From Tautonia plasticadhaerens (GTDB taxonomy: Bacteria > Planctomycetota > Planctomycetia > Isosphaerales > Isosphaeraceae): a DNA stretch of 64,000 nucleotides. The notes under the pieces are model-generated. The model had not been told where the DNA came from, made no database searches, and was given only the letters and a program-made list of their open reading frames with translations. Location: contig NZ_CP036430.1 of the NCBI RefSeq assembly GCF_007752535.1, forward strand, positions 1 to 64,000, in the 5' to 3' direction. Positions 1 to 64,000 of the stretch are shown here, in pieces (position 1 is the stretch's first letter; every line of letters begins with the position of its first letter). The translations under genes and the position numbers were made by a program.

Positions 1-1647
1 GTGTTGCAGAATTCAGGCACCGGGGACGGGGAGGCCGGACCGGGACCAGCCCTGGGGACGCTCGAAGCGGGGCCGAAGACCGTGGACAAGACCGACCGAG
101 ATCGCACCCCTTCGCTCTTCGACGATCCCGAGGTCGGGGACGGCGGCGACGCCCAGGGGGAGGGGGCCGATGCCTCGGCCGAGCCGGCCTTCAAGGACGA
201 GCTGAACCTGGCCGAGTTCCCGATCGCCGCCCTGGCCGACCGGATCCCCGACGGGCAGACCACCCTGGTCTTCGAGGACCGACTCGACCGCCGGGACGGG
301 CCGCCGATCGTCCGCCGGCTGACGATCATGGGGACGGCCAAGCACGGCCTGCCGACCTCGATGGACGACGAGGTCCTGGTCGGACTGATCCAGCTCACCA
401 AGCGCTGGAATAATTTCACGGAAGCAAAGGTAAATTTTTCCAGGTATGAATTGATCGAGCTGCTCGGCTGGCCGCAGACGGGACAGAGCTACCGGCGGAT
501 CGAGGAGGCACTGCACCGCTGGGTCGGGATCGTCCTGTCGTATGAGAATGCGTGGTGGGACAATGCCGCCAAGAGCTGGGTGGATGAAAATTTCCACGTC
601 CTCGACAATGTTTCCCTGTACGACCGCGAGCGGCGACGCCAGACTCGGGGCGCAAGTTCAACCCAGACAACCGGTTCGAGGAGGAGAGGCAAACGCGGGA
701 ACGCCCCGCCGCCGCTGTCGAGCTTCAAGTGGAACGAGGTCATCTTCCGGAGTTTCCAGAGCGGAAACCTGAAGCAGATCGACCTGGAATTCTACCTCAG
801 GCTCCGCTTGCCGACGACAAAACGTGTGTTCAGATTCCTTGATAAGCGATTCTACCGCTGTGACCGACTCGAGTTCGACCTGCGCACCCTGGCCTGCGAG
901 CACATCGGCCTGAGCCGCTCCTACAAGCCGACCGAGCTGAAGCGGCGGTTACGGCCGGCGATCGCCGAGTTGGAGCAGCACGGCTTCCTCGAGCCGACGG
1001 CCGAGGAGGACCGCTATATCCGGAAGGCCCGGGGGCACTGGCAGATCGTCTTCGTCCGGGGCCCCCGGGGGCGGTCGCCGATCGAGCCGACGGCCGAGGA
1101 GCTGGCCGAGCTGGCCGAGGCGCTCACCTCCCGGGGGGTGGCCATCCGGACGGCCTCGGAACTGGTCGAGCGGCACGCCCCGGAATTCCTCCGGGCCAAG
1201 ATCGCCATTTTTGACTGGATGTCGGCCAGGGATGATAAACGGCTGGCCCGGAACCGGGCCGGGTACCTCGTCTCGTCGATCCGGGAGGATTACGGCGCCC
1301 CCGACGACTACGTCCCCCCCGCCGACGCCGATCAGCTCGCCCGGGCCGAGGCCGCCGTCGCCGAGGAGGAGCGCCGGCGTCGGGCCGCCGAGCTGGCCGA
1401 GGCCGAGCGACTCCGGGCCGCCGAGGCCGCCGAGGCCGAGCGACAGGCCGGCCTCCGGGCCCGCTGGGCGGAGCTACCCAAGGAGGACCGCGACGCCATC
1501 ACCGCCCGGGTCAAGGCCACCCACCCCGGCCTCCGACGCTGGAAGACGATGCTCGAGCCCCTCTGCCTCGCCGCCCTGGAGGCCCACCTCGGGGGGGAGA
1601 CGCCCCCCGGACAGGGGTCGCTGTTCACCTCGGATGGCGAAGAATGA
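1..1647 (+). CDS. Plasmid replication initiator protein (RepA/RPA type)
   Basis: Probable initiator of plasmid replication, which would bind the replicon's origin. The 548-residue product starts with GTG at base 1. An acidic, variable stretch of about 75 residues is followed by the conserved initiator core (about 80-360), including 'RRLTIMGTAKHGLPTS' and 'RYELIELLGWPQTGQSYRRI', as in the replication initiator protein A family. After about residue 430 the tail is rich in Ala, Glu and Arg and looks like a charged helix. Codons around 405-445 and 780-850 are AT-richer than the rest. No upstream sequence is visible, so promoter and start cannot be tested. It converges on the next gene with a gap of 41 bases. 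Nearby ParA supports a plasmid. The family call is by eye. Confidence 0.8.
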   Translation: MLQNSGTGDGEAGPGPALGTLEAGPKTVDKTDRDRTPSLFDDPEVGDGGDAQGEGADASAEPAFKDELNLAEFPIAALADRIPDGQTTLVFEDRLDRRDGPPIVRRLTIMGTAKHGLPTSMDDEVLVGLIQLTKRWNNFTEAKVNFSRYELIELLGWPQTGQSYRRIEEALHRWVGIVLSYENAWWDNAAKSWVDENFHVLDNVSLYDRERRRQTRGASSTQTTGSRRRGKRGNAPPPLSSFKWNEVIFRSFQSGNLKQIDLEFYLRLRLPTTKRVFRFLDKRFYRCDRLEFDLRTLACEHIGLSRSYKPTELKRRLRPAIAELEQHGFLEPTAEEDRYIRKARGHWQIVFVRGPRGRSPIEPTAEELAELAEALTSRGVAIRTASELVERHAPEFLRAKIAIFDWMSARDDKRLARNRAGYLVSSIREDYGAPDDYVPPADADQLARAEAAVAEEERRRRAAELAEAERLRAAEAAEAERQAGLRARWAELPKEDRDAITARVKATHPGLRRWKTMLEPLCLAALEAHLGGETPPGQGSLFTSDGEE

Positions 1648-1688
1648 TCGCGTGAGTCGGTTCCGGCGGTTCGGGGCCGCCCCTCGGC

Positions 1689-2834
1689 TCAGACCCGCAG
1701 GAAGATGCGCCTCCTGTAGAGGTAATAGAGGAAGAGCCACTCGGCGACCAGCACGCCGATCGCCGCGGCGACCGGCGTGAAGTCCCCCGCGATCCGGCGG
1801 TCGGCGAGCGCGGAGACGCCGCCGAAGAAGAACCGGGAGAGCCGGTCGAAGTCGAGGAACCTGGGGACGACGTAGATGGTGATCGCGTTGACGCCGACGA
1901 CCACCAGCGGGAAGGCCCACCGCCGCCAGCCGGCCGCGTCGATCACCGCGTAGAAGAGGGCCAGCAGCAGCAAGCTCCAGCCCCCGGCGACGAGGACGAA
2001 GGAACTCGTCCACAGATTCTTGATGATCGGGAACCAGATCCCCCAGGCCGAGCCGAGGGCCAGCGCCGCCACCCCCGAGGCCGCCAGCCCCGCCGCCTTC
2101 TCCCAGGGGCCCCGGGCCGATCGCAGCCAGGCCCCGGCCAGGGCGCCGAGCAGGGTCGTGGCGACGGCCGGGATCGTCGAGAGCAGCCCCTCGTTGTCGC
2201 CGTATCCGTAGTAGGGCTCCAGGATCTTGCCGGGCAGGAAGTGGCGGTCGACCCAGCCGGCGAGGTTCCCCTGCCGGGAGAAGTCGCCCGCCTCCCCCCC
2301 CGGCGGGGCCACCCCGAGCAGCAGGGCCCAGTAGCCGAGCAGGATCGCCGAGGTCACGATCAGCTGCCCCCTGGCCGAGGTGTTCAGGACGATCACCGCC
2401 GCGAACCCGTAGCAGACGGCGATCCGCTGCAGGACGCCGGCGACCCGCAGGTCGTCCCAGTCGAACTGCAGGACGTTGTTGCAGAGCAAGCCCAGGGCGA
2501 ACAGGAGCACGACCCGGCGGGCGACCCTCCGGTAGGCGGCCCCCCTGCCCTGCCCTTCGAGCTTCCCGATCGAGAACGGCAGCACGGCGCCGACGAGGAA
2601 GAGGAAGAGCGGGAAGATCAGGTCGTAGAACCGGAACCCCTCCCACTCGGCGTGCTCGAACTGCCCGGCGATCGCCGCCGACCGGGGGGAGCCCGACCAT
2701 TCGGCCCAGGCCCTCACCAGGCGGTCGACGCCGACGATCATGAGCATGTCGAGCCCCCGGAGGGCGTCGATCGAGAGGATCCGGCCCGTCGGGGGGGGCG
2801 TCATGGGGGCGGCCTCGGCCTTCGGGTCCGTCAT
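1689..2834 (-). CDS. Integral-membrane acyltransferase of the DUF5009/HGSNAT (NagX-like) family
   Basis: A 381-residue membrane protein resembling the family that includes heparan-alpha-glucosaminide N-acetyltransferase; bacterial members are thought to move acetyl groups across the membrane onto sugars. The signature is near the N-terminus ('RILSIDALRGLDMLMIVGVD'), followed by 'FYDLIFPLFLFLVGAVLPFS'. About ten hydrophobic segments run to a basic C-terminus. The reading frame stays open upstream to 2936, but that part is Pro/Arg/Gly-rich and unlike the family, so the ATG at 2832-2834 is preferred. It lies downstream of the partition genes on the same strand, yet nothing ties it to partition. 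The substrate is unknown; a role in glycan acylation is inference. Confidence 0.78.
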   Translation of the reverse strand: MTDPKAEAAPMTPPPTGRILSIDALRGLDMLMIVGVDRLVRAWAEWSGSPRSAAIAGQFEHAEWEGFRFYDLIFPLFLFLVGAVLPFSIGKLEGQGRGAAYRRVARRVVLLFALGLLCNNVLQFDWDDLRVAGVLQRIAVCYGFAAVIVLNTSARGQLIVTSAILLGYWALLLGVAPPGGEAGDFSRQGNLAGWVDRHFLPGKILEPYYGYGDNEGLLSTIPAVATTLLGALAGAWLRSARGPWEKAAGLAASGVAALALGSAWGIWFPIIKNLWTSSFVLVAGGWSLLLLALFYAVIDAAGWRRWAFPLVVVGVNAITIYVVPRFLDFDRLSRFFFGGVSALADRRIAGDFTPVAAAIGVLVAEWLFLYYLYRRRIFLRV

Positions 2835-2989
2835 GGTGATTCGGTCCGGGGTCGGGTCGGGTCGGGTCGGGTCGAAGGGCCCTTCGAGCCCGGCACCGTC
2901 GCCGGGGGGCCGGGCCCGAGCATACCCGAGCCCCATGCGGGACGCCCGTCGCCATCGGCCCGGGCGACTGGAGGGCCCGGCCGGTCCGG

Positions 2990-3472
2990 TCAGTTCTCCG
3001 AATCGCCCTCGCCCTGTCGGCTGGACCGGCGGTCCCGGGAGTCATAGAGGACCATCGAGCCGACCAGCGGCCGGAGCAGGTCGTTGACGACCTCGGAGCG
3101 GTCCTTGCCGACGTGGATGGCGTAGAGCCAGAGCTTCTTGTCCAGCTCCTCCTCGATGGCGAACATCCGCTGGACCCGGCGGATCTTGGCGGCCCCCCTG
3201 CCCCGGCCCTTCGACCGGCCCGAGCCCCCCGAGGAGGACGAGCCGCCCGACCTCGGGGCCGGCTCCGGGTCCGGCTCCGGCTCGACGTCGGCGTCGGGCC
3301 GCCGGCGATCCTCATCGCCGGGGTCCGAGGGGGCGGGCCCGGCCGGCCGGGAGGAGGAGCCCGCCTCGGCGACGGCCATCCGGCGCTCGAACTCGGCCTC
3401 GGTCATCGCCGGCCGGACCAGGCCGGTCCGGCTCTCGGGGCCCGGGATGCCCCCGCGTCTGGTCGCGCTCAT
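2990..3472 (-). CDS. Small ribbon-helix-helix protein, probable partition partner of ParA
   Basis: A 160-residue protein encoded just downstream of ParA on the same strand (gap 106 bases), the usual place for the DNA-binding half of a partition system. The first 100 residues are a low-complexity acidic and Ser/Gly/Pro-rich region. The C-terminal 50 residues look like a ribbon-helix-helix fold: 'IEEELDKKLWLYAIHVGKDR' followed by 'SEVVNDLLRPLV'. The predicted start is preceded by GGGGAGAG. ParG/Omega-type partners are small RHH proteins that bind repeated centromere sites; here the repeat-rich DNA upstream of parA is the obvious candidate site. The length and disordered N-terminus are unusual. 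The partition role is inferred from context. Confidence 0.6.
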   Translation of the reverse strand: MSATRRGGIPGPESRTGLVRPAMTEAEFERRMAVAEAGSSSRPAGPAPSDPGDEDRRRPDADVEPEPDPEPAPRSGGSSSSGGSGRSKGRGRGAAKIRRVQRMFAIEEELDKKLWLYAIHVGKDRSEVVNDLLRPLVGSMVLYDSRDRRSSRQGEGDSEN

Positions 3473-3578
3473 CGCTCTCCCCCTGCTCTACTCGACCTGA
3501 TCGGGGATCTCCGACCGTCGCCGCGAGGGGCCGGCCCCCCTCGCCCGGGGGCCGGCCTCCCGCGATCGTCGACGGCCC

Positions 3579-4463
3579 TCACGCGGCGGCGACGGAGTCG
3601 CCGCCCTCCTCCTCGATCGGTGCCTCGTCCTCGATGGGTGCCCCGTCCTCCCCGGCCGGTCGCGGGCGGGCCGGGTCGACCGGCTCTCCCCCCCGGCTCA
3701 GGAACGCCTCGGCCGCGGCCTGATAGGCCCTCGACCCGGCGCCGTAGGGGTCGTAGCGGACCAGCGGCACGCCCCGGGCATAGGCCTCCCGGAACCGGAC
3801 CGAGGTCGGCACCGACCGGTCGAATGCCAACGGCCCGAAATAGGCCCGGACCTCGGCCTCGATCTGGCGGGCGACCAGGGTGCGGTCGACCCGGGTGATC
3901 AGGACGCCGGTGATCTCCAAGGGCCCGGCGTCGGTGAACTCCTGCCGGAGGGCGCCGACCTCCCGGATCAGGTCCTCCAGCGCCTTGACCCCGGCCAGGG
4001 CCGCGACGCACGGGTCGATCGGGATGACCACCTCGCCGACGGCGTAGAGGATCGCCACGTTGAGCGGAGTCTGCACCGGGCTGGTGTCGAGGATCACCGC
4101 GTCATAGCCGTCGAGCCGCCGGAGCACCCGGCGGACCCGGAACTCCCGGCCCTGCCCGAGCCCCTGGCTGCCCCCCATCTGGTCGGAGCAGGATCCGAGC
4201 CGGGCCCCGGGGGGGATCAGGTCGAGCCCCTCGACGACGGTCGGCAGGACCACCTCGGCGACCTCCCGCTCGTCGAGCAGGAGGTCGGCCAGGCCTTCCG
4301 ACGGCATCCCCGACGGGAAGAGGCCGAGCGAGGCGTTGCCCGACGGGTCGGCGTCGACCAGGAGGGCCCGCCGCCCGAGGTCGGCCAGGCTCGCCGCCAG
4401 GTTGATGGCGGTGGTGCTTTTGCCCACCCCGCCCTTCGCGTTGGTCACGGCGACGCTCCGCAT
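3579..4463 (-). CDS. parA: ParA-family partition ATPase
   Basis: A 294-residue Walker-type ATPase that would drive plasmid segregation with a DNA-binding partner. The deviant Walker A motif is at residues 10-17 ('KGGVGKST'), the A' strand near residue 36 ('ALLVDADPSGNASLG'), and a Walker B-like strand later ('AVILDTSPVQTPLNVAI'). The frame is open to 4580, but the ATG at 4461-4463 sits directly before the conserved 'MRSVAVTNAKGGVGKS' and has GGGGGAGGGA about 6-9 bases upstream, so this start is chosen. The C-terminal 45 residues are acidic and probably disordered. The ribbon-helix-helix gene follows in the same direction, and a long repeat-rich noncoding region lies upstream. Confidence 0.92.
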   Translation of the reverse strand: MRSVAVTNAKGGVGKSTTAINLAASLADLGRRALLVDADPSGNASLGLFPSGMPSEGLADLLLDEREVAEVVLPTVVEGLDLIPPGARLGSCSDQMGGSQGLGQGREFRVRRVLRRLDGYDAVILDTSPVQTPLNVAILYAVGEVVIPIDPCVAALAGVKALEDLIREVGALRQEFTDAGPLEITGVLITRVDRTLVARQIEAEVRAYFGPLAFDRSVPTSVRFREAYARGVPLVRYDPYGAGSRAYQAAAEAFLSRGGEPVDPARPRPAGEDGAPIEDEAPIEEEGGDSVAAA

Positions 4464-5297
4464 CGGCCGTCCCTCCCCCGATCGGGCTCCCCCCTGCCCC
4501 GCCGTTCCCCCGGATCGCTCCGGGTGCGGAGGGCCAGGTGAGGCCATAATTGCCTGGGCCGCTTCGACTCGCGGCGACACCTCGGGACCTCGGTCGCCTG
4601 TCCCCTCGAAGCCGAGGGATCAAGCGGCCGACATCCCACGTCATCGAATCGCCTCGATCCCGAGGATCCTCGGTACCCAGGCGTATCGACCGACCCGGGA
4701 CCTCGGCTCCAATCTTCTCCGGTCCCAAGTCGGCCGGTCGACCTCGGTCGGTCGAGGACCAAGTCAATCAAGCCACCCTTCCCGGTCGGTCCCAAGTCGA
4801 ATTGGCGATCGATTGGCCTCGGCAACCTGGTCGACCATCCGCCTTGGTCGCACCTCCGCCTCGTTCGCGGTGCTGCCCTGTTGCCGAGCGGATCGATATC
4901 CCTCGGTCGCTCGATCATCAAGGGACCAAGGGGCAAGGAAGCCTTGGCATCGGTAGGACCTTGGGGTCGGGAAGATGTCGATGCCTCGGTCCATCAGACC
5001 CAAGGAGGCAATCGATCCAGGGACCATGCTTTCCGAGCGACCTCGAAGCCTGTTGGTCCGGGTTTCCCCGCTTCCAAGGGATTCGATCACTCAAGGCCGA
5101 TTGACGACCAGGGCGATTCCCTTGCCTCGATCCGCTGGCCTGTTGGTTTCGAGATGTCTGGGCATCATGGTCGACCGACGGCCATATTCGACGAGTGACC
5201 TGGATCCCCTGGAACTGAGGGAGGTTGACCGACTTGTCCCATCGAGAGCGATGTGGCCGACCGCCATTGACCCCAACATGATCGAGTTCCACAGAAG

Positions 5298-5329
5298 CCG
5301 CATCGACCTTGGGACCAAGGTCGATGCGG
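5298..5329. repeat. Perfect 15-bp inverted repeat with 2-base centre
   Basis: Arms CCGCATCGACCTTGG (5298-5312) and CCAAGGTCGATGCGG (5315-5329) are exact reverse complements around a GA centre. The repeat embeds two copies of the CCAAGG word shared with the surrounding array. It is a candidate protein-binding site or cruciform in the partition/origin region. Confidence 0.85.
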
Positions 5330-5395
5330 TTCCCCGATCCATCGTCCGACCATGATCACTGGGTCCATGGATCGCTTGTTGTCGATTGAACGAGG

Positions 5396-5413
5396 GACCA
5401 AGGCGCCTTGGTC
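5396..5413. repeat. Perfect 18-bp palindrome
   Basis: GACCAAGGCGCCTTGGTC is fully self-complementary and made of two head-to-head GACCAAGG octamers. It looks like the best symmetric version of the recurring motif and may be the high-affinity site of a dimeric DNA-binding protein. Confidence 0.85.
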
Positions 5414-5472
5414 GATTGGCATCAGGGAGCCGGCGATTCCTCGGGGCCTTGGTCAGTGGCGAATCAGGGCGA

Positions 5473-5509
5473 CATGGGGCCCTGGTCGATGGTCGGCCAG
5501 GGCCCCATG
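5473..5509. repeat. Perfect 13-bp inverted repeat with 11-base spacer
   Basis: Arms CATGGGGCCCTGG (5473-5485) and CCAGGGCCCCATG (5497-5509) are exact reverse complements. The spacer is TCGATGGTCGG. It lies at the right-hand end of the repeat-rich region and could form a hairpin or act as an operator. There is no T-run, so an intrinsic terminator is less likely. Confidence 0.8.
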
Positions 5510-5540
5510 GTCGACCGGCCGGCAACAGGCCGAGGCCGAA

Positions 5541-6145
5541 GGACGATCAAGGCTCCAGGGCCGGACCGGGACCAGGGGGTCAAGGGCGCCGGTCGGGCTT
5601 GATCCTTCGTTCCCTCGGTCGCCCGCCCCCCTCGGTGGACCGGGATCTTGATCCCATGGGGCAGGGGCGGCAACCCCGGGCCGAAGGGGGGAGAGCCCGG
5701 GTCGGCCCGGGAGGCCGGGGGGTAGGGGGCACCGGGGCGGCCTGCGAGACCGATCGCCCCGGCCGACCCGGGGGCGGCCGGGGCGAGGCGGGGGCGACTC
5801 GCCCGAGGCCCGGGCGGATGGGATGATCGGTACGCCAGGGCGTGCGGGCCCGGCCCGCCTCGGGGCAGGGGGGCGGTCGGCGTCGCTCCCGGGCGTCCCA
5901 GGTGTCCCGGGTCGCCGACCCCACCGATCCCGGGTGGCGTCGGCCAGCAGATCGGATCGCCCCCGTCGAGGTCCCGGGCTCGCCGACCCGGCCGCCCGAG
6001 GCCGGCCAAGTCCGGGCCCCCGGTCGTCGGGCCGCTCATGACGCCGGGCCTCCCCGAGGTCCAGCAATCCGTCCCCGGGGCAGGGGGGGGGTGAGGCCGT
6101 CCGGGCGGCGGGATCGCATTCGCAACGTCGGGCCGGAGAATTGTT
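5541..6145. other. GC-rich noncoding stretch, no gene recognised
   Basis: All long open frames here are Pro/Arg/Gly-rich and overlap on both strands, as expected for random high-GC sequence. No conserved protein motif, ribosome-binding site or RNA fold was recognised. The repeat words of the neighbouring array stop before this stretch. Confidence 0.5.
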
Positions 6146-6193
6146 TTGACGCGCCGGGGGCGCAGTAGTAGCATCATTGTCACCATGGTGACA
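6146..6193 (+). promoter_or_regulatory. Probable sigma70-type promoter with overlapping 16-bp palindromic operator
   Basis: TTGACG at 6146-6151 is followed after 17 bases by TAGCAT at 6169-6174, a good -35/-10 pair. Just downstream, covering the expected start of transcription, is the perfect palindrome TGTCACCATGGTGACA (6178-6193). The arrangement suggests repression of the giant secreted-protein gene that begins at 6461. The regulator is unknown. The leader would be about 280 bases long. Confidence 0.55.
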
Positions 6194-6460
6194 TGGTATT
6201 GCTCCTCGACGGGCCGGATCCGGTGGGCGTGACGATGCAGCCAGATTCGAATGCACGGGATCTGACCGATCGGCACCCCTCGCCGGATCTCCGACGTGGG
6301 CCGGCATCCGAGGGGCTGACGTTCCTTGACGGGGTAGGTCGGAGCTTTCATGCTCCCAGGAGACTTGCGCAGATCCACCCCGCCGATGCAGCAGCCGCCC
6401 TCATCTCCCCGTCGTCCACCGGTGTCCGACTGCGCCGCGCGACCATAGAGGACCGTAACG

Positions 6461-9400
6461 ATGCGTCCGGGATCCTACTCTGATTCGTCCCCGTCCGATC
6501 GTCCCCGGGGCTGCCGGGAACGGTCCTCGTCATCCCAGGTCCGCAGGGCGAGGTCGCGGCGGGCCGTCCTCGAGTGGCTGGAGCCCCGGGCGCTGCTGGC
6601 CACCGTGCCGACGCCGGTCGTCTTCGACCCGGTTAACATCTCCAGCTCCGATTTCTCCGTCGACGACAACAGCGACGAGAGCAGCCCGTCGATCGCCGTC
6701 GACCCGAACAACCCGCTGCGGGTGGCGGCCGTCTGGACGCGCTGGGACACCGACCCCGACCCGGACTTCATCGGGGTCGAGGGGGCCTACTCCACCAACG
6801 GCGGCGCCTCGTGGTCGTCCTTCAACGTCAGCGGCGGCCGCCTGACCGACCCCGCGTCCAGCGCGGATGACCCGCAGAGCTTCGACCGCGAGACCGACGC
6901 CTCGGCCGCCTTCGACGCCGACGGCAACCTCTACGTCCTGTCGTCCCAGCGGACCGGGGACGCCGGGGCCGGCGTCCTGCTGCTCAACAAGTTCAGCTTC
7001 ACCGGCGCCTCGCCGGTCCGGACGATCGACAACCAAACGGTCCACGGGTGGGCCCAGGATCCGGTGCTGCTGCCGACCCTGGCCGTCGACACCACGGGGG
7101 GCCCCTTCGACGGCACCGTCTACGTCGCCTGGGTCAGCAACGACGACACCCCGCCGGATACCGACAACTGGAACCCGAACGCGATCCGGGCCGTCGCCTC
7201 GTCCGACGGGGGACAGAGCTTCTCCGGCGTCACCACCGTCAACGACGGCGGCAACTTCGGCGACCAGCGGAACACCGTCCCCCGCCTGGCGATCGGCGCC
7301 GACGGGCGGCCGTCGCTTGTCTGGGACGACTTCGGCAGCGGGGCCAACGCCGGCATCCCGTTCGACATCATCGAGTTCGATCGCCTCACCGCCGCCCGGG
7401 TCCTCACGGCCGAGCTGGGGGGCGGGCCGATCCTCGACAACGCCACGACGGAGTTCACCGTCACCGTCCCGGCCGGCCTGACCATCGCCGACCTCGACGT
7501 CCGCCTGGTCGCCGTCCACGACTCGCTCGCCGAGCTGACGATCCAGCTGCAGCGGGGCGCCACGGTGGTCACGCTCGCCAACGCCGACACGCTCGGCGGC
7601 GCGACCATGGGCTTCGGGACGGGGGGCCGCCAGTACGGCGCGGTCTTCGACAACCAGTCGCCCCGGTCGATCGTCGACGCCGCCGAGCCCTACATCGGCC
7701 GGTTCCGGCCCGAGGGCAACCTGGGCGCGTTCACCGGGGATGCGGGGGGCGACTGGACGCTCCGCATCATCGACACCGCCGCGACCGCCGACGCGGGCCC
7801 GCAGAACCTGCTCGACGCGCAGATCACCTTCACCGAGGGCCTCCGGGCCGGCCCCGACCGCAACGTCAACACCAATTCCGGCCTGCGCGCCGCGGCGATC
7901 GTCCGGGGGACGCTCGACGGCGGCGGGACGATCAGCTCGCCGGCGATGCCGCGCGGCATCGGCCCGGCGCCGACGATCGCCGCGGACACCACGGCCGACG
8001 GCCCGAACCGGGGCCGGATCTATGTCACCTACGTCGACCGGGACGCCGCCGACGACGACGACAACCCGGACGACAACACCGACATCTTCCTGGCCTACAC
8101 CGACGACGGCGGGCTGAGCTGGGTCAGGACCGGGGAGGACGGCGACATCGCCGGCCGGGTCAACGACGACCTGGCCGACCGGGACGGCTTCTCCGGGGCC
8201 GACCTCGACCTCGCCGAGGGCTTCTTCGGGGCCACCTCCAGGGGCCGGCCGCAGTTCATGCCCCAGGTGGCCGTCGACCAGCAGACCGGCACGGTCGCCG
8301 TCTCCTTCTACGACGCCCGGCACGACGCCTCCCGGGGGCGGGTGGCGACCTACCTGGCCGTCAGCGTCGACGGGGGGGAGACCTTCGCCCCCCAGACCTT
8401 TGTCAACCAGAAGGAGCTGGTCTTCGACGTCGCCACGGGCACCAACCGGGTCGTCGGGCCGATCCCCGACAACGCGGCGCAGGGCAACACCGTCGGCACC
8501 TTCAGCTTCGGCCACCGCCAGGGCCTGGCGGCCCTGGGCGGCAACATCTTCACCGCCTGGTCGGGCAACCTCAACGGCGGACCCGACGGCACGATTTTCC
8601 TCGACATCCGGGCCGCCCGCGCCATCACCGCCGCCGGCCCCCGGGTCGTCGACGGCACCGCCGGGGTGGTCCCGACCACCGACCCCAGCGGCACCCCCGA
8701 GGCCCGCGAGTTCGTCGTCACCTTCGACCGGCCGATCGACCCGGGCACCTTCAGCACCGACGACGCCTCGATCCGATTCCTCTCCCCCGACGGGGCGACC
8801 TCCCAGTCGATCTCGGCCACCAACGTCGTGCAGCTCAGCGAGACGGAGTTCCGCGTCGAGTTCCCGCCCCAGACCCGGCCGGGCACGTACAGCTACGCCG
8901 TCGGCCCGGACATCCGGGACCTGCTCGGCAACCCGATGGACCAGGACGCCGACGCCACGCCCGGCGAGTCGCAGCAGGACCGGTTCGGGTCGCCCGAGCC
9001 GATCGTCGGCGGCTCCCCGCTGACCGGGCCGTTCGTCCGGGACACCCTGCCGCTGATCGTGCCCGGCCCCCGGGTCGTGGCTACCCGGGCCGTGCTCGGC
9101 GACGGGACCACCGTGCCGACGACCGACCCCGCGCTCAATAGCACGGTCGTCGGCCTCGAGGTCGTCTTCGACCGCGACATGGAGGGCAACACCTTCTCGG
9201 CCGAGGACGTGCTCCGGGTCGTCGGCCCGGCCGGCGAGGTGGACCGCTCCTCGATCGTCATCCAGCAGCTCGACGCCCGGACCTTCCGCGTCCTGTTCGA
9301 TGGTCAGCAGCTCAGCGGCACCTACCAGGTCGTGCTCAGCTCCAACATCCAGTCGGTCGGCGGCTACCTGGTCGACTCGAACCAGAACGCCGGCGTCGAC

Positions 9401-12400
9401 GTCCTGCGGGGCGGCCAGCCGACGACCACCGTCGAGCTGACCTTCGCCTCGGCCGAGGTGCCCCGGACGATCCCCGCCAACGGCTCGGTCGAGTCGACGC
9501 TGGTCGTCGACAAGGCGTTCGAGATCACCGACGTCGACCTGCAGCTGAATATCTCCCACGCCAACGTCCCCAACCTGCGGGCCGAGCTGATCGGCCCCGG
9601 CGGCCAGACGATCCTGCTTTTCTCGGGCGTCGGCGCCACCGGGGACCGGACCGACTTCACCAACACGATCCTCGACAGCGAGGCGGGCCAGCCGATCAGC
9701 TCCGGCACCCCGCCGTTCAGCGACCGGTACCGGCCCCAGGAGTCGCTCTCGGCCCTCAACAGCCCGATCGGGATGCCGACCGAGGCCGGCACCTACACGC
9801 TGCGGATCACCAACACCGGCGGCGTGCAGGGCGCGCTCAACAGCTGGCGGCTGATCATGCGGGAGCGGGTCACCGGCACCGGGATCGGCGAGCCGGTCGC
9901 CGACCGCATCCGGGCCGACTTCCGCATCTTCACCATGGACCCGACCAACTCGCTGTCCAGCAGCACCTGGACGCCGGTCGGTCCGTCCTCGATCGAGGAC
10001 GGCGAGGGGTCCGGACGGGTCACCGCGATCGCCGTCGACCCGTCCGACCCCTCGGGCAACACCGTCTACATCGGCGCCGCCTCGGGCGGCGTCTGGAAGA
10101 CCGACGACTTCCTGACGACCGATGCCGGGGGCCCGACCTGGATCCCGCTGACCGACGCGGTCCAGGCCAACGGCCTGAACGTCGGCGGCATCGCCGTCTT
10201 CGGCCGCAACAACGACCCGGACCAGTCGATCGTCATGGTCGCCACCGGGGAGGGGGACACCGGCACCCCCGGGGTTGGCTTCCTCCGGTCGACCGACGGC
10301 GGCGCCTCCTGGGAGCTCCTCGACAGCGCCGACAACCGCCCGGCGTTCGCCGACCGCACCCGGGAATTCGTCGGCACGACGGCCTTCGCCGTCGTCGCCG
10401 ACCCGAGGCCGACGACCACCGGCGAGGCGATCTTCTACGCCGCCCTCAGCGGACCCCAGGGCGGCGTCTGGCGGAGCACCGACTCGGGCGACACCTGGCA
10501 GCAGCTCCGGGCCGGCCAGGCGACCGACCTGCTGCTCGACCCCGGCAGCGGCACCCCGAGCCTCAACAACCCGGCCGGCAACCTCCAGGTCGTCTACGCC
10601 GCCTTCCGCGGCGAGGGGGTCTACCTCAGCCCGAACCAGGGGCAGCAGTTCAACGTGATGCCCGGCGGCATCGGCAAGCCCCGGGTCCGCGACGGCGACG
10701 GGTTCGACCCGCCGGAAATCCCGGTGACCAACGCGGGAGTCAACCCCAACGGGATCGACGGCCGGATCGTCCTGGCCAAGCCCGCCCTGACCGGGGACGC
10801 CCGCCAGGACCTGCTCTACCAGGGCTGGCTCTACGCCGCGGTGGCCAATCCCAACGGCACCCTCAACGGCCTCTACCTCACCAAGGACCAGGGGCAGAAC
10901 TGGACCCAGCTGCAGCTGCCCAACGAGCCGACCCCGGACCCGAGCAACATCCAGTACCCGATCATCCCCTCCAACGACACCAGCCTGGCCAACTACGACC
11001 CGACGTCCAACGCCGAGTTCTCGCTGGCCAACTACGCCCTGGCGCTGACGGTCGACCCGACCAACCCGAACGTCGTCTACCTCGGCGGCACCACCAACGG
11101 GGGCGGCGAGGCGGCCCTGATCCGGGTCGACTCCACCTTCGTGCACGACGCGCACGCCTTCTACCTCAGCAGCGACCTGCCCGGCGGGCCGGTGCTGCGG
11201 AGCGACGTCAACGGCCCGGCGGTGGTCAAGGCCGGCGACCGCGACGACTTCCCCACCGGCAACGACCCCCGATTCCGGGCGGACGAGGCCGGGATCTTCG
11301 GCGCGAAGATCAACCTCTACCGCGACCCGGCCGACCCGTTCGACGCCAGCTCCACGGTCTACGTCAACAACACCGAGTCGTTCGCCAACACCGGGGCCGG
11401 CGTCCGCTGGACCCCCTTCGCCAAGGCGGGCGGCCCCTTCGCCCCCGCCCTCGACCTGGCCATCGGCGAGCAGACCAACCTGCACCAGGCGTTCAGCCTG
11501 ATCGACCCGCTGACCGGCCGGGGCCGGCTGATCCTCGGCGTCGACAAGGGCGTCTACACCGGCGTCGACGCCGGGGACGGCACGCTGCTGACGCGGCTCG
11601 GCCAGGGCAACACGGTCGTGCCGACCGGCTCGCGCAACGGCAACCTCCAGATCTCCCAGATCTACTTCGGGGCGGTCCAGCCGAGCGCCGCCGCCGCCGA
11701 CGTCGCTGGGGCGCTCTTCTACGCCCAGACTGACGGCAACGGCTCCCCCAGGTCCTCCTCCGACGTCCTCCAGACCGGCCAGCTCGGGTGGGGCAGCCCC
11801 CGGCTGGCGACCGAGACCGGCAGCCTCGGCGGCGCCGGCGTGGCGACCGACCCGACCGGATCGGGCGCCTCCTACCAGTACAACTGGCGGAACACCGGCG
11901 ACGCCCCGAAGACCCCCTTCCTCGCCGGAGAGGACTTCCGGACCGACTTCTTCCTGGTCGACGTCACCCCCGGCAACGGCAACCCGCACGACGTGGTCGG
12001 CCGCATCGACGGCCTGGCTCCGCTGGCGCAGTGGCCGGGCATCGGCGGGGCGAACTTCGCCGTCAACCCGATCAACGCCGACCAGATCGTCATGAGCGCC
12101 CCGGGCAGCGGCCGGGTCTTCCGGACGCTCGACCGCGGCCTGAGCTGGCTGGAGGTCGGCGTGCCGGCGGCCCTAGGCAGCTCCTACTTCCCGGCCCTGG
12201 CCTTCGGCGCCCCCGAGCCGGGCGCCCAGCCCGGCAACGTCGGCGACTACATCGTCGGCGGCAACAACGCCGGGGGGATCTACATCACCCTCACCGGCGG
12301 CGGCGCCGCCGGCAACCAGTGGACCCAGATCAACAACGGCGCCCTGGCCGGCAATACCTCACCGGTCCGGGCGATCGCCACCAACCCGATCCGGGGGACC

Positions 12401-15400
12401 TTCGAGGCCTACGCCCTGACCGACGGGGGCCTCTACCACATCGCCGACACCCGGCCCTCCTCGGGCGCCACCTGGACGGACATCACCGCCAACCTCTTCT
12501 CGATTACCCACCAGATCTTCGGCGACGAGGACGCCACCGCCCCGCTGCTGGCCGCCAACGGGCTGCGGTCGCTGGCCGTCGACTGGCGATACGCCATCCC
12601 CGACGACTTCGACAATCCGCCCGCCAACCCGACCAACCCGGCGGCCACCCACCCCGTCCTCTACGTCGCCGGGGTCGGCGGCGTCTTCGCCTCGTACGAC
12701 GACGGGGCCGACCCGGAGAACTCCTGGCAGCGCTTCCCCTCGGCCTTCCCCAACAGCATCGCCACGACCCCCCAGCCCCCCGGCGAGGGCGGCGGCCTGC
12801 CCGTGGTCGAGGTCAGCGACCTCGACCTTTCGCTCGGCAACATCAACCGGGCCACCGGCCTGCCCCTCAACCAGGCCGGCGACCCGAACCTGCTGATGGC
12901 CTCGACCTTCGGCCGGGGGGCCTTCGCCATCCGGCTGGCCCCGGTGGTCTTCCCGGACTCGCTCCGGCTGGTCGTCGACGGCGAGTCGCTGCCGGCCAAC
13001 CCGAGCCAGCCGCCGGAGATCCAGCCGACCGAAGTGGTCCTCGAGGGCTTCAGCCAGCAGTCGGCCGCCGGCAACTCGGTGGGGATCCAGGCCTTCCTGC
13101 TCGACGAAGACGACCAGGTCATCGGCGAGCTGCCGATCGTCGGCGGGACCGCGACGACCGACTCGGCCGGCCGGTTCTCGATCCGGATCGAGCCGGATTC
13201 CCTGGGAGCCGACGGGCTGAAGCGGATCGGCATCCAGGCGATCGACCAGGCGGGCGTCGAGGGCAACATCGCCCTGTACGAGGTGGTCATCGACTCGGTG
13301 CCGCCGGACGCCCCCACCCTGCTCGACCTGCAGGCGGGCAGCGACAGCGGCTTCTCCGACGCCGACGACTACACCAACGCCCTGGTCCCCCCCGGCCTCG
13401 CCGCGCCGACCTTCGACGTCGTCGGGGTCGAGCAGGGCGTGACGATCCAGCTCCTGCGCAACAACGTCGTCGTCGCCACCCTGGCCGAGGCCCCCGGCGG
13501 GGTCGTGGCCATCACCGACGACGACGGCGGTGCCGGGGTCCCCGACGGGACCTACACCTATGTCACACGCCTGGTCGACCGGGCGGGCAACGTCAGCGAG
13601 GACAGCCCGGAGCTGGTCGTGACCATCGACACGGCGGCCCCCCAGGCGCCCACCACCCCCGTGCTCGTCCCGGCCGACGACAGCGGCGTCCCCGACGACG
13701 GCGTGACCAACGTCCGACAGCCGAGGCTCACCGGCACGTTGACGCTCGGCGCCAACGAGGGGACCCCGGAGAACCTGCCGCTGGTCCAGCTGAGCGTCGC
13801 CGGGATCGGGGTCGTCGGCGAGGCCCGCGTCGACGCCGACGGCACCTACGACATCCAGGTCACCACCCCGCTGGCCGACGGCGTCTACGTCGTCCAGGCC
13901 CGCGCCCTGGATCGGGCCGGCAATGCCAGCGGCGTGCTGCCGGGCCTGGTGCTCCGGATCGACACGAGCCTGCCGCCCGGCGTGACGGTCGGCCTCTCGC
14001 CGACCGACGACACGGGCCAGGTGGGGGACAACATCACCTCGGTCCGGCGGCCCAGGCTCGTCGGCTCCACCGGGGCCGGCCTGCGGGTCGAGCTGATCGA
14101 CGTCGGCGGCACGATCCCCAACAGCTCGCCCGGCGCCGTCGTCGGCGACCCGGTGACCTCCCAGGCCAACGGCGCCTTCACCCTCCAGTTCCCCTTCAAC
14201 CTGCCCGACGGCACCTACACGGTGCTCGCACGCGTCACCAACGCGGCCGGCAATATCCTCGACAGCACCCCGCTGGTGCTGACGATCCTCACCGAGGTGG
14301 AGCCCGGCGCCCCGACCCTCCGCCTGGCCCCCGAGTCGGACACCGGCCTCGCGGGGGACGGCCGGACCACCGAACGCCGGCCCTTCCTGATCGGCGAGTC
14401 GACGCCGGACACGAGGGTCGAGATCGTCGGCCCCGACGGCTCGGTCCTGGCCTCGGGCACGACCGATTCCCAGGGATCCTACCGCCTGAGGCTGGCCAGC
14501 AACCTGGCCAACGGCACGATCGTGCTCCGGGCCCGGACCGTGAGCGTCTCGGGCGTCCCCGGGCCGCTCGGCGCCCCGCTGACGCTGACGATCGAGACCA
14601 TCACCGGCGACCGCGACCGCGACGGCCGGGCCGACCTGATCCTCTACCGCCCCGGCTCCGCCGACGGCGAGTCCCAGTTCTTCATCGGCGGATCCACCGG
14701 GGCCGGGCAGGTCCTCGGCAGCGACGACTTCCGGTCCTCCTTGCCGGGCTCCCCCCTGGCCGATGCGCAACTCCGCCCCGGCGACATCCCCATCTCCGGG
14801 GACTTCGACGGCGACGGCATCACCGACCTCGGCGTCTTCCGCCCCAGCAGCGACCGGATGCCCGGCGCCTCGGAGTGGATCATCCTCCGCTCCCAGGCCG
14901 GCCCCCAGTCGGTCCTCTTCGGCGGCTCGGGCCTCGACGTGCCGGCCGTCGGCGACTTCGACGGGGACGGCCGGGACGACATCGCCGTCTTCCGGCCGGT
15001 CAGCGACCTGCTGCCCGGGGCGGCCGAGTGGTTCATCCTCCCCTCCAACAGCGGCCAGGCCTTCCGCGTCGCCTTCGGCGCCGCCGGCGGCCTCGACCTG
15101 CCCGCCGTGGCCGACTACGACGGGGACGGCCGGGCCGACATCGCCGCCTTCCGCCCCAGCAGCGACCTGGTCCCCGGGGCGGCCCAGTGGTTCGTCCTCC
15201 CCTCGGGCCCCAACGACCTGAGCTTCTCGCAGAAGCTCGACGCCTATCCGGTCCTCTTCGGCGAGGCGGGCGTCGATCAGCCGGTGCCCCAGGACTACGA
15301 CGGCGACGGCCACGCCGACATCGCCACCTACCGTCCCACCACTTCCGAGTGGTTCATCCTCCGCTCCGGCCTGCCGTTCGAGCAGGCCGGTCTGCGGGTC

Positions 15401-15874
15401 GAGTTCGGTGCCCCCGGCGACATCCCGGCCCCGGCCGACTACGACGGCGACGCCGTCGCCGACCTGGCCGCCTTCCGGCCCTCCTCGGGCCGGTGGACGG
15501 TCCGGCAGACGACCGACGGGCAGGATGTGGCCACCGATTTCGGCACCGCCGGGGACGTGCCCGTGCTCGCCCCGCTCGCCTACCGCGATCCGAGGTCCGA
15601 CTCGATCGCCTCGACCGGATCCCGGTCCGTCGGCCAGGCCCGGCAGGTCGCCTCGCCGGCACCGACGACGCCGAAGGCATCGACGACCTCGCTCGACCTC
15701 GGCCGCCAGGCAGCCCGCCTCTCCTCCGGCTCGGCCAGCTCCCGCGTGCGGCCTTCCCAGGATCAGGCCCGGCCCGGCGGCGGTGCCCGGGCCAGTTCGA
15801 ACCTCGGATCGGACGTCCGATCGCTGCTGATCAGCTGGCTCGCCCGACGCCGGGACGGTCAGCCCCGGGGCTGA
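6461..15874 (+). CDS. Giant secreted multi-domain protein (BNR propellers, P-domains, Ig-like repeats, FG-GAP tail)
   Basis: A 3137-residue exported protein. The start follows AGAGGA by eight bases. Residues about 20-47 are Arg-rich and end in 'LEWLEPRALLA', the export-type motif common in giant planctomycete proteins. Domains by eye: BNR/sialidase-like motifs from residue 110 ('TNGGASWSS', 'SDGGQSFSG'); a P-domain-like module at about 315-465 and another at about 985-1135; SbsA-like Ig modules between them; a second BNR-type beta-propeller region at about 1180-2160 ('VYIGAASGGVWKT'); four or so Ig-like modules at about 2280-2710 that share 'PADDSG'-type starts; and six FG-GAP/VCBS-like repeats at about 2714-3045 ('DFDGDGITDLGVFRP'). 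No catalytic residues were identified, so adhesion or surface-matrix function is a guess. Confidence 0.85.
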   Translation: MRPGSYSDSSPSDRPRGCRERSSSSQVRRARSRRAVLEWLEPRALLATVPTPVVFDPVNISSSDFSVDDNSDESSPSIAVDPNNPLRVAAVWTRWDTDPDPDFIGVEGAYSTNGGASWSSFNVSGGRLTDPASSADDPQSFDRETDASAAFDADGNLYVLSSQRTGDAGAGVLLLNKFSFTGASPVRTIDNQTVHGWAQDPVLLPTLAVDTTGGPFDGTVYVAWVSNDDTPPDTDNWNPNAIRAVASSDGGQSFSGVTTVNDGGNFGDQRNTVPRLAIGADGRPSLVWDDFGSGANAGIPFDIIEFDRLTAARVLTAELGGGPILDNATTEFTVTVPAGLTIADLDVRLVAVHDSLAELTIQLQRGATVVTLANADTLGGATMGFGTGGRQYGAVFDNQSPRSIVDAAEPYIGRFRPEGNLGAFTGDAGGDWTLRIIDTAATADAGPQNLLDAQITFTEGLRAGPDRNVNTNSGLRAAAIVRGTLDGGGTISSPAMPRGIGPAPTIAADTTADGPNRGRIYVTYVDRDAADDDDNPDDNTDIFLAYTDDGGLSWVRTGEDGDIAGRVNDDLADRDGFSGADLDLAEGFFGATSRGRPQFMPQVAVDQQTGTVAVSFYDARHDASRGRVATYLAVSVDGGETFAPQTFVNQKELVFDVATGTNRVVGPIPDNAAQGNTVGTFSFGHRQGLAALGGNIFTAWSGNLNGGPDGTIFLDIRAARAITAAGPRVVDGTAGVVPTTDPSGTPEAREFVVTFDRPIDPGTFSTDDASIRFLSPDGATSQSISATNVVQLSETEFRVEFPPQTRPGTYSYAVGPDIRDLLGNPMDQDADATPGESQQDRFGSPEPIVGGSPLTGPFVRDTLPLIVPGPRVVATRAVLGDGTTVPTTDPALNSTVVGLEVVFDRDMEGNTFSAEDVLRVVGPAGEVDRSSIVIQQLDARTFRVLFDGQQLSGTYQVVLSSNIQSVGGYLVDSNQNAGVDVLRGGQPTTTVELTFASAEVPRTIPANGSVESTLVVDKAFEITDVDLQLNISHANVPNLRAELIGPGGQTILLFSGVGATGDRTDFTNTILDSEAGQPISSGTPPFSDRYRPQESLSALNSPIGMPTEAGTYTLRITNTGGVQGALNSWRLIMRERVTGTGIGEPVADRIRADFRIFTMDPTNSLSSSTWTPVGPSSIEDGEGSGRVTAIAVDPSDPSGNTVYIGAASGGVWKTDDFLTTDAGGPTWIPLTDAVQANGLNVGGIAVFGRNNDPDQSIVMVATGEGDTGTPGVGFLRSTDGGASWELLDSADNRPAFADRTREFVGTTAFAVVADPRPTTTGEAIFYAALSGPQGGVWRSTDSGDTWQQLRAGQATDLLLDPGSGTPSLNNPAGNLQVVYAAFRGEGVYLSPNQGQQFNVMPGGIGKPRVRDGDGFDPPEIPVTNAGVNPNGIDGRIVLAKPALTGDARQDLLYQGWLYAAVANPNGTLNGLYLTKDQGQNWTQLQLPNEPTPDPSNIQYPIIPSNDTSLANYDPTSNAEFSLANYALALTVDPTNPNVVYLGGTTNGGGEAALIRVDSTFVHDAHAFYLSSDLPGGPVLRSDVNGPAVVKAGDRDDFPTGNDPRFRADEAGIFGAKINLYRDPADPFDASSTVYVNNTESFANTGAGVRWTPFAKAGGPFAPALDLAIGEQTNLHQAFSLIDPLTGRGRLILGVDKGVYTGVDAGDGTLLTRLGQGNTVVPTGSRNGNLQISQIYFGAVQPSAAAADVAGALFYAQTDGNGSPRSSSDVLQTGQLGWGSPRLATETGSLGGAGVATDPTGSGASYQYNWRNTGDAPKTPFLAGEDFRTDFFLVDVTPGNGNPHDVVGRIDGLAPLAQWPGIGGANFAVNPINADQIVMSAPGSGRVFRTLDRGLSWLEVGVPAALGSSYFPALAFGAPEPGAQPGNVGDYIVGGNNAGGIYITLTGGGAAGNQWTQINNGALAGNTSPVRAIATNPIRGTFEAYALTDGGLYHIADTRPSSGATWTDITANLFSITHQIFGDEDATAPLLAANGLRSLAVDWRYAIPDDFDNPPANPTNPAATHPVLYVAGVGGVFASYDDGADPENSWQRFPSAFPNSIATTPQPPGEGGGLPVVEVSDLDLSLGNINRATGLPLNQAGDPNLLMASTFGRGAFAIRLAPVVFPDSLRLVVDGESLPANPSQPPEIQPTEVVLEGFSQQSAAGNSVGIQAFLLDEDDQVIGELPIVGGTATTDSAGRFSIRIEPDSLGADGLKRIGIQAIDQAGVEGNIALYEVVIDSVPPDAPTLLDLQAGSDSGFSDADDYTNALVPPGLAAPTFDVVGVEQGVTIQLLRNNVVVATLAEAPGGVVAITDDDGGAGVPDGTYTYVTRLVDRAGNVSEDSPELVVTIDTAAPQAPTTPVLVPADDSGVPDDGVTNVRQPRLTGTLTLGANEGTPENLPLVQLSVAGIGVVGEARVDADGTYDIQVTTPLADGVYVVQARALDRAGNASGVLPGLVLRIDTSLPPGVTVGLSPTDDTGQVGDNITSVRRPRLVGSTGAGLRVELIDVGGTIPNSSPGAVVGDPVTSQANGAFTLQFPFNLPDGTYTVLARVTNAAGNILDSTPLVLTILTEVEPGAPTLRLAPESDTGLAGDGRTTERRPFLIGESTPDTRVEIVGPDGSVLASGTTDSQGSYRLRLASNLANGTIVLRARTVSVSGVPGPLGAPLTLTIETITGDRDRDGRADLILYRPGSADGESQFFIGGSTGAGQVLGSDDFRSSLPGSPLADAQLRPGDIPISGDFDGDGITDLGVFRPSSDRMPGASEWIILRSQAGPQSVLFGGSGLDVPAVGDFDGDGRDDIAVFRPVSDLLPGAAEWFILPSNSGQAFRVAFGAAGGLDLPAVADYDGDGRADIAAFRPSSDLVPGAAQWFVLPSGPNDLSFSQKLDAYPVLFGEAGVDQPVPQDYDGDGHADIATYRPTTSEWFILRSGLPFEQAGLRVEFGAPGDIPAPADYDGDAVADLAAFRPSSGRWTVRQTTDGQDVATDFGTAGDVPVLAPLAYRDPRSDSIASTGSRSVGQARQVASPAPTTPKASTTSLDLGRQAARLSSGSASSRVRPSQDQARPGGGARASSNLGSDVRSLLISWLARRRDGQPRG

Positions 15875-15913
15875 TCCGGCCCTCCCGGGCCTGATCGCCC
15901 CCGACATCACCCC

Positions 15914-15948
15914 GAGGCCCCCGGCCGCCCCTCGCCGCCGGGGGCCTC
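15914..15948. terminator. Hairpin between convergent genes, probable bidirectional terminator
   Basis: GAGGCCCCCGGC (15914-15925) and GCCGGGGGCCTC (15937-15948) form a perfect 12-bp stem with an 11-base loop. It sits between the ends of two convergent genes. There is no clear T-run on either side. Confidence 0.6.
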
Positions 15949-16123
15949 TCCGCGCGCCGAGGCAGGGCAGGGGGGGCGTCGCCGAGTCCCCGGGGACGGC
16001 GGGCGGTGGCGCCTCACCGGCGGGCCGGGACTTGACGACTCGTCTCGGTTTTCCCGGATCGGCTTCCCTCGCTCGACGCCGATCGGGGGGCGTGGCCCCT
16101 CCGGCAAGATCCCGGATCGCAGG

Positions 16124-19100
16124 TCAGGCGTCCTCGTCGGGCCCGGAGTCCCCGGGGTCGAGCCACGCCCACCTCGGGGAGATGAGGCGGGTACGCCGGC
16201 CGAGGCCCTCGAAGGTCAGCTTCAAGGCCTGGTCCCGGGACCTCAGCAGGAAGGCCTCCCCGGTCTCGGGGCGGGAGACGGCCAGGTCGGTGATGCCGTC
16301 GCCGTCGTAGTCGCCGGGGGCGGCCCGGTCGCCGGGGGCGCCGAAGGGGCGGTTGATGACGCCGCCGGAGGAGAGGGAGGCGAACCAGTGGGCGGCGCCC
16401 GGGACGGAGTCGCTCTCGGGGCGGAAGACGGCCAGGTCGGTGGTGCCGTCGCCGTCGTAGTCGCCGGGGGCGGCCCGGTCGCCGGGGGCGCCGAAGGGGC
16501 GGTTGATGACGCCGCCGGAGGAGAGGGAGGCGAACCAGTGGGCGGCGCCCGGGACGGAGTCGCTCTCGGGGCGGAAGACGGCCAGGTCGGTGGTGCCGTC
16601 GCCGTCGTAGTCGCCGGGGGCGGCCCGGTCGCCGGGGGCGCCGAAGGGGCGGTTGATGACGCCGCCGGAGGAGAGGGAGGCGAACCAGTGGGCGGCGCCC
16701 GGGACGGAGTCGCTCTCGGGGCGGAAGACGGCCAGGTCGGTGGTGCCGTCGCCGTCGTAGTCGCCGGGGGCGGCCCGGTCGCCGGGGGCGCCGAAGGGGC
16801 GGTTGATGACGCCGCCGGAGGAGAGGGAGGCGAACCAGTGGGCGGCGCCCGGGACGGAGTCGCTCTCGGGGCGGAAGACGGCCAGGTCGGTGGTGCCGTC
16901 GCCGTCGTAGTCGCCGGGGGCGGCCCGGTCGCCGGGGGCGCCGAAGGGGCGACGCTCGACCCGCCCGTCGGCGAAGGTGATCGCCCAGGTCGCCGAGTCC
17001 GGGTCGTAGGCCAGCAGGTCGGCCCTCCGGTCGCCGTCGAAATCGTAGAATTCCCGGATGGGCTCGGGCCCGGGAGGCTCGGGCTCGGGTTCGGGCTCGG
17101 GCTCGGGCTCGGGATCTGAATCAGGCGGATTGGAGGCGGGCGCCGGGATGAGCTGGCTGCTCGGCACGACCGAGGCCGGGGTCGAGGGGCTACTCCAGAG
17201 GAGTTCGACCCGAGCGTCCCCGGAGGACTGGCGGTATTCGAGGCGGAGTCCGACCTCCTCCCCCGCCGAGAGGTCGATCGGCGCGGATTCGAGCAGCGAC
17301 GGCCCCTCCGACTCCCAGGCGTCGATGACCAACTCGTCGCCGATCCAGAGCCGGACCCCCCCGTCGGCGACGACCCGGAATGTGTACGGCTCGGCGAACT
17401 GCGGCAGCAACGTGCCTTCCCATCGGGCGCTGAACCGGCCGGGATCGATGACCGGGGGAGGGGCCGAGGGGCCCCAGTCGAAGGCGACGACGGGGTCGAC
17501 CCTCACGTCGGTGAGCGAGGACAGATCTTCGCTTTCGAAGATCGAGGCGAGGAGGCCCGTCCCCTCGCCGACGAAGCCGCCGTCGACCCGGTAGACGGCC
17601 GTGAAGGTCGAGTCGGCGTCGGGGGTCGAGATCTCCCGACTCGCCGGCCCGCCGTCGGCCCAGGTGTCGAAGATCCAGGTCAGGTCGTCCCGCTGCTGGG
17701 ACGGGGGGGCCCCGAGGTCTCGTCGGATGCCGACGACCCCGGTGAAGGTCTCCGGCGAGGGGACGGGACGATCGTCGAGGGTCATCCCCAGCCCCTCGGG
17801 GCTGGTCCTCATGGTCACGTCGACGGTGTCGGGGAGCAGGTCGCGGCTCGCCTCGGTCGCCAGGCCGTTGGAGTCGACGACCCGGACGTGGATGCGGAAC
17901 CAGACGTCGGGCGACGTCTCGCCGGAGGTCGGGATCGCCACCGATCCGGAGGTGATCCCCGAGGTCGTCGAGAGGAACGGGTGCGTGTGCTCGTCGTGGT
18001 GGAACTCGATCCACCAGGAGAAGGCCTCGGCCGGCAGCGGGTCGCCCTGGCCGTCGACGGCGACGGCCTCGAAGTCGAGCGACGCCCCGGCCCGGTAGCG
18101 GTCCTCGAGCCTGGGGGAGAGGAACGCGACCGTCGGCGCGGCGAAGGGGAGGACGGTGAGGGCCGCCTCCTCGCTGACGACCTGGCCGAAGTCGTTGGAG
18201 ACGACCACCCGGAAGCGGGCACCGTCGTCCTCCGGGGACAGGCCGGCGAGGGAGAGGGTCGGCGAGGTCTCCCCGGGCAGGTCGGCCCCGTCCCGCTGCC
18301 ACTGGTACTGATAGGGGGGGGCGCCGGTGGCCGAGACCGAGAACGTGGCCGAGCCGCCGAGCGGTGCCACCTGGGGCCTCGGCTGCCGGAAGATGGCCGG
18401 CTCTTCCGTGCCGAGGTACTCGACCTGGATGATCGCCCCCGAATTCGGCTCGACCCCCAGGGAGGTGCCCTCCCCGTAGCTCAGGTAGTAGAACGACCCG
18501 TCCTCGCCGATCTGGAGGTCGACGATCGGGCCCCCGAAGTCGGTGGCGAAGAAGGTCGATTCGCCGGTGTCGAGGTCGACCCGGCGGATGCCGTTGCAGT
18601 AGTCGGCGACGTAGAAGGCGCCGGCGTACTCGCCGGGGAATGCCCCGGAGTCGGCCGGCGAGGCGGCGCCGGCGACGACGGCGCAGCCCCACATCGGCCC
18701 GGTATGGGGGTAGGCGTGGACCGGGGAGCTGAAGCGGAGATCCTCGGTCGGGCCCTCGGTCAGCGGCCAGCCGAAGTTGGCCCCCGGGGAGCCGAGGTTG
18801 ACCTCCTCCCAGGTGGACTCCCCCACGTCGAAGATCAGCAGGCCGCCGGCGGCGGGGTCGTTCCGGAGCTTGAACGGGTTGCGTAGCCCGGAGGCCCAGA
18901 TGGCCCGGGAGGGGCCCTCCAGCTCGTCGTAGAAGGGATTGTCCTCGGGGATCGAGCCGTCGGGGTTCAGCCGGAGGACTTTCCCGAAGAGGCTGTCGGT
19001 CTGCTGGGCCAGCCCGGGCTGCCGGTCGTCGCCCACGCCGACGTAGAGCTTCCCGTCATCCCCCCAGGCCAGTCCGCCGCCGTTGTGGACGAAGGCGTCG

Positions 19101-19594
19101 CTCAGGGGCGCCAGCTCCAGGAGCACTTCCTCCGGGCCGGCGAGTTCGCCCGCATCGTCGAGCGGGAAGCGGCTCAGGCGGTTGTGCGGCTGGGGCGACG
19201 GGGCGGTGTAATAGGTGTAGAGGTACTGCTGGTGGTCGTGGTCGTCGTCATGGTCGTGGTCACCGGGAGGGCCGAGCAGGATGCCGCCCAGGCCGCGCTC
19301 TCCCCCCGACGCGGCCTGGACCGTCAGCAGCGGCTCGGGCCGGGCCTCGCCCCCCTCGATCACCTGGACGCGGCCGGTCGCCTGCTCCGAGACGTAGATC
19401 CGGCCCGAGTCGTCGAAGGCCAAGCCGGTCGGGTTCGAGAGCCCCGAGACGAGCTCGCGCTCGACGAACCCGTCGGGCAGGGTCGCGAGCAGGGCCCTCG
19501 ACTCGAGGTGTTCCGGCCCTTGCCAGGCGGGCAGGCATCGGCGGCGACGCCGAGATCGCGAGGGGGTCCGATCGGACGAGCGCGTCCGGAGCAT
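16124..19594 (-). CDS. Secreted glucose/sorbosone dehydrogenase-like protein with PA14 and FG-GAP repeats
   Basis: A 1156-residue exported protein. The ATG at 19592-19594, with GGGAGA seven bases upstream, is preferred over the in-frame TTG at 19609. The Arg-rich N-terminus ends in 'EHLESRALLA', as in the other giant protein. Residues about 40-400 resemble the PQQ-dependent sugar dehydrogenase propeller ('GLSNPTGLAFDDSGRIYVSE', 'NPDGSIPEDNPF', 'GWPLTEGPT'). An Ig-like module follows (about 415-495), then a PA14 sugar-binding module (about 680-815: 'RWEGTLLPQFAEPYTFRV', 'DGGVRLWIGDELVID'), a Pro-Glu linker ('EPEPEPEPEPEP') and six FG-GAP/VCBS repeats. Oddities are a His/Asp-rich loop ('DHDHDDDHDHQQ') inside the propeller and four near-identical C-terminal repeats. 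Sugar oxidation at the cell surface is inferred from the fold only. Confidence 0.83.
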   Translation of the reverse strand: MLRTRSSDRTPSRSRRRRRCLPAWQGPEHLESRALLATLPDGFVERELVSGLSNPTGLAFDDSGRIYVSEQATGRVQVIEGGEARPEPLLTVQAASGGERGLGGILLGPPGDHDHDDDHDHQQYLYTYYTAPSPQPHNRLSRFPLDDAGELAGPEEVLLELAPLSDAFVHNGGGLAWGDDGKLYVGVGDDRQPGLAQQTDSLFGKVLRLNPDGSIPEDNPFYDELEGPSRAIWASGLRNPFKLRNDPAAGGLLIFDVGESTWEEVNLGSPGANFGWPLTEGPTEDLRFSSPVHAYPHTGPMWGCAVVAGAASPADSGAFPGEYAGAFYVADYCNGIRRVDLDTGESTFFATDFGGPIVDLQIGEDGSFYYLSYGEGTSLGVEPNSGAIIQVEYLGTEEPAIFRQPRPQVAPLGGSATFSVSATGAPPYQYQWQRDGADLPGETSPTLSLAGLSPEDDGARFRVVVSNDFGQVVSEEAALTVLPFAAPTVAFLSPRLEDRYRAGASLDFEAVAVDGQGDPLPAEAFSWWIEFHHDEHTHPFLSTTSGITSGSVAIPTSGETSPDVWFRIHVRVVDSNGLATEASRDLLPDTVDVTMRTSPEGLGMTLDDRPVPSPETFTGVVGIRRDLGAPPSQQRDDLTWIFDTWADGGPASREISTPDADSTFTAVYRVDGGFVGEGTGLLASIFESEDLSSLTDVRVDPVVAFDWGPSAPPPVIDPGRFSARWEGTLLPQFAEPYTFRVVADGGVRLWIGDELVIDAWESEGPSLLESAPIDLSAGEEVGLRLEYRQSSGDARVELLWSSPSTPASVVPSSQLIPAPASNPPDSDPEPEPEPEPEPEPPGPEPIREFYDFDGDRRADLLAYDPDSATWAITFADGRVERRPFGAPGDRAAPGDYDGDGTTDLAVFRPESDSVPGAAHWFASLSSGGVINRPFGAPGDRAAPGDYDGDGTTDLAVFRPESDSVPGAAHWFASLSSGGVINRPFGAPGDRAAPGDYDGDGTTDLAVFRPESDSVPGAAHWFASLSSGGVINRPFGAPGDRAAPGDYDGDGTTDLAVFRPESDSVPGAAHWFASLSSGGVINRPFGAPGDRAAPGDYDGDGITDLAVSRPETGEAFLLRSRDQALKLTFEGLGRRTRLISPRWAWLDPGDSGPDEDA
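16294..16951. repeat. 4.4 identical tandem copies of a 150-bp coding unit
   Basis: Reading line by line, the 150-base unit recurs at 16321, 16471, 16621, 16771 and 16921 without any base difference, including at third codon positions. It encodes 50-residue FG-GAP/VCBS repeats ('APGDYDGDGTTDLAVFRPES') of the sugar dehydrogenase-like protein. The flanking repeats at both ends are diverged. Identity at silent sites points to recent expansion or homogenisation. Confidence 0.95.
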
Positions 19595-20030
19595 CGTGGA
19601 TTCTCCCAACCGGCCGACTTCGACACCGTCTCATGCTCCATTATCGGCATTATCGGTCGTCCCTCGCACGGCGCTGATCGAATCGACGGCGGCGATCCGG
19701 GGCGGCGAGCCCGGCCGTCGGCCGCCCGAGACGCCCCCCGGCGCCGGGAGGACGACCCGACGGCGACCGTCACTCGACGATCCGGGGCGCGCGCACGGAG
19801 TCGGTCGGGATGTCGGGAAGGGTGGGAGTCCATGGACCGGGAGGCGGGGGGAAGGTGCCCCTCCGATCGGGCGCAAGGGGCGTCGGTCCCGGTGATTCCC
19901 CGGGGCCGGTCCGGGATCCGACGAGGCTCGTGAATGCGCCCGAGGCGGCGACCGGGAGGGCCGACCCTCACCGGAGGATTGGTCCGGTCGGCCCCGCCTC
20001 GGGGGTCCGAGTCCCGTGCCCGGCCCGCGG
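19595..20030. promoter_or_regulatory. Intergenic region with tandem 9-bp CATTATCGG repeat
   Basis: No gene was recognised between the two leftward genes. At 19639-19656 the nonamer CATTATCGG occurs twice in direct tandem; on the minus strand this gives two GATAAT-like -10 words about 45-60 bases upstream of the sugar dehydrogenase-like gene. It may be the promoter and operator of that gene. No convincing -35 was found. The remainder is GC-rich without recognisable signals. Confidence 0.35.
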
Positions 20031-21677
20031 TCAGGCGACCCGTCGCAGGTCGGGGTCGGACCCATCCTCGACGGCCGTCGTCTCCCCGGCGAGGGCATCG
20101 GGGACGGGAGTCCCCCCCGGCCGGAGGCGCGATCGCAGGTCGGCCAGCGCCGAGGAGAGTCGTCGGGAGGCGGCCGAGGCGAGCTGGATCGGGTTCCTCG
20201 CCGGGCGGCCCCGGGCTTCGAGCTCGGCGGAGAGGGACGCGATCCGGTCCTCCTGCCTCCGGGCGAGTTCCCAGAGCTCGGCAATCCGGATGTCCCGGGC
20301 GGCGACCTCCGACTCCTGCCAGCGGGACATCCGGAGGGCGTCCTCCCGCTCCGCCCGACGACCCTCGTCCATCGCGGCGGCGAGCCCGGCCAGGCGGCCG
20401 TCGAGGGCATCCACCGCGGTTCCCAGGCCGGCGAGCAGCCCGTCCTGGCGGGCGATGTGCCGCTGCAATTCGGCGACCTGGTCGAGCAGCCCGGCGGCGT
20501 GCTGGTCGATCCGGGCGATGTGCTCGTCCTGCCCCGAGGCGTGCGCGAGGTGGCCGGCGATGTGCCCGTCCTGGCGGGCGATGTGGGCGGCCTGGTCCGA
20601 GGCGTGCGCGAGGTGGTTGGCGATGTGCCCGTCCTGCCGGGCGATGTGGGCGGCCTGGTCCGAGGCGTGCGCGAGGTGGTTGGCGATGTGCCCGTCCTGC
20701 CGGGCGATGTGCCGCTGCAATTCGGCGACCTGGTCGAGCAGCCCGGCGGCGTGCTGGTCGATCCGGGCGATGTGCTCGTCCTGGCGGGCGACGTGGGCGG
20801 CCTGGTCCGAGGCGTGCGCGAGGTGGCCGGCGATGTGCTCGTCCTGCCGGGCGATGTGCCCCTCCAACTCGGCCAGGCGGTCGGCCAGCGACGCGGCGTG
20901 GCGGTCGCGCTCGGCCAGGCGGTCGGCCAGCTCGGCGGCCCGGCGGCCCAACTGTCGGGAGTGCTCCTCTCCCAGTGACTTCAACAGCGTCAGGCTGTGG
21001 TAGCTGCCGAGCCGGGAGAAGGCCAGCCGGATCAGCGCCGCCTCCCGGTCGTCGGCCTGGAGCAGGGGGAGCAGGCCCTCGGGGATCTCCTCGCCGACGG
21101 CCAGCACCCCCAGGCCGTGGCCGTGGATGAACTCGAAGCTCGGGTAGCGGTCCCGGACCTCCAGCCAGAATCGCCAGACGCCGAAGTCCCGCTCCCGGAC
21201 GTTGGTGTCGTGCAGCAGGACGACCCCCCGGCGGCTGAGCTTCGGCAGCCAGCTGTCGAAGTCGTGCCGGACGGCGTCGTAGGTGTGGAATCCGTCGATG
21301 TGTAAGAGGTCGATCGACCGGTCCGGGAACTGCCCCAGGGCCTCGTCGAAGGTGGCCTGCAGGAGCGTCGAGATGCCGCCGTATCGGGGGTCGTGGTGCG
21401 CCCTCAGCTCGGCCAGGACCTCGGGGCCGTAGCTGCCGCTGTGCTCGTCCCCCTCCCAGGTGTCGACGGCGAAGCAGCGGGCCTCCAGGTTCAGCGAGCG
21501 GACCACCTGGCAGAAGCCGCAGTAGGAGAAGCCGGCGTGGGTCCCCAGCTCCACCAGGGTCGCCGGCCTCGTCGCGCCGATCAGGTACGCCGCGAAGGGG
21601 AAGTGCTCGGCCCAGGAGCTCCGGCACGTCCGGTCCGAAGGGGAGAAGCAGGCGGGGTGGTCGAGGAGGTTCAGCAT
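20031..21677 (-). CDS. Class I methyltransferase with long repetitive coiled-coil tail
   Basis: A 548-residue protein. Residues 1-220 resemble SAM-dependent methyltransferases of the Methyltransf_24 type: motif I 'LVELGTHAGFSYCGFC' near residue 43, then 'FAVDTWEGD', 'LLHIDGFHTYDAVRHD' near 125-140, and 'VLLHDTNVRERDFG'. Residues about 248-412 are a coiled coil of 21-residue units ('HIARQDGHIANHLAHASDQ'), with stretches identical at the DNA level. The start at 21677 matches a paralogous N-terminal domain in the 1372-residue glycosyltransferase at 30809. The frame is open to 21932, but that part is low-complexity. It is the last gene of a leftward operon, so methylation of a surface glycan is likely. 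The tail may set oligomer length or scaffold other enzymes; that is inference. Confidence 0.78.
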   Translation of the reverse strand: MLNLLDHPACFSPSDRTCRSSWAEHFPFAAYLIGATRPATLVELGTHAGFSYCGFCQVVRSLNLEARCFAVDTWEGDEHSGSYGPEVLAELRAHHDPRYGGISTLLQATFDEALGQFPDRSIDLLHIDGFHTYDAVRHDFDSWLPKLSRRGVVLLHDTNVRERDFGVWRFWLEVRDRYPSFEFIHGHGLGVLAVGEEIPEGLLPLLQADDREAALIRLAFSRLGSYHSLTLLKSLGEEHSRQLGRRAAELADRLAERDRHAASLADRLAELEGHIARQDEHIAGHLAHASDQAAHVARQDEHIARIDQHAAGLLDQVAELQRHIARQDGHIANHLAHASDQAAHIARQDGHIANHLAHASDQAAHIARQDGHIAGHLAHASGQDEHIARIDQHAAGLLDQVAELQRHIARQDGLLAGLGTAVDALDGRLAGLAAAMDEGRRAEREDALRMSRWQESEVAARDIRIAELWELARRQEDRIASLSAELEARGRPARNPIQLASAASRRLSSALADLRSRLRPGGTPVPDALAGETTAVEDGSDPDLRRVA

Positions 21678-21811
21678 CCTAGGCTCCACGATTGGCGGGA
21701 CGCTCGACCGCCCGGGGGCCGGGGCGGGATCGGCGGCGAGCCCGGCCCCGCGGTGGGGGGCGGGCCCGCCTTCGGTGCGAGGGCCGGCGATCGTCGCCGC
21801 CCGGTCCGGTC

Positions 21812-22702
21812 TCAGGCGGCCGCGGCCTGCTCGGCCACCGCACGCACCCCGGCGCGGTCCTCGCAGAAGTTCGGGGCGACGCACATATATTCCTTGCGGA
21901 GCAGGAGGCGGCCCGGGGAGACCTCCCAGCACTGATCGGCCGGGTAGTCCTCGGCCCTCCAGAAGTGGTTGACCATGCTCTTTCGCGTCAACGTCGGGTC
22001 GGAGATCTTCGATCCGCCGTGGTAGAGCTGGGAATGCCAGATGAACATGTCACCTTTCTTGGGGAAGAAGACCTGCGGCTGCAGTCCCCGGGCCTCGATC
22101 TCGGCGTCGATGTAGCGGTCGAAGCCCGGCATCTCGTCGGGGATGAAGGAGATCTGGCCGTGCGAGAAGCGGTACGGCTCGATCAGGTGGCTCTTTGGGT
22201 AGTACTGCAACGCCCCGGCCCCGGGCAGGATGTCCTCCAGGGCGAACCACATTGCGACCATCCGGTGCCATCCCCGGGGCGGCATGTACAGCGAGTCGAA
22301 GTGGAAGCGCTGCTCCGATCCCTTCTCGAAGTTCAGCCCATTGAACATCAAGGGGGTCCCCTCGAGCAGCTGCGAGGCGATGCCCTGGACCCTGTCCGAC
22401 AGTAGAATCCCCAGCGTGGCCGGGTCGTGCAGATACAGGTGGTTGAGCTTGTACTGGTAGTTCCTCGCCGATTCGGGCAGGTAGCGGAGGTACGTCTCCT
22501 GGTAGTTGCTGCTGCCCGTGTAGGCCGAGATGGTGGCGCCGTTGTAGATCGACTTGTCGGACCAGACCCGGTCGACGCCGTCGTTGATCGTCGCCACCTC
22601 GTCGTCGGTCAGCAGGTTCTCGACGATGAGGTAGCCCTCGGCGAAGAAGGACTCGACCTGCTCCGCGCTCAGCACTTCGCTCGACGTGGTCGTCATGGCC
22701 AT
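21812..22702 (-). CDS. Phytanoyl-CoA dioxygenase (PhyH)-family Fe(II)/2-oxoglutarate enzyme
   Basis: A 296-residue putative oxygenase. The ATG at 22700-22702 has AAGGAG nine bases upstream. Iron ligands are suggested by 'HFDSLYMPPRGWHRM' (HxD, about residue 134) and a distal His in 'FIWHSQLYHGG' (about residue 225), with a following Arg region 'PTLTRKSMVNHFW'. The N-terminal 'VESFFAEGYLIVENLLTDDE' is typical of PhyH proteins. Members hydroxylate lipids, sugars or natural products; in this operon of methyltransferases and glycosyltransferases a tailoring hydroxylation of a glycan or its carrier is the likeliest role, but the substrate cannot be told from sequence. Confidence 0.82.
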   Translation of the reverse strand: MAMTTTSSEVLSAEQVESFFAEGYLIVENLLTDDEVATINDGVDRVWSDKSIYNGATISAYTGSSNYQETYLRYLPESARNYQYKLNHLYLHDPATLGILLSDRVQGIASQLLEGTPLMFNGLNFEKGSEQRFHFDSLYMPPRGWHRMVAMWFALEDILPGAGALQYYPKSHLIEPYRFSHGQISFIPDEMPGFDRYIDAEIEARGLQPQVFFPKKGDMFIWHSQLYHGGSKISDPTLTRKSMVNHFWRAEDYPADQCWEVSPGRLLLRKEYMCVAPNFCEDRAGVRAVAEQAAAA

Positions 22703-22790
22703 CTGCCGACGCTCCTTGGAATGGGGGAAGGGGACGGATCGGATCGGGTCTCTGGCGGGTGGGGACTGGGGCCGGATCGGGAGCCGACGC

Positions 22791-23624
22791 TCAGGCGGCC
22801 GGCTTGGTCGCCTCGAGCTGGAAGCCGGCGGCGAAGGCCTTCTGCATCTCCGGGGACAACCGCCGGAGGATCTCCCAGCCGGGGCCCTCGCGACGAGAGG
22901 GATCCCCCCAGGAGGCCCGCCAATCCTCCAGCGTCGTCCTGCCCAGCGTCTCGGCCGCCTCGGCGCCAAGCTCGCCCCGGGCGGCCCAGTCCAGGGCGCT
23001 GGAGAGCCAGGCCAGCACGTAGGCCGGGTTGAAGTTCTCCGACACCCGGAGGTCGGTGATCTCGAAGTCCCGGAACCAGCGCCGGAGGCCGAACTCGGTC
23101 GTGTTGTAGTAGTGGTGCGGCGGCTCGTGCAGCGGCTGGAGGAAGGCCGTCTGCAGGACCAGCCGGCCTCCCGGCCTGAGGACGCGGTGCACCTCGGCCG
23201 CCGCCCGAGGGGGGTCGTGCAGGTGTTCGAAGGTGTTGAAGGTCACCACCGTGTCGAACGTCCCCGAGGCGAACGGCAGGTGATGCGCGTCCCCCACGAC
23301 GTCGGTGTGGCGGAAGATGGTGTACTCGAACTCGACGCAGTTGGGCAGCTTCTCGACCGTCCCCCCGGCGCCGATGTTCAGCGCCACCCCGCCTCGTTCC
23401 CGGATCCAGCGGCGGATCTCCGGCGAGATCTGGTTGCTGGTGTGCCCCTCGGGCATGATCGGTACATCGTCGGCCCCTTCCCGGAAGACCGGCCGGCCGG
23501 CCACGACCGGATACCGGCGGTCGCAGGGGGTGCAGGACCACGCCTCGTCACCCCGGCGGAGTCCGCCCCCGCAGGACGGGCAGGCCAGCAGCGACGACCA
23601 ATCGAGTTCCGGGGTGGGCGTCAT
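22791..23624 (-). CDS. SAM-dependent methyltransferase with N-terminal zinc ribbon
   Basis: A 277-residue protein. Residues 12-40 form a Trm112-like ribbon with two Cys pairs ('CPSCGG' and 'CTPCDRRYPVV'). A class I methyltransferase domain follows: 'ALNIGAGGTVEKLP' (motif I), 'DAHHLPFASGTFDTVVTFNT', 'EVHRVLRPGGRLVLQTAF'. The chosen ATG (23622-23624) begins right before the ribbon; GAGG lies about 13 bases upstream, and the longer open frame upstream is low-complexity. It lies in the leftward glycan operon. The acceptor, probably a sugar or lipid-linked sugar, is unknown. Confidence 0.8.
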   Translation of the reverse strand: MTPTPELDWSSLLACPSCGGGLRRGDEAWSCTPCDRRYPVVAGRPVFREGADDVPIMPEGHTSNQISPEIRRWIRERGGVALNIGAGGTVEKLPNCVEFEYTIFRHTDVVGDAHHLPFASGTFDTVVTFNTFEHLHDPPRAAAEVHRVLRPGGRLVLQTAFLQPLHEPPHHYYNTTEFGLRRWFRDFEITDLRVSENFNPAYVLAWLSSALDWAARGELGAEAAETLGRTTLEDWRASWGDPSRREGPGWEILRRLSPEMQKAFAAGFQLEATKPAA

Positions 23625-23808
23625 CTCACAATATCCTCGAAGGGGAGACGGGCCGGAGGCGGTCGGAGCACGCCGCTGCGGCCCGGGGATCTCGCGGGGG
23701 TCACGCCCCGGGACGGTCGACGGGCCGAGCCGGCCCGCCTGCGACCGCCGGGAGCTCGAGGCCGGGACCTGTCCCACCCGGGACGGGACGCGACCCCTGC
23801 GGGGCCGG

Positions 23809-25080
23809 TCAGCGGCCCCCGGCGTGTCGGGGGCCGGCGGCGACCCGGGCACGCCGGTGGATTTGCCGCAGCAAACCGCCGACACCGTCCCGACGCCAGA
23901 CCCGGACGGCCCGGCGGGTGATCGAGGGCGACGGCGTCGGGGCGACGAGCGTCGTCTCCTCGATCGTCCTGGTCAGTCCGTCCCGCTCCTGCCGGAGCCG
24001 CCAGACGAGCTCCAGGAGGTGGTCGACGTCGCATCGGAGCCGCCAGACGAGCTCCAGGAGGTTGCCGACATCGCCCCGGAGTTCGTTACGCCGTCGGCCC
24101 GACTCGGCCAGCAGGAATTTCGCCCGATCGACGTCGATCCCGACGCCCGGGTCGTCCGGGGCGATCTCCCGCCGGGTCGGCTCGTCGAGGTGCTGCCAGA
24201 CCTGCTCCAGGAGGAGGTCGACGTCGCGACGCAGCGCATCGCGTTCCCGGCCCGACTCGGCCAGCAGGACCAGGGCCCGCTCCATGTCGATCCCGCCGCT
24301 CGAGTTCCCCGGGACGAGCTTCTGCCGGGTCGACTCGTCGAGCTGCGACGCGGCGACCGCGGCCCGGCAGACGCCCTCGACCAGGCGGATGAAGTCGAAG
24401 TTGCCGGAGAAGAACGCCGAGATCCGGCCGAGCGTGGTCGCCTCGGCGTCCGGGTCGTCGGCGAGCACCCCGACCCCGCTCTCGCCGAGGATGCCGCCCA
24501 GTTCCCGGAAGAGGGACAGCCGGCTGGGCCCCCCGTCGCCGGATCGCGAGACCAGCTCGGCGACGGCGTCGCAGCGTCCGGTCGGGCCGAGCCCGAGGAC
24601 GAGCACCGGCCCCTTCCCGGCGATCCGCCCGGCCTCGTCGAGGCGGTCGGAGAACTCCCGGCGCGACAGGCCGCCGGCGTGGACGATCGCCACCTCGCAA
24701 TCGATCCTCCCCGGCGAGGCCGAGCCCGGGACCCCGGGGACGATCGGCTCGACGGGGCAGGGGGCCTCGAGTTCGGCGATCGAGTCCCGGAGCGCCGCCC
24801 GCCAGCCGGAGACGGACCCGTCGTCGTCCCGGGGGATCCGGACCAGTCGGACGGTGCGGCGCGTCGCGGCGAGCAGCGTCGAGGCACCCCGGGTCGCCCC
24901 GGAGGCCAGGTCGGCCACGGCGATCCGATCGGCCCGGAAGTCGAGGTAGAGCGAGACGAGCAGGGCGTCGAGCGGCCCGATTCCCGGGCCGTCGCCCGCC
25001 CGATCGAAGTGCTCGGCCACCCTCCGGTAGGACGAGGAGATCGAGGGCAGCAGTTCCGCATCGGACCGTCGCTTGCTCAT
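23809..25080 (-). CDS. Hypothetical protein, methyltransferase-like N-terminus with repeated helical C-terminus
   Basis: I do not recognise this 423-residue protein with confidence. The N-terminal half has an alternating strand/helix pattern with 'IAVADLASGATRGASTLLAA', loosely like a nucleotide-binding motif, but the usual acidic residues are weak. Residues from about 270 on are helical with repeated phrases, including tandem 'LLELVWRLR' and paired 'LAESGR' segments, so a coiled-coil scaffold is plausible. The ATG at 25080 is chosen because GGGAG lies eight bases upstream; the alternative ATG at 25104 adds eight residues. It is flanked by a glycosyltransferase and a methyltransferase in the same operon, so a glycan-assembly accessory role is inferred. 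Confidence 0.6.
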   Translation of the reverse strand: MSKRRSDAELLPSISSSYRRVAEHFDRAGDGPGIGPLDALLVSLYLDFRADRIAVADLASGATRGASTLLAATRRTVRLVRIPRDDDGSVSGWRAALRDSIAELEAPCPVEPIVPGVPGSASPGRIDCEVAIVHAGGLSRREFSDRLDEAGRIAGKGPVLVLGLGPTGRCDAVAELVSRSGDGGPSRLSLFRELGGILGESGVGVLADDPDAEATTLGRISAFFSGNFDFIRLVEGVCRAAVAASQLDESTRQKLVPGNSSGGIDMERALVLLAESGRERDALRRDVDLLLEQVWQHLDEPTRREIAPDDPGVGIDVDRAKFLLAESGRRRNELRGDVGNLLELVWRLRCDVDHLLELVWRLRQERDGLTRTIEETTLVAPTPSPSITRRAVRVWRRDGVGGLLRQIHRRARVAAGPRHAGGR

Positions 25081-25157
25081 CCTGAGCGCTCCCGTCGCCT
25101 TCATCGATCAGACCCCACCGGTCCTCCCGTCGCCCCCGGCCGCCATCCGAATCGGGG

Positions 25158-25937
25158 TCAGTGGTATCCGAGGTCGGGGTGGTACCGCAGGCAGTTGGTC
25201 TCCAGCGGCAGCATCGGCCGGGCGCCGACCTGGTCGAAGATCCGCCGGATCCGGCCGTTGATGCGGTGGTTCTGGTCGGTGTCCTTGATCATGGAGTTGG
25301 GCACGATGTAGTAGTAGCCGAAGACGACCGGCACGAAGAGGATCCTCCGGCCGGTGGTCGCCAGGTGCAGCCAGAGCTCGTAATCCTCGTGGGCCGAGCA
25401 GGAGGCGTCGTAGCGGCCGGAGTCGTGGACCTGGACGCGGTCGACCATCGAGAACGCGTCGACGTAGTTCCCCGAGAAGATTTTCGGATGGATCCCGGCG
25501 TTGCTGATCATCCAGCCGGCCCTCCGGGCGTTCTGCTCCCGGGCCAGCAGGTTGCCGAAGGCGGCGGCGGCCCCGGTCTCCTTCAGGGAGCGGTGCAAGA
25601 GGCCGAGGTTCCCGGGGACGAGCTCGTTGTCGGCGTCCATGAAGACGACGTATCGGTAGCTCGCCTCGTCCAGCCCCCGGTTCCTGGCCGCGGCGAGGCC
25701 CGAGTTGCGCGCGTGGGAGGCGACCCGGAGGCCCCGGTCTCGGTAGATCACCTCGAGCTGGCGGAGCAAGGGGGCCGAGCCGTCCCGGGAATGGTCGTCG
25801 ACGACGACCAGCTCGCTCGGCACCCCGGACCGGCGCATGGCCTCCACGCCGGCCAGCCCCGAGGCGATCGACCGGGGCAGGAAGACCTCGTGGTTCCAAT
25901 TCGGGATCACGATCGTCACGCCGTCTCGGTCCATCAC
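25158..25937 (-). CDS. Family 2 glycosyltransferase
   Basis: A 259-residue GT-A fold enzyme that would add a sugar from a nucleotide donor. 'GVTIVIPNWNHEVFLPRSIA' opens the domain, 'LVVVDDHSRDGSAPLL' carries the first Asp pair, and 'YVVFMDADNELVPGNLG' is the DxD metal site. 'SAHEDYELWLHLATTGRRI' is the catalytic ED segment. The start is GTG at 25937 or ATG at 25934; both follow a G-rich tract. It is the second gene of the leftward operon. Donor and acceptor are unknown. Confidence 0.88.
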   Translation of the reverse strand: MMDRDGVTIVIPNWNHEVFLPRSIASGLAGVEAMRRSGVPSELVVVDDHSRDGSAPLLRQLEVIYRDRGLRVASHARNSGLAAARNRGLDEASYRYVVFMDADNELVPGNLGLLHRSLKETGAAAAFGNLLAREQNARRAGWMISNAGIHPKIFSGNYVDAFSMVDRVQVHDSGRYDASCSAHEDYELWLHLATTGRRILFVPVVFGYYYIVPNSMIKDTDQNHRINGRIRRIFDQVGARPMLPLETNCLRYHPDLGYH

Positions 25938-25988
25938 ACTCCGCCCCCCATTCGCCCCGCGTCTCGTCGCATTGCCTCGGGTCGGCCG

Positions 25989-27017
25989 TCAGGCCGACAG
26001 CGGCCACGGCCGGTCGGCCGGCGTCCGGGCCGACGGGCATCGGATCCCCAGATCCGCCAACGCCCCGGCGAAGGCGGCCGAGAGCGACCGCCGCCGATAG
26101 GCGTCGGTCGCCAGGCGGCGATACCAGGCATCCCGGCCGGGGCGGAGCGCCTCGGACAGTTCCTCCTGGGGCACCATCATCGGCCGGAGCGGGGCGTCGT
26201 CCGGGGGCTCCTGGCCGTCGATCAGGGCCTTGATCGGCACGCACCCCGAGAGGACCGAAAGCCGGAACCGCTCGGGCTCCATGTAAAAATACGGGTGGTG
26301 GGAACACCAAATATGATAGCGCGACTTGCCCAGGACCGCGAGGAACTGGTCGTGGTTCAGGTGCGGCGAGCCGGCCTCGGTATACGGCTCCAGCGGCGGC
26401 ATGTAGACGAAGCCCGAAGGATCGACGGCGTTGACCAGGTGGTCGACGAACCCGGCCCGATCGGCCGTCACGTGGCCGACGAACGACCAGGGGATCGGCC
26501 GGTCGTCACCCCGGCCGGCGGCCGCCTCCAGCGCCCGGAACTCCGAGGCGGTCAGGCCGTCGGGCACGAACCGGTAGGAGACCCCGATCCCCGGGGGGAC
26601 CCAATCCGACTGGTCCACGAGGCCCAGGTCGAGGATCGTCCCGACCCCGGCCCGCTCGCACCAGGAGGAGAGGTCGCCGAACCAGTGGGTCCGGACCGAG
26701 TCGAGCCCCACGTTGGCCAGCAGTCGGAACGGGCCGAGCGCCCGGAGTCGACGGATCCCCGCGTCTCGGTCCCCGCCGCCGAGCAGGACCTCGCCGACGT
26801 TCATCACCATGCAGAGGTCGGCCGGCTCTTCCCCCCGCCGGGCGTCGGCCTCGGCCTCTGCGAGGGTCCGGATCGCGACGCGCAGGCCGAGCCCGGTGAG
26901 GGCCTCGGAGACGCGACGGCCCGTCGTGTTGTAGAAATAATTGATCGTGCCAGGAATGAGCACCAGCGCCTTCGAGGCGGTCGGCCCGATGGCCTCCGGG
27001 GATGCCTGCGATCCCAT
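25989..27017 (-). CDS. Probable GT-B type glycosyltransferase-like protein
   Basis: A 342-residue protein, first gene of the leftward operon. The ATG at 27015-27017 has AAGGAG six bases upstream. Residues about 15-60 ('KALVLIPGTINYFYNTTGRR') and the segment 'FRLSVLSGCVPIKALIDGQE' followed by 'MMVPQEELSEALR' resemble the C-terminal half of exostosin or family 1 type glycosyltransferases, where a Glu/Ser-Gly segment binds the nucleotide sugar. 'SFVGHVTADRAGFVDHLV' fits the linker strand. Family assignment is tentative. It is divergent from the GHMP kinase gene and probably shares a regulated promoter region with it. Confidence 0.6.
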   Translation of the reverse strand: MGSQASPEAIGPTASKALVLIPGTINYFYNTTGRRVSEALTGLGLRVAIRTLAEAEADARRGEEPADLCMVMNVGEVLLGGGDRDAGIRRLRALGPFRLLANVGLDSVRTHWFGDLSSWCERAGVGTILDLGLVDQSDWVPPGIGVSYRFVPDGLTASEFRALEAAAGRGDDRPIPWSFVGHVTADRAGFVDHLVNAVDPSGFVYMPPLEPYTEAGSPHLNHDQFLAVLGKSRYHIWCSHHPYFYMEPERFRLSVLSGCVPIKALIDGQEPPDDAPLRPMMVPQEELSEALRPGRDAWYRRLATDAYRRRSLSAAFAGALADLGIRCPSARTPADRPWPLSA

Positions 27018-27317
27018 GAACCGCTCCTTGGTCCTCGCCCGGGGCACGTCCCTGCGCCCCCCACGGCCGGCCCTCCCGGGCGTGGAGCGGCGTCGCCGCC
27101 CCGGGGAGGTCGGGCCCGGATTGGCGGGAGCATAAATGTCGGTTCGAGAACCGTCAATTGCAATCGCAATCCCCCGGCGGAGGAGGAGGATGCGGCCCGT
27201 CGCTCGCGATTGACAGGCCCGGGGCGAGCGAGTAAACGTGCCGCCGGCCCGCTCGCCGCACCCGACGGGTCGGCGGCGACGAACGGGGCCGCGCCAGGGG
27301 CGAGGAAGCCGAGATCG
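27018..27317. promoter_or_regulatory. Divergent promoter region between two glycan operons
   Basis: On the minus strand TTGACG (27152-27157) and TATGCT (27129-27134) are separated by exactly 17 bases, a strong promoter for the leftward operon. Its spacer contains the palindrome CGGTTCGAGAACCG (27140-27153), a likely operator. On the plus strand TTGACA (27210-27215) with TAAACG 17 bases on (27233-27238) is a weaker candidate for the rightward operon. The AT content rises locally. Confidence 0.6.
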
Positions 27318-28340
27318 ATGATCATCTCCCAGACGCCATTCCGGGTCAGCTTCGCCGGCGGCGGGACCGACCTGCCGGCGTTCTACCGCCGGGAGCCCGG
27401 CGCGGTCCTGAGCACGACCGTCAACCATCATATGTACGTGACCCTCCATCGCCGGTTCGAGCCGACGATCCGGGTGAGCTACTCCAGGACCGAGACCGCC
27501 CGGACCGTCGACGAGGTCCAGCACGAGCTCGTCCGGGAGGCGATGCGGCTGGTCGAGGTCGACGAGCCGATGGAGGTCACCACCATCGGCGACGTCCCGG
27601 CCGGAACCGGCCTGGGGTCGAGCAGCAGCCTGACCGTCGGGCTCCTGACCGCGCTGCACGCCCATGCCGGTCGCGTCGCCGGCCGTCGGCAGGTGGCCGA
27701 GGAGGCCTGTCGGGTCGAGATCGACGTGCTCGGCAAGCCGATCGGCCGGCAGGACCAGTATGCCGCCGCCTTCGGCGGGATCAATTACATCCGATTCAAC
27801 CCGGATGACACCGTCGACGTCGAGCCGGTCCCCTGCCCGAATGGCGTGGTCGACGAACTGGAGCGCCGCACGCTCCTGCTCTACACCGGCCAGACCCGGG
27901 ACGCCGACGGAATCCTCCGAGAGCAGTCCGGCGGCACGATCGACCGCCTCCCCGCCCTCCGACGCATGAGGGACCTGGCCGACGAAAGCCGACATGCCCT
28001 GGTCGCCGGCGACCTCGACGGGTTCGCCGACCAGCTGCACGAGGGCTGGGCTCTGAAGCGATCGCTCGGCTTCGGGATCACTTCCGATCGGGTCGACCAG
28101 TGGTACGAAACCGCCCGCCGCCACGGCGCCCGGGGCGGTAAGTTGCTCGGCGCCGGGGGCGGCGGCTTCCTGATGCTCGTCGCCCCCCCCTGGCGACACC
28201 GCTCGATCCGGGAGGCCCTGGGCCGCCCCCGGGAGCTGGCGTTCCGCGTCGCGCGACACGGCAGCCAGAACATCTTCATCGGTGACGTCCGGGACGACCG
28301 GCCGGCCTCCCGGTTCGACGCGGGGGCGTCGGCCGCCTGA
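27318..28340 (+). CDS. hddA: GHMP kinase, D-glycero-D-manno-heptose 7-phosphate kinase-like
   Basis: A 340-residue sugar kinase of the GHMP family, similar to HddA, which phosphorylates heptose 7-phosphate at C1 on the GDP-heptose route. The N-terminus 'MIISQTPFRVSFAGGGTDLP' and the ATP loop 'GDVPAGTGLGSSSSLTVG' (about 91-108) are diagnostic, and the C-terminal 'GARGGKLLGAGGGGFLM' is the third GHMP motif. The frame is open far upstream, but the ATG at 27318-27320 begins at the conserved N-terminus and is preceded by GAGG and GAGA. It is followed by the nucleotidyltransferase/phosphatase fusion 33 bases later, which supports activated-heptose synthesis. L-fucose or other sugar kinases of this family remain possible. 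Confidence 0.8.
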   Translation: MIISQTPFRVSFAGGGTDLPAFYRREPGAVLSTTVNHHMYVTLHRRFEPTIRVSYSRTETARTVDEVQHELVREAMRLVEVDEPMEVTTIGDVPAGTGLGSSSSLTVGLLTALHAHAGRVAGRRQVAEEACRVEIDVLGKPIGRQDQYAAAFGGINYIRFNPDDTVDVEPVPCPNGVVDELERRTLLLYTGQTRDADGILREQSGGTIDRLPALRRMRDLADESRHALVAGDLDGFADQLHEGWALKRSLGFGITSDRVDQWYETARRHGARGGKLLGAGGGGFLMLVAPPWRHRSIREALGRPRELAFRVARHGSQNIFIGDVRDDRPASRFDAGASAA

Positions 28341-28373
28341 GGCACGGGGCCTTGCAACCGAAAGGCGGGACCG

Positions 28374-29687
28374 GTGGGAAAGACCAACGCGCTACTCTTG
28401 GCCGGCGGGCTCGGGACCCGATTGAGGCCCGTGACCGATTCGATCCCCAAGTGCCTCGTGCCGATCGCAGGCAGGCCCCTGCTCGACCACTGGGTCGATC
28501 GCCTGGCCCCGGCGAGGATCTCGGAAGCCAGGGTCAACATCCATGCGCATGCCGATCAAGTCCGCTCGTTCATTCGGCGGGTCGATGAATCGGGCCGCTT
28601 GCGGATGACCGAGGCGTTCGAGCCGATCCTGCTCGGCTCGGCCGGCACGGTGGCCGCCAACGTCGACCTGGCCGATGGAGTCGACGAGGTCCTGATCGTC
28701 TATGCGGATAACTTCAGCACGGTCGACCTGGCCGCACTGCTCGATTTCCACCGCTCCCACCCCGACCCGGCCACGATGCTCCTGTTCCGGGCCCCCGACC
28801 CCAGGGCCTGTGGCGTCGCCGAGCTGGCCGACGAATCCCGGGTCATCTCATTCGCCGAGAAGCCCGAGCTACCCCGGGGTGACCTGGCCAACGCCGGCGT
28901 CTACGTACTCGACGCCGGCCTCTACCGGGAGGTCGCCTCGATGCGGGCGTTCGACCTCGGGTTCGACGTCCTCCCCGGGCTCGTCGGCCGGATGAGGGGC
29001 CGGCCCTGGCACGGATACCATCGGGATGTCGGCACCCATGAGGCCCTCCGCCTCGCCCGCCGGGATGCCCCCGCCGTGCTCCTCGGACGCCGTCCGCCGA
29101 TCACCTCCCGCCCGGCCGTCTTCCTCGATCGGGATGGCACGGTGATCGAGCACGTCCATTACCTCCGAGACCCGGCCGAGGTCCGCCTCCTGCCGGGGGC
29201 CGCAGGCGCCTTGAGGAGGCTCGCCGAGGCCGGATTCGCCTGCGTCCTGGCGACGAACCAGTCGGCCGTCGGCCGGGGGATGATGACCCCCGACGACCTG
29301 GACCGGGTGCACGAGGAACTGGCCCGGCAACTCTGGGGGGAGGGGATCATGCTGGCGGCCGTCGAGTCCTGCCCGGCCGTGCCGGTCGGTCCGGATCGGA
29401 CCGTGGTCGAGCAGTTCGACCGCAAGCCGGGGCCGGGGATGCTGGTCCGGGCCGCGGGACGACTCGGCCTGGACCTGAACGAATCCTGGATGATCGGTGA
29501 CGCGATCAGCGACGTCCTGGCCGGCGTCAACGCGGGTTGCCGCGGCAGCATCCTCGTCCGGACCGGCCTCGGGGTCGCCCCGGGTGAGGCCGGCCTGCCC
29601 ATCTCATTCGACGTGGCCGATGACCTGGCGGCGGCGGCCGACCGCATCCTCGACGACCCGGCCGGTGCCCGTCGGGCGGCCGGGTGA
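28374..29687 (+). CDS. Fused sugar-1-phosphate nucleotidyltransferase and HAD phosphatase (HddC-GmhB-like)
   Basis: A 437-residue two-domain enzyme starting with GTG. Residues 1-235 are a nucleotidyltransferase: 'LLLAGGLGTRLRPVTDSIPK' holds the NTP loop, with 'VLIVYADNFS' the metal-binding strand. Residues about 247-420 are a HAD phosphatase like GmhB/HisB-N: 'AVFLDRDGTVIEHVHYLRDP' with Asp252 and Asp254, 'VLATNQSAVGRG', 'RKPGPGML' and 'WMIGDAISDV'. In E. coli GmhB a zinc loop has C-x-H and C-x-C; here only the first Cys (333) remains. With the kinase upstream, the pair could dephosphorylate heptose 1,7-bisphosphate and then make NDP-heptose. The isomerase GmhA was not seen in the window. Confidence 0.8.
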   Translation: MGKTNALLLAGGLGTRLRPVTDSIPKCLVPIAGRPLLDHWVDRLAPARISEARVNIHAHADQVRSFIRRVDESGRLRMTEAFEPILLGSAGTVAANVDLADGVDEVLIVYADNFSTVDLAALLDFHRSHPDPATMLLFRAPDPRACGVAELADESRVISFAEKPELPRGDLANAGVYVLDAGLYREVASMRAFDLGFDVLPGLVGRMRGRPWHGYHRDVGTHEALRLARRDAPAVLLGRRPPITSRPAVFLDRDGTVIEHVHYLRDPAEVRLLPGAAGALRRLAEAGFACVLATNQSAVGRGMMTPDDLDRVHEELARQLWGEGIMLAAVESCPAVPVGPDRTVVEQFDRKPGPGMLVRAAGRLGLDLNESWMIGDAISDVLAGVNAGCRGSILVRTGLGVAPGEAGLPISFDVADDLAAAADRILDDPAGARRAAG

Positions 29688-29702
29688 TCGGAGTTCGTAC
29701 CG

Positions 29703-30692
29703 ATGAAGATCCTGCTGACCGGCGGCGCCGGTTACATCGGCGGCGCCTGCCTGCGATGGTTGATCCGGCATGGCCACGATCCGATCGCCTATGACGACCT
29801 CTCCGAGGGGAATCGGTCGGCCGTGCCCGAAGGCCGGCTGGTCGTCGGCGACATCCTCGACCGGGACCGCCTCGCCTCGGCCCTCCGAGACCACCGGGCC
29901 GAGGCGGTCATGCACTTCGCCGCCCTGGCCTCAGTCCCCGACTCGATCGCCGACCCGGACAATTACTACCGGGTCAACGTCCTGGGGACCAAGAGCGTCC
30001 TCGACGCGATGCGAGACGCCGGTGTCCCGCGGATCGTCTTCAGCAGCACCGCCGCTACCTACGGATTCCGGGCCGAGATGCCGCTGACGGAGGACGCCCC
30101 CCAGCTCCCCGAGACCCCCTACGGCACGACCAAGCTCGCAGCCGAACGGATGATCATGGATTACGCCCGGGCCTATGGGCTGGGCTACGCCATCCTCCGC
30201 TACTTCAACGCCTCGGGCGCCGACGAGTGCGGCGAGCACGGCGAGGACCGCCGCTGCGAGAGCCACCTGATCCCGCTGACCCTCCAGGTCGCCGCCGGCA
30301 GGCGAGCGTCCCTGGACATCTGCGGGGACGACTGGCCGACCCGGGACGGGACCTGCGTCCGGGACTACGTCCACACCGACGACCTGGCCGAGGCCCATCG
30401 CCTGGCCGTCGAGGCGATCGGCCCGGGGGTGGGGCGGATCTATAACCTCGGATCGGGGGCCGGCGCCACCGTCCTGGAGGTGCTCCGGGCCTGCGAGGCG
30501 TCCGTCGGGCGGCCGATCCCTCATCGGGTCGCCCCCAGGCGTCCCGGGGACCCGGCGGTCCTGATCGCGACCCCCGAGAAGATCAACCGCGAACTGGGCT
30601 GGTCGCCCCGGCGATCGGACATCCGGACCATCGTCGAGGCCGCCTGGCGCTGGCACTGTGGTCACCCCGACGGTTACGGCGATCGGTCGTGA
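29703..30692 (+). CDS. galE: UDP-glucose 4-epimerase-like NAD-dependent sugar epimerase
   Basis: A 329-residue short-chain dehydrogenase-type epimerase, probably interconverting UDP-hexoses at C4. The NAD-binding motif 'MKILLTGGAGYIGGACLRWL' is at the very N-terminus. The catalytic Ser/Tyr/Lys set appears as 'IVFSSTAATYG' and 'TPYGTTKLAAERM' (Tyr about residue 139). 'RYFNASGAD', 'DWPTRDGTCVRDYVHTDDLA' and 'YNLGSGAGATVLEV' match GalE closely. It lies 15 bases after the fusion gene and is translationally close-coupled. Its role is to supply a sugar nucleotide to the neighbouring transferases. Confidence 0.9.
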   Translation: MKILLTGGAGYIGGACLRWLIRHGHDPIAYDDLSEGNRSAVPEGRLVVGDILDRDRLASALRDHRAEAVMHFAALASVPDSIADPDNYYRVNVLGTKSVLDAMRDAGVPRIVFSSTAATYGFRAEMPLTEDAPQLPETPYGTTKLAAERMIMDYARAYGLGYAILRYFNASGADECGEHGEDRRCESHLIPLTLQVAAGRRASLDICGDDWPTRDGTCVRDYVHTDDLAEAHRLAVEAIGPGVGRIYNLGSGAGATVLEVLRACEASVGRPIPHRVAPRRPGDPAVLIATPEKINRELGWSPRRSDIRTIVEAAWRWHCGHPDGYGDRS

Positions 30693-30697
30693 ATTCG

Positions 30698-30808
30698 CCT
30701 TGGCTCATCCCAAGGATTGATCCATTAATTTTGGTGATTTGATTCATTGAAATTTCCCGGCCCCGCCCGAACCGGGCAGGACCGGGCCCCGCCCCCCGGG
30801 AATCGGCT
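30698..30808 (+). promoter_or_regulatory. Hairpin and AT-rich leader before the large glycosyltransferase gene
   Basis: CCTTGG (30698-30703) and CCAAGG (30710-30715) can pair around six bases just after galE. An AT-rich stretch (30716-30757) follows, then GC-rich sequence up to the next start. It may be a weak terminator and/or a promoter region. No clear -35/-10 pair was fixed. Confidence 0.3.
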
Positions 30809-33800
30809 ATGTTCAACCCGATCGACCATCCGATCTGCCTGGTCCCGCCCGACCGGATCTGCCCGTCAGCCTGGCATGAGCATTTCCCGATCGCCGGATT
30901 CCTGGTCGACCTGCTGACGCCGGCCGCCTTCGTCGAGATCGGCACCCTCGACGGCTTCTCCTACTGCGCCTTCTGCCAGGCCGTACGGGCCCTGGGCCTG
31001 GCCTCGACCGGCGTCTCGGTGGGATCCTGGCCGGGGCAGGGGCCCCCGACCGGGCTCCGGGAGCACCACGATCTCCGATACGGGCGATTCTCGACGCTGG
31101 TCCCGGGGGGGGCGGGGGACGCACTGGCCCGGTTCGAGGAAGGCGCCGTCGACCTGCTCCACCTGGTGGGATCGCCCCTGCTGGGAGACACGGTCGCCGT
31201 TCTCGACGACTGGCTCCCGAAGATGAGCCCCCGGGGTGTCGCCTTGCTGCACGGCACCCGTTCCGACGACCGCCCGGGGGGTACCCGACGGGCCTGGACC
31301 CGCGTCAAGGACCGGTTCCCCGCCGTCGAGTTCCCCCATGGCGGCGGCCTGGGAATGCTGGCCGTCGGCGGGGAGATCCCCGATCGGCTTCGGCCCCTCT
31401 TCGAAGACTGGGGGGAGGAGCATTCCCGGCTCCTCGGCTACTTCGCCGGCCTCGGTCGGCTCGTCTCGATCCGGGCCGCTGCCGAGCCCCGGCCCCCGGC
31501 CGCCGGCTCCGATCGGGACCGGACGGGCCGGGAGCTGACCCGGAGGCTCGAGGACCGCGAGCGGATCCTCGCTCGGATGAGAGATCGATTCGAGGAGCGG
31601 CAGCGGACGGTCCTCTGGCTGGAGGCGGAGGTCTCCCGGCGCGATGCGAAGATCGACGGCCTCTGGACCCAGGCCCACGAGCAGGCGATGACGATCGCCG
31701 ACCTGGCGGCCCGGCTCGACGAAGTCGAACGCAGCCTGGCCTGGAAGGTGGCCCAGGCCGCCCGGCGCGTGACGCGATCGGTCGCGCCGCCTGGGATCCG
31801 ACGCCAACGGGGCGTCCTGCTGGCGGCCCGGGCCGCCCGATTGTGGAAACGGGAAGGCCTCCTCGCCCTGATCGACCGGGCGCTGTGGGGGCGTCCCGAT
31901 CCGATCGAAGTCCCCCGAGCGATGCTCCCCGCCCCGGAGCCGGATCCGGAGCCTGCCCCCGTTCCTCCCGAGCCGCAGTTGGCGACGCCGGAGGAGGAAC
32001 CGCCGGTCGAGTTGCCGGAGCCGGTCTCCCCGTACGACATCTGGGTCGAGAACAACGCCTGGAACCAGTGCTCCCGGTTCGAGGCCGAGCGGGCCCTGGC
32101 CGGGATGGATCGGCGCCCATTGATGTCTGTGGTCATGCCGGTCTACGACATCGACGAGGCCTGGCTGGAGCGGGCCATCGAGAGCGTCCGGGCCCAGGTC
32201 TATCCGAGCTGGGAGCTTTGCATCGCCGACGACGCCTCCCCCCGTCCCCACGTCGGTCGGCTCCTCCGGCGATACGAGGCGACCGACGACCGCATTCGGG
32301 TCCGCTTCCTGCCCGAGAACGGCAACATCAGCCTCGCCAGCAACGCCGCCGCCGGGATGGCCCGGGGCGAGTACCTCGTCTTCCTCGACCAGGACGACGA
32401 GCTGACCCCCGACTGCCTGCTCGAGCTGGCCCTCGCGGCCGTCGGGCACGACTCGCCGGATCTGATCTACTCCGACGACGACAAGATCGACGTCCACGGC
32501 CGACGGTCGAGCCCCCAGTTCAAGCCGGACTGGTCCCCCGAGTTGTTGCTGTCCTACATGTACCTGAGCCACGCCTTCTGCGTGCGACGTGACCGATTCG
32601 AGGCGATCGGCGGCTTCCGGATCGGGTTCGAGGGGTGCCAGGACTACGACCTCGCCCTCCGGATGACCGACGGTCCGAGTCGGGTCGTCCACGTCCCGAA
32701 GATCCTCTACCACTGGAGGAGCCTGCCCGGCTCGACCGCCTCCTCGGGGGCGGCCAAGCCCGAGGCGTTCGAGCGGGGCATCCGTGCGGTCCAGGAGGCG
32801 TTCGACCGTCGGGGGATCGTCGGCCGGATCTCCCGGCCCGAGTTCGCCGAGCGGGGGCACCTGGGCCTCTTCCAGGTGGATTTCCCGGACGACGGCCCGG
32901 GCGTCTCCATCCTGATCCCGACCAGGAACCGGGTCGATCTGCTCCGCCCCTGCATCGACTCGATCCTGGCGCTCACCTCGTACCGCAACTACGAGGTCGT
33001 CGTCATCGATAATGAGAGCGACGACCCGGAGACCCTCGCCTACCTCGACGCACTCCCCGAGGGCTGCCGGGTGCTCCGGATCCCCAACGAAGGAAAATTA
33101 TTTAGTTATGATAAAGTGAACAATAAAGCGATTGGTGTCCTCGGGGACGACCGGGAGCTGATCCTGCTGCTGAACGACGACACCGAGGTCCTCCGGCCCG
33201 AGTGGCTCAGCCAGCTCGTCGGCTACTCCCGGATCGAGGGGGTCGGGGCCGTCGGGGGTCGACTGCTGCTGGCCGACGGCCGGGTGCAGCACGCCGGGGT
33301 GCTGACGACGGTCAACGACGGCATGCCGGCGCACGCCTTCAAGCTGTCCCCGGGTCGGGACAATGGCTACCAGTCCTACGCCGTCGTGGCCCGAAACTAC
33401 GGGGCCGTCACCGCCGCCTGCTTGCTGATGCGTCGCGACCTTTTCCTCCGGGTCGGCGGCTTTGACGAGGACCGGTTCGCCGTCGCCTACAACGACATAG
33501 ACCTCTGCCTGAGGCTCGGGCGGCTCGGCCTCAGGATCGTCTACGCCCCCCGGGCCGAACTGGTCCTCGTCGAAGGGGCATCCCGGGGCTCCGGCGACGA
33601 CCCCCGAGAGCCCCTGGCCTACAAGGAGATCTGGGGACTGGCCCGGGACCCCTACCATAACCCGAACCTCGGCCGCAACCACGAGTCGTTCGCGCTGAGG
33701 ACCCGCCGATCGACCCCGGCCGAGGGGACCCTCCGGGAGCCGGTCCGCCTGCTCATGGTCAGCCACAACCTGAACCACGAGGGGGCGCCGAAGTTCCTGC

Positions 33801-34927
33801 TCGACCTGGCCGTCCGGCTCCGGGAACGCGGCCGGGTGGTGACGGAGGTCGCCTCTCCCCTGGACGGCCCCCTGGCGCAGGCGTACGAGGCCGAGGGGAT
33901 CCCGGTCCACCGGATTGATGACCCGCTCCGACGGCTCGTCGAGCCCGATGGCTACCGCATCGGGACCCGTGAGCTGGGCGACTGGATCCGTTCCCGGGGG
34001 TTCGACCTGGTCCAGGCCAACACGCTCAACGGCTTCGCCGCCATCTCCGCCGCCCGGGAGGCCGGACTCCCGTCGCTCTGGAGCGTCCACGAGAGCACCG
34101 ACTGCCGGGCCTACTTCCGCCAGTTCGGCCCCGGGATGACCGAGGCGGCCCTGCTCGCCTTCGGCGACCCGTACCGCGTCCTCTTCGTCTCCCACGCGAC
34201 CCGGAGGATGTTCGAGCCCCTGAACTGGCGGCACAACCTGGAGACGGTCCACTTCGGGATGATCCGGGACCCGATCGACCGCTACCTCGCCCGGCACTCC
34301 CGCCGCGACGCCGCCGAGGCCATCGGGGCGCCCCCGGGCAAGAAGGTCGTGACGATCATCGGCACGGTCTGCGAGCGTAAAGGGCAGCGAGATCTGGTCG
34401 AGGCGGCCGTCGAGCTGCTCCGATCGGGCCGGGACGACGTCGTCTTCTACGTCGTCGGTTGCCGGCCGAGCCCCTACCTGGATGGCCTGAGACGGCTGGC
34501 CTCCGCCTACCCCGACGCAATCCGGCTCGTCGACGAGACCGACCAGGTCTTCCCCTACTACCGGTCCAGCGACGTCTTCGTCTGCTGCTCCTCGGTCGAG
34601 AGCTACCCGAGGACGATCCTGGAGGCGATGGCCTTCGGCCTGCCGATCGTCACCACGACGGTCTTCGGCATCGCCGAGCAGGTGGAGCCGGGCATCAACG
34701 CCCTGACCTTCGAGCCCCGAGACGTCATCGCCCTGGAGGAGCACCTCCGCCTCCTCCTGGACGACGACGCCCTCCGCCTCCGCCTGGCCGAGGCCGCCCG
34801 GCTGCGCCTGGAGCTGCTGCCGACCTTCGAGGAAATGGCCTGCATGTATGAGCGGATCATCCTCGAAGCCGTCGCCGCGGCCACACCCGCCGTCGCCCCG
34901 GCCGACGGCCTGCGGTCGGCCGCCTGA
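30809..34927 (+). CDS. Large multi-domain glycosyltransferase (methyltransferase-like, GT2, GT2, GT4)
   Basis: A 1372-residue protein. Residues 1-215 are paralogous to the methyltransferase at 20031-21677 ('FVEIGTLDGFSYCAFCQAVR'), but the 'HIDGFHTY' motif there reads 'HLVGSPLL' here, so catalysis may be lost. A coiled-coil linker (about 240-330) and a Pro/Glu-rich hinge follow. The first GT2 domain is at about 437-690 ('SVVMPVYDIDEAWLERAIES', 'LVFLDQDDELTPDCL'), the second at about 700-960 ('VSILIPTRNRVDLLRPCIDS', 'LLLNDDTEVL'), and a GT4 domain runs from about 980 to the end ('LLMVSHNLNHEGAPKFLLDL', 'GTVCERKGQRDLVEAA', 'SSVESYPRTILEAMAFGLPI'). Three transferases in one chain suggest assembly of an oligosaccharide repeat at the inner membrane. 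It closes the rightward operon. Confidence 0.85.
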   Translation: MFNPIDHPICLVPPDRICPSAWHEHFPIAGFLVDLLTPAAFVEIGTLDGFSYCAFCQAVRALGLASTGVSVGSWPGQGPPTGLREHHDLRYGRFSTLVPGGAGDALARFEEGAVDLLHLVGSPLLGDTVAVLDDWLPKMSPRGVALLHGTRSDDRPGGTRRAWTRVKDRFPAVEFPHGGGLGMLAVGGEIPDRLRPLFEDWGEEHSRLLGYFAGLGRLVSIRAAAEPRPPAAGSDRDRTGRELTRRLEDRERILARMRDRFEERQRTVLWLEAEVSRRDAKIDGLWTQAHEQAMTIADLAARLDEVERSLAWKVAQAARRVTRSVAPPGIRRQRGVLLAARAARLWKREGLLALIDRALWGRPDPIEVPRAMLPAPEPDPEPAPVPPEPQLATPEEEPPVELPEPVSPYDIWVENNAWNQCSRFEAERALAGMDRRPLMSVVMPVYDIDEAWLERAIESVRAQVYPSWELCIADDASPRPHVGRLLRRYEATDDRIRVRFLPENGNISLASNAAAGMARGEYLVFLDQDDELTPDCLLELALAAVGHDSPDLIYSDDDKIDVHGRRSSPQFKPDWSPELLLSYMYLSHAFCVRRDRFEAIGGFRIGFEGCQDYDLALRMTDGPSRVVHVPKILYHWRSLPGSTASSGAAKPEAFERGIRAVQEAFDRRGIVGRISRPEFAERGHLGLFQVDFPDDGPGVSILIPTRNRVDLLRPCIDSILALTSYRNYEVVVIDNESDDPETLAYLDALPEGCRVLRIPNEGKLFSYDKVNNKAIGVLGDDRELILLLNDDTEVLRPEWLSQLVGYSRIEGVGAVGGRLLLADGRVQHAGVLTTVNDGMPAHAFKLSPGRDNGYQSYAVVARNYGAVTAACLLMRRDLFLRVGGFDEDRFAVAYNDIDLCLRLGRLGLRIVYAPRAELVLVEGASRGSGDDPREPLAYKEIWGLARDPYHNPNLGRNHESFALRTRRSTPAEGTLREPVRLLMVSHNLNHEGAPKFLLDLAVRLRERGRVVTEVASPLDGPLAQAYEAEGIPVHRIDDPLRRLVEPDGYRIGTRELGDWIRSRGFDLVQANTLNGFAAISAAREAGLPSLWSVHESTDCRAYFRQFGPGMTEAALLAFGDPYRVLFVSHATRRMFEPLNWRHNLETVHFGMIRDPIDRYLARHSRRDAAEAIGAPPGKKVVTIIGTVCERKGQRDLVEAAVELLRSGRDDVVFYVVGCRPSPYLDGLRRLASAYPDAIRLVDETDQVFPYYRSSDVFVCCSSVESYPRTILEAMAFGLPIVTTTVFGIAEQVEPGINALTFEPRDVIALEEHLRLLLDDDALRLRLAEAARLRLELLPTFEEMACMYERIILEAVAAATPAVAPADGLRSAA

Positions 34928-35326
34928 GCGATTCGGGGGCTCGGCCGAGACCCGCCCCCGCCGCGGGAGACCGCTCCTCGGGCACCGACTCCCTTCGGGG
35001 ACGCGACCGGGTCTGATAATGCACGTTAGGTCGCAACGATGCGGGATGCGACCTCGGAATGTGTTAACTTGCCCGCTTTCTTGGACGGTAAATGGCACCG
35101 TGACCGGCCCGACAACCAATATATTCATTTTAATTAATATATAAATATTATATTATAAATTATCAGGCCCGCCGGTGAACTGCGCCCGGCGCATGTGCCC
35201 GGCCTCCCAGCGGTCGGCGTCTACCCATTGCAGTCCGATCCTTAGCGGCAGAATAATCTGAGACGCGGCGTGAGGGCGGCCTCCGGGTCTCCCCGACCGG
35301 CCGGGACGACCTCAGGAGGATGATCA
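34928..35326. promoter_or_regulatory. Intergenic region with inverted repeats and an AT-rich promoter island
   Basis: AGGTCGCA (35028-35035) and TGCGACCT (35047-35054) form an 8-bp inverted repeat. A 24-base segment at 35077-35100 recurs inverted at 36168-36191. Bases 35119-35164 are almost pure A/T, in strong contrast to the genes, and lie upstream of the PEP-CTERM gene at 35327. This looks like its promoter region. No gene was recognised. Confidence 0.5.
35077..35100. repeat. Left copy of a 24-bp inverted repeat flanking the PEP-CTERM gene
   Basis: This segment is the reverse complement of 36168-36191 at 23 of 24 positions; the one difference is at 35085. Outside both copies lies a related TGTTAAnTTGnCCG word. 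Either terminal repeats of a small mobile unit or a duplicated regulatory module would explain it. Confidence 0.7.
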
Positions 35327-35998
35327 ATGAAGACGAGACATTGCGGCCACTTAGCCTTGCTTTTGGGATGGCTGGCCTTGAGTGCAGCGTCGGCCCGCGG
35401 GGATGTGATCCTCAGCACGCTCCCCCAGACGAACGACGGCCTCGCCTCGGCGACCCTAGGCCCGCTACGGATCAAAGCCCTAGCCTTCACCTTGTCTGAC
35501 CAGGCGTATACGATGGATTCGGCGGTGCTCCGCCTGCGGCTCGATACCTTCGACCGGCCACTGACGACGCCGATCCTCCAGCTGCTCAACGACTCGGGCG
35601 ACCCCGACATTCCGGGCTCCACCGTGCTGGCCACCTTCTCCACCCCGACGCTCGTGGGCGGCATCAACGATTTCACGTTCACGCCGACCAGCCCGTTTAC
35701 CCTGCTGGCCGGCCAGGAATACTGGCTGGCTCTGAGTTCCGCGGCCGACTTCGACACATCGGGCCTGAACTGGCTCGCATCCAACCCTCCGGTCACTCCG
35801 ACGGGCGTCGCGACGCTCAGCGGGAACCGCTTCACGTCCGACGGTGGGGTGACCTGGGGTCCCTCGACCACCGTGAACTCGTTCACGATTAACGGGACGA
35901 TCGCGACGGTCATCCCCGAGCCCTCGACGCTGGCCCTGGCCGCGATGGGAGGCGTCGGTTTGCTGGGCTACGGATGCCGGCGCCGCCGCCGGGCCTGA
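35327..35998 (+). CDS. Secreted PEP-CTERM sorting-domain protein (choice-of-anchor R type)
   Basis: A 223-residue exosortase substrate. A signal peptide spans about 1-25 ('LALLLGWLALSAASARGD'). The middle (about 30-195) resembles the choice-of-anchor R module ('TFTPTSPFTLLAGQEYWLAL'). The C-terminus is a textbook PEP-CTERM signal: 'VIPEPSTLALAAMGGVGLLG' followed by 'YGCRRRRRA'. The protein would be exported, cut at the PEP motif by exosortase and anchored to or released with exopolysaccharide. The exosortase gene is at 52131. It is preceded by an AT-rich promoter island and followed by a strong terminator. This is the only intact PEP-CTERM gene recognised here. Confidence 0.9.
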   Translation: MKTRHCGHLALLLGWLALSAASARGDVILSTLPQTNDGLASATLGPLRIKALAFTLSDQAYTMDSAVLRLRLDTFDRPLTTPILQLLNDSGDPDIPGSTVLATFSTPTLVGGINDFTFTPTSPFTLLAGQEYWLALSSAADFDTSGLNWLASNPPVTPTGVATLSGNRFTSDGGVTWGPSTTVNSFTINGTIATVIPEPSTLALAAMGGVGLLGYGCRRRRRA

Positions 35999-36027
35999 AG
36001 CGACCGATTCGAGCGGAGGAGGTACCG

Positions 36028-36056
36028 GCCCCCGGTCATGAGCCGGGGGCTTTCTC
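36028..36056 (+). terminator. Intrinsic terminator of the PEP-CTERM gene
   Basis: GCCCCCGG (36028-36035) pairs with CCGGGGGC (36043-36050) around a 7-base loop and is followed by TTTCTC. It lies 30 bases after the stop codon. Confidence 0.8.
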
Positions 36057-36167
36057 ATGCGCGCCGGCCGGCCTGATCGGCCCTGTTGCCCCGAGGGAAC
36101 ATCGACTCGCCCGCCGGCCTCATGACCCACCCGCCCGCCGGGCCTGTGCCGGTCGAAGGGCCGGGCT

Positions 36168-36240
36168 CGGTGCCATTTACCGACCAAGAAACCGAGCCGG
36201 AAATCGGACAACTTAACATCGGAATGATGTGTTAAGTTGC
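36168..36240. repeat. Right copy of the 24-bp inverted repeat plus a CAACTTAACA palindrome
   Basis: 36168-36191 is the inverted copy of 35077-35100. Just beyond it, CAACTTAACA and TGTTAAGTTG (within 36209-36239) form a perfect 10-bp inverted repeat. The stretch CGGAATGATGTGTTAAGTTGCCCG (36221 on) also resembles, in direct orientation, sequence at 35055-35075. Confidence 0.65.
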
Positions 36241-36311
36241 CCGGTGGCGGCGGCCCCATGCCGCCACCGGGAACCCCTTCCGGCTGAGCGTTCCCCGCGA
36301 CTGCTCCCGGC

Positions 36312-36480
36312 TCAGAATCGTGTCGGCCGATGGCCGCCGTGCCGGCCCCGCCGCCTCAGCCACGCGCCGCCGGCCAGGAGGGCGCCGAGGATGCCGCCGG
36401 CCAGGGTGGAGGGCTCGGGGACGGCGGCCAGGGTCTCAGAGGTATAGGTCAGCCTCGCTCCGCTGGGGGTCGGCGTTGGC
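36312..36480 (-). pseudogene. C-terminal fragment of a PEP-CTERM protein
   Basis: The minus strand reads 'TSETLAAVPEPSTLAGGILG' followed by 'ALLAGGAWLRRRGRHGG' and a stop at 36312-36314: a complete PEP-CTERM sorting tail. There is no start codon, signal peptide or body upstream; the frame is closed by a stop before about 36510, and AT-rich DNA (36525-36580) follows. It is closely similar to the tail of the broken gene at 61454. It is the remnant of a former exosortase substrate. Confidence 0.75.
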
Positions 36481-36580
36481 TTGGACCCAGAACCAGGAAA
36501 TTCGCCTCTCCGGACGATTGATCACATTTCACAAAAATAATAAAAATATATCAGTCAAAATTATGTTGAGAAGTGTATGT

Positions 36581-37344
36581 GGATGCTCAATACCGGCCTC
36601 GCGGTCCGTTGCCCGCCAAATACGCACGCCCCGGCCGAAGGACCGGTCCGGTGGACGAGGTCCGATCCGCGGGGCAGGTACGAGGTCGGCCACCGGCGCC
36701 TCGATCTCGGGGTTCCGGGACAGCCGGTGCTCCCAGGCCGTCCCTCGTTGGTCGTCCCGGGGGTTCGCCCCGACCGCTCGACCTCGCGGTCCGCTTGGGC
36801 GGGCCGGCGGGATGCCTCGCAACGGTGGTAGGAAGCCCCAATCGGCGACCATCCTTCGGGCATCGCGTGGGGCTACGCTGCCCGGTTTCTGGGCCTGACT
36901 GCCGTCGATCTCGGCGTCCTCGGCCGTCCCTCGGGGCGACCGGAGGCCCAGGATTCGGCGTTGAGAAATATGAACGACCGAGGATTTCATCCAATCTACG
37001 TTTGACCGAGGCCGGGCGAGTCGCGTCCAATCGTGGCTCGGCTTCCCCGGGTTTCCCCGGCCGATGGCGGCCAGGCCTTCAGCGTGGTCGTCGACCGGCC
37101 ACAAGGACGCCCAGTTCCGTCACGAAATCACCCGCGGCCCCTAATGAACGAGAGGGAGCCGTTCCGAGGCCTTGTGGCACGCTCGCTGCAGGGACTCCAG
37201 GGGGATCTCGGCGACCCGGGGCCACTCGGCTCACCAGAGAGCGACCATGTTGATTTTGGGCAACACGGTATTTCGTTGTCCTGGGGCCACACACGGTTTT
37301 GCGTTGCCCTGGGGCCACACGAGGGGCACGGATCGCGCCGCTAA
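36581..37344. other. Noncoding region with tandem 28-bp repeat, no gene recognised
   Basis: Open frames on both strands are short and low-complexity and none looks real. At 37265-37292 and 37293-37320 a 28-base unit ending in CTGGGGCCACAC occurs twice in tandem, with 25 of 28 identical positions. The rest shows no recognisable feature and may be decayed mobile or intergenic DNA. Confidence 0.5.
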
Positions 37345-37373
37345 TTGACGATGCTCGGGGCCCCTGCTATGCT
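37345..37373 (+). promoter_or_regulatory. Probable promoter of the sugar-transferase/epsI genes
   Basis: TTGACG (37345-37350) and TATGCT (37368-37373) are separated by 17 bases. This is the same -35, spacing and -10 as the leftward promoter at 27129-27157. It would give a leader of about 215 bases before the gene at 37595. Confidence 0.6.
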
Positions 37374-37594
37374 GCCGTCACGACCGTCGACGAGGCGACC
37401 GATCGAAAATTTCAGCTCATGATTGTGCATCCGAGCAAACCCAGGGCGAATCCGAACCTCCCCCCCTCTCCCCATCGCCCGATGCGTCCCTCCGGTAGGA
37501 GCGACGCCGGCCCCCCGAGACGCGACCGCGGCCGGCTGAGGCCCCCACCGAGCACCGCACCACACCCTGGACACCGCACCGGAGACACCGCCCG

Positions 37595-38329
37595 ATGAGC
37601 ACCACGACGCCCCAATCCATGCTTATATCCGAGCGGATCGCCCGGATCGTGGGGGGCACGTCCGCGGGCCAAGCGTTGCCGCTGCCGGGCCCGACGCTCG
37701 CCGTGGCGCCCACGACGGTCGCGTCGGCCTTCAAGCGGGCCGTCGACCTGGCTGGGGCCGGCGTTGGGCTGGTGCTGCTGGCGCCCGTGCTGCTGGCGGT
37801 CGCCCTGGTCGTCCGGCTCAGTTCCCCGGGCCCGGTGCTGTTCCGGCAGTTGCGGCTGGGTCGGGGCGGACGGCCCTTCTACGTGCTGAAATTCCGGACG
37901 ATGGTGGCCGACGCCGAGCGCCGGCTTGCCGAGCTGGAATCGCACAATGAGGCCTCCGGGGGCGTCCTGTTCAAGATCCGATGCGACCCGAGGGTCACGC
38001 CCCTGGGCCGGTTCCTGAGGCGGACCAGCCTGGACGAGCTGCCCCAGCTGATCAACGTGCTCCGGGGCGATATGAGCCTGGTCGGCCCCCGGCCGCTGCA
38101 GCTGCGGGACTCCTACCGGCTGGAGGCCTTGGACCCCGAGTCCTTCGCCCGACGCCTGAGCGTGCCCCCGGGCATCACCGGCCCGTGGCAGGTCGGCGGT
38201 CGGAGCGACGGCACCGACGGCATGGTCCGCCAGGACCTCGACTACATCGCCCGCTGGTCGCTGGCCCTTGATCTGAAGATCCTGCTCCGGACGATCCCGG
38301 CTGTCCTCACCGGTCGCGGGGCCTGCTGA
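37595..38329 (+). CDS. Priming undecaprenyl-phosphate sugar transferase
   Basis: A 244-residue membrane-bound enzyme that would place the first sugar-1-phosphate of an exopolysaccharide repeat on undecaprenyl phosphate. It has the compact bacterial sugar-transferase domain: a membrane segment near residues 50-72 ('LAGAGVGLVLLAPVLLAVAL'), 'FRQLRLGRGGRPFYVLKFRT', 'LRRTSLDELPQLINVLRGDM' then 'SLVGPRP', and 'VPPGITGPWQVGGRS'. The N-terminal multi-helix region of WbaP-type enzymes is absent. It is followed by epsI. Together with the kinase, exosortase and glycosyltransferases at 49678-57002 it forms a split exopolysaccharide locus. Confidence 0.9.
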   Translation: MSTTTPQSMLISERIARIVGGTSAGQALPLPGPTLAVAPTTVASAFKRAVDLAGAGVGLVLLAPVLLAVALVVRLSSPGPVLFRQLRLGRGGRPFYVLKFRTMVADAERRLAELESHNEASGGVLFKIRCDPRVTPLGRFLRRTSLDELPQLINVLRGDMSLVGPRPLQLRDSYRLEALDPESFARRLSVPPGITGPWQVGGRSDGTDGMVRQDLDYIARWSLALDLKILLRTIPAVLTGRGAC

Positions 38330-38500
38330 CTCGGGTCGGATCGCGGCCGACCTCGCCTGGGTCGTGCCGATCCCGCCCCCGCCCCCGGCCGCTGCCCCTG
38401 CTGAGCTGCTCACGCCCCGGGCGGACGTCGGCCCCATGCCCCCCATCCGGGCGGCATCCTCGGCCTCTTCACCCGTCGGGGCTTCGATCGGAGAACGCAC

Positions 38501-39289
38501 GTGTCCGAGCCTCGAGATGCCACCCCGATGATTGCCCCCGCCGCGACCTCGGCCGAGCCGGACCGACGGCTCGGCCCCTCCCCCTGGCCTTGGATGATCC
38601 TGGCCTGCGCGATCGTCGCCGCCTCCGGCGCCATCCGCGTCAACCAGGAGTCGGCGTTCGCCGACGCCGCCCGATCGGCCGAGGTCGCCCCATTCCGGAT
38701 GGCTGACCTTCCCCCGCGACTGGGGGAGCACTGGGAACAGATCGGGGAGGACCAAATCCTGGAGGAGGAGACCCTCCAGATCGCCGGTTGCGCCGACTAC
38801 GTGCTCCGCAATTACATCGACAACCGCACCGGGGTCGCCCTCACCGTGCTGGTGGCCTTCGGCCCGGCCGATCGCGTGTTCCCGCACTCGCCGATCGTCT
38901 GCTTCCCGGCCAACGGTTTCCAGTCGCGCGGCGGACCCTGGCGGAGGCAGGTCGACGTGGGCGGCTCTTCGCCCGACGGGGATCGGAAGGTCGGCTTCAG
39001 TGCCCTGGTCTATGGCAAGCCCGGTGGCGGGGTCGAGGAGCTGAGAGAGGTCTACTATTCCTACTGGCACGACGGCACGTGGTCTCCCGACCAGTCCCAG
39101 AACCTCTTCCGGCACCGGCCGGCGATGTTCAAGATCCAGGTCGAGCGGCCCGTCGTCCCCGGCGAGGCCCGGGGTGATGGCAGCCCGATCGAGGGATTCC
39201 TCCAGGACCTCGTCCCGGAGGTCGAGCGGCGGTACGCCGCCAGCCAGGTGGAGACGACGGCCGGCGCCGGGGTACCGGCTGAAGACTGA
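38501..39289 (+). CDS. epsI: Exosortase-associated EpsI-family protein
   Basis: A 262-residue protein of the EpsI family that accompanies exosortases, either fused to them or alone. It starts with GTG at 38501, with GGAGA upstream. One membrane segment lies near residues 30-46 ('WMILACAIVAASGAIRVN'). The family signature region is 'PHSPIVCFPANGFQSRGG', with a conserved Cys near residue 133, preceded by 'YVLRNYIDNRTGVALTVLVA'. Its exact job is not established; a role in exopolysaccharide export or protein sorting is assumed. It is now more than 12 kb from the exosortase gene, with a transposon between them. Confidence 0.85.
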   Translation: MSEPRDATPMIAPAATSAEPDRRLGPSPWPWMILACAIVAASGAIRVNQESAFADAARSAEVAPFRMADLPPRLGEHWEQIGEDQILEEETLQIAGCADYVLRNYIDNRTGVALTVLVAFGPADRVFPHSPIVCFPANGFQSRGGPWRRQVDVGGSSPDGDRKVGFSALVYGKPGGGVEELREVYYSYWHDGTWSPDQSQNLFRHRPAMFKIQVERPVVPGEARGDGSPIEGFLQDLVPEVERRYAASQVETTAGAGVPAED

Positions 39290-39332
39290 TCGGCGGGATG
39301 TCGAGGGTCTCATGCGACCGACCAGGGCAGGC

Positions 39333-39602
39333 TCAATGACGCGACGAGCGGCTCCGGCACGCCTCGATGACGTGCGGCGCGGGGATGCCCCGCGCCGTCG
39401 CGTCGCGTCGCGACGGCCCGATGGGCCCGCGTCGATCGCCGCCGAGCAGCCGGGCCGCGGCACAGCACGCCATCCCCAACGCCCCGATCAGCAGCACGAT
39501 CAGCAGGGCCGGCGTCAGGTAAAGGGCCAGCGCCCCCAGTGCCACCCGACGCAGCGGGTCGCCCCCTCGCTCCCCGATCCGGCACTCCTCGACTACGTCC
39601 AT
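39333..39602 (-). CDS. Small membrane protein, hypothetical
   Basis: An 89-residue product with one long or two short hydrophobic segments ('LGALALYLTPALLIVLLIGA' and onward) followed by an Arg-rich tail. AAGGAG lies eight bases before the ATG, which argues that it is real. It is convergent with epsI. I do not recognise the family. A structured upstream region with an 8-bp hairpin is at 39676-39695. Confidence 0.5.
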   Translation of the reverse strand: MDVVEECRIGERGGDPLRRVALGALALYLTPALLIVLLIGALGMACCAAARLLGGDRRGPIGPSRRDATARGIPAPHVIEACRSRSSRH

Positions 39603-40018
39603 GGGTCCGACTCCTTACGCTCTGGTCGCGGGATCGCCACCGATCCCGATTCGAGCCTAGGACATGCGTCGTCCCGTGTTGCGTTTCCGCAACACCTCCC
39701 AGATCGTCCGACCTGCAATGATTTGCGTCCCCTCGGGGATTCTACGTCATGCGGGCCGTTTTGCCAGGTCCATCCCGGCCGGTCCACGCAAGTTTTGGCG
39801 GCGCTTCTACTCAACATAGCCACATGGGTGAGAGCGGCCTGCCACGGCCTCGGTTCTGCGACATCGAGGCCCAGACAACCGGTTGATCTTCCGGGCCGGA
39901 CCCGACAAGATCGATCCTCAGTTCAGGCGGGGCCGATGGGACGATGCCCGAGGCGGGCGTCGGGCGGCACTTTGCCTCGATCGGTTGATATGTTCCCTCC
40001 TTCGAGGTCGACCAGACT
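39603..40018. promoter_or_regulatory. Divergent intergenic region with 8-bp hairpin
   Basis: GTGTTGCG (39676-39683) and CGCAACAC (39688-39695) form a perfect stem with a 4-base loop between the small membrane protein gene and the broken PEP-CTERM gene. It could be an operator or a leader hairpin. No confident -35/-10 pair was found. The remainder has no recognisable gene. Confidence 0.35.
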
Positions 40019-40741
40019 ATGATAAATCGGCTTTTCGTGCTGGCAGCCCTGGCGACAACGGCCCTGTTCTCGGCCGATGCCCAGGCCCAGCTCTCGCAAA
40101 CCTCCCCGCTCGCCTCGGCCAATCAGTCGGCCAACGGCACCTCGTTCACGTACACGAGGACCGGCGCCATGGGTGCCCCGGTGACGATCTCGGTGGCAGA
40201 CTTGGGCAATCCCCTGCTGGGTGTCCTCTCGAATTTCGACGTCAATACGCCGTCCTTCCTCCTCCGGGAGAGGATGAAGACTACGCAGTGCCCGCTTCCA
40301 GCTGGACGCGGTCTCGAACCAGGCAGCCACGGCGACCCCGATCGGCGGCGGTCTCAGCGTCCTTACCCCAGTCCGGCTTCAGCGGGGACTTCTCGATCAT
40401 CGCTCGGACGGCACGACGAACCTGCTGAGCGGCACCTTCACGGGCGGCACGCTGCTCCAGACCAGCACCCGGGCAATGGACACCAGGCCAGCATCCAGTT
40501 CTGGGCGTCACGTTCACCTCCGACATCTTCAAGCCGCTGATCATGAGGGCTTCTCGCTGACCCTTTCCGCCACCCCGGACTGATGATCTCGGGAGCGCGT
40601 TCCAGGACTTCACCGCCAACACCGGCGCCACGTTCTCGGCGGCGGTCATCCCCGAACCGGCCCCCTGGCGATGGCCGGCCTGGGGATCGTCGCCCTGCGT
40701 TCGCGACCCGGGTCATCCGGCGTCGACGGCAGTCGAACTAA
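40019..40741 (+). pseudogene. Frameshifted PEP-CTERM protein gene
   Basis: An intact start and signal peptide ('MINRLFVLAALATTALFSAD' then 'AQAQ') lead into about 75 residues of coding sequence. The frame then shifts near 40275 and several more times. Later frames read 'AVSNQAATATPIGGGLSVLT', 'TTNLLSGTFTGGTLLQT', 'FQDFTANTGATFSAAVIPEP' and finally 'LAMAGLGIVAL' and 'RVIRRRRQSN' with a TAA at 40739-40741. This is an ordinary PEP-CTERM substrate broken by small indels. A strong terminator follows. Confidence 0.8.
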
Positions 40742-40797
40742 TCCGATCGCGACGCACGACGACACGTCGCGCCCCGGGCGCGACGCGCATCGCTTCC

Positions 40798-40835
40798 CGA
40801 GCCGCCACGGCCCAAGGCCGTGGCGGCTCGTTTCG
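40798..40835 (+). terminator. Strong intrinsic terminator after the broken PEP-CTERM gene
   Basis: CGAGCCGCCACGGCC (40798-40812) and GGCCGTGGCGGCTCG (40816-40830) make a perfect 15-bp stem with a CAA loop, followed by TTTCG. It lies 57 bases after the stop codon. Confidence 0.85.
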
Positions 40836-41172
40836 CTCCCCTGCCGTCGTCAGGCTCGCACCGCGGCCCGGCTCGATCGAGCGATCGATCGAAGCCGACT
40901 CGAAGGGACATATCCAGGGCAAGGGGGGACGCCGGGGGCGTCGTCCGGGGTCATGCACGATCGAGATCGCCCCAATCCGGGCCGGACAGCCCCGGGTGAC
41001 GCCAGGCGATCAGGCTTCTCTCCTTCCTCGTTCCGGCTCGACCTCGCCTGCAGATCGTTGCGCCCCCTTGTCCGCCGGGCACCGGGAGATGGGCCGCACG
41101 CGTGCGGAGCCCCCGGGCTCAGGATGGCCGGGCCGCATCCCGTCTGGAGTGGCGGATCCGGGCCCTTCCGGA

Positions 41173-41859
41173 TCAGAAGGTACCGCCCAGATTGCTGCGA
41201 AAATATGCTCTAAGGTCGCCGACCGCGAGCCTGCCTCTTCGTGGCCCTTTCGGAGTCTCCGGGGCGAGTCCTCGGGCCCGGATGAAGTGCCGGAGGTTGG
41301 TCGTCGACACATCCAGCATCTTCGCGAGCGACCGCTTGGAGACCGCCTTCTCCAGCAGCTTCCGGATCTCCTCTTCCTTGCCGTCGAGCTTTGACCGGCC
41401 CAGCGAGCCCTTGGGCGACCGAGCAAGCGGCCCGGGCCCGGGCGGCCGCCAGCCCTTCTTGGTCCGCTCCGAGATCAGGTCCCGCTCCACCTCGGCGAAC
41501 AGCCCGAACAGGGCGATCATCACCTTGGTCTGAAGGTCCTGCTTCCCTTCGAAGCGGATCCCTTCCTTGATCGCCGTGAAGCGGACCCTCCGCTTGACCA
41601 GCTCGTCGACGAGCTGGATACCTGGCCCAGGCTGCGACCCAGGCGGGACAGCTCGCTGACGACCAGGCGGTCACCCGCCTCCAGCGCCCCCAGCAACTCC
41701 TCGATCCGCCTCTGGTCGGCCCTTCCGTGAGGAGGCCTGCGCCTCGACGAAGCGATCGACGGCGAACCGCTTCTGCCGCGCGTGGTCGAGGATGGCCAGC
41801 TTCTGGTTGGCCAGGTCCTGGGAGCCGGTCGAGACGCGCAGGTAGGCGACGGTTTTCAT
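41173..41859 (-). pseudogene. tnpR: Frameshifted serine recombinase (Tn3 resolvase)
   Basis: The start at 41857-41859 gives 'MKTVAYLRVSTGSQDLANQK', with the catalytic Ser of serine recombinases. The frame breaks after about residue 45; other frames carry 'VDELVKRRVRFTAIKEGIRF' and 'IALFGLFAEVERDLISERTK', the typical E-helix region, then a C-terminal helix-turn-helix ('VSKRSLAKMLDVSTTNLRHF'). At least two small indels disrupt it. The end runs through the terminal repeat into the target duplication. It is divergent from the transposase. Confidence 0.85.
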
Positions 41860-41983
41860 GGCAAGGGCTACGAAAAGGCCGAATGGCGATTTTATTTCGC
41901 GAACACGGACCATAAATCCCTGCTCGTTCTATGGTCAACTATGGCCAACAAGACGCCCGTTTTCTAGACCACGCGGGCCGCCC
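41860..41983. promoter_or_regulatory. Probable resolution site and divergent promoters of the Tn3-like element
   Basis: The 124 bases between the divergent recombinase and transposase starts are AT-richer than their surroundings and contain the partly repeated words CTATGGTCAA and CTATGGCCAA. This is where res sites lie in Tn3-family elements. No precise subsite pattern was proven. Confidence 0.4.
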
Positions 41984-44889
41984 ATGGCGACGCTCTCGTT
42001 CGCGCGGGCGCAGATGGTGCGCGATGCGACCCTGACCGATGCCGACTGGCCGAGGTCGCCCGGTGCCGTCGCGAACACAACCGCCTCGGGTTCGCCTATC
42101 AGCTCGGCTTCGTCCGGCTCTTCGGCCGCTTCCCAGCCCAGCAACCCCTGGAGATCTGCGACGAACTCCTGGGTTTCGTCGCCCTGCAACTGGGCATCGA
42201 CGCGACCCGGTTCGAGGGGTACGCCGCCCGGCAGCATACGGTCTCGGACCATCAGGCAAGCATCCGAGACCACCTGAGGCTCGCCGTCTTCGACGCCGAC
42301 CAGGCCGCGGCCCTGGCACGCTTCGTCTTCGAGGAATCCTGCCGCCTGGAGCAGACGGCCGCGCTGCTGGCCCGGGCCCGCGAATTCCTCAAGGAGCGAC
42401 GCGTGCTGCTCCCCGCCGAGTCGGCCCTGCTGCGCCTGGTCGGCGAGCAGAGGAAGCAGGCCCGCGAGCACATCGTCTCCAGGCTGGCCGGTGGCCTTTC
42501 CCCCGGCGTGGCCCGGGCTCTCGACGGCTTGCTGGAGGTGAAGGAGGGCGAGGCCACCTCCCGGCTCCAGGCCTCAAGGCCAACCCGGCCAGGCCCTCGG
42601 CCGGCGCCATGCAGGCCTGGCCGACAAGCTGGCCGCGATCGAGGCGATGGGCGTCCTGGCCGTCGACCTGTCCTGGCTCAACGCCAACTACCAACGCGCC
42701 CTGTACCACTACGTCCGCAAGTGCTCGGCGGACCGGCTGCGGGAGGCGGTGCCGCCCCGTCGCCGCGCGGCTCTGGTCTGCTTCCTGCGGCAGAGCTACC
42801 GCGACGCCATCGATTCGGCGGTGGACATGTTCGACAAGCTCCTCACCCGACCCAGACCCGGGCCGAGCACGAACCGAGCGACCAGATGCGTCGCCAGCGC
42901 CAGACGATCAAGACGGCCTGGCCGCGCTGCGGTCCCTGGGGACGATCCTCCTCGACGACACCATCGGCGACGCCGCATTGCGGTCGCGGCTGTTCGCCGT
43001 CGTGCCCCGCGAGGAACTCGCGGCCCAGGTGGCGGGACTGGACGAGTGGGTCACCGGTGCCCGGAGCGACGTGTTCCACGGCCTCGTCCGGCGGTTCGCC
43101 CACCTGCGGCAGTACGCGCCGATCCTGCTCCGCACCCTGGAGTTCTTCCCCGACGCCGGCGCCGGCGATGTCCCCTGCCTGGAGGCCCTCCGGGTCCTCA
43201 AGGAGATGAACGCGGATTCCCGGCGCAAGCTCCCCGACGACGCCCCACGGACTTCATCCCGAGGCGGTTGCTGCCCCTGGTCGTGACCGACGGCAAGCCG
43301 GACCGCAAGGCCTGGGAGTGCGCCTTGCTGCTGAAGCTCAAGGACGACTTGCGATCGGGCAACCTCTCGGTCAAGCACGGCAAGCGGTTCGGCCGGTTCG
43401 AGGACTACTTCCTGCCCGGGGAGCGCTGGGAGCCGCTGCGGCAGCCCTTCTTCCGGCGGTCCGGCTGCCCGCCGACCCCGGGGATGTCCCCGGTCACCTG
43501 ACGAAGCGCCTCGACGCGGCCTACGACCTGTTCCTCGCGACGGCGCCCGCGAACAGCTACGCCACGGCGGATGAGGACGGCTGGCATCTCTCCACCGACG
43601 CCACGAGGCCCCGGACGCCGAGGCCAGGGGCGGCTGGGAGAGCTCCGCCGGTGGCTGTCCGAGCACATGCGGACGGTGCGCCTGCCCGACCTGCTCATCG
43701 AGGTCGACAACGACCTGCGGTTCACCGACCACTTCCTGCCGCCGGCCCAGCGCGGGGGGCGTGACGCGGAGGACGTGTGCACGCTCCTGGCCGTCGTGCT
43801 GGCGCACGGCTGCAACCTCGGCCTGCACACGATGGCCCGGATCACCAGGGCGTCACCTACAAGCAGCTCAAGCGGGTCAGCGATTGGCAGATGACCGAGG
43901 AGGCGCAGCGTGCCGCCCTCGCGGCCCTGGTGCACGCCATCTCCCGCCTCGACGCCACGCTGCACTGGGGCGACGGCCGGACCTCGGCCAGCGACGGGCA
44001 GCGGTTCGCCCTGCCCCGCAAGGTCCTGCAGCAGACCTACAGCACCCGGTTCAGCGACTTCGCCTTGGAGTTCTACTCCTTCGTCGCCGACAACTACGCG
44101 CCGTTCTACAGCCTGCCCATCGAATGCACCGACCGGGACTCGGCCTTCGTGCTCGACGGGCTCTGCTACAACGAGAGCGACCTGGAGCTGGAGGAGCACT
44201 ACACCGACACGCACGGCTACACGGAGATCAACTTCGCGGCGTTCGCCATGCTGGGCCGCCGGTTCTGCCCGCGCATCCGCGGCCTCCGGAAGCAACGCCT
44301 CTACCGCCTCGACGCCGGGCGCGACTACGGGCCGCTGGCCGGCCTGGTGAGCCGCGCCGATCGCACGATCGACCCGCAGGTCATCGTCGAGCAGTGGGAC
44401 CGGATGGGCCAGTTCTACGCGTCGCTGGAGCGCGGCCACACGACCGCCTCGGTGGCGCTGAAGCGCCTGGCCTCGTGCACGGCCAAGAACCGCTTCTACC
44501 GGGCCAATCGCGACCTGGGCCGGATCTTCAAGACCGAGTTCCTGCTGAGCTACCTGTGCGAGCCGCAGCTGCGGTCGCGGATCCGGCGGGGCCTGCTGAA
44601 GGTCGAGCAGCTGCACGCCCTGGCCCGGGACGTCTATTACGGCCGGCGGGGCCGGATCAACGCCCGGGAGCTACACGAGCAGATGAACTCGTGCAGCTGC
44701 CTGACGCTGATCCTGGCGTGCGTGATCTACTGGCAGGCCAAGGAGATCTCGCGGGTCGTGCGCTGGTGCCAGCCCGAGGACGACAAGGACAAGCTCGACA
44801 TCGCGCTGTTGGAGCACGTCAGCCCCATCGAGTGGGACAACGTGATCCTGTACGGGCAGTACGTCCTGGACCGCGCCCAGGTCCGCTGA
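41984..44889 (+). pseudogene. tnpA: Frameshifted Tn3-family transposase
   Basis: It begins with 'MATLSFARAQMVRDATLTDA' and is nearly full length for TnpA, but the reading frame changes about nine times (near 42050, 42570, 42615, 42848, 42915, 43245, 43470, 43610 and 43850). Joining frames gives continuous family-like sequence: 'RLGFAYQLGFVRLFGRFPAQ', 'MGVLAVDLSWLNANYQRALY', 'FIPRRLLPLVVTDGKPDRKA'. The last 346 codons (from about 43850) are intact and hold the catalytic C-terminus, ending with 'ELHEQMNSCSCLTLILACVI'. No in-frame nonsense codon is needed to explain the breaks. Transposition by this copy is unlikely unless the shifts are sequencing errors. Confidence 0.9.
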
Positions 44890-44935
44890 CGGGCGTCCTT
44901 AGAGCATATTTTCGCAGCAATCTGGGCGGTACCCT

Positions 44936-47900
44936 TCAGAGGGCCAGCAGCGCCCGGACCTCGTCCCGCTGCCACCGGTCGAAAAGGTCCGGGTCGAGTC
45001 CGGTGCGACGGGCCCGGTCGAGCTGCTCCCGGAAGCGATCGTCGAGACCGGCCTTCCGGTAGGCCCGGGCCAGGAAGTAGTGGCGGTCGGCCGTCGGCTC
45101 CAGCTCGACGCAGCGCTCCAGTGCCCGGATCGCCTGATCGAACCGCCCGAGCCGGGTGAGGATCACCCCCCGGGCGCCGAGGATCTTGGGGGCCGGCCCG
45201 ATCGCGGCCTCCAGGCGATCGAGCTGCTCCAGGCCTTCCTCGGGCCGGTCGAGCCCCTCGGAGAGGACCAAGGCGAGGTTGTAGAGCGCCTGCTGGTCGC
45301 CGGGACGGCGATCGAGGACCCGGCGGTAAATCTCGGCCTCGGCCTGGTACGCGCCGACCTGGTGATGCAGGATGGCCGAGGGGAGTAGCAGGTCGGGGTC
45401 GTCGGGCCGGCGGCGGAGCAGCTCGTCGACGATCGGCCGGGCCCGGGAGACGGCTCCGGCCCGAGCGTCGACCGGTGCCGCCTGGACGGCCCCCAGGATC
45501 GCGTCGACCAGGCCGATGCGGTCGACCGGGTCGGTCAGGTCGATCGCCGCCAGCGCCTCGGCGCAGCGATCCAGGGCGTCGTCATGGCGACCCTGGGCGG
45601 CCCGGGCATAGCCGAGGGCCCAGAGGCGCCCGGGAGAGATCTGCCCCAGTCGCTCGGCGATCCGGGCGGCGGCCTCGATCGCCTCGGCGTTCCTGAGGGC
45701 GATCAGCTTGAGGACGGCGGCCCGCGCGAGCAGGTCGCCGCCGGGGTTTCCCAGCCGCTCGTCGACGGCCCGCTCCAGGCCACTCGGGTCGCCGTCGCCG
45801 GCGACCAGCAGGCGGGTGGCCCTCAGCTCGGCAACCTCGGGGTCGCCGGGGCGGAGCAACTCCAGGCGATCGAGCTGCTCCTCGGCCTCTCCCAGCCGAT
45901 CGGCGAACAGCAGGGCCCGGGCGTGCAAGGCGACCGCCTCGGGGGAGGGGGAGGGTTGGATCGCCGAGACGGCCGTGACCTGGGCGGCCCGGCCGGGCTG
46001 GCCGAGGGCGATGAGCAGCGCGGCCAGCTGCGACCGGGCCTGGACCGCCACGCGGTCCGTCAGCGGGAGGTCGGCCATCAGCCCCTCGAACGCGGTGACC
46101 GCCTCGGCCCGTCGGGCCGGGTCCGGGGCCCGGGAGAGGACGACGGCGCGGGCCAGGCGACGGCCCGGCTCGCCCCCCTCGTCACCGACTAGTTCCAGGG
46201 CGCGCCCCCAGGCCTCCGGGTCGCCGGCGGCCCGGGAGGCGAGCATCATGGCCAGATCCAGGGCGGCGGCGTCGGAGATGGACTCGACGGCCGTGAGCCG
46301 CTCCAGCAGCGGCTCGGACAGCCCGGGCCGGCCGGTCTCGTTGTAGTACGAGGCGGCGTCGACCAGCAGCTTCGGGTCGGCGATCGGCCCTTCCAGGGCC
46401 TCCTTCAGGACGGCGTCGGCCCCCTCGGGGTCGCCGGAGGCGAGGCGGAGCCGGGCCTCCAGGGGGGCGGCAGGGACGTCGGAGGCCCGTTCCAGGGCGC
46501 GTCGGATGGTCACCTCCAGGGAGGCCCGATCGCGGCCCATGCGGGCCTGGGCGGCGATCAGGTCGATCCAGGGGGCGGCCTCGTCGGCGTCGGCCCGCTC
46601 GGCCTGGCGGCGGAGCAGGCCCTCCAGCTCGTCCTGGCGGCCGGCCATCGAGAGCATCCGGGCCCGCCAGGCGATCAGGGCGGCCGGGGCGTCGGGGTCG
46701 TCGCCGGCGTCCCCCAGCAGCCGGGAGGCCCGGGAGAGCTCGCCGGCCCCCAGCAGGGCCTGGGCCGAGAGCCGGCCGATCCGGGGGTCGGACTCCGACT
46801 CCCGGGCCAGCCGCTCCAGCTCCTCGAAGCGCCCGAGCCGGGCCAGCAGGTCGGTCAGGGGGGTGAGGGCCTGCTCATCCCCCCGCTCCCAGGCATCTTG
46901 ATAGGAGGCGACCGCCTCCTCGGGCTCGCCCTGGGCCTCCCGGATCCGGCCGAGCAGCAGGTGGGCGGCGGCCAGCTCCCGGGCGTCGGTCAGCACGCCG
47001 TCCTCGCCGTCGACGATTTCCCGGGCCTCTTCCAGCTTCGAGAGCCGGGATTTGTCCCGCCCCCGGTCGCCGTCGCCGACGGGGGCCTCCGGGTCCAGCC
47101 GTTCGGCCTCCCGGAGCAAAATCGCGGCATGGGCCAGCCGGTAGGGGAGGTCCTTGGAGAGGCTGGCGAGCAGCGTGTTCGCGTCGTCGATCCGGGCGTC
47201 TTGCAGCGCGACGTCGATCCGGGCGATGACCGGCCCGGGGGCGTCCGGCTCAAGCTTCGCCCAGTTCCGGAAGGCCAGGTCGGCGCCGTCGAGGTCCGCC
47301 TGGGCCAGCCGGAGCCGGCCGACCTCCTCCCAGAGCTGGGCCTGCTCGTCGGGCTGCAGCCGGTCGATCCCCTCGAGCAGCCGACTCTGGGCCTCCCGAC
47401 CCCGGCCCAGTTCGAGCAGGACCCGGGCCAGGGCCAGGCGGAGCCGGGCGCCGTCGCCGACGGCCTCCAGGCCGCGTTCGACCAGGAGGACGGCCTGCTC
47501 GGGCTGGCCGGAACGGAGCATCAGCTCGGCCCGGGCCGCCCAGAGCCCGGGGTTGGCGGGGGAGCGTTCCAGGGCCTCCCGGAGCCGGGCGTCGGCCTCG
47601 TCGAGGCGGCCCTCCAGGGCGTCCCGCTCGGCGAGGACCAGGGCCAGGTCGACGGACTGGGGGTCGGCGATCCCCTCGGCCTGGGCGGCGACCCGGAGGG
47701 ACCGCTCGGCCCCCTCGACGGCCCGCTCGAAGTCCCCCCAGGAGCGGCGGACCGGCGGCAACGCGGCCTGCTCGGCCAGCCGGGAGGCGGCCAGCATCAT
47801 CCGGAGCTCGGGGTCGTCGATGCCCCTCCCCTCCAGGGCCCCCTCCAGTTCCCGGGCGGCCTCGGCATACTTGCCGGATCGCTGCAGCATCCGGGCCTTG

Positions 47901-49360
47901 GCGACGACCGGGGTGATCGACCGGGAGTCGCCCTGGGCGGCCAGGTCGAAGACCCGGCCGGCGCCGTCGAAGTCCCCCAGGGCTTCATAGCAGCGGCCCA
48001 GGGCGAGGATGGCCTGGTCCCGGACCGGGCCGGCGACCCGGGAGTCGCGCCGGAGTTTCTCCAGGACGTTGATGGCGGCCGTGTGGTTGCCCACCTGCTC
48101 ATCCATCAGCGCCAGCAGCAGTTGGAGCCGGGGCTGCTCCTGTTCCCCCCCGGAGAGGTCCTTGTACCGCCTGATCAGGTAGCTGGCATCCTTGACCCGT
48201 CCCAGGCGGATCTGGACGTAGGCCAGCCACCAGGCCAGCTCCTCGTTGGAGCCCTGGACGTCGATCAGGGCCTCTCGCCATCGATCCATGGCGAGGATCC
48301 GGCGGTCCTCGGCGAAGTCGATCATGCCGCCGACCAGGCGTCGGACCGCGTCGTCCCGGGCGTCGCCCGTCTCGGGGACGGCCTCCAGGTGGGCCCGGGC
48401 GGCGGCGGGGTCGCCGCGGTGCAGGGCGTGCTGGGCGGCGGCCAGCCGGACGGCCAGGTCCTCGGGGGCGAGCTGCAGGGCCTGCTGCAGCTCGACGGCG
48501 GCCCGCCCCTCGTCGTAGAGTTCGCGATAGTAGGCATATCGGGCCAGCCGGAGGCGGGGATCCTCGGGCCGGGTCGAGACCAAACGGTCCAGGACCGCCT
48601 CGGCGGCCTCGGGGTCGCCGGCCCGGTCCCGGTGCAATCGAGCCAGCCGGGAGGCGACCTCGGCGGCCTGCTGGATTTCCTCGTCGACGGCCTCGGCCGC
48701 CTCCGCGTCGTCGGGGTCGCGTTGCAGCCGCCGCTCCAGCAGGGACAGGGCGCGCTCGTAGGAGGTGATCGCCCCGTCGAGTTCCTCCTTCGCGCCGGGG
48801 ACGGCCAGCCCCTCCAGGGCCCGTCCCAGCAGGCGATGAGCCTGGGGGTCGTCGGCCCGACGGGCGATCAGCTCCCGGGCGATCTGGGCGGCGGCCCGAT
48901 AGCGGTATTCGAGGGCCGCCCGCTCGGGATCCCCCAGCAGGTTGAAGTTCTCGCGGTAGCTGTCGCTCAACAGGATGTACAATTCGGCCAGCCGGGCGCG
49001 GACCTCGTCCACCTCCGGGTGCCCGGGGAACTGGCGGATCAGGCGATCATGCAGGCGGCCGGCACGCTCCAGGGTCGGCACGTCGGCGGCCTGCTCGGCC
49101 AGCAGCCGGGCCTGCAGGAAGAGCATGTCGGCGTCGTCGGGCTGCTGCTGCAGGTAGCGGCCCAGGTGACGGAGGGCCAGCTCGGGACGCCCGGCCTCGA
49201 CCAGCTGCTCGATCTGCCGCCGGGCCGCGGCGCCGACCCGGCCGGGCTGGGTCAGATGCAGTGCCAGCGCCGAGCCGCCGAGGGCCAGGGCCAGGATCGC
49301 CAGGGCGGCGGCGGCCCGCCAGTTGAACCGCCAGGTCGTCGAGGTCGGTAGCTCTGCCAC
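44936..49360 (-). CDS. Very large TPR-repeat protein of the exosortase locus (PrsT-like)
   Basis: A 1474-residue protein with one membrane anchor near residues 15-36 ('AAAALAILALALGGSALALH') followed by tetratricopeptide repeats almost to the end ('LALRHLGRYLQQQPDDADML', 'QALYNLALVLSEGLDRPEEG', 'RHYFLARAYRKAGLDDRFRE'). Exosortase loci commonly carry a large TPR lipoprotein (PrsT); this one has a membrane segment and no clear lipobox. It starts with GTG at 49358-49360 without a good ribosome-binding site. It is divergent from the exopolysaccharide operon at 49678. Its TGA stop lies inside the target duplication of the Tn3-like element. A scaffold role in polymer export or sorting is inference. 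Confidence 0.8.
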   Translation of the reverse strand: MAELPTSTTWRFNWRAAAALAILALALGGSALALHLTQPGRVGAAARRQIEQLVEAGRPELALRHLGRYLQQQPDDADMLFLQARLLAEQAADVPTLERAGRLHDRLIRQFPGHPEVDEVRARLAELYILLSDSYRENFNLLGDPERAALEYRYRAAAQIARELIARRADDPQAHRLLGRALEGLAVPGAKEELDGAITSYERALSLLERRLQRDPDDAEAAEAVDEEIQQAAEVASRLARLHRDRAGDPEAAEAVLDRLVSTRPEDPRLRLARYAYYRELYDEGRAAVELQQALQLAPEDLAVRLAAAQHALHRGDPAAARAHLEAVPETGDARDDAVRRLVGGMIDFAEDRRILAMDRWREALIDVQGSNEELAWWLAYVQIRLGRVKDASYLIRRYKDLSGGEQEQPRLQLLLALMDEQVGNHTAAINVLEKLRRDSRVAGPVRDQAILALGRCYEALGDFDGAGRVFDLAAQGDSRSITPVVAKARMLQRSGKYAEAARELEGALEGRGIDDPELRMMLAASRLAEQAALPPVRRSWGDFERAVEGAERSLRVAAQAEGIADPQSVDLALVLAERDALEGRLDEADARLREALERSPANPGLWAARAELMLRSGQPEQAVLLVERGLEAVGDGARLRLALARVLLELGRGREAQSRLLEGIDRLQPDEQAQLWEEVGRLRLAQADLDGADLAFRNWAKLEPDAPGPVIARIDVALQDARIDDANTLLASLSKDLPYRLAHAAILLREAERLDPEAPVGDGDRGRDKSRLSKLEEAREIVDGEDGVLTDARELAAAHLLLGRIREAQGEPEEAVASYQDAWERGDEQALTPLTDLLARLGRFEELERLARESESDPRIGRLSAQALLGAGELSRASRLLGDAGDDPDAPAALIAWRARMLSMAGRQDELEGLLRRQAERADADEAAPWIDLIAAQARMGRDRASLEVTIRRALERASDVPAAPLEARLRLASGDPEGADAVLKEALEGPIADPKLLVDAASYYNETGRPGLSEPLLERLTAVESISDAAALDLAMMLASRAAGDPEAWGRALELVGDEGGEPGRRLARAVVLSRAPDPARRAEAVTAFEGLMADLPLTDRVAVQARSQLAALLIALGQPGRAAQVTAVSAIQPSPSPEAVALHARALLFADRLGEAEEQLDRLELLRPGDPEVAELRATRLLVAGDGDPSGLERAVDERLGNPGGDLLARAAVLKLIALRNAEAIEAAARIAERLGQISPGRLWALGYARAAQGRHDDALDRCAEALAAIDLTDPVDRIGLVDAILGAVQAAPVDARAGAVSRARPIVDELLRRRPDDPDLLLPSAILHHQVGAYQAEAEIYRRVLDRRPGDQQALYNLALVLSEGLDRPEEGLEQLDRLEAAIGPAPKILGARGVILTRLGRFDQAIRALERCVELEPTADRHYFLARAYRKAGLDDRFREQLDRARRTGLDPDLFDRWQRDEVRALLAL

Positions 49361-49677
49361 GGAGGGGGGCCCGGGTTCGAGGGTCGATGGGGGAGAGGCG
49401 GGCGGGGGCGCGTGCGCCGCCGGGGACGCTCACGCGATCGCGCAGTTGCCCCCCATGATACGGCCGCCTCGGCCCGTCGTGTCAACGCCGGGAGGGCCCG
49501 CACCGCGCCCCGGGCCCCGGGGCGACGCGGCCCGGCAACGTCACGGATTTTGAATTTGACCGTCTCCGAAGCAGAGGGATAGAGTGAAGGCGGGCCGGGG
49601 GGTTCCCCCCTGCGCCTCGCCGAGCTTGCCGATCCCCCCGGCACGCACCATCGACCCGGCCCTGGTAGCACACCCCG
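49361..49677. promoter_or_regulatory. Divergent promoter region of the exopolysaccharide operon
   Basis: On the plus strand TTGACC (49556-49561) is followed after 18 bases by TAGAGT (49580-49585), about 95 bases before the kinase start. The sequence around it is locally AT-rich (GGATTTTGAATTTGACC). No clear promoter for the leftward TPR gene and no further gene were recognised. Confidence 0.5.
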
Positions 49678-51993
49678 ATGGACACAGCCGACTCGCCCCG
49701 CCCCGGCCACGAACTCGCCCGACTGACCGAGTTGCCGCCGGCGCTCCGAGTCCCCCCGCCCCCGGCCTCCCGCACCTCCTCCCCCGGCGGAGGGCTGCCG
49801 ATCAACCCCCGGCTGGTGCTCCGGGGGCTGGCCCGGCACTGGTGGCAGGCCCTGGCGCTGTGGGTCGTCGGCACGGCCGCCCTGGCGACGCTGGTCTACC
49901 TGAGGTACGAGCCGACCTACCGCTCCTCCAGCATGCTGCGGATCGAGACCGACCCGGCCAACCCCTACGTCACCAACGGCGGCCCGCCGGTCCGCAGCGA
50001 CCTGCAGACCCAGATCCAGCTGATCACCAGCGCCAACGTCCTGACCTCGGCCGTCAGCGACCCCGACGTCTCCAAACTGCCCTCCGTGATCCAGTCCGAG
50101 GACGCCGTGGGCTACATCCGGGAGGCGATCAAGGTCTCCCCCCTGCCCGGCGGCAGCCTGATCGAGGTCTCGGCCGAGTCCCGCCTGCGGCACGAGGCCG
50201 CCACGATCGTCAACGCCGTGGTCGACGCCTTCCTCAAGGAGGACGCCACCTGGGCGGATGCCCGCAACCGCGGGTCGATCGTGCGGCTGGAGAGCTACCG
50301 CGAGGAGCTGGAGGCCGAGATCGAGGGCCTCCAGCAGGGACTCTTCCGGCTGGTCCAGCAGTCCGAGAACCCGGAGATGATGCAGCGGAACCTCGACAAG
50401 CTGCTCTCCCCCGGCGCCTCGGGAGACGGCATCTCCGGCAATCCGGACCTGGAGGTCGAGCTCAGCGAGTATCAGCGGCTGCACCAGTCGTTGCTGGAGC
50501 TGGAATACGAGGAAATCGAGGCCAAGGCCGAGCTGGAGGCCGTCCGCCGGGAGGCCGGCGGCACCGACCCCCGGATCTGGGTCGAGCGCCGGATCGAGCA
50601 GGTCTTCCTCTCCGACCCCGACGTCCGCTCCCTCCGCGAGGGGCTCAAGGACATCCAGGTCCAGATCGACGAGGCCCAGGGCCGCATCCGAAACCCGGCC
50701 GACCCGGCGGTCTCCCGCCTGAAGGTCCAGCAGCAGCGGCTGCTGGAGCGGTACAACCAGCTCTGGGCCGACCTCGAGCCGGCCCTGCGGGCCCAGCTGG
50801 CCGCCGAGGAGACCAACCCCACCCAGCTCGTCCGCAAGGCCGAGGCCCAGCTGCTCGCCCTGCAGCAGAAACGGGAGCTGATGAAGCAGCGGCTCGACCG
50901 GATCGAGCCGTCCACCCGCTCCGAGGGGATCGAGCAGCTGAAGGTGAGCTTCGCCGCCACCGACCTGAGACAGCGCCGGATCATGCTCGACCAGGTCAAC
51001 CGCCGGATCGAGATGCTGGAGTACGAGTCGAGGGGCAGCGAACCGATCATCGTCATCTCCGAAGCCAAGCCGGGCGGCCCGCCGGTGACCAACAAGCGGG
51101 ACAAGTACCTGGCCGTCACGCCGCTGGCGATGCTCGGCCTGGTGCTCGGCCTGGTCACCCTGGTCGAGCTGCGTTCCGGCCGGGTCAGCGGCGCCGAGGA
51201 CCTCACCGGCCGGCTCTCGGCCGAGATCTTCGCCGTCCCCCCCCTGCCCTCGGCCCGATCGGCCGACCGCAACCGACTGGAGGGGCCGGGCCACGACCCG
51301 AAGTTCGAGCAGTTCGTCCAGCAACTGGACCACCTCCGGGTGGCCCTCTGCGGGGAGGGCGGGCACGACGGCCGGGGCCGCTGCGTGCTGATCACCAGCG
51401 CCGTCGGCGGCGAGGGGAAGACCACCCTGGCCGCCCAGCTGGCCGTCCGGTGCGCCGAGGCCGGGGCCTCCACCGTGCTGATCGACGCCGACCTCCGCCG
51501 GGCCACCCTCGGCCGACTCTTCGAGGTCCCCGACTGCCCCGGCCTCAGCGACGTGCTCCGGGGCGACGCCCAGCTGGAGGACGCCCTGGTGCCGATCAGC
51601 CAGGTCGGCGGCTGCCAACTGCTGCCGGCCGGCTCCCCGGAGCCCAACCCCAACCGGATCCTCCGCGGCAAGAACTTCGCCCCGATGCTGGAGCGGCTCC
51701 GCCGCAGCTTCGACGTGGTGATCATCGACACCTCGCCGGTGCTCCCCGTGCCCGACGCCCTGATCCTCGGCCGCCTGGCCGACGGGGCCGTGATCGCCAC
51801 CCGGCACGACCAGAGCCGGTTCCCGGCCGTCGAGCGGGCCAACGGCCTGCTCACCGGGGCCGGCATCCCGGTGCTCGGCGTGGTGGTCAATGGCGCCCGG
51901 GGGTCCGATCGCCGCTTCGGCGGCGGCTACGCCGCCTACACCTACCGCACCGACCGCATGCCCGACCCGGCCGGCGGCCCGTCGGCCGGCTGA
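49678..51993 (+). CDS. Polysaccharide chain-length regulator/tyrosine autokinase (Wzc-like)
   Basis: A 771-residue inner-membrane protein that controls exopolysaccharide polymerisation and export by autophosphorylation. The N-terminal Wzz domain has a membrane segment near residues 58-76 and 'YEPTYRSSSMLRIET'. A long coiled coil (about 195-440) leads to a second membrane segment near 477-498 ('PLAMLGLVLGLVTLVEL'). The C-terminal BY-kinase has Walker A 'SAVGGEGKTTLAAQLAV' (about 574), Walker A' 'VLIDADLRRATLG' and Walker B 'FDVVIIDTSPVLPVPDA' (about 681). The C-terminal tyrosine cluster is short ('YAAYTY'). It is the first gene of the rightward operon with the exosortase. Confidence 0.92.
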   Translation: MDTADSPRPGHELARLTELPPALRVPPPPASRTSSPGGGLPINPRLVLRGLARHWWQALALWVVGTAALATLVYLRYEPTYRSSSMLRIETDPANPYVTNGGPPVRSDLQTQIQLITSANVLTSAVSDPDVSKLPSVIQSEDAVGYIREAIKVSPLPGGSLIEVSAESRLRHEAATIVNAVVDAFLKEDATWADARNRGSIVRLESYREELEAEIEGLQQGLFRLVQQSENPEMMQRNLDKLLSPGASGDGISGNPDLEVELSEYQRLHQSLLELEYEEIEAKAELEAVRREAGGTDPRIWVERRIEQVFLSDPDVRSLREGLKDIQVQIDEAQGRIRNPADPAVSRLKVQQQRLLERYNQLWADLEPALRAQLAAEETNPTQLVRKAEAQLLALQQKRELMKQRLDRIEPSTRSEGIEQLKVSFAATDLRQRRIMLDQVNRRIEMLEYESRGSEPIIVISEAKPGGPPVTNKRDKYLAVTPLAMLGLVLGLVTLVELRSGRVSGAEDLTGRLSAEIFAVPPLPSARSADRNRLEGPGHDPKFEQFVQQLDHLRVALCGEGGHDGRGRCVLITSAVGGEGKTTLAAQLAVRCAEAGASTVLIDADLRRATLGRLFEVPDCPGLSDVLRGDAQLEDALVPISQVGGCQLLPAGSPEPNPNRILRGKNFAPMLERLRRSFDVVIIDTSPVLPVPDALILGRLADGAVIATRHDQSRFPAVERANGLLTGAGIPVLGVVVNGARGSDRRFGGGYAAYTYRTDRMPDPAGGPSAG

Positions 51994-52130
51994 TCGCCGC
52001 CGGGGTGCCCCTCGACCGATCGATCCCGAACCGCCCCCGCCCCCGGCCCCGATCGGCCGAGGGGCCGGCGGAGGCGTGCCCGACGGCCCTCCTCCCCCGA
52101 ACGAACGAACGACCACGGAGCGAATCGACG

Positions 52131-53075
52131 ATGAGCCAACCGACTGACCCCCGGCCCGCGACCCAGCCGGCACTCGCCGCGATCGCGGCCCGGCTGGTCG
52201 CGCCGGCCGTCGTGCTGGTGGTCCTGGTCTGGGCCTACCTGACGGAGGTCACCGGCCTCGTCGAGTCCTGGTCCAACGACCCGAACTATTCGCACGGCTT
52301 CCTGGTCGGGCCGGTCGTCGCCTTCATGTTCTGGTGGCTCTGGCCCCGGGGGGCCGAGGCCGACCGGATCCGGCCGTCGGCCTGGGGTTGGGTCCTGCTC
52401 GTCGCCCTGGTCGCCGCCCGCTTCTCCCTGTTCCAGACCGGCGAGTACTGGCTGGAGGGCTTCACCCTGGTGCCCACGGTCGCGGCCCTGGTGCTGGCCT
52501 ACGGCGGCTGGCCGCTGCTGCGTCGCACCTGGCCGGCGGTGGCCTTCCTGATCTTCATGTACCCCATCCCCGCCGCCCTCAACAGCCAGGTCTCGCTGCC
52601 CTTGCAGCGGATGGCCAGCATCAGCAGCGCCACCCTGCTGCGGCTCCTGGGCTTCTGGGTGATGGACGAGGGGAACGTGCTGGTCGTCGGCGGCGAGCAG
52701 CTCGAGGTGGCCGCCGCCTGCAACGGGCTGGCGATGCTCATGAGCCTGGCGGCCACGATCGCCGCCACGGTGATCTTCGTGCCGATGGCCGTCTGGAAGC
52801 GGATCGTGCTGCTGCTGAGCGTGGTGCCGGTGGCGCTGCTGTGCAACGTGCTCCGGATCGCCGGCACCGCCTATGCCTACCACCTGCTCGGCTCCGAGCA
52901 GGGGGAGAAGGTGGCCCACGACGTCGCCGGCTGGCTGATGATGCCGATGGCCCTGGTCATGGTCCTGCTGGAGCTGGCCTGGCTGTCCTGGCTGGTCACC
53001 GAGGTGGAGGTCGAGGAGCCGGTCTCGCCGACGCTGCTGGCCACCTCGGCCGGCCTCGGCCGGCCGTCCCGCTGA
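52131..53075 (+). CDS. Exosortase (PEP-CTERM sorting transpeptidase)
   Basis: A 314-residue multi-membrane cysteine protease-transpeptidase that would process PEP-CTERM proteins such as the one at 35327. About eight hydrophobic segments are visible. The three catalytic-region motifs are present: Cys in 'LEVAAACNGLAMLMSLAA' (about residue 197), Arg in 'LLCNVLRIAGTAYAYHL' (about 241) and His in 'EKVAHDVAGWLMMPMAL' (about 263). EpsI is not fused but encoded at 38501. The ATG follows GGAG by ten bases. The subfamily was not determined. Confidence 0.93.
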   Translation: MSQPTDPRPATQPALAAIAARLVAPAVVLVVLVWAYLTEVTGLVESWSNDPNYSHGFLVGPVVAFMFWWLWPRGAEADRIRPSAWGWVLLVALVAARFSLFQTGEYWLEGFTLVPTVAALVLAYGGWPLLRRTWPAVAFLIFMYPIPAALNSQVSLPLQRMASISSATLLRLLGFWVMDEGNVLVVGGEQLEVAAACNGLAMLMSLAATIAATVIFVPMAVWKRIVLLLSVVPVALLCNVLRIAGTAYAYHLLGSEQGEKVAHDVAGWLMMPMALVMVLLELAWLSWLVTEVEVEEPVSPTLLATSAGLGRPSR

Positions 53076-53132
53076 GCCGGGCGTCGCATCGTCTCGAATC
53101 GAACTCGAGGCCGAGACCCAGGCGAGGTCGCC

Positions 53133-53966
53133 ATGCCACCCGCTCCGATCCGAGTCTGGGGCCTGCCGCTGGCCCCACTCACCCGCCCCCAGGCCGCCGA
53201 GGAGGTCGCCCGGCTGATCGCCGATGGCCGGCCCTCCTACTTCATCACCGCCAACGCCCACTACGCGATGGTCTCCGACGCCGACCCGGCGATGCGTCCC
53301 ATCAACGAGTCGGCCGCCTTCATCCTCGCCGATGGCGCCCCGCTGGTCTGGGCCTCCCGGTGGCGTCGGACCCCCCTGCCGGAGCGGGTCGCCGGCTCGG
53401 ACCTGATCTACGACCTCTGCGCCCAGGCCGCCGAGCGGGGCCACCGCGTCTCCTTCCTCGGCGGCCCCCCCGGCGTGGCCGAGCAGGCGAGCCGGACGCT
53501 CGCACGCCTCTATCCCGGCCTGACCGTCGCCGGCGTCTGCTGCCCCCCGTTCCGGCCCCTGGCCGACGACGAGCGGGCCGCCTTGGTCTCCGAGATCCGG
53601 GACGCCCGGCCCGACCTGCTCTTCGTCGCCTTCGGCCAGCCCAAGGGGGAGCGTTGGATCCGGGAGCACCTGGAGGAACTGGGAGTGCCCGTCTGCGTCC
53701 AGGTCGGCGCCTCGCTGGAGTTCGTCGCCGGGAGGGTCCGCCGGGCTCCCCGATGGGTGCAGCGGATCGGCCTGGAGTGGGCCTGGCGGATCGGCACCGA
53801 CCCGGCCCGGCTCGCACCCCGGTACGCCCGCAACGCCGCCTTCCTACTCCGCAAGGCCCTGGCCGACTTTCGCCGAGGCCGGGCCCCCGAGCCCGACCCG
53901 GGGCCCGAGTCCGAGTCCTCGACGACTCCCACCGATCCCCGGCCGTCCCCCGAGCCCGTCTCCTGA
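53133..53966 (+). CDS. WecB/TagA/CpsF-family glycosyltransferase
   Basis: A 277-residue GT26-family enzyme, usually transferring N-acetylmannosamine(-uronate) or glucose onto the lipid-linked first sugar. Conserved parts are 'SYFITANAHYAMVSDADPAM', 'AAFILADGAPLVWASRWR', 'LLFVAFGQPKGERWIREHL' and 'VGASLEFVAGRVRRAPRWVQ'. The C-terminal 35 residues are Pro/Ser-rich. It follows the exosortase gene by 57 bases, as in many exosortase/exopolysaccharide operons, and probably adds the second sugar after the priming transferase. Confidence 0.9.
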   Translation: MPPAPIRVWGLPLAPLTRPQAAEEVARLIADGRPSYFITANAHYAMVSDADPAMRPINESAAFILADGAPLVWASRWRRTPLPERVAGSDLIYDLCAQAAERGHRVSFLGGPPGVAEQASRTLARLYPGLTVAGVCCPPFRPLADDERAALVSEIRDARPDLLFVAFGQPKGERWIREHLEELGVPVCVQVGASLEFVAGRVRRAPRWVQRIGLEWAWRIGTDPARLAPRYARNAAFLLRKALADFRRGRAPEPDPGPESESSTTPTDPRPSPEPVS

Positions 53967-54007
53967 CCGACCCCGCCCTCCCCCCGCCCCTCGACCGGAT
54001 CTCCCCC

Positions 54008-55987
54008 ATGTGCGGCATCGCCGGGATCATCGGCCGGATCGACGATCGGAACCGGGCGGCCCTTGGCCGGATGGCCTCGGCGATGCGCCACCGGGGCCCC
54101 GACGGCGAGGGGACCTGGGCCTCCCCCCCCGACGACCGGGGCCATGGCTGCCTGCTGGCCCACCGGCGGCTGTCGATCCTCGACCTCTCGACCGCCGCCG
54201 ACCAGCCGATGGTCGACCCCGAGTCCGGCTCCTGCCTGGTCTTCAACGGGGAGATCTACAACTTCCAGGCGCTCCGGGACCGCCTCCGCTCCGAAGGGGC
54301 CTCGTTCCGGTCGACCGGGGACACCGAGGTCCTGCTCCGGTCCCTCTCCCGACGGGGCCCCGACGCCGTGGCCGGGCTCCGGGGGATGTTCGCCTTCGCC
54401 TGGTGGGACGAGCCGGGCCGATCGCTGGTGCTGGCGAGGGACCCGCTCGGGATCAAGCCGCTGTACGTCTCGGCCAACCCGGAAGGGCCCGAGGGGGGCT
54501 GGTCGCTGGCCTTCGCCTCGGAGGTCCGGGCCCTGCTGGCCTCGGGCCTGCTCGGCCGCCCCCGGCTCGACCCGAGGGCGGCGGCCTGCTACCTCTGGAA
54601 CGGCTTCGTCCCCGGGCCGGTCACCGCCGTCCGGGGCATCGAGTCCCTCCGGCCCGGCGAGCTTCGCGTCCTCGACGCCTCGGGCCGGGCCCGACGCTCG
54701 GAAATCTACTGGTCGGTCCCCCGGCCCTCCCCCCACCTCGGCAACGGCCACCCGACCGACGGCCGCCCCGGCCCGATCGACGGGGCCCTGGGAGACGCCC
54801 TCCAGGAGTCGGTCGGCCTGCACCTGGTCAGCGACGTGCCGCTCGGGGTCTTCCTCTCGGGCGGGATCGACTCCGGGGCGGTGGCCAACCTGGCGCAGCG
54901 GGCCTCCGATCGGCCGGTGCAGACCTTCACCCTCGCCTTCGAGGAGGCCGAGCACAGCGAGGCCCCCTACTCCCGGGCCATCGCCGGGGCGATCGGCTCG
55001 GAGCACCGCGAGGTGGTCCTGAGCGGATCCCGGTTCGCCGGCGAGCTGCCCCGGGCCCTCGACGCCCTCGACCAGCCGACCTTCGACGCCCTGAACACCT
55101 ACTTCATGTCGGTCGCCGTCCGGGAGGCCGGGCTGACCGTCGCCCTGGTCGGCACCGGCGGGGACGAGCTGTTCGGCGGCTACTCGAGTTTCCGGGACCT
55201 GCCGACCCTCCGCCGATGGGCCCGACGGACCCGATGGCTCCCCCGGCTGCCGAAGCGGGCGGCGGCCGTCCTGGCCTCGGCCGCCAAGGGTGGGCGAGGC
55301 CGGGGGCCGGTCCCCCCCCAGACCCGCTGGGCGAAGCTGCCGGAGATGGTGGCGGCCGGGGAGGACCTGCTCCTCCTCTACCAGCTCGCCTACGCCCTGT
55401 TCCTGCCCGAGATGCAGGCCTCGCTGATGCCCGACCTGCCGATCGACGGCTCGGTCGTCCACGGCCTCCCCGAGGGCCTCGCCTCCCGACTCCTGGCCGA
55501 GACCGACGGCCGGGGGACCCTGGAGGCGGTCAGCGTCCTGGAGCAGCGCTGCTTCCTCGGCGAGCGATTGCTGAGGGACTCCGACGCCGCCGGCATGGCC
55601 CCCTCGCTGGAGATCCGGCTGCCCCTGGTCGACCACCGGCTCCTCGGCCACGTCTCCGGGATGCCGACCGGCCCCCGGTACGAGCCGGTCGGCCGCAAGG
55701 CCGCCCTGCGGAGGGCCGGGCTGGTCGGGCTCGACCCCGCCCTGTTCGACCGGCCCAAGCGGGGCTTCGAGCTGCCCCTTGAGCGTTGGATCCGGGGCTC
55801 GCTCGGCCCCGAGATCGACGACACCCTGCGAGACCAGCGGCTCTGCTCCGCCGTCGGACTGCACGGTCCGACCGTCGGGCGGCTCTGGGACGCCTTCCGG
55901 GATGGCGCCCCGGGGCTCTACTGGTCCCGGATCTGGTCGCTCTACGTCTGGATCCGCTGGTGTCATGCTCATGGCGTTTTGCTCTAA
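54008..55987 (+). CDS. asnB: Asparagine synthetase-type amidotransferase
   Basis: A 659-residue glutamine-dependent amidotransferase. Cys2 of 'MCGIAGIIGRIDDRNR' is the glutaminase nucleophile, so the start at 54008 is fixed. Further glutaminase motifs are 'MRHRGPDGEGTW', 'AHRRLSILDLS' and 'LVFNGEIYNFQALR'. The synthetase domain has the ATP PP-loop 'VFLSGGIDSGAVANL' (about 287) and 'GTGGDELFGGYSSF'. Homologues of this type (XrtA-associated amidotransferases) are common in exosortase/exopolysaccharide operons and may amidate a sugar acid or amino acid substituent rather than make free asparagine. Context favours that role here. Confidence 0.9.
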   Translation: MCGIAGIIGRIDDRNRAALGRMASAMRHRGPDGEGTWASPPDDRGHGCLLAHRRLSILDLSTAADQPMVDPESGSCLVFNGEIYNFQALRDRLRSEGASFRSTGDTEVLLRSLSRRGPDAVAGLRGMFAFAWWDEPGRSLVLARDPLGIKPLYVSANPEGPEGGWSLAFASEVRALLASGLLGRPRLDPRAAACYLWNGFVPGPVTAVRGIESLRPGELRVLDASGRARRSEIYWSVPRPSPHLGNGHPTDGRPGPIDGALGDALQESVGLHLVSDVPLGVFLSGGIDSGAVANLAQRASDRPVQTFTLAFEEAEHSEAPYSRAIAGAIGSEHREVVLSGSRFAGELPRALDALDQPTFDALNTYFMSVAVREAGLTVALVGTGGDELFGGYSSFRDLPTLRRWARRTRWLPRLPKRAAAVLASAAKGGRGRGPVPPQTRWAKLPEMVAAGEDLLLLYQLAYALFLPEMQASLMPDLPIDGSVVHGLPEGLASRLLAETDGRGTLEAVSVLEQRCFLGERLLRDSDAAGMAPSLEIRLPLVDHRLLGHVSGMPTGPRYEPVGRKAALRRAGLVGLDPALFDRPKRGFELPLERWIRGSLGPEIDDTLRDQRLCSAVGLHGPTVGRLWDAFRDGAPGLYWSRIWSLYVWIRWCHAHGVLL

Positions 55988-56042
55988 TCGGGACCGCCCC
56001 GACACCACTCCCCTGCCCTTGCCCCGATCGACCGACCGCCCC

Positions 56043-57002
56043 ATGAGCCGACCCCGACTCTGCCTGATCACCCCCTGCCGGGACGAGGCCTCCTACGCCA
56101 GGAGGACCCTCGACAGCGTCCTCAACCAGACCCAGCCCCCCGACCTCTGGGTGATCGTCGACGACGGCTCGACCGACGAGACGCCCGAGATCCTCGACTC
56201 CTACGCCCGGGTGCACCCCTGCATCCGGGTCGTCCGCCGGGCCGACCGGGGCGCCCGGAAGGTCGGCCCGGGGGTGATCGACGCCTTCTACGCCGGCTAC
56301 GAGGCGATCGACCCGTCGGAATTCGACTACGTCTGCAAGCTCGACCTCGACCTCGACCTCCCCCCCCGCTACTTCGAGATCCTGATCGACCGCATGGAGG
56401 CCGACCCCCGGATCGGCACCTGCAGCGGCAAGCCGTACTTCCGCCAGGGGGATCGACTGGTCAGCGAGAAGTGCGGCGACGAGAACTCCGTCGGCATGAC
56501 CAAGCTCTACCGCCGGTCCTGCTTCGAGCAGGTCGGCGGCTTCGTCAGGGAGGTCATGTGGGACGGCATCGACGGCCACCGCTGCCGGATGCTCGGCTGG
56601 GTCGCCGCCAGCTGGGACGACCCCGACCTCCGCTTCGAGCACCTCCGCCCCATGGGCACCAGCCACAAGGGCTGGTGGACCGGCCGCTCCCGCCACGGGT
56701 TCGGCCAGTACTTCATGGGGACCGCCCCCTCCTACATGGTCGCCAGCGCCCTGTTCCGGATGACCCGGCCGCCGCTGGTCGTCGGCGGCCTGGCGATGCT
56801 CTCCGGCTACTTCGGCGCGATGCTCCGGGGCCTCCCCCGCTACGACGACCCCGACTTCCGCCGCTTCCTCCGCTCCTACCAGCGCCATTGCCTGCTCCGG
56901 GGCAAGGCCCGGACCACCGAGGAGTACGACCACCGGTCCGCCTCCCGGTGGTCTCCCGACGCCCCCGCCTCCTCCCCGGTCCCGGGGCGTTCCCCCTCCT
57001 GA
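56043..57002 (+). CDS. Family 2 glycosyltransferase
   Basis: A 319-residue GT2 enzyme, last gene of the exopolysaccharide operon. 'RLCLITPCRDEASYARRTLD' opens the fold, 'WVIVDDGSTDETPEILD' gives the first Asp pair and 'DYVCKLDLDLDLPPRYFEIL' the DxD region. A hydrophobic segment ('LVVGGLAMLSGYFGAML') near residue 240 may touch the membrane. The ATG at 56043 is preferred; an earlier in-frame ATG at about 55970 would overlap the amidotransferase gene. The sugar donor is unknown. Confidence 0.88.
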   Translation: MSRPRLCLITPCRDEASYARRTLDSVLNQTQPPDLWVIVDDGSTDETPEILDSYARVHPCIRVVRRADRGARKVGPGVIDAFYAGYEAIDPSEFDYVCKLDLDLDLPPRYFEILIDRMEADPRIGTCSGKPYFRQGDRLVSEKCGDENSVGMTKLYRRSCFEQVGGFVREVMWDGIDGHRCRMLGWVAASWDDPDLRFEHLRPMGTSHKGWWTGRSRHGFGQYFMGTAPSYMVASALFRMTRPPLVVGGLAMLSGYFGAMLRGLPRYDDPDFRRFLRSYQRHCLLRGKARTTEEYDHRSASRWSPDAPASSPVPGRSPS

Positions 57003-57016
57003 GTGGAGACGGTTCG

Positions 57017-57047
57017 CGGCTCGGTGCGCTTGCAGTGCGCCGAGCCG
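57017..57047 (+). terminator. Hairpin after the exopolysaccharide operon
   Basis: CGGCTCGG (57017-57024) pairs with CCGAGCCG (57040-57047) around 15 bases, starting 15 bases after the stop codon. No T-run follows, so it is only a probable terminator. Confidence 0.5.
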
Positions 57048-57084
57048 ATCGGCCGATTTCCCTGATCCCGGTTCGATTTGCGCC

Positions 57085-57393
57085 GATTGAAATGGCTTCG
57101 CTCCGTCGAACGCCCCCGGTCGATTGGCTTCGTTTCGCGCCGACCGCTCCCGTCCCCCCTCCCGATCCCCGAACCGACCTCCCGCCCCGACCCCGTCGCC
57201 GCCCGTCAATGGCCCGGTGCGCCGGCCGTGCGCGGTCCGGTGCGCCCCCGGTGCGCCAACACTATCGGATGATGTTCTTTTCCAATTCATGACTTGCGTC
57301 GATCGAAATGGCTTCGTTCCGCGCGGCGCCCCCCGGCCGATTGGCTTCGTTTCGCGCCGGACCTCACGCCCGATTGGCTTCGTTTCGCATCGG
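57085..57393. repeat. Five copies of a GATTGGCTTCGTTTCGC-type short repeat
   Basis: Near-identical words occur at 57085 (GATTGAAATGGCTTCGCTCC), 57122, 57301 (GATCGAAATGGCTTCGTTCC), 57339 and 57372. The first pair and the next pair form about 60-base composite units 216 bases apart. There is no gene in the whole 57003-57912 stretch. Read backwards the unit would encode 'RNEANR'-like or 'TKPIGR'-like peptides in spurious frames. It is probably an interspersed repeat of this lineage. Confidence 0.75.
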
Positions 57394-57912
57394 GGCGCTG
57401 CGTACGCCCCGAGGGCGACCGACACCGCCAACGTGTCTGAGTGGACCCACCCAGCTTGCCAAAGACGACTCGCCGGGCGACGGGATCCCGCCGCCCCGGG
57501 GGACAACGCCCCGTATCCGATATCATCGAGGGAAGCCGCCCCGACATTCACACAAAATCGGCAAGGCGAGGCGCCGGAAGGCCCGATCGGCCCTCGATCG
57601 CTTGATGCGGAGGGACGGTAGGGCGATCCTGATGGGATGTCCCATTCGTCCGTTTCGGGGATCCGATAGCAACGGAGCAAAAACCAACGAACTTGGCTCA
57701 AAGCCCCGGCCTCGCCGTGTGGCAGCTTCTCGAAACTGGTCTCTGGCCGCCCGATTCGAGAAGACTCATTCGAGAGTGATTATCAAGAACCCGGAACCCT
57801 AGGAATCCAGGGCTTCCTACCGAAACCCTGACGGTCTCTCGATATCGGTCGTTTGCGAGAGCCACGGCGGCGGAAGATCGTTAGTTTTTGCACCGTTGCT
57901 ATCGGATCCCCT
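57394..57912. other. Noncoding convergent intergenic region
   Basis: Short overlapping frames only. The right half (about 57640-57900) is AT-richer than the genes but shows no promoter, hairpin or RNA signature that I can support. The genes on both sides end here. Confidence 0.5.
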
Positions 57913-59517
57913 TCACGGTCGTTCGAGCAGCTCGAGGACCACGCCCTCGTCGCCACGCAGTGCGACGCGGCCACCAACGGCCTCGCCCGCTCGGCCCGGC
58001 ACCGTGGAGAGGAGCACGCGGCTGGACTCGACCGACACGTCGACGGACAGAGGGGCCGCGCCGAGGTTCAGGGCCACCAGCAGCCGACGCCCGCCCGACT
58101 CCCGCAGGTAGGCGAGCCAGCCTTCCCCGGATCCCGCCGGCGTGTAGGACCCGGCGCGCAGGGCCGGCTCGTCGCGGCGCAGCGCGATCAGCCGGCGGTA
58201 GAGGCCTAGCATCGAGGACGGGTCGTCCCGCTGGGCGGTGACGTGGATTGCGCGGGCGTCCACGGCCAGCGGCAGCCAGGGCTCGCCCGCCGTGAATCCC
58301 GCCCCCGGCGTGTCATCCCACGGCATCGGAGTCCGCGCCGGGTCGCGCCCGAGCCCCAGCCCCGGCGTGTTCTTCTCCCAGGGGTCGCGCACCCGGTCGG
58401 GCGGGATCGGCACGTCGCGCATGCCGAGTTCGTCGCCGTAGTAGAGCGTCGGCGTCCCGCGGAGCGTCAGCAGCAGCATCGCCGCCACCCGCGCCTGGGC
58501 CGACCCGACCCGGCTGGCGATCCGCGGCTTGTCGTGGTTGCCCAGCACCCAGTTCGGCCAGCCGTGGGCCGGCAACAGGCCCTCGTAGGCGGCGATCGCC
58601 GCGGCCAGCGTCGGCGCGTCCCAGGGCAGCCCGATGAGCTGGAAGTTGAACGGCAGGTGCACCCCCGTCCCGGCGTCGCCGTAGTAGGCCACCAGGCGCT
58701 CGACCGGCAGGTAGATCTCGCCGACCATCAGCCGCTCGCCGTAGGAGTCCAGCAGCCGGCGCATCTCGGCGATGACCTCGTGCACCTCCGGGCGGTCGGT
58801 CGTGTAGGTCGGCAGCAGGGCGCGGTACGGCCACATCCCGGGGCGGTATCCCGGGTTCGGCGGGTTGTCGCGGAACTGCTCGTCCTTGACCAGGTGCCAG
58901 ATCACGTCCACCCGGAATCCGTCCACGCCGCGGTCCAGCCAGAAGCGCATCACGTCGAGCATCGCGGCGCGGACCTCGGGGTTGCGCCAGTTGAGGTCCG
59001 GCTGCTCGCGGAGGTAGGCGTGGTAATAGTACTGGCCGGTGGCCGGGTCGAACTCCCAGGCGCTGCCGCCGAAGTTGCTCAACCAGTTGGTCGGGGGGGA
59101 GCCGTCGGGCCTCGGGTCGCGCCAGATGTACCAGTCCCGCCTGGGGCTCGTGCGGCTCGATCGCGCGTCGATGAACCACGGATGCTGGTCGGAGGTGTGG
59201 TTGGGCACCAGGTCGAGTAGCAGCCGGAGGCCGCGGCGGTGGGCCTCGGCCAGCAGGGCGTCGAAGTCCTCCAGGGTGCCGAAGATGGGGTCGACGTCGG
59301 TGTAGTCGACGATGTCGTAGCCGAAGTCCTTCATCGGCGACGGGTAGATCGGCGAGAGCCAGATCGCGTCGACGCCCAGCCACTGCAGGTAGTCCAGGCG
59401 GCGGATCACCCCGCGCAGGTCACCGACGCCGTCGCCGTCGGAGTCCTGGAACGAGCGCGGGTAGACCTGGTAGATGACCGCGCGTTCCCACCAGCTCATC
59501 GTGCTCGCCCCGGCCAT
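57913..59517 (-). CDS. GH13 alpha-glucosidase (oligo-1,6-glucosidase type)
   Basis: A 534-residue glycoside hydrolase family 13 enzyme, likely cytoplasmic (no signal peptide seen). Start of fold: 'WWERAVIYQVYPRSFQDSDG'. The conserved regions are all present: 'LLLDLVPNHTSDQHPWF' (I), 'GVDGFRVDVIWHLVKD' with the nucleophile Asp (II), 'ERLMVGEIYLPVERL' with the acid Glu (III) and 'WVLGNHDKPRIASRV' (IV). It should release glucose from short alpha-glucosides. Its start lies 12 bases after the stop of the trehalose synthase-like gene, so the two form an operon for maltose/trehalose turnover. A second in-frame ATG at 59499 is possible. Confidence 0.92.
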   Translation of the reverse strand: MAGASTMSWWERAVIYQVYPRSFQDSDGDGVGDLRGVIRRLDYLQWLGVDAIWLSPIYPSPMKDFGYDIVDYTDVDPIFGTLEDFDALLAEAHRRGLRLLLDLVPNHTSDQHPWFIDARSSRTSPRRDWYIWRDPRPDGSPPTNWLSNFGGSAWEFDPATGQYYYHAYLREQPDLNWRNPEVRAAMLDVMRFWLDRGVDGFRVDVIWHLVKDEQFRDNPPNPGYRPGMWPYRALLPTYTTDRPEVHEVIAEMRRLLDSYGERLMVGEIYLPVERLVAYYGDAGTGVHLPFNFQLIGLPWDAPTLAAAIAAYEGLLPAHGWPNWVLGNHDKPRIASRVGSAQARVAAMLLLTLRGTPTLYYGDELGMRDVPIPPDRVRDPWEKNTPGLGLGRDPARTPMPWDDTPGAGFTAGEPWLPLAVDARAIHVTAQRDDPSSMLGLYRRLIALRRDEPALRAGSYTPAGSGEGWLAYLRESGGRRLLVALNLGAAPLSVDVSVESSRVLLSTVPGRAGEAVGGRVALRGDEGVVLELLERP

Positions 59518-59529
59518 CGTCGCCCCCGC

Positions 59530-61164
59530 TCAATCGGTCGCCCCGGCCCGGAACCAGCCGTAGCCGAAGGCATCGAGGCGGAACCGATGCCCAGATCCGA
59601 CGGCCTCTTCCTCCGCCGGCCCGAAGACGCGTTCCAGGCCATCGGTGCCGTGACCCTCCATTTCGACCGTCGCCGTGCAGGGCTCGCCGCCGAGGTTGTG
59701 GACGGCCACCAGCCGGCTGCCCTTCCAGTCGACCAGGTGGGCCAGCACGCTCGGCCGGTCGGCCGGCAGCACCCGGTCCTGTCCCCGGCCGAGCTCCGGG
59801 CAGGCGCGTCGGGCGGCGATCGCCCGCTTCATCCAGTTGAGCAGCGAGTCGGGGTCGGCCTGCTGGGCCGCGACGTTGACGCGGTCGTAGGCGAAGGGCC
59901 CGGAGTCGATCACCGGGCGGATCAGCCGGTCGGCGGGGGCGTCGGAGAAGCCGGCGTTGGGGGCGTCGTGCCACTGCATCGGCGTGCGCACCGCGTCTCG
60001 TCCCTCGAGCGACAGGTCGTCGCCCATGCCGATCTCGTCGCCGTAGGCGATGACCGGCGTGCCCTGCAGGGTGAGCAGCAGGCTGAAGGCCAGCTCCAGC
60101 CGCCGGCGGTCGCCGCCGAGCATCGGGGCCAGGCGGCGGCGGATCCCGCGGCCGAAGATCCGCATCGAATCGTCCGGGGCGAAAGACTCGTACACCCGCC
60201 GCCGCTCCTCGTCGGAGAGCCGCTCGAGGTCCAGCTCGTCGAGGTTGCGGAGGAAGTTCAGCCACTGGCCCCCCTCGGGGATCGCCGGCAGCTCCCCCAG
60301 GCAGCGGGCGATCGGCTCGGCCCGCCCGGTCGCCAGGGCGAGGAAGAGGTCGTTGTCGAGCAGGAAGTTGAAGACCATGCTGAGCTGGTCGCCGTCGCCG
60401 AAGAAGGCAGCCGCCTCGTGCAGCGGCACGTCGGCCTCGCCGATCAGGGCCGTACCGGGCCGGCGGGCGGCGGCGAAGTCGTGCAGCTCCTTGAGGACCC
60501 CGTGCCCCTGCTCCGGGGCCGTGCCGGGCAGGCCCTTGTCCTCGATCATGTGCGAGGCGGCGTCGAGGCGGAAGCCGGCGATGGGGAACGACAGCCAGAA
60601 GTCCATGACCCGGCGGATCTCGTCGCGCACCTCCGGGTTGGCGACGCGCAGCTCCGGCTGGAAGTGATAGAAGCGGTGGTAGTAGTGGGCGCCGGCCCGC
60701 TCGTCGAAGGTCCAGACGGTCTGCTCCTCGCCCGGGAAGATGCTCTGCTGCCCCGGCCCGGGCGGCGGCGGGCTCACGGCCCAGACGTAGTAGTCGCGGA
60801 AGCGTGACCCCGGGTCGCGGCGCGCGGCCTGGAACCACGGGTGCTCATCGGAGGTGTGGTTCATGATCAGGTCGAGCACCACGCGGAGCCCACGCTCGCC
60901 GGCGCGGCGGAGGAACTCCTCGAAGTCCTCGAGCGTGCCGAGTCGGGGATCGACGCCGTAGTAGTCTCGGACGTCGTAGCCGTTGTCGCGGGCGGGGGAG
61001 GGATAGAAGGGCAGCAGCCAGAGGCAGGTGATGCCCAACTCGGCGAGGTAATCGATCCGGCTGGTCAACCCCGGGAAGTCGCCGACGCCGTCGCCGTCGG
61101 AGTCCCGGAAGGTGCGGACGTCGACGGCATAGACGACGGCCTCCTTGTACCAGGTGTCGCCCAT
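59530..61164 (-). CDS. GH13 trehalose synthase-like alpha-amylase family protein
   Basis: A 544-residue GH13 protein close to maltose alpha-D-glucosyltransferase (TreS), which interconverts maltose and trehalose. It opens with 'WYKEAVVYAVDVRTFRDSDG'. Region I is 'VVLDLIMNHTSDEHPWF', the nucleophile is in 'IAGFRLDAASHMIEDKG' and the acid Glu in 'ALIGEADVPLHEA'. Region IV reads 'FLRNLDELDLERL': the usual His before the Asp is Leu308, while Asp309 is kept. This may be a subfamily trait or alter the -1 site. A purine-rich ribosome-binding site (GGGAGGGGGAG) precedes the ATG by six bases. Confidence 0.82.
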   Translation of the reverse strand: MGDTWYKEAVVYAVDVRTFRDSDGDGVGDFPGLTSRIDYLAELGITCLWLLPFYPSPARDNGYDVRDYYGVDPRLGTLEDFEEFLRRAGERGLRVVLDLIMNHTSDEHPWFQAARRDPGSRFRDYYVWAVSPPPPGPGQQSIFPGEEQTVWTFDERAGAHYYHRFYHFQPELRVANPEVRDEIRRVMDFWLSFPIAGFRLDAASHMIEDKGLPGTAPEQGHGVLKELHDFAAARRPGTALIGEADVPLHEAAAFFGDGDQLSMVFNFLLDNDLFLALATGRAEPIARCLGELPAIPEGGQWLNFLRNLDELDLERLSDEERRRVYESFAPDDSMRIFGRGIRRRLAPMLGGDRRRLELAFSLLLTLQGTPVIAYGDEIGMGDDLSLEGRDAVRTPMQWHDAPNAGFSDAPADRLIRPVIDSGPFAYDRVNVAAQQADPDSLLNWMKRAIAARRACPELGRGQDRVLPADRPSVLAHLVDWKGSRLVAVHNLGGEPCTATVEMEGHGTDGLERVFGPAEEEAVGSGHRFRLDAFGYGWFRAGATD

Positions 61165-61453
61165 GGCCGCTCCCCCTCCCCCGGTCGCCTGGCCGATCCG
61201 ATCGGCCGCGGGCAGGCCACCGCCGGGACCCGTGCTACGGAGGCTGAATCGGATGACGTGCGATCCCCGTACCGGGGGACCACACCGGTGGCCCGATCGC
61301 CCCAGCGGCAGTGCAATTTCCGCGCCCTAGAGCGACGACCGTCGGGGTCGAGGACCCCGCCGAGCAGTAGGAAGGCGGCGTGGCCGGGGCCCGGACGACG
61401 CCAGCCACGGTCACACCTCCACGAGGGCACCTGCCCGAGCGTCGAGAACCGGC
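61165..61453. other. Intergenic region, nothing recognised
   Basis: This lies between the start of the trehalose synthase-like gene and the end of a broken PEP-CTERM gene. It should hold the promoter of the two GH13 genes on the minus strand, but no clear pair of promoter boxes was found. Confidence 0.4.
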
Positions 61454-62092
61454 TCAGGTGGACTGGCGTCTTCGCCTCAGCCATAAGCCACTGGCCAAGA
61501 GGGTGCCGAGGATCCCACCGGCCAGGGTCGAGGGCTCGGGGACGGCGGTGACGTTCGGGATCTTTACGAAGCGCTCGCTGTCGAAGCCGCCTCCCGGCTT
61601 CTGGCCGGCATCTCGGACGTGAGTGCCGATGCGAATATCTTAGTTATGTGCACATCTGCAAAATTCATGGTTGCCTGTGACGCCCCTGGGCCAGGGCGGC
61701 TACGACGTCGGCGTAGGTCTTGCCGCTTTGCAGCGTGAACAGGATGCCCGACTCCTCCCCGGCGCCGATCCCGCCCGCATTGTCGTTGAGGTTGTCCGCG
61801 ACGAAGCCCATCGTGCGGATGAACTTGATTGGCGAGAGATCGTTGCCCCCCGGGAGGTTTGGCGAGGTCTTGATGAATCGAGCAGACGAATATCGCGTCC
61901 TCCCTCGCCAACGAGGCAGGACCACGAAGAGGGCCAGGCCTTCGTACCCCCCCGGCGAAGTCGAGGTCGACTGTCGAACCGAACCACCGGGCATCCCAGC
62001 CGTCGAGCTTCATCGGACGCATCGGCCGGAACCTGCACGTTCGGCTCGATGCCGTTGTGTCGCCTCCCACTATTCATATCGATGAGATCCAT
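61454..62092 (-). pseudogene. Frameshifted PEP-CTERM protein gene
   Basis: The C-terminus is a perfect sorting signal: 'FVKIPNVTAVPEPSTLAGGI' followed by 'LGTLLASGLWLRRRRQST' and a stop at 61454-61456. Upstream, coherent protein sequence appears in several frames ('FIRTMGFVADNLNDNAGGIG', 'EESGILFTLQSGKTYADVVA', 'IRIGTHVRDAGQKPGGGFDS'), so at least two indels break the gene. The N-terminal signal peptide is not recognisable, so the start is uncertain. The tail is close to the fragment at 36312. AT-rich DNA at 62097-62175 marks the former promoter. Confidence 0.78.
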
Positions 62093-62652
62093 CTGAACTT
62101 TTCTCTAATATATATCTCGCATAATCAAGCTATAATTTTCGCTCTACTCGCAGCAAAACTACGCAAAAAATCTCCTGATTAAGCACACGGCGGAGGAATC
62201 GCATTACAATTCCTTCGGGCCTGGCGGGGTCGCTGGGGCCGTCTCGACCCCAGTCGGGCCCCACCGGCTGGCGTGGCGAGGCGCCGACGCCTGGCCGCTT
62301 GAGCCGACCCGGGAATGCACGGCCGTCGTCCCCTGCCCCGGGGGCGGCGGCCGTTCGCGTGCTGGGATTGTTCATTCCGGGAAACACCCCGTCCCACTCG
62401 CCTCGGGAACGTGCGTTAGGGGGTGGGCCGGTTTGTGGTTTGAGTTGGGTGTCGGCGGGGTCGGGCGATGCTGGCCGGGACGCCGACACCCGGCGGCCTC
62501 CGCCCCGACGATGTCGATTCGGGGAAACGTCCTGTCCGATTCCCCTGCCACCGCAACGACTCGGGGTATAGGTCGGTCGAGTGGGGGCGATGGCGTCCCG
62601 AGGCGATGCTGGCCCGGGACGGCGCCCCCGCAGTTCCGGGGAGGGTCCCGTC
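62093..62652. promoter_or_regulatory. AT-rich island and GC-rich intergenic DNA
   Basis: Bases 62097-62175 are strongly A/T-rich, with several TATAAT-like words on both strands, upstream of the broken PEP-CTERM gene. A 6-bp inverted repeat (AGGAAT at 62194, ATTCCT at 62209) follows. From 62220 to 62640 the DNA is GC-rich with overlapping spurious frames and nothing recognised. Confidence 0.4.
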
Positions 62653-62883
62653 ATGCTGCACGCCGTGTCTTCGGTGCTGGGGGATGCCCGGCTGCATGTG
62701 GCGCTCGCGATGCCGGCGCTGGTCGGCCTGTGCCTCGGCGGCCCCAAGGTCATCGACTCCTGGCGTCCGCCCCGCGAGACCTCCTGGTACGTCGACTCGG
62801 TCCCCCCGATCGTCGATCGCTGCCCCGAGCCGGAATGCCGATTCTGCGTGACGAACCGGCGCTTCGCCCATAGCCAGTGGTGA
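62653..62883 (+). CDS. Small hypothetical protein with Cys cluster
   Basis: A possible 76-residue gene starting at the ATG at 62653, with GGGGAGGG upstream. An N-terminal hydrophobic stretch ('LHVALAMPALVGLCLGG') is followed by a C-terminal 'RCPEPECRFC' cluster. It ends directly next to the end of the convergent phosphodiesterase-like gene. No family is recognised, and chance coding in GC-rich DNA cannot be excluded. Confidence 0.35.
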   Translation: MLHAVSSVLGDARLHVALAMPALVGLCLGGPKVIDSWRPPRETSWYVDSVPPIVDRCPEPECRFCVTNRRFAHSQW

Positions 62884-64000
62884 TCATTCCGGGTCGGGGT
62901 CGGGCTCGGGGGGCGGGCCGAGGACGGGCAGGGGCGGGGCCGATTCCGGGCTGTCGGATCGGAAGTCCTCGCCGACCAGGGCGGCGATGGTGGCGGCCAC
63001 CTGGGACTGGGTGGTCGGGACGCCTCCTCGGACCCCGAGGGCGGGGGTGTCCGGGCCCATGACGGCGATCCAGAGGGACTCGGCGCCGGGCACGTCTTGG
63101 CCGTGGTCAGGCCAGTCGGCCCCGGTGGTGCCCCGGCCGTGGTCGGTGGTGACGACCAGGGCGGTCCGGTCCCGGTACTCGGGCATGGATTGGAGGGTCG
63201 TCCAGAGTTCACCGAGGAAGCGGTCGGAGCGGTGGGCGGCGTCGAGGTAGCGGTCGTATCGCCGCTCGTGGGCCCATTCGTCGGTCTCCCCGAGGCCGAC
63301 GTAGAGCACCCGGGGTTTGTGGCGGGCCAGGTGTTCGAGGGCGGCCTCGATCGAGATCGCGTCGAAGGCGTTGGACGGCCAGTAGTGCGGGAGTCGGTCG
63401 ACCATCCGGTTGAGGAATCGCTGGCGGTCGGTCAGGGGTTCGTCGTCGATCGGGGTCCAGCCGGCGAGGACCTCCAGGTTGTTTCGATCCGACCGGAGGA
63501 TGGAGGGGAAGACGTCCCAGGTGCAGAAGGCGGCGACCCGGTTTTCGAAGGAGGGCCGCCCGTCGAGGAACTCGAAGACGGAGCGGTTGGGGTTCGGGAT
63601 CTTGTCGTTGGAGGTGATCCGGGGGTCGCCGAAGCCGCAGAAGAGCTCGTTGTAACCGGGGTAGGAGAACTTCAGGCCGTTGGTGAGGGTGACGGGGGCG
63701 TCCTTCGAGCGGTCGCCGAAGATCTGGCCCTCCCGGGCGACGGTCCCCCAGAGGAACGGGAGCAGTGCCCGTCGGCGAGCCTCGGCGGAGTCCCGCCAGA
63801 AGCGGGCCTCCAGGCCCGGCACGTCCCGGACGCCCCCGGCCTGGCGGTCGATCAGGAGGCGGTCGGCCCCCCCGAAGAACTCCTCCGGGCGGAAGCCGTC
63901 GAGCGTGACGACGACGACGTTCCGGGCCCGGATCGGTGGCGATGCGTCCGACTGGCTCCAGGCCGGATCGGGCCCGGCGAGCAGGATTGAGGCGAGCAGG
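62884..64000 (-). CDS. Secreted alkaline phosphatase/phosphodiesterase-family protein (partial)
   Basis: The 3' part of a gene that continues past the right edge; about 371 codons are visible and the start is outside. Near the edge it reads 'LLASILLAGPDPAWSQSD', which looks like a signal peptide end, then 'RNVVVVTLDGFRPEEFFGG' with the metal-binding Asp of the type I phosphodiesterase/sulfatase superfamily. Further metal-site motifs are 'RVLYVGLGETDEWAHE' and 'ALVVTTDHGRGTTG'. The C-terminus is Pro/Glu/Asp-rich. It is probably exported and hydrolyses a phosphate or sulfate ester; the substrate is unknown. Confidence 0.82.
   Translation of the reverse strand, partial: LLASILLAGPDPAWSQSDASPPIRARNVVVVTLDGFRPEEFFGGADRLLIDRQAGGVRDVPGLEARFWRDSAEARRRALLPFLWGTVAREGQIFGDRSKDAPVTLTNGLKFSYPGYNELFCGFGDPRITSNDKIPNPNRSVFEFLDGRPSFENRVAAFCTWDVFPSILRSDRNNLEVLAGWTPIDDEPLTDRQRFLNRMVDRLPHYWPSNAFDAISIEAALEHLARHKPRVLYVGLGETDEWAHERRYDRYLDAAHRSDRFLGELWTTLQSMPEYRDRTALVVTTDHGRGTTGADWPDHGQDVPGAESLWIAVMGPDTPALGVRGGVPTTQSQVAATIAALVGEDFRSDSPESAPPLPVLGPPPEPDPDPE

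Follow-up and report, generated by a model that had tools for sequence, protein, structure and literature searches.

What is the function of the dense array of short repeats that lies beside parA on a planctomycete plasmid, and which protein would read it? The stretch of DNA analysed here, which we call the window, consists of bases 1-64,000 of the 92,134-bp replicon C5 of Tautonia plasticadhaerens, whose genome comprises 9,395,224 bp in six contigs. The window opens with repA (1-1647, plus strand), which encodes a replication initiator matching the Pfam family RPA (PF10134, E 7.4e-10), followed by a gene for an acyltransferase-like membrane protein (DUF5009; 1689-2936, minus strand), the gene of a 160-aa protein (2990-3472, minus strand) that we propose to be a centromere-binding protein, parA (3579-4463, minus strand), and then the array. 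The parA leader that precedes the array (4464-4579) measures 116 bp here, but 71-83 bp at family loci from other genera. Beyond the array, which occupies 4580-5669, lie a GC-rich spacer (5670-6174) in which zero boxes are decoded and, starting at 6461, a giant open frame of 3,137 aa. About 2 kb without a convincing gene separate parA from this giant frame, and the array sits between the two divergent genes. At the place equivalent to that of the DUF5009 gene, the annotated relatives L001, L003 and L004 have no annotated gene.

We consider it highly probable that 4580-5669 is the centromere, a parS-type site, of a type Ib ParABS partition system. Type Ib centromeres are described, in the portions of the literature compared here, as lying upstream of the operon and being bound by small proteins with a ribbon-helix-helix (RHH) motif (PMC5016525, PMC7308502, PMC9499535). 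The partition ATPase has the expected form, being of the ParA type and lacking the N-terminal HTH domain; its KGGVGKST motif occupies residues 10-17 counted from the annotated start, and the AAA_31 domain (E 3.6e-31) spans residues 1-170. Its best matches among PDB sequences are Soj-type segregation proteins, and they include 1wcv, which we take to be one of these. A small gene lies directly downstream of parA, represented by an orthologue of the 160-aa protein at 21 of 22 related loci, and a repeat array that would act as the centromere lies upstream of the par operon.

The array first came to notice through eleven CCAAGG/CCTTGG hexamers, which the initial annotation had described as centromere- or iteron-like and as occurring in both orientations. 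Both words are indeed present, and the eleven copies fall within 611 bp (4842-5452), where only about 0.28 would be expected because the shuffled window contains 29.25 per 64,000 bp. The six said to be extended to GACCAAGG were found at starts 4842, 4924, 5313, 5396, 5406 and 5447, and direct reading places the GACCTCGGTC variants claimed to the left at 4586 and 4740. Across the whole window GACCAAGG occurs 10 times against 2.06 expected, a count that none of 100 shuffles reaches. Equal frequency elsewhere in the genome had been named as a reason to doubt the array, and here the outcome is divided: the 470 genome-wide occurrences compare with 395 for a reversed control word, so that the word is not special genome-wide, but it is still some 100- to 200-fold denser at the array, depending on the stretch taken. 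The irregular spacing and the extent of 4586-5452 that had been given to the array do not hold. The hexamers are the best copies within an almost continuous array of ~132 degenerate boxes that fills 4580-5669, and with these boxes included, successive units lie 8 or 9 bp apart, with 11/11 hexamers in register.

Each unit of the array is a yCWWGr box followed by a spacer of 2-3 bp, giving one box every 8 or 9 bp in a cyclic 8-state model. Decoding of the 2,000 bp that lie immediately upstream of parA, with small blocks beyond gaps included, yields 135 boxes in the window, 132 of them in the main block at 4580-5669. Box decoding and direct sequence reading both place three more box-like units at 6175-6198, which probably form a palindrome of their own in the next gene's promoter region instead of belonging to the centromere; a 16-bp palindrome, TGTCACCATGGTGACA (about 6178-6193), stands there behind a promoter-like TTGACG...TAGCAT and ahead of the giant gene. 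Inside the array, 15-bp arms flank a 2-nt loop in a perfect inverted repeat (5298-5329).

The periodicity is shared by related loci. Autocorrelation was computed, with no selection of a best window, over the stretch from 60 to 1,260 bp upstream of parA. Pooled over 22 loci, it peaks at lags 8, 16/17, 24/25, 32/33, 41, 49-50 and 57-58, and the pooled excess rises from 0.014 at lag 7 to 0.096 at lag 8. None of the 22 loci has a lag-8 excess below 0.063, and none of 48 control stretches from the rest of the window has one above 0.013. The strongest single lag is 8 at 13 of these loci, 16 or 17 at eight and 33 at one. Among the 2,911 boxes pooled from 21 family loci, position 1 is C in 78% and position 4 is G in 81%, and 1,823 boxes have both. 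The pooled box table is self-reverse-complementary about one axis only (1.02, versus at least 5.7 for the other seven), as a two-fold symmetric reader would give. Perfect 6-bp palindromes make up only 3% of single boxes, and the boxes are therefore mostly oriented, with both orientations in use; TT and AA lead at the box centres, TC, TG, AT and CA come next, and TA and GC are rare. The mean step is 8.23 (n=2,649 steps). Adjacent 9-9 steps number 105 against 140 expected, lower than in any of 1,000 shuffles, a depletion that the decoder itself could cause in part. An even spacing of the 9-bp steps on a larger scale was not found, the variance per 10 steps being higher than in shuffled steps.

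The array is also specific to this place on the plasmid. Across the whole of C5, the 8-bp comb score has a single peak at about 4,300-6,000 (0.097), and its best value elsewhere is 0.032. We also scanned C5 with a fixed leave-genus-out box table drawn up from 2,421 boxes found in other genera. Of 1,835 scanned windows, 18 are positive, with scores as high as +44 nats, and every one of them starts at 4501-5351; no window elsewhere on C5 exceeds -38 nats, and none of 200 shuffles exceeds -28.5. Large ParA loci inspected on three other contigs of this genome (C2, C3 and C4) have no comparable array. The comb score is independent of box sequence and may reveal other such centromeres. The likelihood of a refitted HMM was also tried as a control and rejected as unspecific, since other stretches of the window scored as high: the array gives 164.6, and 94 stretches of 1,200 bp elsewhere in the window have a mean of 102.9 and a maximum of 195.2, probably because 8+1 = 9 fits codon periodicity.

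Repeats of other kinds were noted in passing. A chromosomal parA relative (L114; G000:C1, ~2.0019-2.0024 and ~2.0039-2.0044 Mb) has two blocks of CCGG boxes upstream (~6884-7420 and ~8900-9420 of that locus), each with 22 CCGG and many exact 8+8-bp triplets; an inserted element may have split the two blocks, which are separated by ~1.5 kb, and the downstream partner of this parA relative is a protein of ~240 aa with no Pfam match. On contig C6 of the genome, a palindrome, GTGATCACCCGGTGATC, is repeated about four times (L115, ~2890-3250).

The initial annotation had suggested comparing the region upstream of parA in related plasmids. ParA relatives at E <= 1e-50 occur in 22 of 45 genomes of the family, and the array lies upstream of parA at 22/22 of these loci. 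Of 397 genomes of the class, 21 were found to carry the gene of the 160-aa protein, and all of these belong to the window's own family. Leaving aside L063, whose array is cut by a contig end (69 boxes), the other 20 family arrays hold 105-184 decoded boxes over 0.9-1.7 kb, and at the 21 family loci the array begins 71-118 bp from parA and runs away from it. These dimensions bear on the proposal that the array is an operator only, through which the RHH-like protein would repress either parA or the giant gene, with no part in partition. Such a role would suit the position of the array between divergent genes, and RHH partition proteins do repress their own operon as well, according to the part of PMC5016525 used here. 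However, this many boxes over such a length seem far beyond what repression needs, and it is ParA that adjoins the array at every locus, with the array always extending away from parA. We therefore regard a role as operator alone as improbable.

The sequence of the boxes appears to be under constraint as well. In the best-aligned pair of arrays, L057 and L059 (75% identity), the C and G of the boxes are kept at 217/227 positions versus 213/288 for other C/G (p 5e-12). Within stretches chosen from pairwise alignments of the arrays, box C/G are kept more often in 8/8 comparisons, one pair being counted both ways; p is below 0.05 in six and above it in two. The test is partly inflated by ascertainment, since a C found in a box is more likely to be ancestral, but we judge the gap too large for ascertainment alone. 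Of the 25 indels between L057 and L059, 15 are of 1 bp and four of 8, 16 or 32 bp. Whole-unit indels of this kind, together with the degeneracy of the boxes, are what might be expected of a neutral short tandem repeat or a composition artefact without function. Yet 200 shuffles do not match the score of the array, every locus with the ParA relative has it, and its box C/G change more slowly than their neighbours, and we give the neutral explanation practically no credence.

Could the array instead be the replication origin, its repeats being iterons read by RepA, as the second half of the initial annotation had it? It lies less than 5 kb from repA on a plasmid, and short intergenic repeats often mark origins. 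Clear iterons are, however, found elsewhere: ten copies of TACCGATTCACCGGACA, allowing up to 3 mismatches, stand at about C5:91,371-91,947, just upstream of repA and outside the window, and are followed near repA by a tandem pair of AAGACTTTTGTTTT. These iterons together with the AAGACTTTTGTTTT pair (C5:91,365-91,985, or 7366-7986 of locus L046) are likely the replication origin. The three relatives inspected also have related repeats ahead of repA, in 7, 7 and 8 copies, whereas a search for RepA-type iterons on either strand of 4480-6200 gave 0 matches, and the array keeps its place beside parA. We rejected the array as a set of RepA iterons on these grounds, and consider it very improbable that it serves as the origin.

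With RepA set aside, the leading candidate to read the boxes is the 160-aa protein. It consists of an N-terminal motif, RRGGIPGPxxRTGL, a variable linker and a C-terminal RHH-like domain. Residues R5-P12 and R15-L18 are invariant at the N terminus of the family, and the majority form of the conserved C-terminal stretch is KxRRVQRMFAIEExxDKKLWLYAIHxGKDRSEVVNDLL, a stretch with the strand-helix-helix pattern typical of RHH proteins. When a profile built from 9 of the 21 orthologues is compared with that of six ParG proteins, the two align in register at a score of 19.15, which 0/300 column shuffles reach; this comparison has a single-comparison E of 0.0029 at a probability of only 10.8%. The profile of all orthologues against one ParG is non-significant (E 0.098, probability 0.6%), and BLASTP of the 160-aa protein against ParG gives a weak match (E 0.17 over 38 aa). 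Neither BLASTP nor the profiles found homology to ParG over the whole protein, the alignment being confined to the RHH-like part. Sequence searches of Pfam, PHROG and PDB returned no match above threshold, and NCBIfam returned a sub-threshold match of residues 104-129 (E 0.023) to aCcr1, an archaeal cell-cycle regulator family.

Two AlphaFold2 monomer models, the first from an alignment of 14 sequences and the second from 13 (L080 left out), have two helices and no beta strand, at low to moderate confidence, and a Foldseek search with the predicted model returned nothing below E 3.0. VIA-align of a fragment model lists many rows that by name are RHH proteins, among them CopG, NikR, MazE, VapB, CdbA and MatP, all at Z 4.5 or less; first place, at Z 5.5, goes to a designed protein with no relation to them. 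The 160-aa protein most likely folds as a ribbon-helix-helix dimer, a fold that is suggested rather than proven.

This tentative fold leaves some room for a different reader, such as a host nucleoid protein or ParA itself, all the more so as the AlphaFold2 monomers lack the strand. Locus G011, the 22nd, argues against such a reader. Its ParA has 42% identity, and directly downstream of parA it encodes a different small protein, which is possibly also RHH, given matches that all stay below threshold. Its 74 boxes follow a nearly strict 8-bp period and read CYNNRG, with C and G four bases apart; we excluded them from the pooled box table as belonging to a different system. In this one case, then, the box sequence changes with the linked protein while the 8-bp geometry stays. 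The array is, moreover, unique on C5 and absent from the examined ParA loci on C2, C3 and C4, and we find a host protein or ParA as reader hardly credible. The proposal that the array is centromere-like and would be read by the RHH-like protein is, by contrast, well supported by position, conservation, 8-bp geometry and box constraint.

A parallel to the boxes exists outside partition. The met boxes of MetJ are tandem 8-bp palindromic boxes, each bound by one RHH dimer. They resemble the array here in this tandem 8-bp arrangement and differ from it in copy number and in ParA linkage, being operators in few copies with no linked ParA.

Among partition systems, ParFG/parH of TP228 has the same layout, with its centromere upstream of parA and the gene of its binding protein directly downstream. 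At 5/5 ParG loci (L108, whose ParG is identical to that of TP228, and four ParG relatives; a sixth locus, with a short gap before parA, was left out of this count), lag 8 is the strongest or second-strongest lag in the DNA upstream of parA, so ParG-type loci share an 8-bp period with the array. The similarity of the RHH domains is weak but in register. Like the array, parH is made of degenerate boxes, described as tetramer boxes in the part of PMC7308502 compared, and both proteins have an arginine in the N-terminal tail, the invariant R15 here and R19 in ParG (PMC5389482, likewise in part). Whereas the region upstream of parA in L108 measures 294 bp, the array here has ~132 boxes over 1.1 kb, and its C/G-flanked palindromic box and step of 8 or 9 bp are unlike TP228 parH. 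The binding protein has 160 aa compared with 76 aa for ParG and a different N-terminal motif, and the two ParA proteins align clearly only over the Walker A stretch. At one of the ParG loci, on a Pantoea plasmid (L109, 1601-1831), the PLSDB resistance prediction labels the ParG gene AAC(3)-IVb, evidently wrongly.

The parS sites of pSM19035, read by omega of the delta/omega system, offer a second comparison. There too, contiguous short boxes in either orientation are bound by RHH dimers, and omega requires at least four contiguous repeats, as stated in the portion of PMC9499535 consulted. However, those boxes are 7-bp heptads in sites of 9, 7 and 10 repeats (PMC5016525, in part, with the heptad from PMC9499535), whereas the array has more than 100 boxes at 8-9 bp and lacks a 7-bp period (lag-7 excess 0.014). 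A planctomycete RHH centromere was not among the matches listed for the open-licence PMC literature. The initial supposition of an undescribed architecture thus stands in part: the kind is known, a type Ib RHH centromere, but the length of the array, its mixture of 8- and 9-bp steps and the family of its binding protein are new relative to the parts of the open-licence literature compared. The best reading is of a centromere that would be coated by a new RHH-like protein and is longer than the published type Ib centromeres with which, through those partial sources, we compared it.

We propose the following mechanism for this centromere. The RHH-like protein (2990-3472) would dimerise, with each dimer reading one pseudo-palindromic yCWWGr box, and neighbouring dimers, 8-9 bp apart, would bind cooperatively in either orientation along the 1.1-kb array, resulting in one long protein coat on the DNA. 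The N-terminal tails, with their invariant R15, may then stimulate ATP hydrolysis by ParA, and the plasmid would follow ParA on the nucleoid and so be partitioned. The same protein, bound next to the parA leader, could also repress the operon. A more speculative extension, which we consider possible though rather unlikely, is a chromatin-like centromere in which 100-180 RHH dimers form a continuous superhelix over 0.9-1.7 kb, the 8/9-bp step tunes its pitch, and box number, not spreading, sets the size of the complex.

With this assignment, these plasmids of the Isosphaeraceae gain a complete candidate partition system; for the three named plasmids, annotation gives only ParA and 'hypothetical protein'. 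In a genome comparison, ParA was noted on pPALBO1 of Paludisphaera borealis and ParB on its pPALBO2, a split that, its authors suggested, might keep the two plasmids stable (PMC5352709, in the part compared). As pPALBO1 carries its own RHH-like gene and ~162 decoded boxes, a stability explanation based on the split is probably unnecessary for that plasmid. The twenty uncut arrays, which range naturally from 105 to 184 boxes and share one conserved binding protein, would permit a direct test of centromere length against segregation.
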